A DNA stretch of 46,935 nucleotides from a virus. Position numbers and translations under genes: made by a program. Shown here piece after piece: positions 1 through 46,935 of this stretch (positions within the stretch are counted from its first letter, which is position 1; the number at the start of each line of letters is the position of its first letter). The notes beneath the pieces are model-generated. The model did no database searches, was not told the origin of the DNA, and worked only from the letters and a program-made list of their open reading frames with translations. The stretch is taken from the IMG/VR virus record IMGVR_UViG_3300033182_000856, positions 1 through 46,935 of that record; one strand, given 5' to 3'.

Positions 1-171
1 CAACAACTAAACTTACTTTTATCATTACTTGCTGAAGGTTATAGTTGTGTTGTTATTGATATTGATGAAGTAAGAGAAAAATTAGAAGACCCTCTCACTA
101 AGATTTATGGAGATAAAATTAAATTTCAACCTTTAGGTACTATGGCCGAAGGAATAAAAATCATATTATGA
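1..171 (+). CDS. C-terminal fragment of an unidentified protein (5' end outside window)
   Basis: An open frame enters from the left edge and stops with TGA at 169-171, giving the last 56 residues of a protein (ends GTMAEGIKIIL). Its stop overlaps the ATG of the next glycosyltransferase (ATGA), so it belongs to the same operon. The fragment contains VVIDIDEVREKL but too little is present to recognise a family. By position it is probably another sugar-nucleotide or glycan gene; that is inference only. Confidence 0.7.
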   Translation, partial: QQLNLLLSLLAEGYSCVVIDIDEVREKLEDPLTKIYGDKIKFQPLGTMAEGIKIIL

Positions 172-902
172 GATTAACAATAGTTTCCGCATTTTGGAAT
201 GCGTCTGATTATATTGAAAAATGTATCATGTCAGTGAAGAATCAAACCTTCACTGATTTTGTTATGTACCTTATTGATGACATCTCGACTGATGATACGG
301 TTAATAAAATCAAAAATGTCATTGGTGATGATGATAGATTCAGATTGATTGTTAACTCAGAGAAAAAATACAAATTGAAGAATTTAGATGACTTAATTAT
401 CGATGATGACCTAATCAATGATGAAGATGTTATTATTGAATTGGATGGTGATGATTGGTTATTTGACGAAAACGTACTACAGAAAATATTTGATAGATAT
501 ACTAAAAATAAAAACCTTTGGATGACTAATGGTAGTTTTATTTACTCAAACGGTCGTATTGGTTTTGCATCAAAAGTGAATCCTTCAACAGTAAGACGGG
601 ACCCATTTACTCTTTCACACCTAAGAACATGGAAAGCACACTTATGGAGGTCTATAGAAGAAGAATCGTTTATTGGACCCGACGGTCAGTACTTTAGGTC
701 CGCACCTGATGTTGCATATTCATTCCCAATGGTGGAAATGGCTGGTGATAAACATTATGAATTTATATCTGATATTATGTATGTTTATAATGCGGAAAGT
801 CCTTATAACGAACATAAACCTAATAGTTCAGATGGTGGACTACAATCTCAATCAAATAATGCTAACTTTATTAGAAGAATGAAACCATATAGGCCATTAT
901 GA
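168..902 (+). CDS. Family 2 (GT-A) glycosyltransferase
   Basis: A 244-residue protein with a GT-A nucleotide-sugar-binding start (MRLTIVSAFWNASDYIEKCI, then SVKNQTF). IDDISTDDT around residues 37-45 is the usual first acidic motif, and ELDGDDW around residue 90 is the DXD-type metal-binding motif. No membrane segment is seen, so it should be a soluble cytoplasmic transferase. It overlaps its neighbours by 4 bases on both sides (ATGA), so the cassette is translationally coupled. Sugar donor and acceptor cannot be told from the sequence. Confidence 0.85.
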   Translation: MRLTIVSAFWNASDYIEKCIMSVKNQTFTDFVMYLIDDISTDDTVNKIKNVIGDDDRFRLIVNSEKKYKLKNLDDLIIDDDLINDEDVIIELDGDDWLFDENVLQKIFDRYTKNKNLWMTNGSFIYSNGRIGFASKVNPSTVRRDPFTLSHLRTWKAHLWRSIEEESFIGPDGQYFRSAPDVAYSFPMVEMAGDKHYEFISDIMYVYNAESPYNEHKPNSSDGGLQSQSNNANFIRRMKPYRPL

Positions 903-1699
903 CAATTCCTCCAATATACATAACCTGTGATTTTATGGGTGGTTTAGGTAATCAAATGTTTCAAGCCGCCCATGCAATTGCACAGGCCAAAAAAAATAAT
1001 TTACCTACATTATTTAGGACAACATCATACACACCATTACAAGGAAAACAGACCTTAAAATATAAAAATAATATTTTTAGTAATCTGACATTTAATGATA
1101 ACATTAAACCAACTTACACTATAAAAGAAAAAGAATGGGCATTCAACGAAATTAATGAGTTAATAATTACCCCCACATCTTTTTTTGGGTACTACCAAAG
1201 TGATAAAAATTTTTATGGTTATGATGATTTAATTAGAGATACTTTTGTACCTAAAAAAGAAACGATGGATGACTTAATTCGTGAATTTCCTGAATTTAGT
1301 GAAGGTGTAACCTGTATCCATGTAAGAAGGGGGGATTACCTTAAAAGCCCAAACGTACACCCAACTATTGATGAAGGTTTCATAAAAGAGGGATTAAAAC
1401 ATTTGACCCCACAAAAGTACCTGATGATATTCAGTGACGATATTGAATGGTGTAAAAATAATCTTAGTGGTCTTTCCGATAATTTAATTTTTGTTGATGG
1501 TGAGTTTGAAGATTATGAAGAGATATGGTTAATGTCGAATTGTAAAAATTATATCATATCTAACTCCACCTTTTCATGGTGGGGTTCGTTCTTAAACAAG
1601 AATAACCCTGAAGTGGTTGCACCGTCAAAATGGTTTGGACCTAACGGACCAACTCAAAACTATAAAGACATTTACAGAAATAACTGGATATTATTATGA
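899..1699 (+). CDS. GT11 alpha-1,2-fucosyltransferase-like protein
   Basis: A 266-residue protein with the hallmarks of glycosyltransferase family 11: the N-terminal GGLGNQMFQAAHAIA signature, HVRRGDYLKSP in the middle (the HxRRxD donor-binding motif), FSDDIEWC, and ISNSTFSWWGSFL near the C terminus. The family transfers L-fucose from GDP-fucose in alpha-1,2 linkage. A GDP-mannose 3,5-epimerase lies downstream, so GDP-L-galactose is an alternative donor (inference). Starts and ends overlap neighbours by 4 bases. Confidence 0.88.
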   Translation: MTIPPIYITCDFMGGLGNQMFQAAHAIAQAKKNNLPTLFRTTSYTPLQGKQTLKYKNNIFSNLTFNDNIKPTYTIKEKEWAFNEINELIITPTSFFGYYQSDKNFYGYDDLIRDTFVPKKETMDDLIREFPEFSEGVTCIHVRRGDYLKSPNVHPTIDEGFIKEGLKHLTPQKYLMIFSDDIEWCKNNLSGLSDNLIFVDGEFEDYEEIWLMSNCKNYIISNSTFSWWGSFLNKNNPEVVAPSKWFGPNGPTQNYKDIYRNNWILL

Positions 1700-2307
1700 T
1701 AATTAATTTAGAAGGTTTAATAAAAAAATATAACTTAGACATCAAAGGGGTTATACATATTGGGGCCAATGTAGGACAAGAAATTTCAACATACGATAAA
1801 TTAAACGTTAATGAAAGAGTTTATATAGAACCTCAACCGAATATTTTTGAAAAGTTGAAATCCTCAAGCAGAGATGAAGACTTACTATTCAACACCGCAC
1901 TCGGTAATCAAATTGGAGAAATAGAAATGTACATAAGCAATAATGTCAATTCTCAGTCATCCTCAATACTTAAACCCGACTTACACCTAACCCTACATCC
2001 AAATTGTAAATTTCCCGATAAAAGTATTGTAAAAATAACAAAACTTGATTTACTTGAATTTGATAGAAAAAACTATAATTTTATAAACATAGACGTTCAA
2101 GGATATGAATTAGAAGTTTTCAAGGGTGGTAGTGAAACTATTAACCACATCGACTACATATATTCTGAAGTTAATAGAGATTCAGTATATAAAGGATGCG
2201 CACACATCGATGAACTTGAATCATACTTAAAACCTTATGGATTTTATTTGGCCGAAGTTCATTGGGCTACTAAACACTGGGGAGATGCCCTATTTATAAA
2301 AAATTAA
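1696..2307 (+). CDS. FkbM-family SAM-dependent methyltransferase
   Basis: A 203-residue protein. GVIHIGANVGQE near residue 20 is the SAM-binding glycine motif of the FkbM fold, VYIEPQPNIFEKL follows as the acidic motif II, and FINIDVQGYELEVFKGG is the diagnostic FkbM block. Family members O-methylate sugars or other small molecules. Placed between two fucosyltransferase-like genes, it probably methylates a sugar of the same glycan. Overlaps the upstream gene by 4 bases and is separated from the next by one base. Confidence 0.85.
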   Translation: MIINLEGLIKKYNLDIKGVIHIGANVGQEISTYDKLNVNERVYIEPQPNIFEKLKSSSRDEDLLFNTALGNQIGEIEMYISNNVNSQSSSILKPDLHLTLHPNCKFPDKSIVKITKLDLLEFDRKNYNFINIDVQGYELEVFKGGSETINHIDYIYSEVNRDSVYKGCAHIDELESYLKPYGFYLAEVHWATKHWGDALFIKN

Positions 2308-2308
2308 T

Positions 2309-3151
2309 ATGGAAATTAACGTCATATCTAATCACTGGAGTAATACATCGGGTAGTTATGATTCAGAAGTAGTAAAAATACACAGAAATCGTACAGATTT
2401 TGATGGAATAAACATTATTACCGAGCCGCACATATGGAATATAAACCTACTTAATCAACTAAGAGGAAAAAAAATCGGATGGTTATGTGAATCAAAAGAA
2501 GTATTCAGTTACAGCACCAGTAAGATACATAATAGTGGTATACTTGACAAGTTAGATTATATACTAACCCACGATAAATCACTCATTGAATGGAAACCTG
2601 AAAAATTTCTCTACACAATACCCGCAACCAATAGAAGACAAGTACCACCAGAAGAAGTTAAAATACACCCCAAAACTAAAGATATCTCATTTTGTTTTTC
2701 AAACAAACAAATGACATCAGGTCACCGATTAAGACACCAAATGAAGAGACTTATACAAGAAAATAATCTCCCTATTGAAATGCATGGTTCTGGTGTTGGT
2801 AAACCATATAATGGTGATTCTATGCACGCATATAGAGATTATCGTTATTCAATCATCATCGAAAATTCCACATATGATTATTATTGGTCGGAAAAACCTC
2901 AAGAGTGTTTTTGGACTGGAACCATTCCAATTTATATAGGTACTGATTCACTATATGACGTATATAACAAAGATGGGGTAATAAAGATTAATTCAGTAGA
3001 TGAAATTTTAGATTTACTTCCGACTCTTAATGAAGAAACATACGTTTCAAAAATGGATTATATCAAAGATAACTTCGAAAGGTCTTTGGAGTATCGTGTA
3101 TGTGCAGAGGAATTTTTCACTGTTAAATATTGGGAAAAATGGAATGAGTGA
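2309..3151 (+). CDS. GT10 alpha-1,3/4-fucosyltransferase-like protein
   Basis: A 280-residue protein. The C-terminal half carries YRYSIIIENSTYDYYWSEKP followed by QECFWTGTIPIYIG, which matches the GT10 core (ENS...DY.TEK...G.IPV..G) that binds GDP-fucose. The N-terminal half is divergent, with KIGWLCESKEV. Known GT10 enzymes add fucose in alpha-1,3 or alpha-1,4 linkage. With the GT11 enzyme and the epimerase it suggests a glycan rich in L-fucose or L-galactose. The stop TGA overlaps the start of the sulfotransferase (TGATG). Confidence 0.78.
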   Translation: MEINVISNHWSNTSGSYDSEVVKIHRNRTDFDGINIITEPHIWNINLLNQLRGKKIGWLCESKEVFSYSTSKIHNSGILDKLDYILTHDKSLIEWKPEKFLYTIPATNRRQVPPEEVKIHPKTKDISFCFSNKQMTSGHRLRHQMKRLIQENNLPIEMHGSGVGKPYNGDSMHAYRDYRYSIIIENSTYDYYWSEKPQECFWTGTIPIYIGTDSLYDVYNKDGVIKINSVDEILDLLPTLNEETYVSKMDYIKDNFERSLEYRVCAEEFFTVKYWEKWNE

Positions 3152-3822
3152 TGAAGAATATATTTCTAAATTCATTTGCACGTTCAGGTTCGAATATTAT
3201 ATCTCTTATTTTACAACATACATTAGAATGTAATATCAAAGGAGAAGCAATTGCATATACAAAAAATTTGTTTATTAATCCCACTAATTTAGACTTATCT
3301 ATATATAAGACCCACAGGAATCAACAAGGTAATCACATGTGGGACCCAAATCACAAAGAAAACATCTTTGAAGGTATAACATTCAACTACTTTATATTGG
3401 TACTTAGAAACCCTTTTGATGCTATTATCAGACATAACGAAATTGATGTAAAAATGGGTTTAATAAATGGAGACAAATGGTGGTGTGGTAAAACAGAAGA
3501 GTTTATTAATTTTTATAATAATTGTATTACTGAATATAATAATTTTGACGGACCAAAATATACGATTTATTATGAAGACTTTATGGATAACCCAGGTGGT
3601 GAAATAACAAAAATTTGTAACCACTTCAATTTTCCTATTGTTAACAACCCAAATCTTGTTCACGAAAAAATTTCTGAAAAATCTAAGCAGAATCATAAGT
3701 TAGTTTCAGGTAAATCTACTCAGAACAATTCAAATGGAATACCAAATAATATACTTGAAAGGTATTTGAATAAATTATTAAAAGATGAGAAAATAATTAG
3801 ATATACCCATGATATCACATGA
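3151..3822 (+). CDS. Sulfotransferase (PAPS-dependent)
   Basis: A protein of about 223 residues; I prefer the ATG at 3151 over the GTG at 3148. The N-terminal FLNSFARSGSNIISLIL is the 5'-phosphosulfate-binding loop of the sulfotransferase fold, and FILVLRNPFDAIIRH is the 3'-phosphate-binding motif. IYYEDFMDNPGGEITKICNHF is the usual later helix. It would move sulfate from PAPS to a hydroxyl, most likely on the glycan made by the neighbouring enzymes. The 3' end overlaps the ATG of a broken second sulfotransferase. Confidence 0.82.
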   Translation: MKNIFLNSFARSGSNIISLILQHTLECNIKGEAIAYTKNLFINPTNLDLSIYKTHRNQQGNHMWDPNHKENIFEGITFNYFILVLRNPFDAIIRHNEIDVKMGLINGDKWWCGKTEEFINFYNNCITEYNNFDGPKYTIYYEDFMDNPGGEITKICNHFNFPIVNNPNLVHEKISEKSKQNHKLVSGKSTQNNSNGIPNNILERYLNKLLKDEKIIRYTHDIT

Positions 3823-4131
3823 ACATAAAGTTATATTTTACCATATACCCCGTACAGGCGGGACAACTCTCGAAATCCTTTTCACCAATATAGATTCGAA
3901 GATTTAGTGAAAGATGAATTTAATATTATAAGGAATAAATACAATCTATCTCAAACCCCAAGTCATTCGATGTCATTTCATGGTTATAATAAAGTGAAAA
4001 AACCCATTCATACGAAAAAAACTGTGGAAATTATAAAAACTTTATTTAAGAAAGATTTAGAATTATATTATCCTAAGTTACTTCACATAACATATGAAGA
4101 AGTTATAAAACAAGATTATAAAAATTATATA
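3809..4131 (+). pseudogene. Remnant of a second sulfotransferase (internal deletion plus frameshift)
   Basis: An ATG at 3809 opens a 32-residue frame containing VIFYHIPRTGGTTLEILF, the phosphosulfate-binding loop of the other main sulfotransferase type, then stops at TAG 3905-3907. Immediately afterwards a different frame reads FEDLVKDEFNIIRN and on to HTKKTVEIIKTLFKKDLELYYP, which resembles the C-terminal helix of the same family. The middle (roughly 100 residues, including the 3'-phosphate-binding motif) is missing. That second frame runs without a stop into the epimerase gene, but I treat it as debris rather than as an epimerase N-terminal domain, because the epimerase has its own ATG and a canonical N terminus. 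Confidence 0.6.
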
Positions 4132-5220
4132 ATGAAAAAAATAGTAGTATTAGGTGGTGGTGGTTTTATCGGAGGTCATCTCGCTAAAAGATTAAAAGAT
4201 AATGGTCACTCAGTTACCATTTGTGACATAAAAGAACACGAATATTGGAATCATGATGACATCTGTGATACGTTTGTTGTGGGTGACTTAAGAGACCCTA
4301 ATGTTGTTGCAAATGTCATCACTGAAGGTGTTGATGAGGTTTACCAACTTGCTGCGGATATGGGAGGTGCAGGATATATTTTCACTGGTGATAATGATGC
4401 CAATGTTATGCACAACTCAGCGCTTATCAATCTTAATGTGGTTCATGAATGTACTAAAAAGAATGTTGGTAAAGTATTCTACTCTTCTTCTGCATGTATG
4501 TACCCCGAACATAATCAGTTAGACCCTGACAATCCAAATTGTGAGGAATCATCTGCATATCCTGCAAATCCTGATTCGGAATATGGGTGGGAGAAACTAT
4601 TCTCTGAGAGATTGTTTTTAGCATTTAATCGTAACTACGGTTTGGACGTTAGAGTTGCTCGTTTCCATAACATTTTTGGCCCTATGGGAACATGGACAGG
4701 TGGAAAAGAAAAGGCACCAGCTGCGATGTGTAGAAAAGTTGCTGAAGGTGAGACTGAGATTGAAGTATGGGGTGACGGACAACAGACACGTTCGTTTTTA
4801 TATGTCGACGAATGTGTTGAAGCCGTATTAAGACTAATGGAATCTGACTTTTTAGGTCCTGTTAATATTGGGTCAGAAGAGATGGTTACCATCAATGAGT
4901 TAGCACAGATGTCTATTGATATCTCAGGAAAAGATATTAAGATTAAGAATATAGGAGGACAAGACTTTATTGACAAATATGGGTTCAGTTGTCCCGTAGG
5001 TGTTAGAGGAAGGAACTCTGATAATAAACTTTATAAAGAAAAAGTGGGTTGGGAAGTAACTCAACCGTTAAAAATAGGGATGGAAAAGACTTATAAATGG
5101 ATTAATGAACAAGTAGAGGAAAGTAAAAAGACTTATATCTACGAAAGTCCTGATAAAGGTAAAACCGTATACAGGAGAGAATTTGGTGCAGACCACAACA
5201 CAAGAGAACTTGTTAAATAA
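4132..5220 (+). CDS. GDP-mannose 3,5-epimerase (GME-like)
   Basis: Starting at ATG 4132 this is a 362-residue extended short-chain dehydrogenase. MKKIVVLGGGGFIGGHL is the NAD-binding Rossmann start. The signatures of GDP-mannose 3,5-epimerase are unusually complete: ADMGGAGYI, YSSSACMYPE (with the cysteine used in acid/base catalysis), SEYGWEKL (YxxxK), RFHNIFGPMGTWTGG, EKAPAAMCRK (catalytic lysine region) and WGDGQQTRSFLYVDEC. The family converts GDP-D-mannose to GDP-L-galactose (and GDP-L-gulose). It would supply a donor for the fucosyltransferase-like enzymes upstream. The longer frame back to 3907 is sulfotransferase debris. Confidence 0.87.
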   Translation: MKKIVVLGGGGFIGGHLAKRLKDNGHSVTICDIKEHEYWNHDDICDTFVVGDLRDPNVVANVITEGVDEVYQLAADMGGAGYIFTGDNDANVMHNSALINLNVVHECTKKNVGKVFYSSSACMYPEHNQLDPDNPNCEESSAYPANPDSEYGWEKLFSERLFLAFNRNYGLDVRVARFHNIFGPMGTWTGGKEKAPAAMCRKVAEGETEIEVWGDGQQTRSFLYVDECVEAVLRLMESDFLGPVNIGSEEMVTINELAQMSIDISGKDIKIKNIGGQDFIDKYGFSCPVGVRGRNSDNKLYKEKVGWEVTQPLKIGMEKTYKWINEQVEESKKTYIYESPDKGKTVYRREFGADHNTRELVK

Positions 5221-5235
5221 TTAATCATATAATTA

Positions 5236-5946
5236 ATGGCCACTAAAGGTAGAAGAAGTGAACATAACCCTAAAAAATCACGCAAAGAGATTATCAGGGA
5301 AATTATAGGGAAGACCCCAAGAAAGAAGTTTCTTTCTGAAAGTCAAAAAATATATTACCAAACACTTTGTGATAGTGAAATTACAATTTGTACAGGACCC
5401 GCAGGTGTTGGTAAATCATATGTGGCGATGAGTGCTGCTGTTCAACTATTGTTAGACGAGAGTAACTCTTATGAGAAAATCATCATCGTTAGACCTGCGG
5501 TTGAAGCTGAAGAAAAACTCGGAGCTTTACCAGGTAACTTAGAGGAAAAATTAGACCCATACATTTTTCCATCATATTACCTACTGAATAAAATTATAGG
5601 GAAAGAGGCAAGAGAAAAACTTAAAGAACACGACATTATTGAAGTTTTTGCCTTAGCGTATATGAGAGGGATGAATATCGACAACTCAATTCTAATATTC
5701 GAAGAAGCTCAGAATTCAACACCTTCTCAAATGAAACTATTATTGACAAGAATTGGGTTCAATAGTAAGTTTTTCATATCGGGAGATATTGAACAAACTG
5801 ACCGATATAAAGATAAAACACAATCGGGTCTATATGACGCGATGAGTAAGTTCACCGATTTAGATGAGGTGGGTACTTTTGACTTTGGTACTGAAGATAT
5901 TATCAGAAACCCAATCATCAGTAAAATATTGAAGAAATACGAATGA
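5236..5946 (+). CDS. phoH: PhoH-like P-loop ATPase
   Basis: A 236-residue PhoH-type ATPase. GPAGVGKSY at residues 54-62 is the Walker A motif, IIIVRPAVEAEEKLGALPGNLEEKL is the PhoH signature written here only as a landmark, and ILIFEEAQN is Walker B. ISGDIEQTDR is the sensor region. PhoH is common in marine T4-like phages; its role (RNA metabolism, phosphate stress) is unsettled. It follows the epimerase after 15 bases and overlaps the next gene by 4, so it is part of the leading operon. Confidence 0.9.
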   Translation: MATKGRRSEHNPKKSRKEIIREIIGKTPRKKFLSESQKIYYQTLCDSEITICTGPAGVGKSYVAMSAAVQLLLDESNSYEKIIIVRPAVEAEEKLGALPGNLEEKLDPYIFPSYYLLNKIIGKEAREKLKEHDIIEVFALAYMRGMNIDNSILIFEEAQNSTPSQMKLLLTRIGFNSKFFISGDIEQTDRYKDKTQSGLYDAMSKFTDLDEVGTFDFGTEDIIRNPIISKILKKYE

Positions 5947-6542
5947 AAATAGCATTTGAAGTTAATGGTGTGTTGAGAAATACTTTTGGTAAGGCTGAAG
6001 AGGTTTACCAAAAGTTTTTCATTGATGATTATGTTGCTGAAGAAGGTGAAGAGGAATTTGAATATAAATTAAATCTACCTATTACCTCAACAACTTTGAG
6101 TAGTCACTTCGTGTTTCAAGACGAAGAAAGACTTATGGAATTCTTTTATGTGGATTTCCCAATGAATATTTTTGGACATTCTCAATCCACCGAAAACTCA
6201 ACATTTCAGGATTTGAATGACATCTACAAAGATTTACGTGACGACCACGAATTGGTCATCATATCTAATGAGATTGAAAAATCTAAACCAGCAACTTTGT
6301 TCTTCTTATCTAAGTTTGGATGTATGTTTGAAAAGATAGTTTTCTATAACCAATACACCGAGGATAACGTTTTAAGTGAATTTGAATTGATTATTTCTGC
6401 TCAACCACAAATTTTAGAAAAAGAGCACAACTATAAAACAGTAAAATATAAAACCACATATAATGAAAATGTTGAGTCGGATTTCGAAATTGAAACTCTG
6501 AAAGAATTCAAAGACTTATATGAAAAACTTGATTTGAAATGA
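5943..6542 (+). CDS. Degenerate HAD-like protein
   Basis: A 199-residue protein. The start MKIAFEVNGVLRNTF looks like the first motif of HAD hydrolases (DxDGxxR), but the nucleophile Asp is Glu6 and the second Asp is Asn8. Later, HELVIISNEIEKSKPATLFFLSKFG resembles HAD motif II/III, with Ser in place. The expected catalytic residues are therefore missing, so it is unlikely to be a phosphatase and may be a structural or binding homologue. It sits in a chain of ATGA overlaps between phoH and glycosyltransferases. Confidence 0.5.
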   Translation: MKIAFEVNGVLRNTFGKAEEVYQKFFIDDYVAEEGEEEFEYKLNLPITSTTLSSHFVFQDEERLMEFFYVDFPMNIFGHSQSTENSTFQDLNDIYKDLRDDHELVIISNEIEKSKPATLFFLSKFGCMFEKIVFYNQYTEDNVLSEFELIISAQPQILEKEHNYKTVKYKTTYNENVESDFEIETLKEFKDLYEKLDLK

Positions 6543-6823
6543 TAGAGATTTTAGGACACACTTATTACATCGATATGGATGTATTGGAAAACTTTGTAGA
6601 ATTGAAAGACTTCAAACCCAAAGAGGAGGAAGATAAAGACCACCAACATTTCTCAATTATTAAATTTGAACTTATCAAAATGATGATTGAAGTGGTATTA
6701 ACAGAACGAATGGATGACATGGATGAGAATTTAGGGATGCACAATGCAAGAAGTACAAGTATTCCCTTTCGGATTGCCTTTAATACATTATTAAGACATA
6801 ACATTATTAAATATATTGACTAA
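6539..6823 (+). CDS. Hypothetical protein, 94 aa
   Basis: A small acidic protein with two likely helices (FSIIKFELIKMMIEVVLTER and a C-terminal IPFRIAFNTLLRHNIIKYI). I do not recognise a family. It overlaps the upstream gene by 4 bases and the next glycosyltransferase by one, so it is expressed with them. No signal peptide or membrane segment. Confidence 0.75.
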   Translation: MIEILGHTYYIDMDVLENFVELKDFKPKEEEDKDHQHFSIIKFELIKMMIEVVLTERMDDMDENLGMHNARSTSIPFRIAFNTLLRHNIIKYID

Positions 6824-7890
6824 TGGACCAAGACACTATTAAAAAAGTAGAACTTTCGATTGAAAATTTGAAAGAAAAAACCTCAAGAATTTACCTTATG
6901 GTACAAGACACAAAAGGTAATGCAAAAGCGGGTATTCGTTATATATACCAAATCGCATTAACATTAAAGAATAATGGTTTCAACCCAATCATTCTACACG
7001 AATCAAACGACTATACAGGTGTTGGTGAATGGATGGGTGAGGAGTACATGGAAATTCCACACCAATCCATTGAAGGGCAAAACCTACAGATTTCACCTGA
7101 GGACTTTGTTATTGTACCTGAATTGTATGGTCACGTAATGGAACAAATTAAGAATTTGCCTTGTGGTAAAATCGTAATGTGTCAAGCCTACGATTACATG
7201 TTGGAAACGATTCAACCTGGTATGAATTGGGCGTTGAATGGATTCTTAAAAGGTATTACAACCAATGAAACACAAAAAACATTTATCAATGGTATTATGA
7301 AGAATACCTCGTTGGATGTTATTACACCATTGATTCCTGAATCATTCACTAAGAAACCTATTCCACCAAAACCAATTATTGCTATCCATACTCGTGACCA
7401 AAGAGACACAATGAAACTTATTAAGTCTTTCTATTTGAAGTATCCACAATTTAGATGGATTACCTTCCGTGATATGAGAGGTCTTTCTCAAGAGGAATTT
7501 GTGACTAATCTACAAGAATCATTCGTTTCTGTATGGATTGACGATATCAGTGGATTTGGCACATACCCATTAGAAAGTATGGCGTGTGGTACACCAGTAA
7601 TCGGTAAAGTACCGAATATGAAACCTGAGTGGATGTCAGACACAAACGGTGTTTGGACATATGAAATTAACAATATGGTAGATATTGTTGCTGAGTATAC
7701 ACAAAACTGGTTGGAGGATAACATATCAGAACAACTATATACTTCAGGTTTAGAAACCGCATCTACCTATCAGAATATGACTGAATTTGAATCTGAAGTA
7801 GTATCTACATTCAGTACTTACCTTTCAGTAAGATTAGAAAACTTCCAAACACAATTGGATAAATTAACAGTAACAGAAGAAACAGAGTAA
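6823..7890 (+). CDS. GT-B fold glycosyltransferase
   Basis: A 355-residue protein. The C-terminal half has the GT-B donor-binding pattern, with SGFGTYPLESMACGTPVIGKV around residues 243-264 (the E-x7-E type motif of GT4-like enzymes) after a strand/helix region. IAIHTRDQRDTMKLIKSF opens the second Rossmann domain. The N-terminal half begins after a short helix with RIYLMVQDTKGNAKAGIRYI. Substrates are unknown. The stop is followed after 2 bases by another glycosyltransferase. Confidence 0.75.
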   Translation: MDQDTIKKVELSIENLKEKTSRIYLMVQDTKGNAKAGIRYIYQIALTLKNNGFNPIILHESNDYTGVGEWMGEEYMEIPHQSIEGQNLQISPEDFVIVPELYGHVMEQIKNLPCGKIVMCQAYDYMLETIQPGMNWALNGFLKGITTNETQKTFINGIMKNTSLDVITPLIPESFTKKPIPPKPIIAIHTRDQRDTMKLIKSFYLKYPQFRWITFRDMRGLSQEEFVTNLQESFVSVWIDDISGFGTYPLESMACGTPVIGKVPNMKPEWMSDTNGVWTYEINNMVDIVAEYTQNWLEDNISEQLYTSGLETASTYQNMTEFESEVVSTFSTYLSVRLENFQTQLDKLTVTEETE

Positions 7891-7892
7891 CC

Positions 7893-8690
7893 ATGAAAGA
7901 TATATCAGTAATCCTTCCAGTAGAAAGTTCAAAACATAAGAACTTTTCAGAGTTATTTACCAACGCAATTGTATCGGTAAAAAATCAAACAGTACAACCA
8001 AAAGAATTGGTCTTAGTCCACACAAACGAAGAATCGTTAGTCACATACTTAAACGATTTTGATTTCAGTGGATTGACTGTCAACATGGTTGAAAATAAAG
8101 GAAATTCAGATTTCGCATCTCAAATGAATTTAGGTGTTGAAAAAGCAACTTCTGAATGGGTATCGTTCTTGGAATTTGATGATGAATACGCATCAATTTG
8201 GTTTAAGAATGTACAAGAATATATTGAAGCACATCCTGATGTTAAATCATTTCTTTCGTTAGTTGTTGATGTCGATGAAAAAGGAACATTCGCAGGATTC
8301 ACTAATGAGGCTACTTTTGCGGCATCTATGAATACTGAAATTGGTTACTTGACTAATGAGGTATTATTAGACTACCAAAACTTCCAATCTGCGGGTATGG
8401 TAATCAAAAGAGATACCTATCAAGAATTGGGTGGTTTCAAACCATCGATTAAACTAACGTTTGTTTATGAATTCTTATTACGTTTGACATATAACTCAAC
8501 TAAAATTATGACCATCCCAAGAATCGGTTATAAACACCTTAATATGAGAGAAGGTTCAATCTTCTGGAATTACAAAAACGGTGAAAACAAAGTAACTGAA
8601 GACGAAGTTAAATTTTGGTTAGACTCAGCAAAAAAAGAACATTTCTTCACAGAAGACAGAAATATAAAATACGAACCTGAAAATGTTTAA
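7893..8690 (+). CDS. Family 2-like glycosyltransferase
   Basis: A 265-residue GT-A protein. ISVILPVES then SVKNQTVQPKELVLVHTNEE is the N-terminal donor-binding half, NKGNSDFASQMNLGVEKA is the usual second block, and FLEFDDEYA is a DXD-like site (EFDDE). GMVIKRDTYQELGGFKPSI matches the later conserved region. It overlaps the late sigma gene by one base (TAATG), so the last cassette enzyme and the late regulator are coupled. Confidence 0.8.
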   Translation: MKDISVILPVESSKHKNFSELFTNAIVSVKNQTVQPKELVLVHTNEESLVTYLNDFDFSGLTVNMVENKGNSDFASQMNLGVEKATSEWVSFLEFDDEYASIWFKNVQEYIEAHPDVKSFLSLVVDVDEKGTFAGFTNEATFAASMNTEIGYLTNEVLLDYQNFQSAGMVIKRDTYQELGGFKPSIKLTFVYEFLLRLTYNSTKIMTIPRIGYKHLNMREGSIFWNYKNGENKVTEDEVKFWLDSAKKEHFFTEDRNIKYEPENV

Positions 8691-9445
8691 TGCTGTTATC
8701 AGGAAATACAAATTCGCTGGAACCTACCCCAACTAAAAAAAGGGGTAGGAAGCCGAAGACTACGACAAATTATTTTGACGTTAGAGAGGAACAAGCAGTC
8801 ATAAGGTTCCTTTCAGCCTCTACCTACCAAGAGAAGAATGAGATTTATAATGAATATCTCAGAGCACCTCTTGACAAGATGATTGAATCTATTATTAGAC
8901 GTTACAAACTATATCGTAAAGGTATGGAGTTCCAAGATATACATGTAGATACTCACTCATTCTTAATCACAAAGGTAGACAAATTCAAACCAGCAAAAGG
9001 TAAGAAGGCATATTCTTATTTTGGAACCATATGTAAAAATTATTTGATGGGTCAAATCATCAAAGACCAAAAGGACCAAAACAGAAAGATTTCTTACGAA
9101 GACATTTCAACCTCATTAGAAAATAGACCTGACTTAATTTATCACTTAGAACATGACAAAATTGAACCGAGCCAAGTAATCAAACATTTCTTAAAAGAAA
9201 TGGAAGATTATATGGAAGATACAAACTTAAACAAAAATGAAGTCAAATTGGGATATGCATTAATGGAGTTGTTTGAAAATTACGAAACCATCTTCATTGG
9301 TACCGATAATAATAAATTCAATAAAAATATCATATTACTTTCATTGAGAGAGATGACAAATATGTCGACTAAAGAGATTAGGACCTCAATGAAAAAATAC
9401 AAGACTTTGTACTACGAATTGGTCAAAAAAATCAATAATCTATAA
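8690..9445 (+). CDS. gp55-like late-transcription sigma factor
   Basis: A 251-residue protein. After a basic N-terminal tail (KKRGRKPKTTT) comes a sigma region 2-like segment: DIHVDTHSFLITKVDKFKP, then AYSYFGTICKNYLMGQIIK, in the pattern used to bind core polymerase and melt the -10 element (F.P.KG..F..Y....RN). KNEVKLGYALMELF and a C-terminal helix follow. T4 gp55 is the divergent sigma that directs late transcription from a -10-like element only. This fits the repeated TATTTATA motif found before virion genes in this window. Confidence 0.75.
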   Translation: MLLSGNTNSLEPTPTKKRGRKPKTTTNYFDVREEQAVIRFLSASTYQEKNEIYNEYLRAPLDKMIESIIRRYKLYRKGMEFQDIHVDTHSFLITKVDKFKPAKGKKAYSYFGTICKNYLMGQIIKDQKDQNRKISYEDISTSLENRPDLIYHLEHDKIEPSQVIKHFLKEMEDYMEDTNLNKNEVKLGYALMELFENYETIFIGTDNNKFNKNIILLSLREMTNMSTKEIRTSMKKYKTLYYELVKKINNL

Positions 9446-9460
9446 AATTTGTTCGAAAGA

Positions 9461-9468
9461 TATTTATA
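9461..9468 (+). promoter_or_regulatory. Late promoter motif TATTTATA
   Basis: Exact TATTTATA four bases before the ATG at 9473. If spacing to the transcript start resembles T4 late promoters, the mRNA begins at or within the start codon. Confidence 0.6.
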
Positions 9469-9472
9469 AGTA

Positions 9473-9850
9473 ATGGGACGACCTAAGAAAAAAGAAATAT
9501 CATTAAATAAAGATTCTGTTTTGAGTCTTATGCAGGAAATCTACAACGAACTTGTGGAACAAAGGTCTACTGCCGTAAGGATACAAAACAAAATGTTGGC
9601 GATGCTGAAAGACCCTAAAGACATGACTGTCATAGGTCCTGTAATCAAAGAACAACAAAAGATTATTAATGATACTATCGAGAAGAAGTTATCATTATCA
9701 AAACTACAATCTTCTATATGGGGAAAATCCGAAAACACCTCAGATGAAAACTTTAGTATTTCTGATATGGATGATGATATTTTATCTGCATTAATTCGAA
9801 AAGATTCCGACACAAGTAAAGATAACTCTGAAGGGTATAAATTAGAATAA
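9473..9850 (+). CDS. Possible small terminase subunit (gp16-like) or DNA-associated virion-assembly protein
   Basis: A 125-residue protein with a basic start (MGRPKKKE), a long predicted coiled-coil helix (about residues 15-75) and an acidic tail. Size, helical centre and position just after the late sigma and before baseplate genes fit a small terminase, but no diagnostic motif is visible and terminase large subunit lies 16 kb away. It has its own late promoter motif. Call is tentative. Confidence 0.4.
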   Translation: MGRPKKKEISLNKDSVLSLMQEIYNELVEQRSTAVRIQNKMLAMLKDPKDMTVIGPVIKEQQKIINDTIEKKLSLSKLQSSIWGKSENTSDENFSISDMDDDILSALIRKDSDTSKDNSEGYKLE

Positions 9851-9862
9851 TAATACACTCCA

Positions 9863-11806
9863 ATGGGTTTAGATTTAGACAACGACTACAAAGAAGTAAA
9901 ATCCAAAATTTCTGCATATCAAACCACAGTAGAAAGTAAAAGGAACTTCGTTACCGCACAAAAGGCAAATACTGGTGACAACTTCGAACAAGCAAAAAAA
10001 GCACATTTTAGTAATCTTAACGAATGGGGTCAAACTGTTGAGGGATATACCGCGGATAAAAAGAAACAACTACAGGATAAAGTAAAAACTCAGTTAGACC
10101 AATTAACTGAAATTTTTATGATTTCTGCAGGTGCTGCTGGTGACTCTAAGAGTCTTGATAAGTTATTCGACATATACAACCAAACAATCCTTAATACAAA
10201 AGATAGAATCCAAGCAATTTTTATTAAGGAGATAATCAAAGCCGCAGGATGTTCTGAAGAACAAGAATTTACTATATCACCATTATACATCAGAGTTCAA
10301 TCTATTGACTTATACAAAAAACTTTATGAGAACCCTAATGATGCAACTGGTGCATTACTCTACGAAAAAGATACCGTGCCGAATGGTTCTTTCCCATATT
10401 CTATGAATCGTGAACTTTACAATAGAATGCAAAATCTCGGGTTTTCGTTTTCCCAAGAATATGGTTCAGATTATGTGGGAGCATCAAGTAATCAGATTTT
10501 TGATATAGAGTATGTAGACCAAGATGATAATGGTAACTTAGGTGATTACTTCAAAGTCACACTCAAAAATAAAAATTTATCGGTAGGAAGTGTAACTCAG
10601 TTTTTGATGGATTATTACACATCCATTGATATTCTCGATATTGATGAATTATTGACTATCATAATGGATAACCTTACCAAAGCCGTATCAATAACTTTGA
10701 ACATAGATGTAGATTTTCAAAGAGAACAACTTAAGATTGAAAAATATCTTCAAAGAATATTAGGTCTTTGTTTCGATAATACCAAAGAAATAGATGTTTC
10801 AGGTATTGCTAAGTTATCAGTTTTAGACAACATAGACGAATCATTTTTTGAACTAACAGCAAATGATTTAAGGACTATAGAAAATGACTTAGACAATATC
10901 CAAAAAGGAGTGGCGGAGTTCACAGATTGTGATAACGTGAAATTACCTTTGAATACTCAAGCAATTATTAATAATTTAATAAATGGAAGAGATGAAACGT
11001 CTGAGACCAAAAAGTTAGAAGCTTTCAAAGGTTCTATTGATAGTTTATCAGATAACGAGGAGTGGAAGTCTCTCATTCCTAATGTGAACATTAATGGAGG
11101 AATTAAATTTGATTTATTAGGAATTATACCTAAAGGTATTATGCAAGCTTTATTGTCACCGAAAAACCTTTTAGGTGTTATGGTTGTATTCAAATCAGTA
11201 CAAAATTTCATTGTAGACCAAATCGAAAGTCTTCAAGACTTCTTTGACCAATTCAAAGATATGATTATTGAATTGATGAGTAAAATCGGAGCAATATTCG
11301 TAGAAGAACTTTTCAAAGAAATCGAAAAGAACTTAACGATACTTGTTAGAATAATCATTGAAGAAATCGCAAGAGAATCACGTGACGCCAGAAGTAGAAT
11401 GATTTTCTCGGTATTGAATACAGTAATTTTGGTCGGTGAATTAGTGTCCGATTGGAGGCAGTGCAAGAGTGTCATTGATGAACTTCTCTCTCTATTACAG
11501 TTAGCGGGTAGTCAGTTAAATCTCGGTATGCCCGCATTCAGTTTATCACTATCACGATTCTTACCTGGTATGTCAGAAACAAGAATGTTTGCAAATTATA
11601 TTGAAGAATTACAAAAATCAGGTATCCCGACTGGTGACTTACCAGATGGTTCACCTAATCTTATGTTACAAGCAACTCTATCTCAAATAAAAGGTCAATT
11701 TAAGGAAATGCATGAACACGGAAAGACTGAGATAAGTATTGACCCATTAGCAGTTGTTGGTGGTACGACTACAGGTGTAATTAAAGCATATGGAAAATCA
11801 TACTAA
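9863..11806 (+). CDS. Large helical virion protein, probably baseplate/tail associated
   Basis: A 647-residue protein that is mostly helical. The N-terminal 120 residues are coiled-coil-like; the region around residues 430-560 is a run of amphipathic/hydrophobic helices (LLGVMVVFKSVQNFIVDQI, NLTILVRIIIEEIA, FSVLNTVILVGELV). It ends SIDPLAVVGGTTTGVIKAYG. I do not recognise a family. It directly precedes a gp5-like hub protein in what looks like one transcript, so a baseplate or tail role is inferred from context. Confidence 0.6.
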   Translation: MGLDLDNDYKEVKSKISAYQTTVESKRNFVTAQKANTGDNFEQAKKAHFSNLNEWGQTVEGYTADKKKQLQDKVKTQLDQLTEIFMISAGAAGDSKSLDKLFDIYNQTILNTKDRIQAIFIKEIIKAAGCSEEQEFTISPLYIRVQSIDLYKKLYENPNDATGALLYEKDTVPNGSFPYSMNRELYNRMQNLGFSFSQEYGSDYVGASSNQIFDIEYVDQDDNGNLGDYFKVTLKNKNLSVGSVTQFLMDYYTSIDILDIDELLTIIMDNLTKAVSITLNIDVDFQREQLKIEKYLQRILGLCFDNTKEIDVSGIAKLSVLDNIDESFFELTANDLRTIENDLDNIQKGVAEFTDCDNVKLPLNTQAIINNLINGRDETSETKKLEAFKGSIDSLSDNEEWKSLIPNVNINGGIKFDLLGIIPKGIMQALLSPKNLLGVMVVFKSVQNFIVDQIESLQDFFDQFKDMIIELMSKIGAIFVEELFKEIEKNLTILVRIIIEEIARESRDARSRMIFSVLNTVILVGELVSDWRQCKSVIDELLSLLQLAGSQLNLGMPAFSLSLSRFLPGMSETRMFANYIEELQKSGIPTGDLPDGSPNLMLQATLSQIKGQFKEMHEHGKTEISIDPLAVVGGTTTGVIKAYGKSY

Positions 11807-11807
11807 T

Positions 11808-12008
11808 ATGGATGAAAATAAATTAAAAAATATTATTTCTGATTACAAAAATCGTAGTAATAACGATTTGAAATTAGCCTTATCAGAACTATCAAAAGAT
11901 TTTGAAGATACCAAAACTTTAATTGTTAAACTTACCCATCACCTCGATGGTACTGAGAAAATCTATAACGATATACTTAAAGAATACAAAACAAGAGGTA
12001 ACAAATGA
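11808..12008 (+). CDS. Small helical protein, 66-72 aa
   Basis: Start ATG at 11808 follows the upstream stop by one base; an ATG at 11790 in the same frame would add six residues and overlap. The product is a single charged helix pair (NDLKLALSELSKDFEDTKTLIVKL). Its stop overlaps the start of the gp5-like gene (ATGA). Unknown function; possibly a chaperone or connector for one of the flanking baseplate proteins. Confidence 0.65.
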   Translation: MDENKLKNIISDYKNRSNNDLKLALSELSKDFEDTKTLIVKLTHHLDGTEKIYNDILKEYKTRGNK

Positions 12009-13525
12009 TAAATGATAACCCTGATAGTAGACTCCCGTTAAATTATAGACAGATAATTTTTCAAGGTGTTGTTGTCGACACTCAAGACCCATTTATGCTC
12101 GGTCGTGTAAGGGTATACCCTGAAGACCAAAACATCTCTGACCGTTTGGGTTCTATCCCAAATTGGAATGAGAAAACCGATTTATGGACTGAGAAGGACC
12201 CATTTGTGTTTTTACCTCTATTACCGTACTTTGTTTATCAAGTACCCAAGGTAAAAGAATATGTTCATGTAATTTATACAAACCCCGATAACAAAACAAA
12301 TAAGGGTCAGTATTATGTTCAGGGTCCATTTTCATCACCAACCACGATTAAGGACGAAGACGCCGATTCTGCACGTTCATTCCTCAGTTCGGGTATTAGA
12401 AACAAAAGGTTTCAACCGATTAAAAACAGAGAAGGTGAAGTAAACAACCCAAAGACTTATGGTGTATATCCTGAACCTGAAGATATCGCAATTATGGGTA
12501 GAAATAATGCGGATATCATTATCAAGGATGGTGAATTATTATTAAGGGCGGGTAAACACGGTAATTTCAATCGAACACAAATTCCTTTTGCTAAAACAAA
12601 TAGGGCATTTTTACAACTTAGTAATTATGAAACTTTAGAACAATACGCATCCCCAAGTACTAAATACAAAATAGGTAAACAAAACCTACAGACTAAAAAA
12701 TTAATTGAGTATGAAATTTTCAACCCTGAAAATCAATTTAGTGCATTTACGGGACAAATCATACTTTATAATTTAGTACCTGATGATGTTTCAGGAACCA
12801 CAATGACAAATGTAATTGTTAATAACACTGATTTAGAGCAATTCAAAAGAATTCAATACATCGAACAGTTCAGTGCATTACCATTAGAAGAAGTTGCTAA
12901 AAAAATCAATAAGTTTATCGTAGGTGTTATTGGTGGTAAAACGGAAAATGGTACAAGAGTAAACAATCAGTTTCCTTTTTATTACAGAGCCAGTAAAAGA
13001 AATAGAGATAATAAAGACCCTATTTCATTTATGAATCTTACGTATCTCTTTAGTAGAGTTAAACCTACAGAATTTACAACAAACTTACGTGGTTTTGGAT
13101 TGGTATACGATAAAACAGGTAAACCAAATGTTCCATCCAAATTAGACAAAGAGGTTTATAGACCAAAAAGAATCCTTAACCAAGAAAATACTGTCGGTAT
13201 TATGGGTGCTAACCAATTATATCTTCTTTCTCATGACGCTAATAATCCTGCTAAGTCAAAGATTAACCTTAATGATACTATCTACGGTATTAATCAGAAT
13301 ATCGTGGTTGATGAAATTCAACCTAAAACATCTTCTATGGTTAGAGGTGAGGAACTATTAACCTTAATTGAATTGATAGTTAGGTACTTGGCGACTCACG
13401 TTCACCCATATCCTGGCATGCCACCTGTTGCTGTCAGTTCAGACGGAACAAGTATTTCAGATGTATTAAAAGAATTGCTCGAAGCAAGTTCTAAGATATT
13501 AAATAAAAATATTCGTATAAACTAA
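12005..13525 (+). CDS. Baseplate hub/spike protein, gp5-like (OB-fold)
   Basis: A 506-residue protein. Residues 15-120 look like the gp5 OB-fold domain (GVVVDTQDPFMLGRVRVYPED, then EYVHVIYTNPDNKTNKGQYYV). The C terminus carries MVRGEELLTLIELIVRYLATHVHPYPGMPP in parts: the GEEL...ATHVHPYPG pattern is widespread in phage baseplate spike proteins. No lysozyme domain is visible, unlike T4 gp5. It would cap the tail tube at the centre of the baseplate. Confidence 0.7.
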   Translation: MINDNPDSRLPLNYRQIIFQGVVVDTQDPFMLGRVRVYPEDQNISDRLGSIPNWNEKTDLWTEKDPFVFLPLLPYFVYQVPKVKEYVHVIYTNPDNKTNKGQYYVQGPFSSPTTIKDEDADSARSFLSSGIRNKRFQPIKNREGEVNNPKTYGVYPEPEDIAIMGRNNADIIIKDGELLLRAGKHGNFNRTQIPFAKTNRAFLQLSNYETLEQYASPSTKYKIGKQNLQTKKLIEYEIFNPENQFSAFTGQIILYNLVPDDVSGTTMTNVIVNNTDLEQFKRIQYIEQFSALPLEEVAKKINKFIVGVIGGKTENGTRVNNQFPFYYRASKRNRDNKDPISFMNLTYLFSRVKPTEFTTNLRGFGLVYDKTGKPNVPSKLDKEVYRPKRILNQENTVGIMGANQLYLLSHDANNPAKSKINLNDTIYGINQNIVVDEIQPKTSSMVRGEELLTLIELIVRYLATHVHPYPGMPPVAVSSDGTSISDVLKELLEASSKILNKNIRIN

Positions 13526-13526
13526 G

Positions 13527-13534
13527 TATTTATA
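13527..13534 (+). promoter_or_regulatory. Late promoter motif TATTTATA
   Basis: Exact TATTTATA 13 bases before the ATG at 13548, right after the stop of the gp5-like gene. Confidence 0.6.
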
Positions 13535-13547
13535 GTAAAAACGAATA

Positions 13548-15014
13548 ATGTCAATTTATAAGTCATATTTCAAACGTAACGATACGTTAATCTTCAACTC
13601 TTATACAAACACAGGTAGAAACCCTGTTGTTGAACTTTTCTTTGGTAGAGTAGATAATCTGAACTCACCGAAAGGATATTCTCGTTTTATTTTTGACATC
13701 GACTTAACTGAACTTCAAAACAAATTAGCCAATGGTGAAATATCTACAGGTTGTACAGCAGATATGACACACACACTTCGTATGACGAACACCTCATCGT
13801 TTGATAAGGATTTATTGAATTCTACTTGGTCAAACGGTAGAAGAAGAGCAACATCATTTGATTTAGTATTGTTCCGTATCCCTAAAGTTTCAGGTACTAC
13901 AGGTAATCCACAAACATGGGATGAAGGTGTAGGTGAAGATTATTACAATGTTAAAGACGTATTCGAAGGTAATAAGTCTTTCTCAGATAGACCAGTAAAC
14001 TGGTACCAAAGAAGTACAATTAACAATTGGTCTCTTGCCGGTATCTACGACAATAAAAATGGTAATTCAATCAACGGATTAAATTATTCAGGTCTTACTA
14101 TTGTAGACACACAACACTTTGAGTTTGGTAATGAAGATATAGAATTCGATATGACCAATGAAATCAATAACATCCTTACAGGTGCAACTACAGGTGTAAC
14201 TGGTTGGGGTGTTGCATTTGTACCTGAAGTTGAGAACATCACAGGTATGACGGAGAATTATTCTGTCGGGTTCTTCTCTCGTCACACACAAACATTTTAC
14301 GAGCCTTATTTGGAAACAAATTACGATGACTTGATTCAAGATGATAGATACACTTTCTATCAAGGAAAATCGAATAAACTTTACTTATATGCCTACGTTA
14401 ACGGTAACCCAATTAACTTAGACAATGACCCTGTTGTCGATATCATCGATGACAATGATAGTATTATTTACACACTGACAGGGTGTAGTAGAACTAAAGG
14501 GGTTTACGAAATTACAGTACCACCAATTACAGGTGTGACTTCAGTACCTTGTATGTTCTATGATTATTGGAGAGAGTTGTCTTACAATGGTGATTCAATA
14601 TCTACTATTGAAAACGAATTTGTACTTCTTAAAAGTGGGGATTACTTCACGTTAGGAACAAGAACAGAGGAACCATCTTTATATGGTTTTGACTTCAACG
14701 GTATCCTACAAAATGAAAAAATCCTCAATACTGACATTAGAAAAGTCAATGTAACCCTTAAAAAGGCTTACACATCCAAAGAAGTACTTAAACATGTAGA
14801 TTGTTACTACAGAGTTTACGTGAAAGAAGGTAGTACAGAGGTTCAGGTTCAAGATTGGACACAAATCAACAGAACCGCAGACGGATACTACTTCGTATTT
14901 GATACGACAGACAAGATACCAAATGAATATTTTATTGATATTAAGGTGAACACAGACCGCGAAGTGAATACTTATAAAAGAGAACTACAATTCGAAATCG
15001 TTAACAAGAAATGA
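13548..15014 (+). CDS. Virion structural protein (beta-rich), unknown role
   Basis: A 488-residue, aromatic- and threonine-rich beta-type protein without signal peptide or membrane segment. Residues 1-250 read like a receptor- or carbohydrate-binding beta domain (RFIFDIDLTELQNKL, FDLVLFRIPKVSG, then NWYQRSTINNWSLAGIY), and the last 100 residues look like Ig-like repeats (VDCYYRVYVKEG, YYFVFDTTDKIPNEYFIDIK). Placed after the baseplate hub and with its own late promoter, it is probably a baseplate or fibre component. No exact family recognised. Confidence 0.6.
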   Translation: MSIYKSYFKRNDTLIFNSYTNTGRNPVVELFFGRVDNLNSPKGYSRFIFDIDLTELQNKLANGEISTGCTADMTHTLRMTNTSSFDKDLLNSTWSNGRRRATSFDLVLFRIPKVSGTTGNPQTWDEGVGEDYYNVKDVFEGNKSFSDRPVNWYQRSTINNWSLAGIYDNKNGNSINGLNYSGLTIVDTQHFEFGNEDIEFDMTNEINNILTGATTGVTGWGVAFVPEVENITGMTENYSVGFFSRHTQTFYEPYLETNYDDLIQDDRYTFYQGKSNKLYLYAYVNGNPINLDNDPVVDIIDDNDSIIYTLTGCSRTKGVYEITVPPITGVTSVPCMFYDYWRELSYNGDSISTIENEFVLLKSGDYFTLGTRTEEPSLYGFDFNGILQNEKILNTDIRKVNVTLKKAYTSKEVLKHVDCYYRVYVKEGSTEVQVQDWTQINRTADGYYFVFDTTDKIPNEYFIDIKVNTDREVNTYKRELQFEIVNKK

Positions 15015-15265
15015 GAAAGGTAAAAATTACAGAGGCACAGTTAGAAGAAATCGTCAGAAGAGTTATTGACGAAAAGAAAAAATCTAAGAAGAAAAAAAAA
15101 GATACGACGTTATGTTCACGTGGTAAAAACGCTGCAAAAGCGAAATATGATGTTTACCCATCCGCATATGCCAATGGTTATGCGGTTCAAGTCTGCAAGG
15201 GCAAGATGCCTGGATTAGACGGGAAAAAAAGATGTTCAGGAAAGTATTGTTCAGGTAAGAAATAA
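15011..15265 (+). CDS. Small basic virion protein with capsid-targeting-like N terminus and DUF5872-like tail
   Basis: An 84-residue protein, very Lys-rich. The N terminus (KITEAQLEEIVRRVIDE, residues 5-21) matches a peptide also found on two other proteins here and ends in IDE, the (I/L)xE site favoured by gp21-type prohead proteases. The rest, AAKAKYDVYPSAYANGYAVQ, resembles the short KA.Y.V.PSAYA motif (DUF5872-like) found in many phage virion proteins, followed by two Cys pairs. It is likely packaged in the head. Overlaps the upstream gene by 4 bases. Confidence 0.65.
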   Translation: MRKVKITEAQLEEIVRRVIDEKKKSKKKKKDTTLCSRGKNAAKAKYDVYPSAYANGYAVQVCKGKMPGLDGKKRCSGKYCSGKK

Positions 15266-15277
15266 TTCTTATCTTTG
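15247..15277 (+). promoter_or_regulatory. Host-type (Bacteroidota) promoter TTG-N20-TATCTTTG
   Basis: TTG at 15247-15249 and TATCTTTG at 15270-15277 match the Bacteroidota -33/-7 pattern (TTG, TAnnTTTG) with a 20-base spacer. The predicted start is near 15281, about 18 bases before the ATG at 15299. Confidence 0.65.
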
Positions 15278-15298
15278 TGTTTGTAAAAAATTTGTGTC

Positions 15299-15481
15299 AT
15301 GTCGTATATCTCTACAACCTATCAGTTGAAGCATAAGAATGATGATAAAGTCATCATGGAAGTAAGTGCAAGTTCCGTAGAAAGAGCTCAAGATTATATC
15401 TATGAAACTATGCCTGAAGCATATAGTTCAGACTATATGATTACACCGAAACCGTTAAGTACTACACCTTCTATTAATTAA
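15299..15481 (+). CDS. Hypothetical protein, 60 aa
   Basis: A short protein starting MSYISTTYQLKHKNDDKVIMEV with SSVERAQDYIYETMPEAY in the middle; a beta hairpin followed by a helix is likely. It has its own host-type promoter, so it is probably expressed early, in contrast to the virion genes on both sides. It converges on, and overlaps by 4 bases, the leftward cupin-like gene. No function recognised. Confidence 0.65.
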   Translation: MSYISTTYQLKHKNDDKVIMEVSASSVERAQDYIYETMPEAYSSDYMITPKPLSTTPSIN

Positions 15482-16017
15482 CGAACTAACGAGTTGATAA
15501 CCCACTCGTAACCTTTCAGACCCCCATAAGATAGATAAGTCATATTGTCCTTATCATTTTGGGGGTTTCTGCTTTCTGTAATATAAGACTTATCACAAAA
15601 AGATTTGATTTTCTCTAATATCTCTCTTGAAACATACTGACTTTCCAAAAGTGTATTGGCTATTTTCATGTCAATACCTGACTTTTTAATTTTATATAAG
15701 TTCTTCTTAACAGACTCTCTAACTACTTTTGGAACTCTGAACTTATCAAACCCTTCATCAATGGTAATTTTAAGGTCACCAGTACCTTTAATTACCCTGT
15801 GATATACCATCTTAGGTATGAAGTATGTTTGTCCCTCCTGCAAGACCTGAGGTAGTTCCTCGTCCATCTGTAACATCCAACCATTACTCTCCTCAACAAA
15901 AACCTGACGGTCACACCTGTCTCTATGCCATACCAATTCCTCAGTGTCCACATTTTCAGTGAATACTCTTTTGAACTTATACTTACTGATATTTTCTTGA
16001 CTATATACCATTACCAA
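15478..16017 (-). CDS. Cupin-like protein
   Basis: A 179-residue protein. The first 90 residues form a compact beta-barrel pattern: LVWHRDRCDRQVFVEE, GWMLQMDEELPQVLQEGQTYFIP and VYHRVIKGTGDLKITI, which reads as a cupin-type jelly roll with His/Asp metal-ligand candidates (WHRD and YHR). The second half is helical (SVKKNLYKIKKSGIDMKIA) and ends in NPQNDKDNMTYLSYGGLKGYEW. Homologues of this shape are frequent in marine phages without known function. The start overlaps the stop of the next leftward gene. Confidence 0.6.
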   Translation of the reverse strand: MVMVYSQENISKYKFKRVFTENVDTEELVWHRDRCDRQVFVEESNGWMLQMDEELPQVLQEGQTYFIPKMVYHRVIKGTGDLKITIDEGFDKFRVPKVVRESVKKNLYKIKKSGIDMKIANTLLESQYVSREILEKIKSFCDKSYITESRNPQNDKDNMTYLSYGGLKGYEWVINSLVR

Positions 16018-16895
16018 AATCTTCCTGGTACATTCTTACCAAAGTCTTTATGTGCTCTACACGCCCAATATCCTGCTTTAGTCTTATCTTTCTTCTTCTC
16101 ACACTGATGTCTCGCAGCAAATGATTTACGAGCTTCAGGGTCATTCCACTTGGCAGTCATAACAGGGGAACCGTAACTAACCTTCTTAATCTTACCCGTC
16201 TTTGGGTTACGGACATAAACATACCATTTCTTAGAACCACCTGATTTTGGTTTACCTAATTCAACCTTTTTGCCTTTATACTCTGCCTCATTCACCATAG
16301 GGAAATCTAATGGTAATCTTTCACCTTCGTAGATAAAGAACTTACCTCTATCCGATTCTAATAATTCAATATCTTCCTCAGACCACTCACCAAACCCTTT
16401 ATTATAAAGTTCACGGGCTTCATTGATTACCTCAAAGTATTTTGGACTACCGTGTCTAAACGCATTTTCAGTCAAACTAATGTTATTATCAATATGGTAT
16501 TGTAAGTTTTCAGATATCGTCTGTTTCACTTGAATAAACTCTTGTAAAATATTCTGAATCATATTCGTATCAATAGACTCTTTTTTGTAGTTCTTAACTT
16601 TGATACGGGTCGGCTTTTGACCTTTACCCGTTTGAGGGTCTTTCTTTTCCTTTTCTCTTTTTCTTCTACAAGCAGAATCTTTTTCCTTTTGGGACATTTT
16701 ACCAGCAACACCAGCACCTCTACATACAGGATAACCACCTTCATCCGCATCCTTACGACCACATGGAGGGTGACCTCCACCCTTTTTCTTTTTACAAATG
16801 TTTACCCACGGACCCTTAGGCTGAGAAGAACCTTTCTTTTTCTTCTTTTTACCAAACCAAACAGCTAAATCTTCACTTAGAATATATTTACTCAT
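16011..16895 (-). CDS. Multi-domain Cys/Lys-rich virion protein
   Basis: A 294-residue protein. It starts MSKYILSEDLAVWFG, where ILSE fits the prohead-protease (I/L)xE rule. Residues 12-85 are a Lys/Cys/Gly-rich block (GPWVNICKKKKGG, HPPCGRKDADEGGYPVCRGAG, SQKEKDSACRRKREK) of a kind repeatedly seen in phage head-associated proteins. The last 90 residues contain KKWYVYVRNPKTGKIKKVSYG, ARKSFAARHQCEKKKDKTKAGYWACR, another recurrent phage domain with paired Cys and a KARYW-like end. Function unknown; likely packaged DNA-binding protein. Confidence 0.6.
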   Translation of the reverse strand: MSKYILSEDLAVWFGKKKKKKGSSQPKGPWVNICKKKKGGGHPPCGRKDADEGGYPVCRGAGVAGKMSQKEKDSACRRKREKEKKDPQTGKGQKPTRIKVKNYKKESIDTNMIQNILQEFIQVKQTISENLQYHIDNNISLTENAFRHGSPKYFEVINEARELYNKGFGEWSEEDIELLESDRGKFFIYEGERLPLDFPMVNEAEYKGKKVELGKPKSGGSKKWYVYVRNPKTGKIKKVSYGSPVMTAKWNDPEARKSFAARHQCEKKKDKTKAGYWACRAHKDFGKNVPGRFW

Positions 16896-16928
16896 AACTT
16901 GACAATCGTATATTAATGTTATACACTT

Positions 16929-16936
16929 AATAAATA
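16929..16936 (-). promoter_or_regulatory. Late promoter motif (TATTTATT on the minus strand)
   Basis: The plus strand reads AATAAATA, one mismatch from the consensus, 33 bases upstream of the start at 16895. Confidence 0.4.
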
Positions 16937-16971
16937 CTCAGAAAAAGATAAACAAAACAATATTTCACAAA

Positions 16972-17313
16972 ATGGCAAAAAGTAAAAAAACTGAAACTAC
17001 TGAAGAAATGGTAGAACAAGTATCAGAGGAAACAACACAAGAAACTTCGGAACAAGAAGGTCCTCAACCTATCGGTCAACTATTCAACACCATCAACTAT
17101 AACAACATGGATGACTTGAATAACTTCATTACCAATATGACACCTGACCAAGGTTTATACATTTTAGTTCAAGCAACACGAGCAGCACAATCAAGAGGAG
17201 CTTACGGAATGGAAGAAACTGAAACCATCTCAAAAGCTATCAGAGTATTGACTAATCCTTCGGGTCAGCCTCAGGAAGTCTCAGGACAACCTGAAGTAAA
17301 AGTGGAGGAATAA
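16972..17313 (+). CDS. Hypothetical acidic protein, 113 aa
   Basis: Residues 1-32 are a disordered Glu/Thr-rich tail (TEEMVEQVSEETTQETSEQE); residues 33-95 form a compact helical region (PIGQLFNTINYNNMDDLNNF, GLYILVQATRAAQSRGAYG), then a Gln/Pro tail. No family recognised. It stands alone between head genes of opposite direction and ends at a strong terminator. A TTGACA at 16903-16908 with TATACA 15 bases later lies upstream but the spacing is short, so the promoter is uncertain. Confidence 0.65.
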   Translation: MAKSKKTETTEEMVEQVSEETTQETSEQEGPQPIGQLFNTINYNNMDDLNNFITNMTPDQGLYILVQATRAAQSRGAYGMEETETISKAIRVLTNPSGQPQEVSGQPEVKVEE

Positions 17314-17329
17314 TTTTTAGTTTAGTTGG

Positions 17330-17356
17330 AAATGGGGAGTTTTACTCCCCATTTTT
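17330..17356 (+). terminator. Rho-independent terminator
   Basis: An 11-bp perfect stem (AAATGGGGAGT / ACTCCCCATTT) with a TTT loop follows the stop at 17313 and runs into T-rich sequence. Confidence 0.8.
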
Positions 17357-17388
17357 ATGCTAAAAAATTTTGCCTAAAAATTAATTTT

Positions 17389-17574
17389 ATGACTGAAAAC
17401 GAAATTTCAAACAAAATCGTAAAAAATGAAATGATTATGGCTCGTGCCATTTGGGACGGTCATAAACCTAATACTTCAGACCAATTTCAACCACTACGAG
17501 TTGAAAATGAAATATTAAGATGTCTTTATTACGGAAAAGATTCTCCACATTGTAAAAGAGAGTATAGAAAATAA
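17389..17574 (+). CDS. Hypothetical protein, 61 aa
   Basis: The frame is open from 17326, but that start lies inside the preceding terminator hairpin; the ATG at 17389 (MTENEISNKIVKNEM) is the sensible start. The product is a small helical protein with MARAIWDGHKPNTSDQFQPL. Unknown function. It ends at a bidirectional terminator shared with the capsid gene on the other strand. Confidence 0.55.
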   Translation: MTENEISNKIVKNEMIMARAIWDGHKPNTSDQFQPLRVENEILRCLYYGKDSPHCKREYRK

Positions 17575-17576
17575 AA

Positions 17577-17598
17577 AAGGGGACCGAATGGTCCCCTT
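17577..17598. terminator. Bidirectional terminator
   Basis: AAGGGGACC / GGTCCCCTT 9-bp stem with a GAAT loop, A-run before it and CT-rich sequence after it. It separates the converging 61-aa gene and the major capsid gene. Confidence 0.75.
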
Positions 17599-17620
17599 CT
17601 TGTATCTAATAAGATATTGA

Positions 17621-19363
17621 TTATCTCAATTCTCTTAAGTCGAAAGTTCTAACACCATCAACTGTAATCTTACCGTAGAAACGGTTGTTCACCATCTTCT
17701 TAGCGTATCTCGTCATGATACCTTTGATTGGTGTAAAGTTGAATGGGTTATACATTGTAGGAGTCAACTGTAGTGGTACATATGGTGCGTAAACGTAACC
17801 TGTATCCAATAAAGATGAACCTTTGTGACCTAACAATACTGTGTTTGGTGGGAAGTAAGGGTCACGGTAAACTTGATATCTACCTGATAACGTACCTACT
17901 CTCTCAATACCCATGTTGTATTGGTCTTGGTCTGGTGCCGCATTAGATACGTGGAAGTATTCTAAGTCGTCGAAGATTGCAGAAATTTCAGAAGAAACTA
18001 CAATCCAGTTAGCACCACCTCTTAATGTTGATTTGTGAATTTGAGCTGAGATTTGGTTAATCGCAGTAATCAATGTTTGGTTCCAATCCTTCTGGTTGTA
18101 GTTAACAGAACCGTTGTTAACTCTCTTCCATCCGTTGTAGTCCCATCTCAATGACCATGCAGCACCTTTTCTCAAGTCTCTTAAGATTTCACGGTCGATT
18201 TCTGCTGCCACTTGCTCAGACAATAAAGCTGTCAATTCAGCTTCAGCGTCGATGTTGTGGAATGCAGAAACGTCTTGTGCCAATTCTGGAGACCATTGTG
18301 CTCTTAGTTTTCTTTCTGTTACAGAAACAGTAACTGCTTCCAAATCGAAAGAAACCTCACCGATTTTATCTTCGAATTCTAATGATTCGTATCTTCTCCA
18401 AGATGCAGTAAACGTGTCACCTGAAGCAACTGTAGTACCAGTGTAACCGTCTAATGAAGTTGAACCGATAGCTGCTGGAGTTGATAAGTCTAATTCTAAG
18501 TAGATGATACCGTCAACATCACAGATGTTGTCGTACTTACCACCTGGACCTGCACCTGGGAAAGCCGCAGTAGCCTCAGAACCATACTGAACGATACCTT
18601 TACCATACTTCTGAGTAACCACTCTAAAGTTATAGTAAGTTGAACTTTCGTAAGTTTCCAATGAAGCCAAGAAGTCTTCTGTATCCATTTCGTTACCGTC
18701 AGGACCGATTAATTTACCAGCACCTGCGTTAGAGAAACCTGATAATGCAAACAACAACGACTTAACGTTAGCTGATGCAGCACCTAATACGTCTGCCAAT
18801 GTAGTTGCAACCAATGCACCTGAATCCCATTTTACTGGTACCAAAGTGTCAGTCAAACCAGTGTAAGCACCTTTCGAGTAATCGAAAAGACCTGCTGGGT
18901 CTGAGTTTGGAGTTTCTCCTTCGTAGAAACGGTCGTACAAGTCCTTACCACTACCGTAGTTAGAATCTGTAGTAGACGGACCGTTAGGTGCACCGAATGG
19001 TGCTACGTGAGTACCGTCATTGTTTCTGTTCTGGATTTTAGGTACAAAGTAGAACAATTTACCGATTGGTAAGTTCATAGCTTGTACTGATACGATATCG
19101 TTAGCTAATAATTTAGAGAATACTCTTCTAACGATAGGGAAGACTACAGTTTCGAATGAACCTGAGTCAGAAGCGTTTGCTGCTTCGTTGATTAAGTGAG
19201 ACGCTTGGTTTTCGTACAATTGTGCCACGTTTTCTTTTAAGTGACCTTTCAATCCGTCCAAGAAACCTAATTTGTCCCATTTGTTGATTGTGTCTTCTTT
19301 GATAACTTTCAAGTGCTTAAGACCGATGTTACCAACAAGACCTGATTCTAATAATGCTCCCAT
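17621..19363 (-). CDS. Major capsid protein (gp23-like)
   Basis: A 580-residue protein in the T4 gp23 position, last gene of the protease-scaffold-capsid block. After an N-terminal region (DTINKWDKLGFLDGLKGHL) comes SHLINE at residues 55-60, then AANASDSGSFETVVFPIVRRVF and VSVQAMNLPIGKLFYFVPK, which parallels T4 gp23, where gp21 cleaves after an (I/L)xE Glu just ahead of a similar block. Cleavage after Glu60 is predicted. Later conserved parts include LRAQWSPELAQDVSAFHNIDAE. Assembles the icosahedral head. No late promoter motif of its own was seen; it lies 25 bases after the scaffold gene. Confidence 0.92.
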   Translation of the reverse strand: MGALLESGLVGNIGLKHLKVIKEDTINKWDKLGFLDGLKGHLKENVAQLYENQASHLINEAANASDSGSFETVVFPIVRRVFSKLLANDIVSVQAMNLPIGKLFYFVPKIQNRNNDGTHVAPFGAPNGPSTTDSNYGSGKDLYDRFYEGETPNSDPAGLFDYSKGAYTGLTDTLVPVKWDSGALVATTLADVLGAASANVKSLLFALSGFSNAGAGKLIGPDGNEMDTEDFLASLETYESSTYYNFRVVTQKYGKGIVQYGSEATAAFPGAGPGGKYDNICDVDGIIYLELDLSTPAAIGSTSLDGYTGTTVASGDTFTASWRRYESLEFEDKIGEVSFDLEAVTVSVTERKLRAQWSPELAQDVSAFHNIDAEAELTALLSEQVAAEIDREILRDLRKGAAWSLRWDYNGWKRVNNGSVNYNQKDWNQTLITAINQISAQIHKSTLRGGANWIVVSSEISAIFDDLEYFHVSNAAPDQDQYNMGIERVGTLSGRYQVYRDPYFPPNTVLLGHKGSSLLDTGYVYAPYVPLQLTPTMYNPFNFTPIKGIMTRYAKKMVNNRFYGKITVDGVRTFDLRELR

Positions 19364-19388
19364 TTTTAATACTATTTAAGGAATATGT

Positions 19389-20789
19389 TTATTTAATTAT
19401 TTTCGTCATCAAATCCTTCATTCTCATGAACTGAGGATTTTCATACGTTTTGCTCTCGATAAGATTTGCAGATGAACCTTTAACAGGAGTCTTAGATACT
19501 TTCTCAGAAACTGATTCTGAAATTGTGTTAGCTTCCTTACTTTCGAATTCTTCTTTCAAAGTCTTATACAAGCTTTTTGATTCTTTCAATGTTTCTACTG
19601 AATCGAATCTTCTAAGGATGTTGATTTTCTCTTGCTTCGTTGTCGTATTTTCTGTGAATAAACGAGTTGCGTAAGCCAAGTTAGAATTGAAGACAGCAAC
19701 TTCGTTCAACTTCTCTTTGAAGATGTTAAGTGCCTTACGGTACTCTTCATTCTTTTCTCTAAGTTGTTGAATTTCTTTTTGAGCTTCTTCACCTAAACGA
19801 GCTTTGTTAGGTACAGAATGTGGTCTTGGTAAACCTTTAGATTTGTCAGATGATGCATTTTGTCCAGCTGCGTGACTTCTCACCATACCTTCAGTTGCTT
19901 CACCTTCCACTTCTTCTTCGTCCATACTCTTATCACCAGAGTACTTTCTTTCACCGTCTGCTTTTTCCATTCCTTCGCTTTCTTTTCTTCTGTCAGCTAA
20001 AGATTGTTCTTTGTCAGACTCTTTACCGTCTTTCATACCCAAAGAATCGTCTAAGTCGTCGTTATAACCTTCTTCCATCTCTTCTTTTTGATATCCTTCT
20101 TTATACTCTTCATCCATATCATCCTCTTCAGACATTTCAATTTCGTAAACAACTTCGTCCATTTCTTCTTCCATATCACCTTCGTGCATTTCTTCTTCCA
20201 CTTCCTCGTCCATTTCTTCCATTTCAACTTCTTCTTCAGATTCCATTTGGATTTTATATTCAACGTCAGCTTCGTTATCTTTAAGTGTAACTTCGTCACC
20301 TTCCTGAGAAATAATGATTCCGTCTTCTTCACCCATCGCTTTGAAAACCTTTAAGATTTCCTCGTCAGATGCTCCCGTCAAATCAAGAGGCAAGAGAACC
20401 TCTTCTTCATCATCAACTTCCAACTCATCACCAGGTAAGTCCATACCCAACATATCTTCTACGTCTTCCATGTCCATTTCCTCGCCTTCGTCTTCCATTT
20501 CTGATTCATCAGACTCCATGTCATCCATTTCGTCCTCTAAGTCTTCGATGTCAAGTTCCATTTCTTGTTCAGCCATTTCTGACTCTTTTACGTCTTCTGA
20601 ACCTTCTTCCATCTCAACTTCTTCAATCATATCATCCTCTTCAGATAATGATTCTTTTACTAATTCACTGATTTCTTCCTTCATAGTAGAAGCAAGTATT
20701 CCTTTTGCGTTTTCCGTTACGGCTTCCTCCAAATTTTTCATTTGTAGTAGTGCCTCTTCAACTAATGATTTTTTAGTTTCGTTTGCCAT
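19389..20789 (-). CDS. Prohead core scaffold protein (gp22-like)
   Basis: A 466-residue, extremely acidic protein (long runs of D, E and M between residues 50 and 300, for example MEMELDIEDLEDEMDD in pieces), with helical ends: LVEEALLQMKNLEEAVTEN at the start and EIQQLREKNEEYRKALNIF plus LNEVAVFNSNLAYATRLF near the C terminus. T4 gp22 is an acidic helical core protein digested by gp21 during maturation. Position between protease and capsid supports the call. The C-terminal helices resemble the capsid-interacting end of scaffolds. Confidence 0.8.
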   Translation of the reverse strand: MANETKKSLVEEALLQMKNLEEAVTENAKGILASTMKEEISELVKESLSEEDDMIEEVEMEEGSEDVKESEMAEQEMELDIEDLEDEMDDMESDESEMEDEGEEMDMEDVEDMLGMDLPGDELEVDDEEEVLLPLDLTGASDEEILKVFKAMGEEDGIIISQEGDEVTLKDNEADVEYKIQMESEEEVEMEEMDEEVEEEMHEGDMEEEMDEVVYEIEMSEEDDMDEEYKEGYQKEEMEEGYNDDLDDSLGMKDGKESDKEQSLADRRKESEGMEKADGERKYSGDKSMDEEEVEGEATEGMVRSHAAGQNASSDKSKGLPRPHSVPNKARLGEEAQKEIQQLREKNEEYRKALNIFKEKLNEVAVFNSNLAYATRLFTENTTTKQEKINILRRFDSVETLKESKSLYKTLKEEFESKEANTISESVSEKVSKTPVKGSSANLIESKTYENPQFMRMKDLMTKIIK

Positions 20790-20827
20790 TTTTTACTTTT
20801 TGCGCAAATGTTTATTAATTCTTATAA

Positions 20828-20835
20828 TATAAATA
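20828..20835 (-). promoter_or_regulatory. Late promoter motif TATTTATA
   Basis: Plus strand TATAAATA, 38 bases upstream of the scaffold start. It would drive the scaffold-capsid transcript. Confidence 0.6.
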
Positions 20836-20883
20836 GTCTAAAATGTTAAAAAATATCACATATGAAATATACGAGCATAAAAA

Positions 20884-20905
20884 AATCGGAAGTCACCCTC
20901 CGATT
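20884..20905 (-). terminator. Terminator hairpin
   Basis: AATCGGA / TCCGATT 7-bp stem with an 8-base loop; on the minus strand it is followed by a run of seven T. It ends the protease/DUF4494 transcript before the scaffold promoter. Confidence 0.65.
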
Positions 20906-20930
20906 CTTAAATTTTTTGGTTTGGTTTTTG

Positions 20931-21140
20931 TTATTCGTAAACCTCGTCAATTTTGCTTTCAGCACATGCGGTGATTCTCCAATCATGTGGGAAACCTTCA
21001 AATTTCTTGGTTACCTTTGATTCAACTTCTGTGACGTTGTAACCTCTTACAAGTTTCTCTTCTCTGATTTTTTTAATCTTTCCTGAGTTTTCATCAGGTA
21101 GGTCATACTGAATTTTTGCTACGAAATATTTCTCATCCAT
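20931..21140 (-). CDS. DUF4494-like small protein
   Basis: A 69-residue protein: KYFVAKIQYDLPDENSGK, EEKLVRGYNVTEVESKVTKKF and ITACAESKIDEVYE fit the DUF4494 pattern (F..KV.Y......KK..E.YLV.A.....AE....), a family mainly known from Bacteroidota. The phage copy is shorter than the cellular proteins. It follows the prohead protease after 13 bases and ends at a terminator. Function unknown. Confidence 0.6.
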   Translation of the reverse strand: MDEKYFVAKIQYDLPDENSGKIKKIREEKLVRGYNVTEVESKVTKKFEGFPHDWRITACAESKIDEVYE

Positions 21141-21153
21141 GGTTATAAAGTTT

Positions 21154-21873
21154 TTAATTACCTAAATAATCGGATAATCTTCTCATTAAGTCAATAGACG
21201 CCCCCATTCCTCCGTCTAATCTTGCTTCAGGTTCAGGTCTTTTTTCTTCTTCTAAGTTCTCTTCGTATTTCCCTTTATCGTCTTTATTAAGGAATAGATA
21301 CGCACCAGGTGTAGATGGTGACGACACAAGGTCAAAACAGATAAGTTCAAAATCTTCCTGAACTTCGTTTCTTTCACCCTTACGTGCCAATGAACCAACA
21401 CCACGAGAAGATACACCCATAGTAACACCTTGTCTCATTAAGTTTGCTGCTTGGTCACCAGGACATGAAACAACACCACCGTTGTGGAAACCAGGTGAAG
21501 TTAATAGTTTCAACTTACCCATCAATGTATTACCTTCCCACCACATATCGGTGATTAAGTGTGATACACGGTCCAAATCAATCAATGATGATTCAGGGTG
21601 GTTAAGTTCTGAAATAGACAATCCTTTGTTGATTGCTCCTTGGTATCTTTCTGCTTCTCTACGTAAAATCTTTTCAGGGTATACACGACCGTTTCTATTT
21701 GGTGTGTCGTATTTTTGTAATACGGCGTAGAACTCAAAAGGTTTTGAGTGGTCTAATTGACCGTAGGATTCTTTGATAACTTCTGCGTTACGGCTGTCGT
21801 TAGGATTTACATAACCCGCATCCCATTCAATCAATATTCCTTTACCTGTATCGTTTGGACCTAATATTTTCAT
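21154..21873 (-). CDS. Prohead core protease (gp21-like)
   Basis: A 239-residue serine protease of the herpes-assemblin/T4 gp21 fold. The catalytic His is His92 (SELNHPESS), the Ser lies at 155 or 156 (TMGVSSRGVGS), and a later Asp181 is in ICFDLVSSPSTPGAY. FYAVLQKYDTPNRNGRVYP near residue 50 is a further conserved block. It cleaves scaffold, capsid and internal proteins, in T4 after (I/L)xE; candidate sites occur on several proteins in this window. It has a late promoter and precedes scaffold and capsid as in T4. Confidence 0.9.
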   Translation of the reverse strand: MKILGPNDTGKGILIEWDAGYVNPNDSRNAEVIKESYGQLDHSKPFEFYAVLQKYDTPNRNGRVYPEKILRREAERYQGAINKGLSISELNHPESSLIDLDRVSHLITDMWWEGNTLMGKLKLLTSPGFHNGGVVSCPGDQAANLMRQGVTMGVSSRGVGSLARKGERNEVQEDFELICFDLVSSPSTPGAYLFLNKDDKGKYEENLEEEKRPEPEARLDGGMGASIDLMRRLSDYLGN

Positions 21874-21889
21874 TGTAATAAATCTTTAT

Positions 21890-21897
21890 TATAAATA
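21890..21897 (-). promoter_or_regulatory. Late promoter motif TATTTATA
   Basis: Plus strand TATAAATA, 16 bases upstream of the protease start. Confidence 0.65.
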
Positions 21898-21911
21898 CTT
21901 GAGAATAGAGA

Positions 21912-22310
21912 TTATTCTATGATGATGTCATATTCACTTACCTCAACACCTATATATTTGGAATATTTGGCATTCATTACTTGGGAAACGGCATTATTTA
22001 TAACATACCCTAATGATAAATCTTCTCCTGAATAAACGTCTTTGATTGCCCACGTTAAAGCGAAACCTGTCACGTCTTGTTCACCACCATAAGTGTAAAG
22101 AACTCTATCAATCACGACTCTAACAGAGATATCATTATCCACCATATCTCCTTCTAACATAACATTCCTAAAAGTCACAACAGTAAAATCCTCAATAATA
22201 GTAAAATCAGATGGGTCAATAATGTTGTTGAGGTCATCAATGGCGGTGTTACCCTCACTGATGACCTTCTTCAAATTCTTTAATTGTGATTCTGTAATTT
22301 TGATTTTCAC
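21912..22310 (-). CDS. Virion protein with capsid-targeting-like N terminus
   Basis: A 132-residue protein whose start (MKIKITESQLKNLKKVISE) matches the ITExQL...VhxE peptide also found at 15011 and 39033 (minus). It ends in ISE, a likely prohead-protease site. The remaining 113 residues are a beta-rich acidic domain (FTVVTFRNVMLEGDM, VRVVIDRVLYTYGGEQDV). No family recognised. Adjacent to the protease, so probably an internal head protein. Confidence 0.6.
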   Translation of the reverse strand: MKIKITESQLKNLKKVISEGNTAIDDLNNIIDPSDFTIIEDFTVVTFRNVMLEGDMVDNDISVRVVIDRVLYTYGGEQDVTGFALTWAIKDVYSGEDLSLGYVINNAVSQVMNAKYSKYIGVEVSEYDIIIE

Positions 22311-22321
22311 GAAAAAGGTGT

Positions 22322-22771
22322 TTAAGATAAATATTCCTTCTTTTTCGTTTTGGTTTTTGAAAGAGTAAAATAATCGGACGACATCAACTCGTCGTTGTAT
22401 ACAGATTTACAAATTTGTTTTACTCTATCTCTAAGTATGATTGATTTGAAATCCATATGTTCTTTTAAGAAGAATGTAATCTCCAAATTCATGAATGACT
22501 TTTTACCCAATTGTATACCACTGGTTCTTAGGTCCAAGTCTACGATATTGTGTGGTTCAAAAATTAAGTTATCCACACATTCTAATAAATTATGTTTTAT
22601 ATTACGATTTAGGTTACCGTTTATTCTATTCCAGTTGTCACTGTCTACTGTGGGTTCTACCCATGATTGTATGGAAATGTAAATTGATTTTAAGTTTTGT
22701 GCGTCTACTGTTCCATAACTACACTTTGCATTTTCAAAGATGTTTAACTTTGAACTTTTACCTTTTTTCAT
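22322..22771 (-). CDS. Hypothetical protein, 149 aa
   Basis: A mixed alpha/beta protein with YISIQSWVEPTVDSDNWNR, NGNLNRNIKHNLLECV and a basic tail (SKTKTKKKEYLS). Not recognised. It precedes the targeting-peptide protein by 11 bases on the same strand and is presumably a late gene; GATAAATA lies between them. No signal peptide. Confidence 0.6.
   Translation of the reverse strand: MKKGKSSKLNIFENAKCSYGTVDAQNLKSIYISIQSWVEPTVDSDNWNRINGNLNRNIKHNLLECVDNLIFEPHNIVDLDLRTSGIQLGKKSFMNLEITFFLKEHMDFKSIILRDRVKQICKSVYNDELMSSDYFTLSKTKTKKKEYLS
22326..22333 (-). promoter_or_regulatory. Late promoter motif (TATTTATC)
   Basis: Plus strand GATAAATA, 15 bases upstream of the 22310 start and inside the 3' end of the upstream gene. 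One mismatch to the consensus. Confidence 0.4.
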
Positions 22772-22832
22772 ATATGTTTCATATATCTTCTCGTTTATTT
22801 GTTGATAAAAGTATAATAAACTTTTTCCCTTC

Positions 22833-22847
22833 AGTCAAAATTTGACT
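22833..22847. repeat. Perfect inverted repeat, possible operator
   Basis: AGTCAAA-A-TTTGACT: 7-base arms around one base, in the 106-base gap between the divergent 22771 (minus) and bS21 genes, just upstream of the bS21 late motif. Not followed by a T-run, so more like a protein-binding site than a terminator. Confidence 0.4.
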
Positions 22848-22856
22848 TAAAAAAAC

Positions 22857-22864
22857 TATTTATT
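22857..22864 (+). promoter_or_regulatory. Late promoter motif (TATTTATT) for bS21
   Basis: TATTTATT lies 13 bases before the ATG at 22878; one mismatch to the consensus. It suggests bS21 is made late. Confidence 0.45.
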
Positions 22865-22877
22865 ATAATAGTCAAGT

Positions 22878-23069
22878 ATGTTAGTAATAAAAGTAGACAA
22901 AAAAGGTGGTATTGAGAGAGCACTCAAAAATTATAAGTATAAGGTGATAAAAACCAAACAACTTAATAATTTACGAGACGGACGATATCATGAGAAAGAC
23001 ACCACCAGAAAAAGGAAACAACTCCAAAAAGCCAAATATGTAGAAAAAAGAAAGGGTTTAGAAGACTAA
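22878..23069 (+). CDS. rpsU: Ribosomal protein bS21 homologue
   Basis: A 63-residue basic protein with the bS21 pattern over its full length: VIKVDKKGGIERALKNYKYK, then LRDGRYHEK, RKRKQLQKAKYV and a short C-terminal tail. Size equals cellular bS21. In Bacteroidota, bS21 helps hold the 16S rRNA tail so that Shine-Dalgarno pairing is blocked; a Tyr near the C terminus is implicated, and a Tyr is present here at position 54. The phage copy could replace host bS21 on ribosomes and change which mRNAs are favoured. It is the only rightward gene in a long leftward block and ends inside its own terminator. Confidence 0.85.
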   Translation: MLVIKVDKKGGIERALKNYKYKVIKTKQLNNLRDGRYHEKDTTRKRKQLQKAKYVEKRKGLED

Positions 23070-23080
23070 ACCCTTTTTTA
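23051..23080 (+). terminator. Terminator overlapping the bS21 stop codon
   Basis: Stem AAAGGGTTTAG / CTAAACCCTTT (11 bp, AAGA loop) followed by TTTTT. The stop TAA at 23067-23069 is part of the 3' arm, a very compact arrangement. Confidence 0.85.
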
Positions 23081-23081
23081 A

Positions 23082-23816
23082 TTATAACCCCTCGTGTAGT
23101 TGTCGTAACTTATATAACGAAACCAAATCGTTTTTACTTTCATTAATCTTTTCAATGGTTTTACCAATTTTTTCTTGAAGTTCTTTGTCTTCACTCTCAT
23201 TGACACTACCTTGTAGTTTAGAAACCACAGATTCTTTAAGAGTATTCATTTCTTCTGAGATTTGTTCTTTTGTCATTGACAACAATGATTTCAATTCTTC
23301 TTTCTCAGCTTCGTTGATGTTTTCGTATTCTTTGTTGAATGTGTTTGATGCAATTTTCAACATTGTAGATAGTGGTAAGTTTACCGATTCTTTGATTACG
23401 TCTTCGATTTTTGTTTCAGAAAGTGTTCTTTGAATCTTTAATTTTGATTCAACAACCGCTTCCAATTTTGTTAAAGATTTTTCGTAAATAACGTTATCAA
23501 TATCTACGTAATTATTTTCAACAGATTCGTCCAAAAGCGTGTTAACCCATTTAGATAATTCTTCAATTTTTTCTTTGTTATTTGTGATGATGTCATTTAA
23601 CTTTTCAAACGACTCATTTACATATACTGAAGCAACTTCTTTAGATAAACCTTTTTGTGAGCTCAACTCATCATAAAGGTAATAGGCTTCAGCTAAATTT
23701 TTGTCACCCAAGATTCTCTTTTTGAAACCCTGTAGATTAGACTTAAAAGATTCTTTACCGTAAGTAGAAACTAACGTTTTTTCAATCTTTGATTTAATTG
23801 CACCGAACTTATTCAT
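23082..23816 (-). CDS. Helical head-assembly protein (prohead core component candidate)
   Basis: A 244-residue almost entirely helical, charged protein (SKIEKTLVSTYGKESFKSNL, LQEKIGKTIEKINESKNDLV). It lies between portal and protease genes, where T4 has the small core genes 67 and 68, so a prohead core or portal-associated role is a fair inference. Several LxE/IxE sites occur along it, which would suit digestion by gp21. No sequence family recognised. Confidence 0.55.
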   Translation of the reverse strand: MNKFGAIKSKIEKTLVSTYGKESFKSNLQGFKKRILGDKNLAEAYYLYDELSSQKGLSKEVASVYVNESFEKLNDIITNNKEKIEELSKWVNTLLDESVENNYVDIDNVIYEKSLTKLEAVVESKLKIQRTLSETKIEDVIKESVNLPLSTMLKIASNTFNKEYENINEAEKEELKSLLSMTKEQISEEMNTLKESVVSKLQGSVNESEDKELQEKIGKTIEKINESKNDLVSLYKLRQLHEGL

Positions 23817-23829
23817 AATTCTTTTATTT

Positions 23830-23837
23830 AATAAATA
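23830..23837 (-). promoter_or_regulatory. Late promoter motif (TATTTATT)
   Basis: Plus strand AATAAATA, 13 bases upstream of the 23816 start. Confidence 0.45.
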
Positions 23838-23840
23838 TTA

Positions 23841-25724
23841 CTATTTAAGTAAGTCGTTTAACTTTTCTTCCATCTCACCCAATGACTCTCTACCTTTTGA
23901 AAGGTCAATGGTCTCATCCTGACCGAATAATGTTGAGTCTTCAAGGATTAAATCTAAGTCTTTATTTCTTACGAAAGTCTCAGGTGTGATGTCTTCACCA
24001 CCGCCAGCTTCAACTTCACCAGCAGGTTCACCACCTAAATCTCCACCCAAGTCACCTCCGAGGTCACCACCTAAGTCACCACCAAAGTCTGAACCTCCAC
24101 CGAAGTCACCACCTCCGAAGTCGTCTCCTCCTTCTTCACCAGCACCTGCTTCAGGTTCTGCACCTTTCTGACCGTATAGTTTGTCAAGGTTATCAAAGAT
24201 ACCTGTGTGTAGGATAACTTCCTGTGTTTTCTCCAACTCACCTGAAACCGCTCTTTCAATACGTTGTTGTTGTAAGTCAAGTTTAATTTCCTCATCAGAG
24301 AATCCAAGAATGTGTTTCTTAGCCCAAGACGATGATACAGGTAAAATACCATTCCCTGGGTCTGTAGTGGCATCACGATACAATTGAATCTTCTGTTGCC
24401 ATTGTTCCACCTTCAACAAGTCAGCTTGAGTTGATGGGTTAGTCAATGCCAATTGGAAGTTATTCAATTCATCCTCAAAACCTAAGATGTATAGGTGGAT
24501 GATTGCAATCTTATTCAACTCCTGAATCATAGACTTCTGAATTCTGTTGATAGTTCTTGCAAAACGGATATCCTGTAATGCTAAGTTCTTACCTTCACCA
24601 GTAACTTCTTCAAAACCTAAGAATGCCTTAGGAACACGAAGAGCCGTCAATAGTTTCTTTTGGATGTATTCAATATCCGCAATCTCTGACAGGTTCTGAG
24701 CACCTGGTAAAGTATCAATAGGGTTCGGAGCGTTAGGGTCACGAACAGGAATAAAGTAATCTTGGTCTACAGCCATTTGGTTCATACGTAGGTCAACATT
24801 ACCCGTAGATGGGTCTGCGACCTGGTCACGTTTGAACTTGTTGGCGACTCGTTGTACATACGGTTCAACATCTTTGTCGTCCATGTTTCCGACGAATACT
24901 TTGAATACCCTTCTTTCAGGTGCTCTTGATGTTCTATAGATTAACATGGCATCTTCTGATAGGATAAGTTGTTTCCAAATTCTTCTGGCTTTCTCCAACA
25001 TTGAAGTCCCATAAGGAAGTTTACGGTCATCACCCAAAAGTCTGAAGTGTGCAATCTCCCATGTGTTGAACTCCATATCCTTAACTTTCCATTTGAACTT
25101 AAGGACCTCTTCGTTACTCTCACCACTTGGTTGTTGAACACCGTATTGACTCGGAGCAGACTTCATTCCTCTCTCCAATCTTTCAATTTCAATGTTTGGT
25201 AATTGTTGACCACCCATGATACCTTTCTCAGGGTCCAACTTCAAGTATACGAAGTTATCACCATACTTAGCCGTGTTTCTTGTCCACATCGGTAAGTTGG
25301 TATCAATATCCAATCTGTTGTTGAATAGGTCAGTCAATACTGATTTGATTCTCTTACTTTCTGAATACACCTGAAGGATGTATCCGTCTTCGTTTGCTGT
25401 TGTAGATTCCTCAGCATAGATATCAAGTGCCGCTGAAATCTCAGGAGTATATTCCATACTCTCGTAATCGTAGAACGCAGCTAATCTTGTTGGCTCATAA
25501 TATACGGCTTGAGTATATAGGTTGTTTTCAACCTTCTGCCATTGTTGACCCAAATACAAAGTTTGTTGAGCTTGAAGTTTCTCTCTTTCGTATTCTTTCT
25601 TATCTGGTGTCTTTAATAATTCTTTCTTGTCAAACTTGTATACAGGAGGCTGTTGGTCCAATGTAGAATCGGGACCAAAAACTTTGGTTAATCTCTGCCA
25701 TACAGTATAGTTATTCTCAGCCAT
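23841..25724 (-). CDS. Portal vertex protein (gp20-like)
   Basis: A 627-residue protein (T4 gp20 has 524). The N-terminal half carries the T4-type portal pattern: ALDIYAEESTTANEDGYILQVYS, WTRNTAKYGDNFVYLKLDPE, FRLLGDDRKLPYGTSMLEKARR and YRTSRAPERRVFKVFVGN; then VDQDYFIPVRDPN and LTALRVPKAFLGFEE. Near the C terminus is a Gly-rich stretch of GGDL/GGDF repeats (about residues 535-580), absent from T4, followed by an acidic tail. It forms the dodecameric head-tail gate for DNA. Located right after the terminase, as in T4. Confidence 0.92.
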   Translation of the reverse strand: MAENNYTVWQRLTKVFGPDSTLDQQPPVYKFDKKELLKTPDKKEYEREKLQAQQTLYLGQQWQKVENNLYTQAVYYEPTRLAAFYDYESMEYTPEISAALDIYAEESTTANEDGYILQVYSESKRIKSVLTDLFNNRLDIDTNLPMWTRNTAKYGDNFVYLKLDPEKGIMGGQQLPNIEIERLERGMKSAPSQYGVQQPSGESNEEVLKFKWKVKDMEFNTWEIAHFRLLGDDRKLPYGTSMLEKARRIWKQLILSEDAMLIYRTSRAPERRVFKVFVGNMDDKDVEPYVQRVANKFKRDQVADPSTGNVDLRMNQMAVDQDYFIPVRDPNAPNPIDTLPGAQNLSEIADIEYIQKKLLTALRVPKAFLGFEEVTGEGKNLALQDIRFARTINRIQKSMIQELNKIAIIHLYILGFEDELNNFQLALTNPSTQADLLKVEQWQQKIQLYRDATTDPGNGILPVSSSWAKKHILGFSDEEIKLDLQQQRIERAVSGELEKTQEVILHTGIFDNLDKLYGQKGAEPEAGAGEEGGDDFGGGDFGGGSDFGGDLGGDLGGDLGGDLGGEPAGEVEAGGGEDITPETFVRNKDLDLILEDSTLFGQDETIDLSKGRESLGEMEEKLNDLLK

Positions 25725-25736
25725 TTTTTGTTTTTA

Positions 25737-25744
25737 TATAAATA
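25737..25744 (-). promoter_or_regulatory. Late promoter motif TATTTATA
   Basis: Plus strand TATAAATA, 12 bases upstream of the portal start. Confidence 0.65.
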
Positions 25745-25773
25745 GTAGTAATTCCCTACAATAATTAAATATT

Positions 25774-27549
25774 TTATCTTCTACCTCCGAATAACCATAA
25801 ATAGTTTTCATAGTCACTTTTTGAAGCACCACCGTGGTGTGGTCTTCCGTAAGGGTCTCTCGGCATTGCACTCAACGAAGGGTTATAATCGTTGACAGGA
25901 TTTTTAACAGGACTTTCCTGAACCATCCAACTGTCCACCATCGCCTTTGTTTGTTCTGTAACCTTCTCCAATGAAGAGAATGAATTCTCCCCAACATATA
26001 TCGCCATAGCCATCGCCATAATAAGGTCATCGTGTTGTCCCTTTTGGTGGTCAGGTCTTCCGTTCACATAAACGAAAGTATTCAACTCATTCAATAGCCT
26101 GGTTGAACGAACCTGATAGTTGTGCCTCAACGCCTCTTCAAACGCGGCAACAATCTGAACCCTTTTACTATTAAAGTTCAAACCAGGTATCTTCTCCAAA
26201 GCTTTTGGATTGTATTTCCACTTATCAGCAGCGTTAACACCTTCAACATATAAATTTTTGTAACCCAACTCTTGTAGTTTTCTGGCGGTAGAAACACCCA
26301 TACCACCCGTGATATCAATCACAATAAAGGCAGAATACATCGTTCCCCATTTGAAGGCAACCTCAGCAGCAACATCAGGTGGTATCTTACCCAAATATTC
26401 CAAAACCTGTTCTCTCTCGTCAAAGTCTATAATACAGAAGGTGGTGAAATCCTCACTATCACCACGAGAAACGTCAATCCCCATAATGTATTTGTGACCT
26501 GGTATCGGTTCCTTCCATTGCCACAATGAACCACCCATAAACTTATTCTCAGGTTCACGGATGTATTTATCTTTCATTCTTTCAATGGTTTCATTAGGGA
26601 TAACATTATCCCCTGAACCTAAGAAGTTACACTCCAACTCCTGAGCAATCTTACGTCTGTCAAACTTCAACTTTTTGGCCATGGACTCAAACCAATCTGA
26701 ATAGGGTTTGTATCCTTCTTCCAACTTACTACTGATTTCCTCAAAGTCTCTCTCCCTTGGGTCTATGTGTGAATAGTCAATAATAATCTCATCGTCATTG
26801 TAGTCCTCTCTGTTCAACATATAATGGATGATGTCCGAACATTTGATTAACTTAAGATTCTTAGCATAACGAGGGTCACGGTACCAATACATGTCGGTAA
26901 TCTTGAAGTCGTTCATACCTCTCAATGCTTGGTCGTAGATGGCATAATAGATTTGGTCAAACCCGTTAGGTGTGGAAATAACGATTACCTTACCACCAGT
27001 AGACAACGACGCCATACACGCAGACCAGAAGTCGTCATCTGCATCAATAAATGCAGCCTCATCAAAAATAAGAATAGTAGGGGTATAACCACGCAAGGCG
27101 TCCTTAGATGTTGCAACGGCCTTTACCTCACATCCATTAGTTAACTTAAAGTGTCTTTGTGAATTTTTGTCGGCAGAGAACTTAACACCCAACCAATCAG
27201 GCCACTGGTCAACGAAACCTCTAATCTTATTTGCAAATTCCATGGACGTATCCAATTTGTTTGCAATGATTAGAATCTTTTCAGGTTTACTCTTTTTTGC
27301 GGTAACCAATTTCTTTGAAGACCATGCTGCCGTTACCGTAGATACACCAGCCTGACGATACTTAATCGCAATGTTTTCTTCGTAATTATCGTAATCTGAT
27401 ATTAACGTGTCTTGGTCGGGAAATAGTTCTAAGGGGACGTAACGTGATTGTGTGTTGTCGTATGTTTGTAGGTAAGTCTTTAGAGCATAGGACGTATCTT
27501 TCACAATCTTTGCGTATTCTACCAGTACCTGTTCTCTTGTTAAACCCAT
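25774..27549 (-). CDS. Terminase large subunit (gp17-like)
   Basis: A 591-residue packaging motor. The ATPase half has KYRQAGVST at residues 63-71; the lysine is at the start of the motif rather than in the usual GK(S/T) position, as known in some terminases. Walker B is TILIFDEAAF (Asp163-Glu164), followed by STPNGFDQIYY (coupling motif). The nuclease half has GIDVSRGDSEDFTTF, FIVIDITGGMGV and HDDLIMAMAMA, giving the three acidic metal ligands. It pumps and cuts DNA at the portal. Gene order terminase-portal follows T4. Confidence 0.93.
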   Translation of the reverse strand: MGLTREQVLVEYAKIVKDTSYALKTYLQTYDNTQSRYVPLELFPDQDTLISDYDNYEENIAIKYRQAGVSTVTAAWSSKKLVTAKKSKPEKILIIANKLDTSMEFANKIRGFVDQWPDWLGVKFSADKNSQRHFKLTNGCEVKAVATSKDALRGYTPTILIFDEAAFIDADDDFWSACMASLSTGGKVIVISTPNGFDQIYYAIYDQALRGMNDFKITDMYWYRDPRYAKNLKLIKCSDIIHYMLNREDYNDDEIIIDYSHIDPRERDFEEISSKLEEGYKPYSDWFESMAKKLKFDRRKIAQELECNFLGSGDNVIPNETIERMKDKYIREPENKFMGGSLWQWKEPIPGHKYIMGIDVSRGDSEDFTTFCIIDFDEREQVLEYLGKIPPDVAAEVAFKWGTMYSAFIVIDITGGMGVSTARKLQELGYKNLYVEGVNAADKWKYNPKALEKIPGLNFNSKRVQIVAAFEEALRHNYQVRSTRLLNELNTFVYVNGRPDHQKGQHDDLIMAMAMAIYVGENSFSSLEKVTEQTKAMVDSWMVQESPVKNPVNDYNPSLSAMPRDPYGRPHHGGASKSDYENYLWLFGGRR

Positions 27550-27570
27550 AAATCATAACTTAGTTGTTTT

Positions 27571-28851
27571 TTATGATAAATCAATTCCGAGTCCACCTAA
27601 GAAATCTCTGAATTCATCATTATCTTCGTCATCCTCGTCTGAACCCAAAGCGTCCTCCAAGTCGTATTGACGTAACTCCTCCATGATTTCATCTACCATT
27701 CTCTGAAGAATCTTTTGACCTTTTGTTGAATCACTCAAGATTTCTCTTGCTACCTCAAAAAACTCCTCAGTAGACAACGCCGAAAAACGTGAGAATAAGT
27801 AATTCTGAATTTCTCTCATATCATCCTCATAAAGGTCTTCAGGATATGCCTCAGTAAATTTCTCCCAAATAACAGGACCTAAACGTAAATCCCAAATCTC
27901 ATAAGGAAGTGTATCTTGAGAACCCATAACCATCTCCGCAGCTTTAGGGTCATCAGGTAAACCTTGTGTACCCAATACCTCATATACCCCTTTGATTAAT
28001 TCGTGAATCAATACAGGAAAGAACAAACCTTTCGCTTTGATTGTTGGTGGGTCCGTAGTCTCATCAACCTCTTCAGAACCCTGAACACCTTCACCCGCAC
28101 CTGCCATCATTTGTGTCATTTGGTCAGGAATAACCCAATACATCAAATCCGCAATAGACATTAATACTCCGTAAAGGTTGAGAAGTTGTGGGTCCAAACG
28201 GTCCAATTCATCACGAACCAAGTTAAACATATAGTGACCTTTCTTTGACGCTCCTTGAATAAGAGAATTAATGAAACGTCTTTTTGCTTTCTCCATGTCA
28301 AACTTATCCATAGCATCCATAAATGCTTCAATATCGTCCTCCATCTCTTCGGAATCTTTACCGAAGGCTTTCATAATTTCTTCCTCGTCAGGTTCTTCGT
28401 CAGATTGACCTCTCATCTTTGAAGTGTCAATCTGTCCCATACCTGAAAGTAATTCTACGTCAAATTGGAACGCGTCATCAGGAAGTGCCATTTCTTTCTT
28501 TACCAAATCAACAGCAAGATTCTCAAGGTACTCCTCATTTTCGTTCTCAATTGATTTTACTTTTTGAACCGCCTGTGCCAACATCATCTGTAGTTGCATC
28601 AGTGCGTTTTGACCTGAGATGTCAGTAAGACCAGTATATTGTTTTACCTTATCAACAACATCGGCAAATCTTTTTGAAGCCAATAATTCTTCAAACGAAG
28701 ATACCACACCATCACCATCTAAATCAATGTCTAATGCTGGGTTATCTGAAAGGGGTGTTTCACGACCTTGAATCTTTGCCTGAATATCAGGTGCCATTCT
28801 TTCTGGTCTATCACCATAATCTATCGGTGCCTCATTAATCTTCTTGCTCAT
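27571..28851 (-). CDS. Virion protein with an EF-hand-like calcium site
   Basis: A 426-residue acidic protein. Residues 42-56 contain DLDGDGVVSSFEEL, a textbook 12-residue EF-hand loop (D-x-D-x-D-G...E). The remainder is helical (FDMEKAKRRFINSLIQGASKK, LLNLYGVLMSIADLMYWVI) with an acidic tail. The start MSKKINEAP contains INE, a possible prohead-protease site. Overlaps the upstream gene by 17 bases. No family recognised; probably a head or neck protein. Confidence 0.6.
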   Translation of the reverse strand: MSKKINEAPIDYGDRPERMAPDIQAKIQGRETPLSDNPALDIDLDGDGVVSSFEELLASKRFADVVDKVKQYTGLTDISGQNALMQLQMMLAQAVQKVKSIENENEEYLENLAVDLVKKEMALPDDAFQFDVELLSGMGQIDTSKMRGQSDEEPDEEEIMKAFGKDSEEMEDDIEAFMDAMDKFDMEKAKRRFINSLIQGASKKGHYMFNLVRDELDRLDPQLLNLYGVLMSIADLMYWVIPDQMTQMMAGAGEGVQGSEEVDETTDPPTIKAKGLFFPVLIHELIKGVYEVLGTQGLPDDPKAAEMVMGSQDTLPYEIWDLRLGPVIWEKFTEAYPEDLYEDDMREIQNYLFSRFSALSTEEFFEVAREILSDSTKGQKILQRMVDEIMEELRQYDLEDALGSDEDDEDNDEFRDFLGGLGIDLS

Positions 28852-29671
28852 CTCTAAAATGTATATTTAACGTATTAAACTTCAAAAACTCAGGTAATCC
28901 TTTCTTTCCTGCTTTTGGTGCTGGTTTGTGTTTTGGTTGGTATGGAGTCTTTCTGCCTGGTTTTTCTTTCGTATCAGGTTTAACTCTTGTTGGTGCAACT
29001 TCAGTGTCTGCTGCTTTTGGAGCCGGTTTATGTTTCGGCTGGTAAGGTGTCTTCCTTTCAGGTTTTGTCCTTGTAGGTGTCTTAACGGGAGCCTCTTTAG
29101 TGCCAGGTTGTTCCAATAAATTCATTAAATCTTTCTTTGTCATTGTCTCAGAAACGTATTTCTTCACCAAAGATACCAAAGATTCTTCGATTTGTCTAAC
29201 TTCATTTTGTTTTTTCACGTCTCTGACACATCTTTCAAATTTGTCAGACTCACTCTTACTATAAGAATCTCTTTCACGTCCCTCTAAACCTAATGATGAT
29301 GTACAAATTGCCCAAGGATTGACCTCTTCTTCCTCACCCATCATTTGACGGTCATTATCTGAATCATCATCCATACCGTCAGGTGCCATGTCTTTCTCAT
29401 CGTGTGGACCTTCTTGTCCTGAATATTCTTGTTCAGCATCTTTCTCTAATGGTGACATGTCATCCTCACCTAATTCACCTAACTTATCTTCAATTTGGTT
29501 AAGTTTATTAAGTAACATATCGGCTTCTTGGTTTCTTTGAGTTAAGTCCTCTTCACCAATCAATGCACTGTATAATGTATCAATTTGTGTTTCGTTCAAC
29601 ATCTTCAATGAGTCAAACTTCATACCTTTGTTCAATAAACTTGCAACTTTCTTATTGTTCATGACTTGCAA
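28835..29671 (-). CDS. Virion protein with Pro/Lys repeat
   Basis: A 278-residue protein. The N terminus is helical (LNETQIDTLYSALIGEED), the middle acidic, then NPWAICTSSLGLEGRERDSYS with a paired Cys (FERCVRDVKK), a small motif seen in phage head-associated proteins. The C-terminal third has two copies of RKTPYQPKHKPAPKA, 30-odd residues apart, which would give a flexible basic arm. Internal ATG four codons in is an alternative start. Function unknown. Confidence 0.6.
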   Translation of the reverse strand: MQVMNNKKVASLLNKGMKFDSLKMLNETQIDTLYSALIGEEDLTQRNQEADMLLNKLNQIEDKLGELGEDDMSPLEKDAEQEYSGQEGPHDEKDMAPDGMDDDSDNDRQMMGEEEEVNPWAICTSSLGLEGRERDSYSKSESDKFERCVRDVKKQNEVRQIEESLVSLVKKYVSETMTKKDLMNLLEQPGTKEAPVKTPTRTKPERKTPYQPKHKPAPKAADTEVAPTRVKPDTKEKPGRKTPYQPKHKPAPKAGKKGLPEFLKFNTLNIHFRDEQED

Positions 29672-30062
29672 TATTTTTTTCGTAAGTTAATACGATATCT
29701 CTCTCGTAAATTTTATCTTCCACTTCTTTGACTGTATCACCATAACGGAAAACCAATCTGGTGTATTTGTCATTTACAACGGCTTCACTTTCACTGTCTT
29801 CCCACGCTAAAGCTATTACACCTTCCACCGCATCGTAGACAGAAAAGAAGTCAGAGTTTTGGATAAGGTTTAGTTCAATACCTGAGTTTCTTAAAACTCC
29901 CACCTTCTTTATAAAATGTATAAGGGGTGGAGTTGGGTCTCCACCTGATGGTTCCTTATCCCAATCTTCACCCCATACATCGTCAACGTCACTAAAAATA
30001 AACTCGTAAATGTTATCCCCTTTATAGTTGGGACCGAGTTCGTTAACGTATACTAAATTCAC
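29652..30062 (-). CDS. Hypothetical virion-region protein, 136 aa
   Basis: A beta-rich acidic protein: MNLVYVNELGPNYKGDNIYE, FIFSDVDDVWGEDWDKEP and RLVFRYGDTVKEVEDKIYE. It overlaps both neighbours by 4-20 bases, so it is translated with them. The pattern is familiar from other large phages but I know of no function. No signal peptide or membrane segment. Confidence 0.65.
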   Translation of the reverse strand: MNLVYVNELGPNYKGDNIYEFIFSDVDDVWGEDWDKEPSGGDPTPPLIHFIKKVGVLRNSGIELNLIQNSDFFSVYDAVEGVIALAWEDSESEAVVNDKYTRLVFRYGDTVKEVEDKIYERDIVLTYEKNIASHEQ

Positions 30063-31258
30063 AACAATTCACCATTTTGAGAAACTTTTATTTGTTGTCC
30101 CTCATTTTCAAATACTAAATTGCCCTTATTTGTTTTACCTAAAAACTTAATCGATTCGTTTTCTTTCAATAAGAAATCAGCCGTCAATTCTTGTTCTACT
30201 GTTTCACACATAGACTTCATTTCTTTTCTGATTGTTACTTTCTGAATTTTTTCAACTAAGAATTTTTTGATTTTTTTTGATTCTGTCAATGTCTTTTCTT
30301 CGTCACTAACAACAAAGTATTTAGATAATACCTTATCAATTTTTGATTCACCGAAGATTTCATCCATTACTTTCTCACCAATTTCTGCCGATTCTTCCAT
30401 TGGTTCTTCCATGTCCATATCTAAGTCCATATCCAAATCCAACTCATCACCAGCATCAATATCTAATTCTGCCTCATCATCTACACCGTAGTCAATTTCA
30501 TCGTCTTCAAAATTAGCTAAGATATCTTCTTTATCTTCTTCAGTTAAGTTTTCTAAGTTTACTGCTGAGATGATTGAGTTCAAAACGTATTTGATATCTT
30601 CTGAAGATAAACCGTCTTGAGAGTCAATGGTTCTTAATTTTTGACCTAATTTACCTGTTAGTTTCTGAATAACTTTGATTGAAACTTCTTCGTCATCAGC
30701 GGGAGCTTCTGAATCCAATTCCATATCCATATCAACTTCTTCACCACCTTCATCGTCCATACCTAAGTCCATGTCCAAGTCAAGTTCTTCTTCACCACCT
30801 TCTGAACCCATGTCTGAACCTAAATCTAAGTCCAAATCCATTTCAGGTTCCATTGCTGGTTCTTCAACTTCAGGTTTTGGAGTTTTCAAAACGAACTTTT
30901 TATCTTGTTCACCGAACAATTCCAAACCTTCTTCATTTTCATGTAGTGAGTTTAATTCTTTAGCCAATAGATTTAATTTCTTAAGTGCCTTAGAATAAGA
31001 AGTATGATATCTTCTGTTCTCTGTGCGTTCTACGTAGTCCATCTCTGACTCGTTCAATCCCGCTTTAATGATGTATCCATTCTTTTCGTGAATGATACTA
31101 TAATATTTACCATCTGCCAACTGTCTTGTATAATCAACAGTTTCATTTACATTTGAAGTTGTACGTTCAACTTCGTTGTAGCGAGCAATTTCCATGATTC
31201 TTTTTAATTTAGCCTCACCTTGTAATTTCTCGCTTCCGATAGGTTTTAAGTCTCCCAT
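30059..31258 (-). CDS. Acidic virion/core protein with DLD repeats
   Basis: A 399-residue protein. Residues 1-115 form an ordered domain (KLKRIMEIARYNEVERT, YYSIIHEKNGYIIKAGLNE). Two acidic low-complexity blocks (MDLDLDLGSDMGSEGG, and later ELDLDMDLDMDMEEP) flank a helical unit (LTGKLGQKLRTIDSQDG). The C-terminal 100 residues are ordered again. The composition resembles the scaffold at 19389, suggesting a core or internal head protein, which is inference. Confidence 0.6.
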   Translation of the reverse strand: MGDLKPIGSEKLQGEAKLKRIMEIARYNEVERTTSNVNETVDYTRQLADGKYYSIIHEKNGYIIKAGLNESEMDYVERTENRRYHTSYSKALKKLNLLAKELNSLHENEEGLELFGEQDKKFVLKTPKPEVEEPAMEPEMDLDLDLGSDMGSEGGEEELDLDMDLGMDDEGGEEVDMDMELDSEAPADDEEVSIKVIQKLTGKLGQKLRTIDSQDGLSSEDIKYVLNSIISAVNLENLTEEDKEDILANFEDDEIDYGVDDEAELDIDAGDELDLDMDLDMDMEEPMEESAEIGEKVMDEIFGESKIDKVLSKYFVVSDEEKTLTESKKIKKFLVEKIQKVTIRKEMKSMCETVEQELTADFLLKENESIKFLGKTNKGNLVFENEGQQIKVSQNGELL

Positions 31259-31284
31259 TTTATTACTATTTTGTTTTTTTCAAA

Positions 31285-31431
31285 TTAATTAAAAACTCCG
31301 TTTCCACCGAGTTTTACTGTACTACATTGTACCACTTCAGTCCCGTCGGCTTGACTATAGACTGCGTGAACAGTCTCAGTTGCTCCTGAGAAAGCTTTAT
31401 ATTCCGTTGCCGGGTCACATCCTTGTCCCAT
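31285..31431 (-). CDS. Small protein, 48 aa
   Basis: A complete short frame from ATG (31431-31429) to TAA (31285-31287): starts MGQGCDPATEYKAFSGATE and ends TVKLGGNGVFN, with two Cys. A perfect late promoter motif sits 14 bases upstream, and the gene fills an otherwise empty 240-base gap, which is why I accept it. Likely a small beta-type virion or decoration protein; no family recognised. Confidence 0.6.
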   Translation of the reverse strand: MGQGCDPATEYKAFSGATETVHAVYSQADGTEVVQCSTVKLGGNGVFN

Positions 31432-31445
31432 AATACATTTTTATA

Positions 31446-31453
31446 TATAAATA
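31446..31453 (-). promoter_or_regulatory. Late promoter motif TATTTATA
   Basis: Plus strand TATAAATA, 14 bases upstream of the 48-aa gene. Confidence 0.65.
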
Positions 31454-31498
31454 TACCTAAATGAAGGATTTGTCATTTTTTCCTTTATTTAGATATAA

Positions 31499-32248
31499 TT
31501 ATAAGTTAATTTCTTGTTCCAAAGACAATCTCTTATCTACCAACTCATTGGTAAAATCAAACAACTTTTGGATATATTCGTTCCTTCTTAAAAACTTAAA
31601 CACTAAGTTTTCATAGGAATATTCACCTTCTCTTTCAAGACCACAACTTCTATATTTTTTAAGTTTGTCTTTTACTTTGTCTATGGTTTCTAAGGCTACG
31701 TTAAGGTCTTCATCCGATACATTATCAATAACGGTATCTATGATATCCATCCATTGTTGGGATTTCTCCTCTAACTTCTTATCGTCAATCTTAACACTTT
31801 CTTGTGTTGGTTCATTAATCCATTCGTCAAACATCACAGAGAACACACCTGTAGAAAAGTGTGGCTCTGAGGAGTCCTGAACATATAATTCTACCTCATA
31901 CCCTTTCACCTTAATATCGTGAGTGGAGTTGAATAATGTTTTCTTTAGTTTGAATAATTCTTTGTAGAGTTCTTTTTGTTCACCCGCTTCGGTGAAGTCA
32001 TACATGATGTGTAGGTCAATATCAGAGAATTCTGACCAGTTGTAATTTGCCAATGAACCTGTCATTGTAATATCAGAAACAAAAATTTCAATACCCAAGA
32101 AATCCACAAATTCGTTAGCAATCGCCAACAATGAATTACGGACTTCCTCTTTCATTGTATACGAACCATCTTCAGACTCATTCCATATTTCAGGATTCAA
32201 TTCGTCTTGGATATAAAAACTTGATATGATTCTGTCATTTTGCCCCAT
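31499..32248 (-). CDS. Nucleotidyltransferase-fold protein
   Basis: A 249-residue protein. DITMTGSLANYNWSEFSDID then LHIMYDF around residues 58-85 is the GS...DxD signature of polymerase-beta-like nucleotidyltransferases, and VELYVQDSSEPH supplies the third carboxylate and following strand. The C-terminal half is helical. Substrate is unknown; such proteins add nucleotides to proteins, RNA or antibiotics. It has a late promoter motif four bases upstream of its ATG, so it may be a packaged enzyme delivered with DNA (inference). Confidence 0.7.
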   Translation of the reverse strand: MGQNDRIISSFYIQDELNPEIWNESEDGSYTMKEEVRNSLLAIANEFVDFLGIEIFVSDITMTGSLANYNWSEFSDIDLHIMYDFTEAGEQKELYKELFKLKKTLFNSTHDIKVKGYEVELYVQDSSEPHFSTGVFSVMFDEWINEPTQESVKIDDKKLEEKSQQWMDIIDTVIDNVSDEDLNVALETIDKVKDKLKKYRSCGLEREGEYSYENLVFKFLRRNEYIQKLFDFTNELVDKRLSLEQEINL

Positions 32249-32252
32249 AACT

Positions 32253-32260
32253 TATAAATA
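32253..32260 (-). promoter_or_regulatory. Late promoter motif TATTTATA
   Basis: Plus strand TATAAATA, four bases from the start codon of the nucleotidyltransferase gene; predicts a leaderless or nearly leaderless mRNA. Confidence 0.6.
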
Positions 32261-32268
32261 TATGGAGT

Positions 32269-32517
32269 TTACTTTATAACTTTTTTATACTTGTAGTTCT
32301 TAGAAATCTCAACATTGAAGAATTTACCCTGAGATTCTGCCATTCTGAATTTAGTATACACTTTGTGTGGAACTTCTTCGTATTCGTATTCAGCTCCGTT
32401 TTTGAATGTTGCCACAAGTGTCTTCTTGTCCAAGTTATAGACAGTCTTTGTTAGGTTAGAAGATTCAATCTCATTGATGATTTGTTTACCGATGATTTTT
32501 TCACTTTTGATTGCCAT
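32269..32517 (-). CDS. KTSC-domain protein
   Basis: An 82-residue protein matching the KTSC domain: TKTVYNLDKKTLVATFKNG, EYEYEEVPHKVYTKFRMAES, QGKFFNVEISKNYKYKKV. The domain is a small beta/alpha fold named after a Lys-tRNA synthetase fusion, with unknown role. It is separated by one base from the next leftward gene and is probably a late gene. Confidence 0.8.
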   Translation of the reverse strand: MAIKSEKIIGKQIINEIESSNLTKTVYNLDKKTLVATFKNGAEYEYEEVPHKVYTKFRMAESQGKFFNVEISKNYKYKKVIK

Positions 32518-32518
32518 A

Positions 32519-32818
32519 TTATAAAGGATATTTTTTTTCTAATTTAGACAACTTACGAGAAATGTAACTATCAAAGTTTCTTTTAACATCAAACTCGTTC
32601 CATAAAGCGTATTTTTTCAATTGGTTTCTTAAGTCGTCTATTCTTTGGACAACTTGGAATCTTCTTGCGAACACCTCTCTTGGTGCTTCTGAAACACGTA
32701 TTAAATCTTCCTCTTTGAAACCCGCATCTTTAAGTGCCGTTCTAAATTTGGCGAACGCTTCCTCAAGGGGTCCCAAATCCGCAACCTTTGTAATATATTC
32801 TAACCACGGTTCTTTCAT
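32519..32818 (-). CDS. Hypothetical helical protein, 99 aa
   Basis: An ATG at 32824 would lie inside the late promoter motif, so I prefer the next in-frame ATG at 32818 (MKEPWLEYITKVAD). The protein is helical (LEEAFAKFRTALKDAGF, FQVVQRIDDLRNQLKKYA). No family recognised. It heads a transcript with the KTSC gene. Confidence 0.6.
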   Translation of the reverse strand: MKEPWLEYITKVADLGPLEEAFAKFRTALKDAGFKEEDLIRVSEAPREVFARRFQVVQRIDDLRNQLKKYALWNEFDVKRNFDSYISRKLSKLEKKYPL

Positions 32819-32821
32819 ATC

Positions 32822-32829
32822 CATAAATA
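32822..32829 (-). promoter_or_regulatory. Late promoter motif (TATTTATG)
   Basis: Plus strand CATAAATA, three bases upstream of the chosen start at 32818 and just after the terminator of the UVR gene. Confidence 0.55.
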
Positions 32830-32836
32830 TAAAAAA

Positions 32837-32854
32837 ACCCCGATTTCTCGGGGT
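32837..32854 (-). terminator. Terminator of the UVR-motif gene
   Basis: Stem ACCCCGA / TCGGGGT with a TTTC loop; on the minus strand it is followed by seven T. It insulates the early UVR gene from the late gene that follows. Confidence 0.8.
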
Positions 32855-32862
32855 CTTTCACA

Positions 32863-33216
32863 TTAGGACTGTAACTTTTTTATTTCATCTCTTAATTCAA
32901 TAGCTTTTTCAAATTCTTCTTTTTCAATACATTTCTGAAGTTTTGATTTCAACTTTTGAATTTTCTCACTGTTTTGCTCCAATGATTTAATCTTATCACG
33001 GAGTTCTACTGCCTTCTCAAAGTCCTGAGTTTCAACAGCCGTTTGGAGTTCGGTCTTAAGATTTAATAGGTCGTCTGTTTCATTCTCAGTAGACTTAGTG
33101 GTGTAGGTGAAATAAAATCCATTAGGTCCAACCTTATAGTAAGTTGGTTCCACATCATTGAACATTGATTCAAATTCTCTAAAGATTTCATCTAAAATAC
33201 TTTTTCTGTAAAACAT
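32863..33216 (-). CDS. Small protein with two UVR motifs (McsA-like adaptor candidate)
   Basis: A 117-residue protein. Two copies of the UVR motif occupy residues 53-80 (LKTELQTAVETQDFEKAVEL, then RDKIKSLE) and 88-115 (LKSKLQKCIEKEEFEKAIEL). UVR motifs mediate contacts in UvrB/UvrC and in the ClpC partner McsA. The N-terminal 40 residues are aromatic-rich; McsA's zinc-finger Cys pairs are absent. It is divergent from the clpC-like gene, which also carries an internal UVR motif, and has its own host-type promoter. I infer an adaptor or regulator of that unfoldase. Confidence 0.75.
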   Translation of the reverse strand: MFYRKSILDEIFREFESMFNDVEPTYYKVGPNGFYFTYTTKSTENETDDLLNLKTELQTAVETQDFEKAVELRDKIKSLEQNSEKIQKLKSKLQKCIEKEEFEKAIELRDEIKKLQS

Positions 33217-33250
33217 AATATTGCTTTTAATTTTTTTATTATCTTTGACC

Positions 33251-33279
33251 CAAACATAGAAAAGTGTGCCAAATTACAA
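33251..33279 (-). promoter_or_regulatory. Host-type promoter for the UVR gene
   Basis: On the minus strand, TATGTTTG at 33258-33251 with TTG 18 bases upstream (33279-33277). Predicted start near 33247, about 30 bases before the ATG. Confidence 0.5.
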
Positions 33280-33302
33280 AAAGAATGATAAACCTGTCAT
33301 TC

Positions 33303-33329
33303 TGTCAGTTTTTTATTTTTTAACTGACA
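33303..33329. repeat. Inverted repeat between divergent early promoters (operator candidate)
   Basis: TGTCAGTT and AACTGACA, perfect 8-base arms around an 11-base AT spacer, midway between the UVR and clpC promoters. A second CTGTCA copy lies just upstream (33295-33300). Could be an operator controlling both genes, or an attenuating hairpin. Confidence 0.45.
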
Positions 33330-33366
33330 ATTTTGGAAAATGTGTAGTCCGTTACATTTTTTGTGT

Positions 33367-33374
33367 TATATTTG
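33367..33374 (+). promoter_or_regulatory. Host-type -7 element for clpC-like gene
   Basis: TATATTTG fits TAnnTTTG exactly; no good TTG lies at the right distance (only GTG), so the -33 is weak. Predicted start near 33378 supports ATG 33400 as the true start. Confidence 0.5.
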
Positions 33375-33399
33375 TAGAGTCAAAATAAAAAGAACAACT

Positions 33400-35418
33400 A
33401 TGATTGAATCTGTAGACCCGAACGAAAGTTCAAAAGGAAGAAAGGAAAGAGGACCAAAATCAGGAACACCTGTTTTAGATAATTTCTCACGTGACTTAAT
33501 CAGACTTGCCGAACAAGGTAAGTTGGACCCTGTTGTGGGTCGTGACCGTGAAATTGACCGTATTGCTCAAATCCTTTCTCGTAGAAAGAAGAATAACCCT
33601 ATCATCATCGGTGAACCTGGTTGTGGTAAGACTGCAATCGTTGAAGGATTAGCAATGAAGATTCACGAAGGTGACTGTCCACGTAACCTATGTGACAAAC
33701 GTATCGTATCCTTAGATATGACCTCTATTGTTGCAGGTACCAAATACCGTGGTCAGTTTGAGGAGCGTCTCAAAGTAATCTTGGATGAGTTGCATGACAA
33801 CCCTGATATCATCGTGTTTATTGATGAGATTCATACCATCATCGGAGCGGGTAACTCATCAGGTTCCTTAGATGCATCCAATATCTTCAAACCAGCACTT
33901 GCTCGTGGTGAACTACAATGTGTAGGTGCAACTACTCTTGATGAATATCGTGAGAACATTGAAAAGGACGGAGCATTGGAACGTCGTTTCCAAAAAGTTA
34001 TGGTAGATGGTGCCACTCCTGAAGAGACCATGATTATCTTGGATAACCTAAAATCTCGTTACGAGAAACACCACAAAGTAGATTACTCACCTGAGTCGTT
34101 AGAGGCGTGTGTGTATTTGGCCGACCGTTACATCACCGACCGTGAGTTCCCTGATAAGGCGATTGACATCATGGATGAGGTAGGTGCTCGTAGTCAGATT
34201 TCTGTAAAACTTCCTGAAGAGATTGAGAAACTCAAAGAAGAGGCATCACAAATCAAACAAGAGAAGATTGAAGTAGTTAAGAAACAGGACTATGAAAAGG
34301 CGGCACACCTACGTGATAAGGAGAAGAAAATCTTAAAGAAACTTGATAAGGTGAAGGCCGACTTCGAGGCAAAACAAGATGAAGAACGTCAACCTATCAC
34401 TGAAGATATGGTTTATGAGGTGGTGGCTAACATGACTAAGATTCCTGTGTCTAAACTCAACCAAAACGAGATGGAAGGTCTCCTTGATTTGGAAACCAAC
34501 TTGAACACATCGGTTATCGGTCAAGAAGTGGCGGTGAAGAAAATCTCCAAAGCTATCCGTAGAAACCGTGTGGGTATCAAAGACCCTAACCGACCTATCG
34601 GTTCATTCATCTTCTTAGGTTCAACAGGTGTGGGTAAGACTCACTTGGCAAAACAACTGGCAAAACAAATCTTCGGTGACGAAGAGGCACTCATCCGAGT
34701 GGACATGTCAGAATACCAAGAGAAATATACCATGTCACGTTTGATTGGTTCTCCTCCAGGATATGTAGGACACCAAGAAGGTGGTCAACTTACTGAGAAA
34801 GTGAAAAATAAACCATACTCCGTAGTATTGTTTGACGAGATTGAAAAGGCAAACAAAGATATCTTCTCACTCCTTCTACAAGTATTAGACGATGGTCACC
34901 TCACCGACAGTTTCGGTCGTAAAATCAACTTCAAGAACTGTTTGATTATTATGACCTCAAACTTGGGTGTGAAGAAACTACAAGACTTCGGTGCCGGTGT
35001 TGGTTTCGATACCACAGCACGAATGAGTGGTGATGAGGACCTTAAAAAGGCACTCCTTCAAAAAGAACTGAAGAACCACTTCACACCTGAGTTCTTGAAC
35101 CGTTTGGATGAGGTTATCGTCTTCAACCCTCTCAAAGAAGGTGAAGTTCGTCAGATTGTTGACATTGAGTTGTTGAAACTGACCTCTCGTTTAGAAAAAC
35201 TTGGTTACCACATCAACTTCACCGACGAAGTCAGAGATATGTTAGCTGACGTAGGTTTTGATGAGAAATACGGAGCACGACCTATCAAACGAGCAATCCA
35301 AGAGAAGATTGAGGATTACATCTCAGAAGAGGTACTACGTCAAAAGATTAAAATCGGACGTAACTACGAGATGAAAATGAATGAAGAAGAAGTTCTAATT
35401 GAGGAAGGAGAAAAATAA
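33400..35418 (+). CDS. ClpC-like AAA+ unfoldase lacking the N domain
   Basis: A 672-residue double-ring Clp ATPase. ATG 33400 follows the promoter; the frame is open further upstream but that part is promoter sequence. D1 Walker A is GEPGCGKT (71-78) with FIDEIHTI as Walker B; D2 Walker A is GSTGVGKT (407-414) with [13 protein letters not shown] segment ([17 protein letters not shown]) sits between rings as in ClpC. The VGF ClpP-docking loop is intact (Val534-Gly535-Phe536, in [10 protein letters not shown]), so it should dock on host ClpP. The N-terminal double Clp_N repeat that binds adaptors and substrates in ClpC (about 150 residues) is missing. Product unfolds proteins and feeds them to ClpP. 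Paired divergently with a UVR-motif protein. Confidence 0.9.
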
Positions 35419-35431
35419 TTCTCCTTCCCAT

Positions 35432-35462
35432 TTGGAAGTTAATAATAAACTTCTTACATTTG
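35432..35462 (+). promoter_or_regulatory. Host-type promoter TTG-N20-TACATTTG
   Basis: TTG 35432-35434 and TACATTTG 35455-35462. Predicted start near 35466, 15 bases before ATG 35481. A GGAAGGAG / CTCCTTCC hairpin at 35403-35428 spans the clpC stop and may partly end that transcript. Confidence 0.75.
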
Positions 35463-35480
35463 TATCAAATTAGACAAGTA

Positions 35481-36563
35481 ATGGACAACGTAACACTAAA
35501 CAGATTTAAGGAACTACTCTCAGTCCCTTCCAAAACCTACCAAGAAGACCAAATGGTTGAATACCTATCATGGGTATTGGATAGTATGGAAGGTGTAGAA
35601 TACTACACTGACGAGATGAACAACATCTACGCCACCAAACGCCAAAATGGGTTCAACGGATATTTCCCAATGTTTGTCGCACATACGGATACCGTCCATT
35701 CACTTGTTGATGAAATTGTTGTTAAGGAACAAACACTACCAAAACCACCCACCTTTGGACGGACATACGACGATACACAATATGATGTCCTAAAAGCTTA
35801 CACTCCTGACGGAACTCCAACAGGTATCGGTGGTGATGATAAGTGTGGCATCTTCATTTGTTTGGAACTACTTCGTGTCCTGTCAAATGTAAAAGTAGGG
35901 TTTTTTGTCTCTGAGGAGACTGGCTGTCACGGGTCCAGCAAATGTGATGTCAAGTTCCTTAACAATGTAGGATACATCGTTCAATACGATGCACCTGGTA
36001 ATCATCTAATTACCGAGGTTTGTTCGGGAATTCGCCTGTTTGAGGAAAACGGGGAATTCATAAACAGAGCACAGGTAGTAATTGGGAGAACCATGGAAAC
36101 AGATATGGAGTTACAGTCACACCCATACACTGACGTGTCTCAGTTGAAAAAGAAGTCTGACGTTTCTTGTATCAACATTTCTTGTGGATATTACCAAATG
36201 CATTCCGCCAACGAGTTTGTAGTATTGGATGATGTAGAAAAGGCCATCAGAACAGGTATTAACCTGGTCAACGAGTTCGGATATGAAAAACAAATTTACG
36301 AATACGAACCACCAAATTGGGGTTCATACGGTGGACTGTTTAACTTGGACGACGCTGATGACGATTGGGATGAAACCCTTTCTGATGGTCTACATGACTT
36401 AGGTGAAACTCACACCCTTGAAGATAACGTTGTTACTTTTGATTGGGGTGGGATGACGATTCAGAGTAAACACACAGACGATACCATCTATATGGATGAA
36501 GAAGATGTGTTGGAATTGTATGAATTAATTCGTAATAATTTCTTACTCAAAGGGGTCGAATAA
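35481..36563 (+). CDS. M20/M28-type zinc aminopeptidase-like protein
   Basis: A 360-residue protein; the start is ATG 35481, since the frame's earlier TTG lies in the promoter. The di-zinc metallopeptidase ligands are visible: His68-x-Asp70 (VAHTDTVH), Asp119/120 (GIGGDDKCG), Glu145-Glu146 (FVSEETGCHGS), Asp170 (VQYDAPG) and His241 (YYQMHSANE). This is the complete set for an M20/M42-like aminopeptidase or deacylase. The fold is like PepT. Unusual in a phage; it may finish degradation of peptides released by ClpCP, since it follows clpC (inference). Overlaps the converging gene by 21 bases. Confidence 0.78.
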   Translation: MDNVTLNRFKELLSVPSKTYQEDQMVEYLSWVLDSMEGVEYYTDEMNNIYATKRQNGFNGYFPMFVAHTDTVHSLVDEIVVKEQTLPKPPTFGRTYDDTQYDVLKAYTPDGTPTGIGGDDKCGIFICLELLRVLSNVKVGFFVSEETGCHGSSKCDVKFLNNVGYIVQYDAPGNHLITEVCSGIRLFEENGEFINRAQVVIGRTMETDMELQSHPYTDVSQLKKKSDVSCINISCGYYQMHSANEFVVLDDVEKAIRTGINLVNEFGYEKQIYEYEPPNWGSYGGLFNLDDADDDWDETLSDGLHDLGETHTLEDNVVTFDWGGMTIQSKHTDDTIYMDEEDVLELYELIRNNFLLKGVE

Positions 36564-38390
36564 CTGATAGTTATTCATCAAAGAACGAAGGGAAGACAGT
36601 TTTGCTCTTCCCTTCTTTGTTTCAAAGGAATCTGTCTCATTGTTAAATCTCTTAAGTGTAAACTTAATTTTGTTGGTCTCAGGGTCCACACCTTCAACAT
36701 TGATAGACACCCCTTTTTGTGATGGGACTGGTATATAAAAACCAACGGTAAACTCTTTTTTTATCACATTATTAAGTCTTTGATATTCATCAACATCAAC
36801 AAAGAAGTCACTATCTTTCAAATCATCGTAGTACCTTTGAAAGGCTCTTTCAGTTGGTGTATTAAACTCGTCAGTAAAAACTTGGTCGTCCTCAACTTGG
36901 TAGGCATACTCATGTGGGTAATCGAATGGGAATGAAATATGTGTGGATACGTAATCCTTCAACATACCTTTCAAATTCAAATCTCTATAGTATTCGTTAG
37001 ATTCGTATAAATTCAGAATATCTTTTAGACTCACATTGTATCTAAAGAAACATTCGTCCTGTTTTTCAAGACCCATACTTTCGTAGATATCACACAGACC
37101 CTCAGTAAACTCTTTTTGAAGTCCCACTTCAATGGCTCTGTTTTTGGCGTAAGTATATACGTCACTGATTTCCTCAATGAAACTACTGTCAAAATTCTCT
37201 GACATAAACTTACCGATGGTTGAGTAATCGTCATTATCTATTTGGTATCCGTTTTCTGAACCTTTGATTAACTTGGCAACCTCAGGGTCAAAGATTTGAA
37301 GTATGTCCTTTAATGTTTCCAATTCATCATCAGATAAGTTGTATAGGTAATAACCGTCTGATAAGTCTTCGTCAAAATTGTAAGGGTCATAATAATCGGC
37401 ATCACGACCGTAAGGTTGGTCAATGGCATATTCAACAAATTTCAAATCACTTTCTTCAACTTCACCCTCAAATAAATCCAAGAAATCCTCAGGACCGTGG
37501 AAGTTCAATACCAACGTATAATCATTGTCACCATTTTTCTCAATCTTCTGTAATATCTCACTGTGAATCTTCCCCCTTTGATGGTCCACCTCACCGTTCA
37601 TAATCTTAGTTAAGGTCTCATAGTGGTTCTGACCTTTAACCAAAGATTTAATCTTATCGGCAATTGGCTCAAAACGCTGTAAGAGGACATCTAAGGACCT
37701 TACAGAATCTTTTTGGTCATACACCTCAGTATTACCATTACTTCTCACAAACAACGCCATTTTACCCCACGTTCCATCGTTTGACTTCTTATCTATGATA
37801 TAATACAAAGAACCTTCGTCTGAATATTTGTCAAAATATCTGGTGTCACCCTTAGTCGTGGTACACCATTTGGTACCCGCACCGTAATAACAAGAGGCTC
37901 CGTGAGAATACGGTTCAACAATCAAATACTTATCGTCCTCATAAATCTTGTTGGATTCATTTTTGACTTCCTTCTCTTTTTGAACCATGATTTGTCTTTG
38001 ACGAACACCGTTCAATACCGCTTGTAATCCCCAAATAGATTTATATTTGTTGATGTCTTTTGGTGCCGATTTAATCGTAGGAGCATCAACCATTGATGAT
38101 GTTGATGCCGCATAGTCAATATCTTCAGGAGTGATAGCACTTGCACTCTTATGGAATTTTTCAATAAGTTCAAGGAATAGATTTACATTGTCGGCAACCG
38201 AAAATGTTATTGGGTCACCCAATCCAATCATTTGTTTAATCATCCACTCAGAATACTTTTTTGTGGACGAAGGGTCACCGTCAATAAGTTTCTCCAATAA
38301 GTCTGTTGCATCACCAAAGACTTTTTCGTCTTTGTATTTATCTACAAGACGTTCCTTCTTTCCCTCAAGTAAGATGGTCATGAACTTCAT
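36543..38390 (-). CDS. Large phage protein with GAGTKWC motif
   Basis: A 615-residue acidic protein. Residues 160-215 contain HGASCYYGAGTKWCTTTKGD and YIIDKKSNDGTWGKMALFV, a domain I have seen in many large phages with no assigned role. The N terminus MKFMTILLEGKK looks like a T4 internal-protein targeting peptide with LLE as prohead-protease site. The rest is acidic alpha/beta. With a perfect late promoter motif upstream, it is probably packaged in the head. Confidence 0.6.
   Translation of the reverse strand: MKFMTILLEGKKERLVDKYKDEKVFGDATDLLEKLIDGDPSSTKKYSEWMIKQMIGLGDPITFSVADNVNLFLELIEKFHKSASAITPEDIDYAASTSSMVDAPTIKSAPKDINKYKSIWGLQAVLNGVRQRQIMVQKEKEVKNESNKIYEDDKYLIVEPYSHGASCYYGAGTKWCTTTKGDTRYFDKYSDEGSLYYIIDKKSNDGTWGKMALFVRSNGNTEVYDQKDSVRSLDVLLQRFEPIADKIKSLVKGQNHYETLTKIMNGEVDHQRGKIHSEILQKIEKNGDNDYTLVLNFHGPEDFLDLFEGEVEESDLKFVEYAIDQPYGRDADYYDPYNFDEDLSDGYYLYNLSDDELETLKDILQIFDPEVAKLIKGSENGYQIDNDDYSTIGKFMSENFDSSFIEEISDVYTYAKNRAIEVGLQKEFTEGLCDIYESMGLEKQDECFFRYNVSLKDILNLYESNEYYRDLNLKGMLKDYVSTHISFPFDYPHEYAYQVEDDQVFTDEFNTPTERAFQRYYDDLKDSDFFVDVDEYQRLNNVIKKEFTVGFYIPVPSQKGVSINVEGVDPETNKIKFTLKRFNNETDSFETKKGRAKLSSLRSLMNNYQLFDPFE
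36587..36615 (+). terminator. Probable terminator inside the converging gene
   Basis: GAAGGGAAGA / TCTTCCCTTC 10-bp stem with a 9-base loop followed by TTTGTTT, 23 bases after the peptidase stop. It lies within the last codons of the leftward gene. Confidence 0.55.
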
Positions 38391-38403
38391 AAAAAAACTT
38401 TAC

Positions 38404-38411
38404 TATAAATA
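38404..38411 (-). promoter_or_regulatory. Late promoter motif TATTTATA
   Basis: Plus strand TATAAATA, 13 bases upstream of the 38390 start and nine bases from the rightward early promoter of the CAP gene. Confidence 0.65.
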
Positions 38412-38420
38412 CTTGACAGT

Positions 38421-38451
38421 TTGGATAATTAAGAAATAACCCTTATATTTG
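38421..38451 (+). promoter_or_regulatory. Host-type promoter TTG-N20-TATATTTG (near-leaderless)
   Basis: TTG 38421-38423 and TATATTTG 38444-38451. The ATG at 38456 begins five bases after the -7 element, so the predicted transcript has zero or one base of leader. Confidence 0.75.
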
Positions 38452-38455
38452 AAGT

Positions 38456-38995
38456 ATGAAAAAGATAATCAACATAATTTTACTCGTTATACTATCAACT
38501 CCTGTATTTTCACAAGGGTTCAATGACTCTATTATGAATCAGGTCTTGTTTGATGAAGTAATTGCTTACCAAGGAAAAAGAAACACTCAGGGTGAGGTAT
38601 ATTTTAGTAAAGTAGGTGCAGAATTACACAGTAAAGGTTCTGTTGAGTATATGACAAAAAATGGTTGTCGTCACAGACCTTCACACAGTTATCTCAGTTC
38701 CCTACCAAAGAATGAAGTGATTATGATATTAAACGATATTGGTGTTGATACCTCTGAATACGATTATATTGGAAGTGGTGAGATATTGGCACGAATACCA
38801 ATTCAAGGTCAAACGACATATCAAAAAGTCGCCCAAATTGCAATCAATGGATGGTTAAACTCAAAAGGTCACCGAGGGACTATAACGCAAATTGGAAAAT
38901 ATGATGGAATTTATATTTTAAGTATTAGTTCAAACTACAATAAAAAAACAAAAAGTGTGGATATTTGTTTAAGCCTTTTCACCGGATATAAATAA
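38456..38995 (+). CDS. Secreted CAP/SCP-superfamily protein
   Basis: A 179-residue protein with a Sec signal peptide (MKKIINIILLVILSTPVFSQ). The mature part has the CAP fold pattern: FDEVIAYQGKRN, LHSKGSVEYMTKNG, then GEILARIPIQGQ and VAQIAINGWLNSKGHRGTI, the last being the diagnostic CAP helix (GW..S.GHR). CAP proteins are secreted and act in cell-wall, lipid or protein binding. It would be exported to the periplasm or envelope of the infected cell. Role in infection unknown. Confidence 0.75.
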   Translation: MKKIINIILLVILSTPVFSQGFNDSIMNQVLFDEVIAYQGKRNTQGEVYFSKVGAELHSKGSVEYMTKNGCRHRPSHSYLSSLPKNEVIMILNDIGVDTSEYDYIGSGEILARIPIQGQTTYQKVAQIAINGWLNSKGHRGTITQIGKYDGIYILSISSNYNKKTKSVDICLSLFTGYK

Positions 38996-38999
38996 AAAA

Positions 39000-39017
39000 A
39001 ATCCTCGTTTGAGGATT
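39000..39017. terminator. Bidirectional terminator
   Basis: AATCCTC / GAGGATT stem with a GTTT loop, A-run before and T-run after. Shared by the converging CAP and OmpA-domain genes. Confidence 0.8.
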
Positions 39018-39032
39018 TTTTTATTGTTATTT

Positions 39033-40202
39033 TCATTCAGTATATTTTGGTACGTTGAAAGTAACCCTTCTATTTGGTTGAGTTTCTTTAGGGTTAGTTG
39101 GATTTTCTTTTGTCCACGCGGGGCCAAATTTACCAGTCTCACCAAATCCCTTACTTTTGATATCAACATTAACTTTAAGACTGTCAAATATTTTCTGTAA
39201 GTCTTGCGCAATCTTTTCAGCTCTTTTTTCTGAAAGACATAAATTATACTGACCCCTGGTTCCGTCACCATAACCTTTACACCCACCAAATTTCCCTTGA
39301 ACGGTTTCATTAGGGTCATTATCACGAGATGCAAATCCTTTGACTACTAAATTTTGATTTTCTAAAAAATCTTTTAGATTTTCAAAACTCTTCAATCCTT
39401 TATCCAAATCTTCTTTGAATTTATTTAGAACCTCTTGGTAACCCGAAGGGTCTTTCATATCAATAGTGTCAAACTCAAACACATCAACTAAATCTAATTT
39501 TATATTTTGCGATGCAAAGTCAGGACTAATGGTTTGACCATCATCACCAAAGTTTACCATTCCAACACGACCCAACGCTAATTCCATTCCTCCCATTTCT
39601 ACTAAACCGAGTAGTTTTTTGTTCAGTCTATTCACAAACTTCGCGTTGTTAAATACATCACCAATAGGGAAGGCCTCTCCGTAGTTTCCGTAAATACCTT
39701 TACCCTTATATTCCTTTCTATTTTTTCCATTGTTGTTGAGGGTATTGAACACAAAAGACGGTCTTCCTGAACCTCTCAATGGTCTAATACCTACCTTAAT
39801 CATCATTTTATCCATTTGTTCTTTTATCTCAGGATGTTTTGATATTAAATTTTGGAAATTAGAATTATTTCCAACTATCTCGTCGTAGTAATCAGATAGT
39901 TTTTCATCAGCAATAACAAATGGACCATTTATTGGGATAAGACCCTTACTATTGAACGCCTTTTTGTAAACTTCTTCTCTGTCCTTATTAGTAATAATTA
40001 CATAAGGTGTATTACCCTCGAAAACCAATCTAATAAATGCTGAGTTGTTAAAAATCTCATTTTGTTTTTGTGTAATAAATAATTGTATCCTATCATTCAA
40101 GTCATTCAGAACTTCTGTATCGTTCATTCCTTGTTCAGATAATACTCTCTGAACTAACTTTTCTATATCGGCTTCGGTTAAACGAATTGTTTTCTTTCCC
40201 AT
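39033..40202 (-). CDS. Head-targeted protein with OmpA-like C-terminal domain
   Basis: A 389-residue protein. The first 23 residues (TIRLTEADIEKLVQRVLSE) carry the ITExQL...VhxE targeting peptide ending in LSE. Residues about 285-389 are an OmpA-type peptidoglycan-binding domain: NLVVKGFASRDNDPNETVQG, LCLSEKRAEKIAQDLQKIF, GFGETGKFGPAW and NRRVTFNVP. There is no signal peptide or beta-barrel. A cytosolic phage protein with an OmpA domain and capsid-targeting peptide suggests a virion protein that meets the host peptidoglycan on entry (inference). Confidence 0.72.
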   Translation of the reverse strand: MGKKTIRLTEADIEKLVQRVLSEQGMNDTEVLNDLNDRIQLFITQKQNEIFNNSAFIRLVFEGNTPYVIITNKDREEVYKKAFNSKGLIPINGPFVIADEKLSDYYDEIVGNNSNFQNLISKHPEIKEQMDKMMIKVGIRPLRGSGRPSFVFNTLNNNGKNRKEYKGKGIYGNYGEAFPIGDVFNNAKFVNRLNKKLLGLVEMGGMELALGRVGMVNFGDDGQTISPDFASQNIKLDLVDVFEFDTIDMKDPSGYQEVLNKFKEDLDKGLKSFENLKDFLENQNLVVKGFASRDNDPNETVQGKFGGCKGYGDGTRGQYNLCLSEKRAEKIAQDLQKIFDSLKVNVDIKSKGFGETGKFGPAWTKENPTNPKETQPNRRVTFNVPKYTE

Positions 40203-40218
40203 GTTAAAAATCTTTTTC

Positions 40219-40226
40219 TATAAATA
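40219..40226 (-). promoter_or_regulatory. Late promoter motif TATTTATA
   Basis: Plus strand TATAAATA, 16 bases upstream of the 40202 start and two bases from the tmRNA -33 element on the other strand. Confidence 0.65.
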
Positions 40227-40228
40227 TA

Positions 40229-40258
40229 TTGTCAGGATAAAAAAAGTATTTATATTTG
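40229..40258 (+). promoter_or_regulatory. Host-type promoter of the tmRNA
   Basis: TTG 40229-40231 and TATATTTG 40251-40258, 19-base spacer. Predicted start near 40262 leaves a short 5' leader (about 24 bases) for RNase P to remove. Confidence 0.75.
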
Positions 40259-40285
40259 TAGTCAGAAATGAGTTCTTTGAAATAT

Positions 40286-40673
40286 GGGGGTGACTGGAAT
40301 TGATTGACGTAGATAGTCATACGGGGCACGCAGTGAGAGGTTTCCTATCACTTAAATCTATGGAGGCAAATTTTTAACTGGCGAAACAATCGCAAAACTT
40401 CAGGCTGTAGGTCTTCTACGCACTGAAGAAGTAACTGTAGCGTAAGACGCCCACAGTGAAGCGGGTCGGGGGACATATAACCTATGAACAGAAGTCTTTA
40501 CAAAGGTGGAGAAACGACTGAACCAGAAATCGGGTCGTACATCTATTGGTGATGGAGGATGTAAAAATTCAATCACATATTTCGGAATGTTGAGAACCAA
40601 CATTGACCTAAGCGTGTAGTCCTTTGTGGTTAATGCGGGCAAGACGCGGGTTCGAATCCCGCCACCTCCACCA
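40286..40673 (+). ncRNA. ssrA: tmRNA (ssrA), one-piece, phage-encoded
   Basis: A 388-nt RNA. Its ends form the tRNA-like domain: 5' GGGGGTG (40286-40292) pairs over seven positions with CACCTCC (40663-40669), one G-U, then A and an encoded CCA. The T arm is GCGGG-TTCGAAT-CCCGC (40646-40662). After the acceptor come GACTGGAATTGATTGACG and GGGGCACGCAG, matching the usual tmRNA start. The likely resume codon is GGC at 40380 (position 95; about 90 in E. coli), giving a 21-residue tag starting GETIAKLQ and ending TEEVTVA before TAA 40443-40445. Bacteroidota tags start GE(T/N)NYALAA, so the beginning is kept and the end replaced. An alternative frame from GCG 40381 gives AKQSQNFRL. tmRNA with SmpB rescues stalled ribosomes and adds the tag; SmpB is not in this window. 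Confidence 0.93.
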
Positions 40674-40680
40674 ATAAAAA

Positions 40681-40701
40681 AAGGGGACGTAATGTCCCCT
40701 T
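40681..40701. terminator. Bidirectional terminator after the tmRNA
   Basis: AAGGGGAC / GTCCCCTT with a GTAAT loop, A-run before and T-rich after. Ends both the tmRNA and the converging 83-aa gene. Confidence 0.8.
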
Positions 40702-40723
40702 CTTTATTTTTTCTCTTTTACAA

Positions 40724-40975
40724 TTAAGCCGCCTCAAAACGGTAACTTGCACCGTCTTCAATCAATTTATAAGCCTCACCATAGTAATCAGCTGGAAGTT
40801 CAATCTCCATACCCGTTAAGTCTTTTACTTCATAATCAGGTGTTGCCCAACCTGGCTCTGTACCTGAGAACTCAGTAGCATTAACTGATGTCAATCCATT
40901 CGCGTCAATTGTAATTTGTCCTGTAGTGGTTACAAATACAACCACCTTATCAGCACTTCTTCTACATACAAACAT
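40724..40975 (-). CDS. Hypothetical protein, 83 aa
   Basis: A small beta-rich protein: KVVVFVTTTGQITIDANGLT, SVNATEFSGTEPGWATPDYE, then LPADYYGEAYKLIEDGASYRFE. Its paired strands suggest a small beta barrel. A late-type motif lies 31 bases upstream of its start. No family recognised; size and regulation fit a small virion protein. Confidence 0.6.
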   Translation of the reverse strand: MFVCRRSADKVVVFVTTTGQITIDANGLTSVNATEFSGTEPGWATPDYEVKDLTGMEIELPADYYGEAYKLIEDGASYRFEAA

Positions 40976-41006
40976 TTCAAAATAATTTTTATATAGTTTA
41001 TTCTTT

Positions 41007-41014
41007 CATAAATA
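41007..41014 (-). promoter_or_regulatory. Late promoter motif (TATTTATG)
   Basis: Plus strand CATAAATA, 31 bases upstream of the 83-aa gene and one base from the rightward early promoter. Confidence 0.5.
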
Positions 41015-41015
41015 G

Positions 41016-41046
41016 TTGTGCAACCGAGAAAAAGGTCTTATATTTG
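41016..41046 (+). promoter_or_regulatory. Host-type promoter TTG-N20-TATATTTG
   Basis: TTG 41016-41018 and TATATTTG 41039-41046; predicted start near 41050, about 28 bases before ATG 41078. It probably drives both the DUF6011-like gene and the lectin gene. Confidence 0.75.
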
Positions 41047-41077
41047 TATTGTTAATAAGAAACATAAACCCACCATC

Positions 41078-41827
41078 ATGACAGTAACAGGAATCAACAT
41101 CGAAGAAAAAGTAAGAAACTACGAAGGAGTAAACACATTCATCAAAAACCTCAAGCCAGGTTTGATGAAGTACGGTCGTCTAACACCAAAGCAAAAACAA
41201 TTCGCTGAGAAGATTATCATGAACGAAGTCCGTCAATCAGAAGTAAACGTGGAGGAACTACCTCAAACTCTTCAAAACATTGTCAACTACGATGGTGAGT
41301 TGAAATTCGTCAAAGACATCCAAGCAAAGTACAATAAATACCGTCGTCTTACTGAGAAGCAAGTATCAGCGGCAAACAACGCCATCAGCCGTGAGAAGGC
41401 CAAGAAGTCTCAAAAAGACCTCAACATTGACTTGGTAGGTAACACGATTAAGTTGGGTCGCAACATCGCAATGGACATCAAAAAAGAATACGAGTTGGAC
41501 TTCCACCCAATCTTGGTTGACGTAACAAAAGTCATCACCGTTTCTGAGAAAGCGATGAAGTTGGAAGCCAAACTTACAAAAGAGAACGGTGGTATCTGTC
41601 GTTGTTGTGGACGTACCCTTACCGATGAGATGTCTCAGATGACAGGTGTAGGTCCAGTATGTGCAACCTATGTCGGAGTACCACACCCAGCATCTCGTAA
41701 AGACATCCCTCTGTTCCAACAAAAAATGTCTGAACGTATTGACGAGGTTGGTTCATTTGAGTTTTGGATTCCAAAACGTCAAATCAAAGAATGGAACGGA
41801 CACGCGGCAGTACTATTGAAACTCTAA
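41078..41827 (+). CDS. Zinc-ribbon protein (DUF6011-like)
   Basis: A 249-residue basic protein; ATG 41078 is chosen because upstream in-frame codons are promoter. Two similar N-terminal units contain LTPKQKQFAEKI and LTEKQVSAANNAI. The C-terminal third has ICRCCGRTLTDEMSQMTGVGP and VCATYVG, a CxxCGR...GxGPxC knuckle as in DUF6011, a domain common in phages and on plasmids. Probably nucleic-acid binding. Host-type promoter suggests early expression. A G-rich hairpin follows the stop. Confidence 0.65.
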   Translation: MTVTGINIEEKVRNYEGVNTFIKNLKPGLMKYGRLTPKQKQFAEKIIMNEVRQSEVNVEELPQTLQNIVNYDGELKFVKDIQAKYNKYRRLTEKQVSAANNAISREKAKKSQKDLNIDLVGNTIKLGRNIAMDIKKEYELDFHPILVDVTKVITVSEKAMKLEAKLTKENGGICRCCGRTLTDEMSQMTGVGPVCATYVGVPHPASRKDIPLFQQKMSERIDEVGSFEFWIPKRQIKEWNGHAAVLLKL

Positions 41828-41834
41828 TCCAAAT

Positions 41835-41852
41835 GGGGGAGGAAACTCCCCC
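41835..41852 (+). promoter_or_regulatory. Hairpin between DUF6011-like and lectin genes
   Basis: GGGGGAG / CTCCCCC stem with a GAAA tetraloop and no T-run, ending 9 bases before the lectin ATG. More likely an RNA stability or translation-control element than a full terminator. Confidence 0.4.
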
Positions 41853-41861
41853 CTCACTCAT

Positions 41862-42692
41862 ATGAAAAAACTACTATTACTTTTACTCTTACCCTTATCG
41901 GTATTCTCACAGTCTTATCAACACGCAGTAACCTTAGGTGACTATAAGGGTTACCGTTACTTTGCATCCATAGATAAGTTTAGTTTTTGGGATGCCGAGT
42001 CTCACCTACAATCCATTGACAGTTCACTTCACCTGTTGTCCATACACAGTGAGGCTGAGAACCTATTCGTATATTATAAGGTAATGCAGAACCTTCACGA
42101 CCCACAATACCCTTCTTTTTACTGGCTCGGAGGTCATGATGAAAATAACGAAGGACAGTGGGAATGGATTGATGGTACCCAATGGGATTACGAAGGGTGG
42201 ATGACCGATACCTCTCAAACCTCCCATGGGGCTGAACCAAACAACTTAGGGGGTGATGAAGATTACCTAATGGGTATGTATTACTACGACGGTAAATGGA
42301 ACGACGCCACTAATAACCCTTCTGACCTTCCTTTCCATTATGTGTTTAAGGTAAGGTTAAACGTACAAGATACCTTGACCGTTGATGAGTCTGACGTACA
42401 GGACAATTCAACCTCGCAAGATACGACAACTTTTTCACAACCACAAGTGGAAAATAAGATTTATCCAACTTACCAACGTGTGGAACTTTCTAAGGTAGTT
42501 TTTGAGACTTCATGGGAGAATCAGACCACCCTACTTCTTCACGATTCAGGTGGACGATTGGTACATAATATAACCTTCACCACTGAACAAAGAAACGTGT
42601 TGGAACTTCCCTTACTCTCAGCAGGTATCTACTATGGGGTGATGAAAAATGAAGGAGAATTATTCAGATTCAAGATTCTTCTCACGAAGTAA
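41862..42692 (+). CDS. Secreted C-type lectin with T9SS-like C-terminal sorting domain
   Basis: A 276-residue protein. Residues 1-17 (MKKLLLLLLLPLSVFSQ) are a signal peptide. Residues about 20-165 form a C-type lectin domain: FWDAESHLQS, WLGGHDENNEGQWEWIDG, then EPNN (Glu125-Pro-Asn, the mannose-type sugar/calcium motif) and WND (146-148). No cysteines are present, so the usual disulfides are absent. After a Ser/Thr/Asp-rich linker, residues 199-276 read IYPTYQRVELSKV, LLLHDSGGRLVHNIT, LPLLSAGIYYGVMKNEG, the pattern of type A C-terminal domains that direct export by the type IX secretion system. It should reach the surface or medium of a T9SS host. Overlaps the converging GT25 gene by 33 bases. 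Confidence 0.8.
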   Translation: MKKLLLLLLLPLSVFSQSYQHAVTLGDYKGYRYFASIDKFSFWDAESHLQSIDSSLHLLSIHSEAENLFVYYKVMQNLHDPQYPSFYWLGGHDENNEGQWEWIDGTQWDYEGWMTDTSQTSHGAEPNNLGGDEDYLMGMYYYDGKWNDATNNPSDLPFHYVFKVRLNVQDTLTVDESDVQDNSTSQDTTTFSQPQVENKIYPTYQRVELSKVVFETSWENQTTLLLHDSGGRLVHNITFTTEQRNVLELPLLSAGIYYGVMKNEGELFRFKILLTK

Positions 42693-43433
42693 GTCGTCTT
42701 CGGTCGGTTCGGTCAATGAATTACCAGCATCTTGGAATCGGGTTTGAGTGACGTAGTCTCTATCGGTGGCAATCGCTGACATATTTGAAATGTACATCGC
42801 CCTCATATCTCTTCGTGGGTGTGTTGCCATAACCGCGGCAAAAAACTCATCAGATACCACCACATTCTTCTTTAGTGTCGGAAGGTGTAACTCCACCAAT
42901 TTCTTCAACCCATGATGGTTAAGGATATAACAATGAGTGTTATAGAAGTATGTAGGTTTTACAAAGTTTTTCAATCCCACCCTAATAGGTTGACCGATAA
43001 CAGGGAATACACGATGCAACGAATTATGTGCCACCAAACACATATCCCATTCATAAACCTGTATCTCATCAAAGATGGTCCAATCCACAGGTTCCAACGG
43101 TAAGAAGTCATCTTCCAATATCATTACGTTCTTATAACCATTCTGATAGGCGTCCTCCCAACAAAGGGTATGCGAAATCATACCACCAGCTTCACCATAA
43201 GTGGTATGTCTATTCCAAAAGTCATAATCGTATTCATCCTGAGATATTTTCCAACCGTCATACAACTTATACTCCAAACCGTCTTCTTCAATAAGACGTT
43301 TACCAACAAACCCTTCAATCACCTTTATAGGTGTTCCATAAGGAAGAGGTATCCTTCTTGCTCTTTCAATAAGTTCTTCTACGTATTCAGGACGATGGTC
43401 TATGGATATGATATAAACCTGGTCTAATTTCAT
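42660..43433 (-). CDS. GT25-family glycosyltransferase
   Basis: A 257-residue protein. DQVYIISIDHRPEYVEELIE is the usual GT25 start (h.iNL..R.dR), GEAGGMISHTLCWEDAYQNG and VMILEDDF are the family core, with EDD as the metal-binding site. The family includes LPS beta-galactosyltransferases and collagen galactosyltransferases. Here it stands apart from the main glycan cassette, beside the lysis gene, so it could modify a virion protein or the cell surface. No clear promoter; TATAAAGA at 43462 is a one-mismatch late motif. Confidence 0.8.
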   Translation of the reverse strand: MKLDQVYIISIDHRPEYVEELIERARRIPLPYGTPIKVIEGFVGKRLIEEDGLEYKLYDGWKISQDEYDYDFWNRHTTYGEAGGMISHTLCWEDAYQNGYKNVMILEDDFLPLEPVDWTIFDEIQVYEWDMCLVAHNSLHRVFPVIGQPIRVGLKNFVKPTYFYNTHCYILNHHGLKKLVELHLPTLKKNVVVSDEFFAAVMATHPRRDMRAMYISNMSAIATDRDYVTQTRFQDAGNSLTEPTEDDLLREKNLESE

Positions 43434-43477
43434 CTAAAAAGTTTTTGTAAAAAATAAGGCCTATAAAGAAATAATAA

Positions 43478-43496
43478 ACCCACCGTGGTGGTGGGT
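43478..43496 (-). terminator. Terminator of the endolysin gene
   Basis: ACCCACC / GGTGGGT stem with a 5-base loop, downstream (leftward) of the amidase stop; T-rich follows on the minus strand. Confidence 0.65.
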
Positions 43497-43521
43497 CTAT
43501 TAAAATTAAATTGTAAGAATT

Positions 43522-44403
43522 TTATAAAGACATTAACATATCCAACAGCTCTTGCTGTGGGAACATATCAAATTTGTCTTTACGTGTATTGGTGTGTGTC
43601 CAAATACCTTTCACCTTTCCGTAGTACGCATCTTCGTTAAATTCAAAGGCATCGGCACCTTTCTCTTTAACCAATGCAGGAAGACCGGCTCTGATATCAA
43701 TACCATCTCTTTCACCAATCCAACGAATCCATTTATCCAATGCCTCAATTTGGTCATCAGAATATTTGTGCCAAGTTTTGAACCCTCTAAATGGTTTATC
43801 TAACTCAACCAACTGAGATTCAGCAACCTTAGTTCCAGCATATGTTTTACCGTCTTTAATCCATCCGAAGTTACAAACCTCAATACCTACAGAATGTGTA
43901 TGCATGTGTTGAGAACCGTTCTTTCCCAAGTGCCATCCATATCCACCCTCAGGGAATGCTTGAACCATAACACCGTCAAATTCATCGTTGTTACCCTTCA
44001 CAGAAGGACCGCCAAGGACAAATTCAGTGGCAACCGCCCCACGAGAGTCTCTACCCCACTGGTCAATTACATTGAATGGATTGTGCCATCCTGCCGTGTG
44101 GTGCAAGAACAAATACTCTTTGTTTGTTGGACCTTTTTTATACTCACCCTCAGGTAAGAAGTGTCTGTTTACAATTAAACCGTTTGACGTTTCAAAAGTC
44201 TTTTCTGAATCATCAGTAGTAGCAAGACCCATAGCGTCCCAAGTGGCAGGACCCACAAGACCATCAGCATCCAAACCATTAGCGGTTTGCCATTCTTTGA
44301 CTGCAGCCTCAGTTCCTTTACCGAAAATACCATCTGCATCCTCACCCAAAAATTCTTGAAGGTCTTTAACCTGTTGTCCTCTCGAACCAATTTTTAATAA
44401 CAT
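43522..44403 (-). CDS. N-acetylmuramoyl-L-alanine amidase (endolysin) with peptidoglycan-binding domain
   Basis: A 293-residue protein. Residues 4-58 are a peptidoglycan-binding type 1 domain (GSRGQQVKDLQEFLGEDADG, GTEAAVKEWQTANGL, VGPATW). Residues 95-280 are an amidase_2 fold: LFLHHTAGWHNP (zinc His101/102), GGYGWHLGKNGSQHMHTHSV, GIEVCNFG and GIWTHTNTRKDKFDMFP, the last with the second zinc His. No signal peptide, so a holin or pinholin is needed for release. Cleaves the stem peptide from peptidoglycan at lysis. Late-type motif 31 bases upstream. Confidence 0.88.
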   Translation of the reverse strand: MLLKIGSRGQQVKDLQEFLGEDADGIFGKGTEAAVKEWQTANGLDADGLVGPATWDAMGLATTDDSEKTFETSNGLIVNRHFLPEGEYKKGPTNKEYLFLHHTAGWHNPFNVIDQWGRDSRGAVATEFVLGGPSVKGNNDEFDGVMVQAFPEGGYGWHLGKNGSQHMHTHSVGIEVCNFGWIKDGKTYAGTKVAESQLVELDKPFRGFKTWHKYSDDQIEALDKWIRWIGERDGIDIRAGLPALVKEKGADAFEFNEDAYYGKVKGIWTHTNTRKDKFDMFPQQELLDMLMSL

Positions 44404-44434
44404 GTTTTTAAGATTTATTATTTTGTTTATTATC

Positions 44435-44442
44435 CATAAATA
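44435..44442 (-). promoter_or_regulatory. Late promoter motif (TATTTATG)
   Basis: Plus strand CATAAATA, 31 bases upstream of the endolysin and five bases from the HNH gene's early promoter. Confidence 0.55.
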
Positions 44443-44447
44443 TACCT

Positions 44448-44478
44448 TTGACGACTAAGGTATTTATTAGTATATTTG
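44448..44478 (+). promoter_or_regulatory. Host-type promoter TTG-N20-TATATTTG
   Basis: TTG 44448-44450 (in TTTG) and TATATTTG 44471-44478; predicted start near 44482, 20 bases before ATG 44502. Confidence 0.75.
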
Positions 44479-44501
44479 GAGGATACAAAACAATCGTATT
44501 T

Positions 44502-44996
44502 ATGACCCAAGTTTTAGTTCTTAACTCAGACTTCTCCCCACATAATGTGACCACATTAAGAAGGGGATTTATTTTGGTAGAAAAAGGTAAGGCAGAAGTC
44601 CTACAGAAAGGTGAAGACATCATTACCTCTGTGGGTAACTTTGTTCGTCCCTTAGTCATCCGTCTATTAAACTATGTACGTTACCGTCCGAAAGGTATCG
44701 GTATTACTCGCAAACGCATATTCAAAAGAGACAACTACGAATGTTGTTACTGCGGTAGCAAAAGAAACTTAACCATCGACCACGTCATTCCCAAATCTCG
44801 TGGTGGTTCTAACTATTGGGATAATTTGGTGACCTCATGTGGTCGTTGTAACAGTAATAAAGATAATATGACTCCTGAGGAGGCCGGTCTTAAGATGAGA
44901 TACAAACCAACAGTTCCGAGTTTATTCTCACGAATTATTGATGAGAATGTGGAGGATACATGGGACAACTTTAAGAAGGTCTACTTTAATCCATAA
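44502..44996 (+). CDS. HNH endonuclease-family protein
   Basis: A 164-residue protein from ATG 44502. The N-terminal part, TQVLVLNSDFSPHNVTTLRR and ILVEKGKAEVL, is the conserved front of bacterial HNH proteins of this type. The nuclease core is at residues 80-120: Cys81-x-x-Cys84, LTIDHVIPKSRGG (catalytic His94), WDNLV with Asn108, and Cys113-x-x-Cys116 holding a structural zinc. May cut host DNA or act in packaging or mobility; it is free-standing and not in an intron. Early promoter. Confidence 0.85.
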   Translation: MTQVLVLNSDFSPHNVTTLRRGFILVEKGKAEVLQKGEDIITSVGNFVRPLVIRLLNYVRYRPKGIGITRKRIFKRDNYECCYCGSKRNLTIDHVIPKSRGGSNYWDNLVTSCGRCNSNKDNMTPEEAGLKMRYKPTVPSLFSRIIDENVEDTWDNFKKVYFNP

Positions 44997-44998
44997 AA

Positions 44999-45021
44999 AA
45001 AGGTGTCCTCACGAACACCTT
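44999..45021. terminator. Terminator between converging genes
   Basis: AAGGTGT / ACACCTT stem with an 8-base loop, A-run before it and CT-rich after. Lies between the HNH gene and the leftward 195-aa gene. Confidence 0.65.
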
Positions 45022-45058
45022 CCTTAGATAAACTCACCTCCCTTTCCATTTGGTTTGT

Positions 45059-45646
45059 TTATGAAACGATATTATCTCTAATATCTTTCATCTTCAATTC
45101 CATCTTTGAGTTGATATCACCCATCAATGGATTCAACATATCTACAAACATGTCTTCTAATTCTTTTTCGTTATTTGGGTCCTGAGCCAGTTTTGCAACT
45201 TTGCTCTTCATAAACTCAGGTAATGTTTCTAAGTAATCAGTTGAGAAGTCTTCAGTGTATACTTCTGCGAGTTTCGATGCCAAGAATCTTGGTTCTGTAA
45301 ACAATTTTGCAACATCATCGATATCGGTATCGCCAATAGCTTTTTCAATAACCTTTTGTTCAAACTCACTAACATTTAATTTACTCATCAAGAATTCTGT
45401 AAGTTTCTTTTTTACAGTTTCCATAAATTGGGGACCATCGTCTTGGAACATCTGATTCAATACTGCAATTAAGTTTTCGTTGATAAGTTCAACATCAAAC
45501 TTTTGAGTTTTCATATATTTTACTTCTGAAACTAATTTTGGGAACGTACCACTATTCAATAGTCGTGTATTGATAATTGAAGATTCAGAAATCTTTCTAT
45601 TTCTATTTTCTTCTATTTCCTGTAAATGTTTCTTAAGATTTTTCAT
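45059..45646 (-). CDS. Helical acidic protein, 195 aa (probable virion protein)
   Basis: Starts MKNLKKHLQEIEENRNRKIS, with LQE, IEE and ISE within the first 21 residues, compatible with prohead-protease processing. The rest is helical and acidic (LIAVLNQMFQDDGPQFMETV, LEDMFVDMLNPLMGDINSKM). Its ATG is one base from the stop of the upstream gene (ATTTC region, overlap of one base), so the two are cotranslated. No family recognised. Confidence 0.6.
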   Translation of the reverse strand: MKNLKKHLQEIEENRNRKISESSIINTRLLNSGTFPKLVSEVKYMKTQKFDVELINENLIAVLNQMFQDDGPQFMETVKKKLTEFLMSKLNVSEFEQKVIEKAIGDTDIDDVAKLFTEPRFLASKLAEVYTEDFSTDYLETLPEFMKSKVAKLAQDPNNEKELEDMFVDMLNPLMGDINSKMELKMKDIRDNIVS

Positions 45647-46935
45647 TATTTCAATTCTATTACGTCATCACCAGTACCGACAGTCTTATTATTCCAATTA
45701 ATCATGAAACGTCCTGACTCATTATCTTGAGCCCATCTCGTACTTCCCATCTCATCCAACTTATCGTTGATTTTTGCAAAGTCGAACATTCCACCAAACT
45801 TGTGTTGTCTTCTACATCTGTAAATTTGTCTTGCTGCGTTCTTTCTTTCCTCATCTGAAATATCAACATCACCAGTCTTACCGATTTCGTAGTATTGTTC
45901 AATCAATTCTTTACATTGTCCTTTTGTGATGTTCTGAATTTTAGAAAGTTCTGATAATGAAGACGCCCTTTCTTCAACACTAACGCCCGAAGTTTTTGGT
46001 CTGTACATTTTGAATTCAGTGAACGACTCAAAATCATCACCATATTTTGCCTTCACATCAGCAACTTCATACATATCAGGGTTAATTGGTCTCAATAACG
46101 CATAACCTTCACCATTCATACTTTTAATGATTCTTTTCTGACGGTCAGTAAAATGCTTTTGAATTAAATCCTTAGCAGCATCGATACCTTCATTACCCGC
46201 TTTCTTATAAATGTCGTCCAATAATTTCTTGTTTTGGATTCCCATTTCTTCTTCCGCAGGTTTTTCATCCGCAACTTTTTCTTGAGATGGTTCCTGTCCA
46301 TCCGCAGGTTTTGCAGGTTCTTCAGGACCTGAAACAGGTTCACCTGTCTTTCTATTATATTCGTAAGATGCTTGGTTCTTCGCACCAGGACCACCAACTA
46401 ACTTAAAGTTATCACCATCCGTATATTGAATGTAAACTTTTTCTGTGTTAGTGGTAAAACCTTGTTCTATCAATACCTTCTCTAAACCTCTTGCTTCAAC
46501 CAATTCGTAAGATAACTTGTAAATCGCATCAGGAGTGTACTCAATGTAGAATGGGTCCATCTTTTTATCCACAACCATATAGTTGATAAGATAGTTCATA
46601 AAAGTATCGTCCACGGTAGACATATCAACATTTTCTAAATCACCACCTAACTCTCTTTTAATACGTCCAAGTGCCCTATTTTTGACAATCTCACGGTCTT
46701 CCTCTTTAAGGTTCTTCATGTAATCAGTACCTTCTCTATCAAACACTCTAAAAACATCAAACATCTCAGCCATTCTTTGTGATATCTGTACTTCCTTAGA
46801 GTTGTTTGTTACTGACCTATCTTCAGGTTGCTGAGTATCTTGTGGGTCAGGTTGTTGTGATTGTTGTGGGTCAGGTTGTTGTGATTGTTGTGGGTCAGGT
46901 TGTTGTGGGTCAGGTTGTTGTGATTGTTGTGGGTC
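45646..46935 (-). CDS. Large virion-region protein, N terminus outside window
   Basis: The frame is open from TAA at 45646 to the right edge (429 residues visible). An internal ATG at 46773 is not the start, since the frame continues upstream into a DPQQSQQP repeat. After the repeat come a helical region (DYMKNLKEEDREIVKNRALG), a Pro/Glu-rich linker (EEPAKPADGQEPSQE), and a C-terminal domain with ARQIYRCRRQHKFGGMFDFA. No family recognised. Two proline/glutamine-rich linkers suggest a flexible structural protein. Confidence 0.65.
   Translation of the reverse strand, partial: DPQQSQQPDPQQPDPQQSQQPDPQQSQQPDPQDTQQPEDRSVTNNSKEVQISQRMAEMFDVFRVFDREGTDYMKNLKEEDREIVKNRALGRIKRELGGDLENVDMSTVDDTFMNYLINYMVVDKKMDPFYIEYTPDAIYKLSYELVEARGLEKVLIEQGFTTNTEKVYIQYTDGDNFKLVGGPGAKNQASYEYNRKTGEPVSGPEEPAKPADGQEPSQEKVADEKPAEEEMGIQNKKLLDDIYKKAGNEGIDAAKDLIQKHFTDRQKRIIKSMNGEGYALLRPINPDMYEVADVKAKYGDDFESFTEFKMYRPKTSGVSVEERASSLSELSKIQNITKGQCKELIEQYYEIGKTGDVDISDEERKNAARQIYRCRRQHKFGGMFDFAKINDKLDEMGSTRWAQDNESGRFMINWNNKTVGTGDDVIELK
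46846..46935 (-). repeat. Short tandem coding repeat (Gln/Pro/Asp)
   Basis: Tandem copies of a 24-base unit and a 12-base shorter variant (plus strand GGTTGTTGTGGGTCA type) encode DPQQSQQP and DPQQP units at the N-terminal side of the partial gene. The repeat reaches the window edge, so its length is unknown. Such repeats vary easily by slippage. Confidence 0.8.

Follow-up and report, generated by a model that had tools for sequence, protein, structure and literature searches.

What purpose does a tmRNA serve in a phage when its predicted tag lacks the ALAA end of ordinary tags? The window, which is the whole 46,935-base IMG/VR virus record analysed here, raises this question. Judged by its gene set (major capsid protein Gp23, portal, terminase, prohead protease, and PhoH), the window is part of a T4-like phage. 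IMG/VR records are fragments that carry no host label. The host phylum is probably Bacteroidota, because the tmRNA promoter has the form TTG-N19-TATATTTG and a relative of the capsid is found in Flavobacterium phage immuto. This phage is the nearest isolate by capsid (~42% capsid identity). We detected no tmRNA in the 150 of its 160 kb that were scanned, found no ClpC match, and found neither ClpC nor ClpP among the annotated genes examined. The window also carries a cluster of glycosyltransferase, FkbM methyltransferase, sulfotransferase, and epimerase genes (168-9445), within which PhoH is located (5236-5946).

The phage tmRNA is encoded in one piece. The gene comprises 388 nt on the plus strand (40286-40673) and encodes its own CCA. 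RF00023 covers it from end to end in a cmscan search (model positions 1-374, 89.5 bits, E 1.4e-33; cut-off 47). The acceptor stem pairs a 5' arm, GGGGGUG (40286-40292), with a 3' arm, CACCUCC (40663-40669), which is followed by ACCA (40670-40673). All seven of its pairs, with compensatory changes, and the G3-U70 pair are kept in 41 of 41 aligned tmRNAs. The T arm (40646-40662; loop TTCGAAT) is paired in 99% of cells, again with compensatory changes. Pseudoknot PK1 (40332-40367; stem 1, 40332-40336/40348-40352; stem 2, 40340-40345/40362-40367) shows two-sided changes at 10 of its 11 pairs across the 41 sequences, and the 3' hairpin is likewise supported by covariation in this alignment. Across the 28 pairs tested (the base of H2, both PK1 stems, the 3' hairpin, and the T stem), 94.8% of cells are paired, compared with 36-48% in slid control alignments, and two-sided changes occur at 20 pairs. 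The central region, where pseudoknots PK2 and PK3 would lie, is modular and variable.

These results agree with what a sequence-only reading of the locus had proposed, namely a complete 7-bp acceptor stem, a TTCGAAT T loop, and an encoded CCA. That reading had named a covariance model and ARAGORN as checks. The model recovers the full-length molecule with its tRNA-like domain, and PK1 is confirmed through covariation. ARAGORN makes no call in the window at default settings; at a lowered score threshold it reports the tmRNA with the tag frame that begins at 40380, and it finds the same frame in 40 relatives. On its conserved features the phage tmRNA is probably functional: it has what is needed for alanine charging, and the resume codon opens a 21-residue frame that is under selection.

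The tmRNA has its own transcription signals. A Bacteroidota-type promoter lies upstream on the same strand (40229-40258), and a strict form of the motif (spacer 18-20) precedes 75 of the 115 family loci. An intrinsic terminator with a nine-pair hairpin and a T tail follows the gene (40681-40711, plus strand; hairpin from 40681). The earlier suggestion of a host-type promoter and terminator therefore holds. A leader, GTTCTTTGAAA(A)TAT, occupies approximately 40273-40285 of the window, abuts the mature 5' end, and is common to many divergent relatives.

The tag belongs to a family that is conserved across a phage lineage. The predicted tag is (A)GETIAKLQAVGLLRTEEVTVA, encoded on the plus strand by 21 codons and a stop (40380-40445; resume codon GGC at 40380, stop TAA at 40443-40445). 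Searching IMG/VR with a 3' pattern that lies outside the tag returned 43 further contigs, and tags of one family are present in 43 of 43 as well as in the window. With loci found through ClpC added, the family grows to 115 loci; their tags comprise 52 different DNA sequences and 38 different peptides of 21-22 residues. Their consensus is G-(E/N/D)-(T/V/I)-x-x-x-(L/M)-x-x-x-G-L-(L/I/V/M)-...-V-x-(V/A)-A, in which G1, G11-L12, and the last A are invariant partly because of the search filter, since the tag regex fixes some residues. Among the 38 peptides, 14 end in VTVA, 10 in VAVA, and four in YAA preceded by V (VYAA). The C-terminal LAA of the canonical SsrA degron is absent from all 38.

The substitution pattern of the tag frame shows selection at the protein level. 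Its pN/pS is 0.48, compared with 0.90 and 1.68 in the other two frames. In the tag-independent set, with filter-fixed residues removed, the values are 0.52 versus 1.09 and 1.97, and the excess of third-position changes has p = 0.02 in an entropy test. Third codon positions are the most variable in the tag frame, and Leu12 is encoded by five different codons from two codon families. ARAGORN's own calls fall in the 40380-type frame at 40 of the 115 loci, some of them with an internal start. The proposed 21-residue tag starting at GGC 40380, with an end unlike NYALAA, is thus supported by conservation in relatives and by ARAGORN. Two alternative frames, from 40381 and 40411, were rejected: in relatives, only the 40380-type frame stays open with conserved residues. 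The tag had also been described as "rewritten". We find instead a conserved, lineage-wide family (38 peptides; 44 of 44 sampled tmRNAs) and no recent rewriting of a host tag.

Phage tags are distinct from those of sampled Bacteroidota. In a genome collection, most Bacteroidota tmRNAs carry GENNYALAA or a close variant, 9-10 residues long, and the phage tag is absent from all of them; these tmRNAs were sampled with a single DNA pattern, which biases the set toward TAACTGG resume regions. The phage molecule resembles the Bacteroidota one-piece ssrA (RF00023) in its alanyl acceptor stem with G3-U70, T arm, PK1, GGC resume codon, and Gly-Glu/Asn tag start. It differs in a tag of 21-22 rather than mostly 9-10 residues, a KLxAxGL core, and a VxVA or VYAA end in place of ALAA. 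The comparison with host ssrA that had been called for, made here with sampled Bacteroidota genomes, separates the two in length, core, and end.

A gene for a ClpC-like unfoldase lies upstream of the tmRNA (33340-35418, plus strand). The 692-residue protein retains two AAA+ modules, Walker motifs, pore loops, and a VGF ClpP-docking loop. Its N-domain is read as missing because the best PDB match, 6em8 (ClpC), aligns only from ClpC residue 135 onward; ORFs of the family do not exceed 699 residues. The KYRG pore loop does not vary among 96 family ClpC sequences; all common variants keep GYVG, and their docking loop is either VGF or IGF. An M42/M20-like peptidase gene follows (35460-36563, plus strand) and is downstream of clpC in 76 of 80 viral ClpC loci. 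Three window genes lie between it and the tmRNA; two are rare (3 and 6 of the 80 loci), and the third (36543-38390) is present in 56.

ClpC and the tmRNA are constantly linked. A tmRNA is present in all 46 of the 80 loci that were usable, i.e., with at least 7.5 kb of downstream DNA or a tmRNA in reach, and in 45 it lies 1.2-6.6 kb downstream of clpC and shares its strand; as the phages are related, these counts are not independent events, and common ancestry of the gene order could account for part of the linkage. Three comparison sets gave no ClpC match: five isolated phages, viral contigs whose tmRNAs have ALAA-type tags, and three phage-type records that bear the ordinary tag GETTLAMAA. 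The ALAA-tag contigs are a weak contrast, because many probably represent host ssrA beside prophages.

Other components of the pathway are found in some relatives. Of 43 family records, 13 have a ClpP gene with its Ser-His-Asp motifs intact (GxAAS, LHQ, RDxW), and 8 of these are among the 11 records that exceed 100 kb; ClpP was not found in the window, which is a fragment. SmpB is present in 2 of the 43 records and was not found in the other 41. Two large records with ClpC and tmRNA, of 166 kb (G027) and 322 kb (G024), carry their own SmpB and no detected ClpP, which indicates that the lineage does not always need a private ClpP. The earlier idea that the tag is tied to the phage ClpC-like unfoldase is thus upheld at the level of gene linkage, by the 46 of 46 ClpC loci and by ClpP in most large relatives.

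Phage-encoded tmRNAs are known from other lineages. They occur in 402 of 18,146 phage genomes (PMC9004378), 79 unique sequences have been reported (PMC11915505), and huge phages carry SmpB and tmRNA (PMC7162821). The tmRNAs of mycobacteriophages Bxz1 and Wildcat, Bacillus phage G, Melnitz and other pelagimyophages, and huge phages are likewise complete (PMC4131195, PMC9004378, PMC7162821). Among the literature searched, however, a lineage-conserved non-ALAA tag linked to ClpC/ClpP is found only here, and the Melnitz tmRNA is two-piece rather than one-piece. The TLD-only tmRNA of DS6A is also a phage derivative that may alter host trans-translation, and a similar molecule inhibits tmRNA (PMC4131195, PMC11915505). 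It lacks a tag frame, whereas the frame described here is intact and under selection. Jumbo phages carry parts of Clp proteolysis, as here, with genes for ClpP, ClpA/ClpX-like proteins, and ClpS; the review that reports them does not mention tmRNA (PMC7824862), while clpC, peptidase, and tmRNA form a conserved neighborhood in the present lineage.

Neither this tag family nor a link between it and phage ClpC/ClpP is described in the open-licence literature searched, which is weak evidence of novelty. BLASTN against isolated phages matched only the generic T-arm end of the tmRNA. Among 484-643 kb phages with distant ClpC homologues, only LR756508 has a full tmRNA, and its long tag is unrelated. 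In LR756508.1 (484 kb), this tag is apparently GVNNADYESAGFTAEDFAQMDGESLYHGSERKPAAV, and an additional 112-nt tmRNA-like gene has no room for a tag frame. At locus L018, a GOLLD RNA (RF02032, 194 bits, 5' end cut) occupies positions 1-240, approximately 1.4 kb upstream of an intron-bearing tmRNA; introns are known in bacterial tmRNA genes (PMC11915505).

The conserved tag and the adjoining ClpC suggest a private tag-and-degrade pathway. AlaRS charges such a tmRNA via G3-U70. With SmpB assumed to come from the host, the phage tmRNA would enter stalled ribosomes, add A-GETIAKLQAVGLLRTEEVTVA to the nascent chain, and release it. We infer that phage ClpC would recognize the tag and work with ClpP, which is phage-encoded in many relatives and would otherwise be the host's, and that the adjoining peptidase would complete the breakdown of the peptides. 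Aborted chains would thereby be diverted from the host ClpXP/adaptor pathway, and their amino acids returned to the phage. In known systems, host adaptors bind the ClpC N-domain, so the lack of this domain would fit a machine that reads its own signal. We place the probability of this reading, in which ribosomes are rescued with a phage-private degron read by the N-domain-less ClpC and ClpP, at roughly one in two. Its stricter form, an orthogonal proteolysis axis in which the degron is read only by phage ClpC and ClpP, outside the control of host proteases, is a tentative proposal that we hold possible rather than probable.

Several rival explanations must be weighed against this pathway. The tag could be an ordinary, divergent degron that host proteases (ClpXP, Lon, FtsH) degrade, with the phage tmRNA just raising trans-translation capacity during infection. 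All 38 tags end in alanine, as the filter requires, and the residue before it is mostly small or hydrophobic; the four that end in YAA might be accepted by host ClpX. Natural tags are also diverse, with 710 unique sequences known (PMC4131195). However, the tag is conserved across a broad phage lineage with a length and core unlike the sampled 9-10-residue Bacteroidota tags, and its linkage to phage ClpC is constant, so we consider this explanation rather unlikely. Less likely still is a tag that rescues ribosomes yet shields the tagged chains, for example by sparing phage proteins or the load on host ClpXP. ClpX contacts the C-terminal LAA of SsrA tags, and the absence of this end from every phage tag is what such shielding would have in its favor. 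Against it, the hydrophobic, alanine-terminated end resembles a degron, and an unfoldase and a peptidase are encoded beside the tmRNA, often with ClpP in the same phages. The sequence-only reading had proposed that the tag avoids host proteolysis; the presence of ClpC, ClpP, and the peptidase instead favors degradation.

Two further explanations deny the tag a role of its own in the phage. If the peptide had no selected function, its conservation would reflect RNA structure or recent common descent, and some tag DNA stretches are indeed near-identical in close relatives. This is hard to reconcile with third positions that vary most, with a pN/pS of ~0.5 that is confined to the tag frame and persists without filter-fixed codons, and with Leu12 being reached through five codons of two families; we therefore regard it as very improbable. 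The ssrA gene is a frequent integration site of phages and islands (PMC11915505, PMC3203893), and the locus might thus be a host ssrA remnant at such a site. We rejected this candidate, to which we assign the lowest probability of all: the gene is full-length, has its own promoter and terminator, and keeps a conserved place in the T4-like lineage, while sampled hosts carry different tags and the lineage-specific pattern has no match in genome contigs.

Phage tmRNAs are known, and their purpose has mostly been guessed; a selected, lineage-wide tag beside an unfoldase and a peptidase, often with a phage ClpP as well, makes that purpose directly testable. The lineage could also provide a tag-protease pair that is orthogonal to ssrA/ClpXP.
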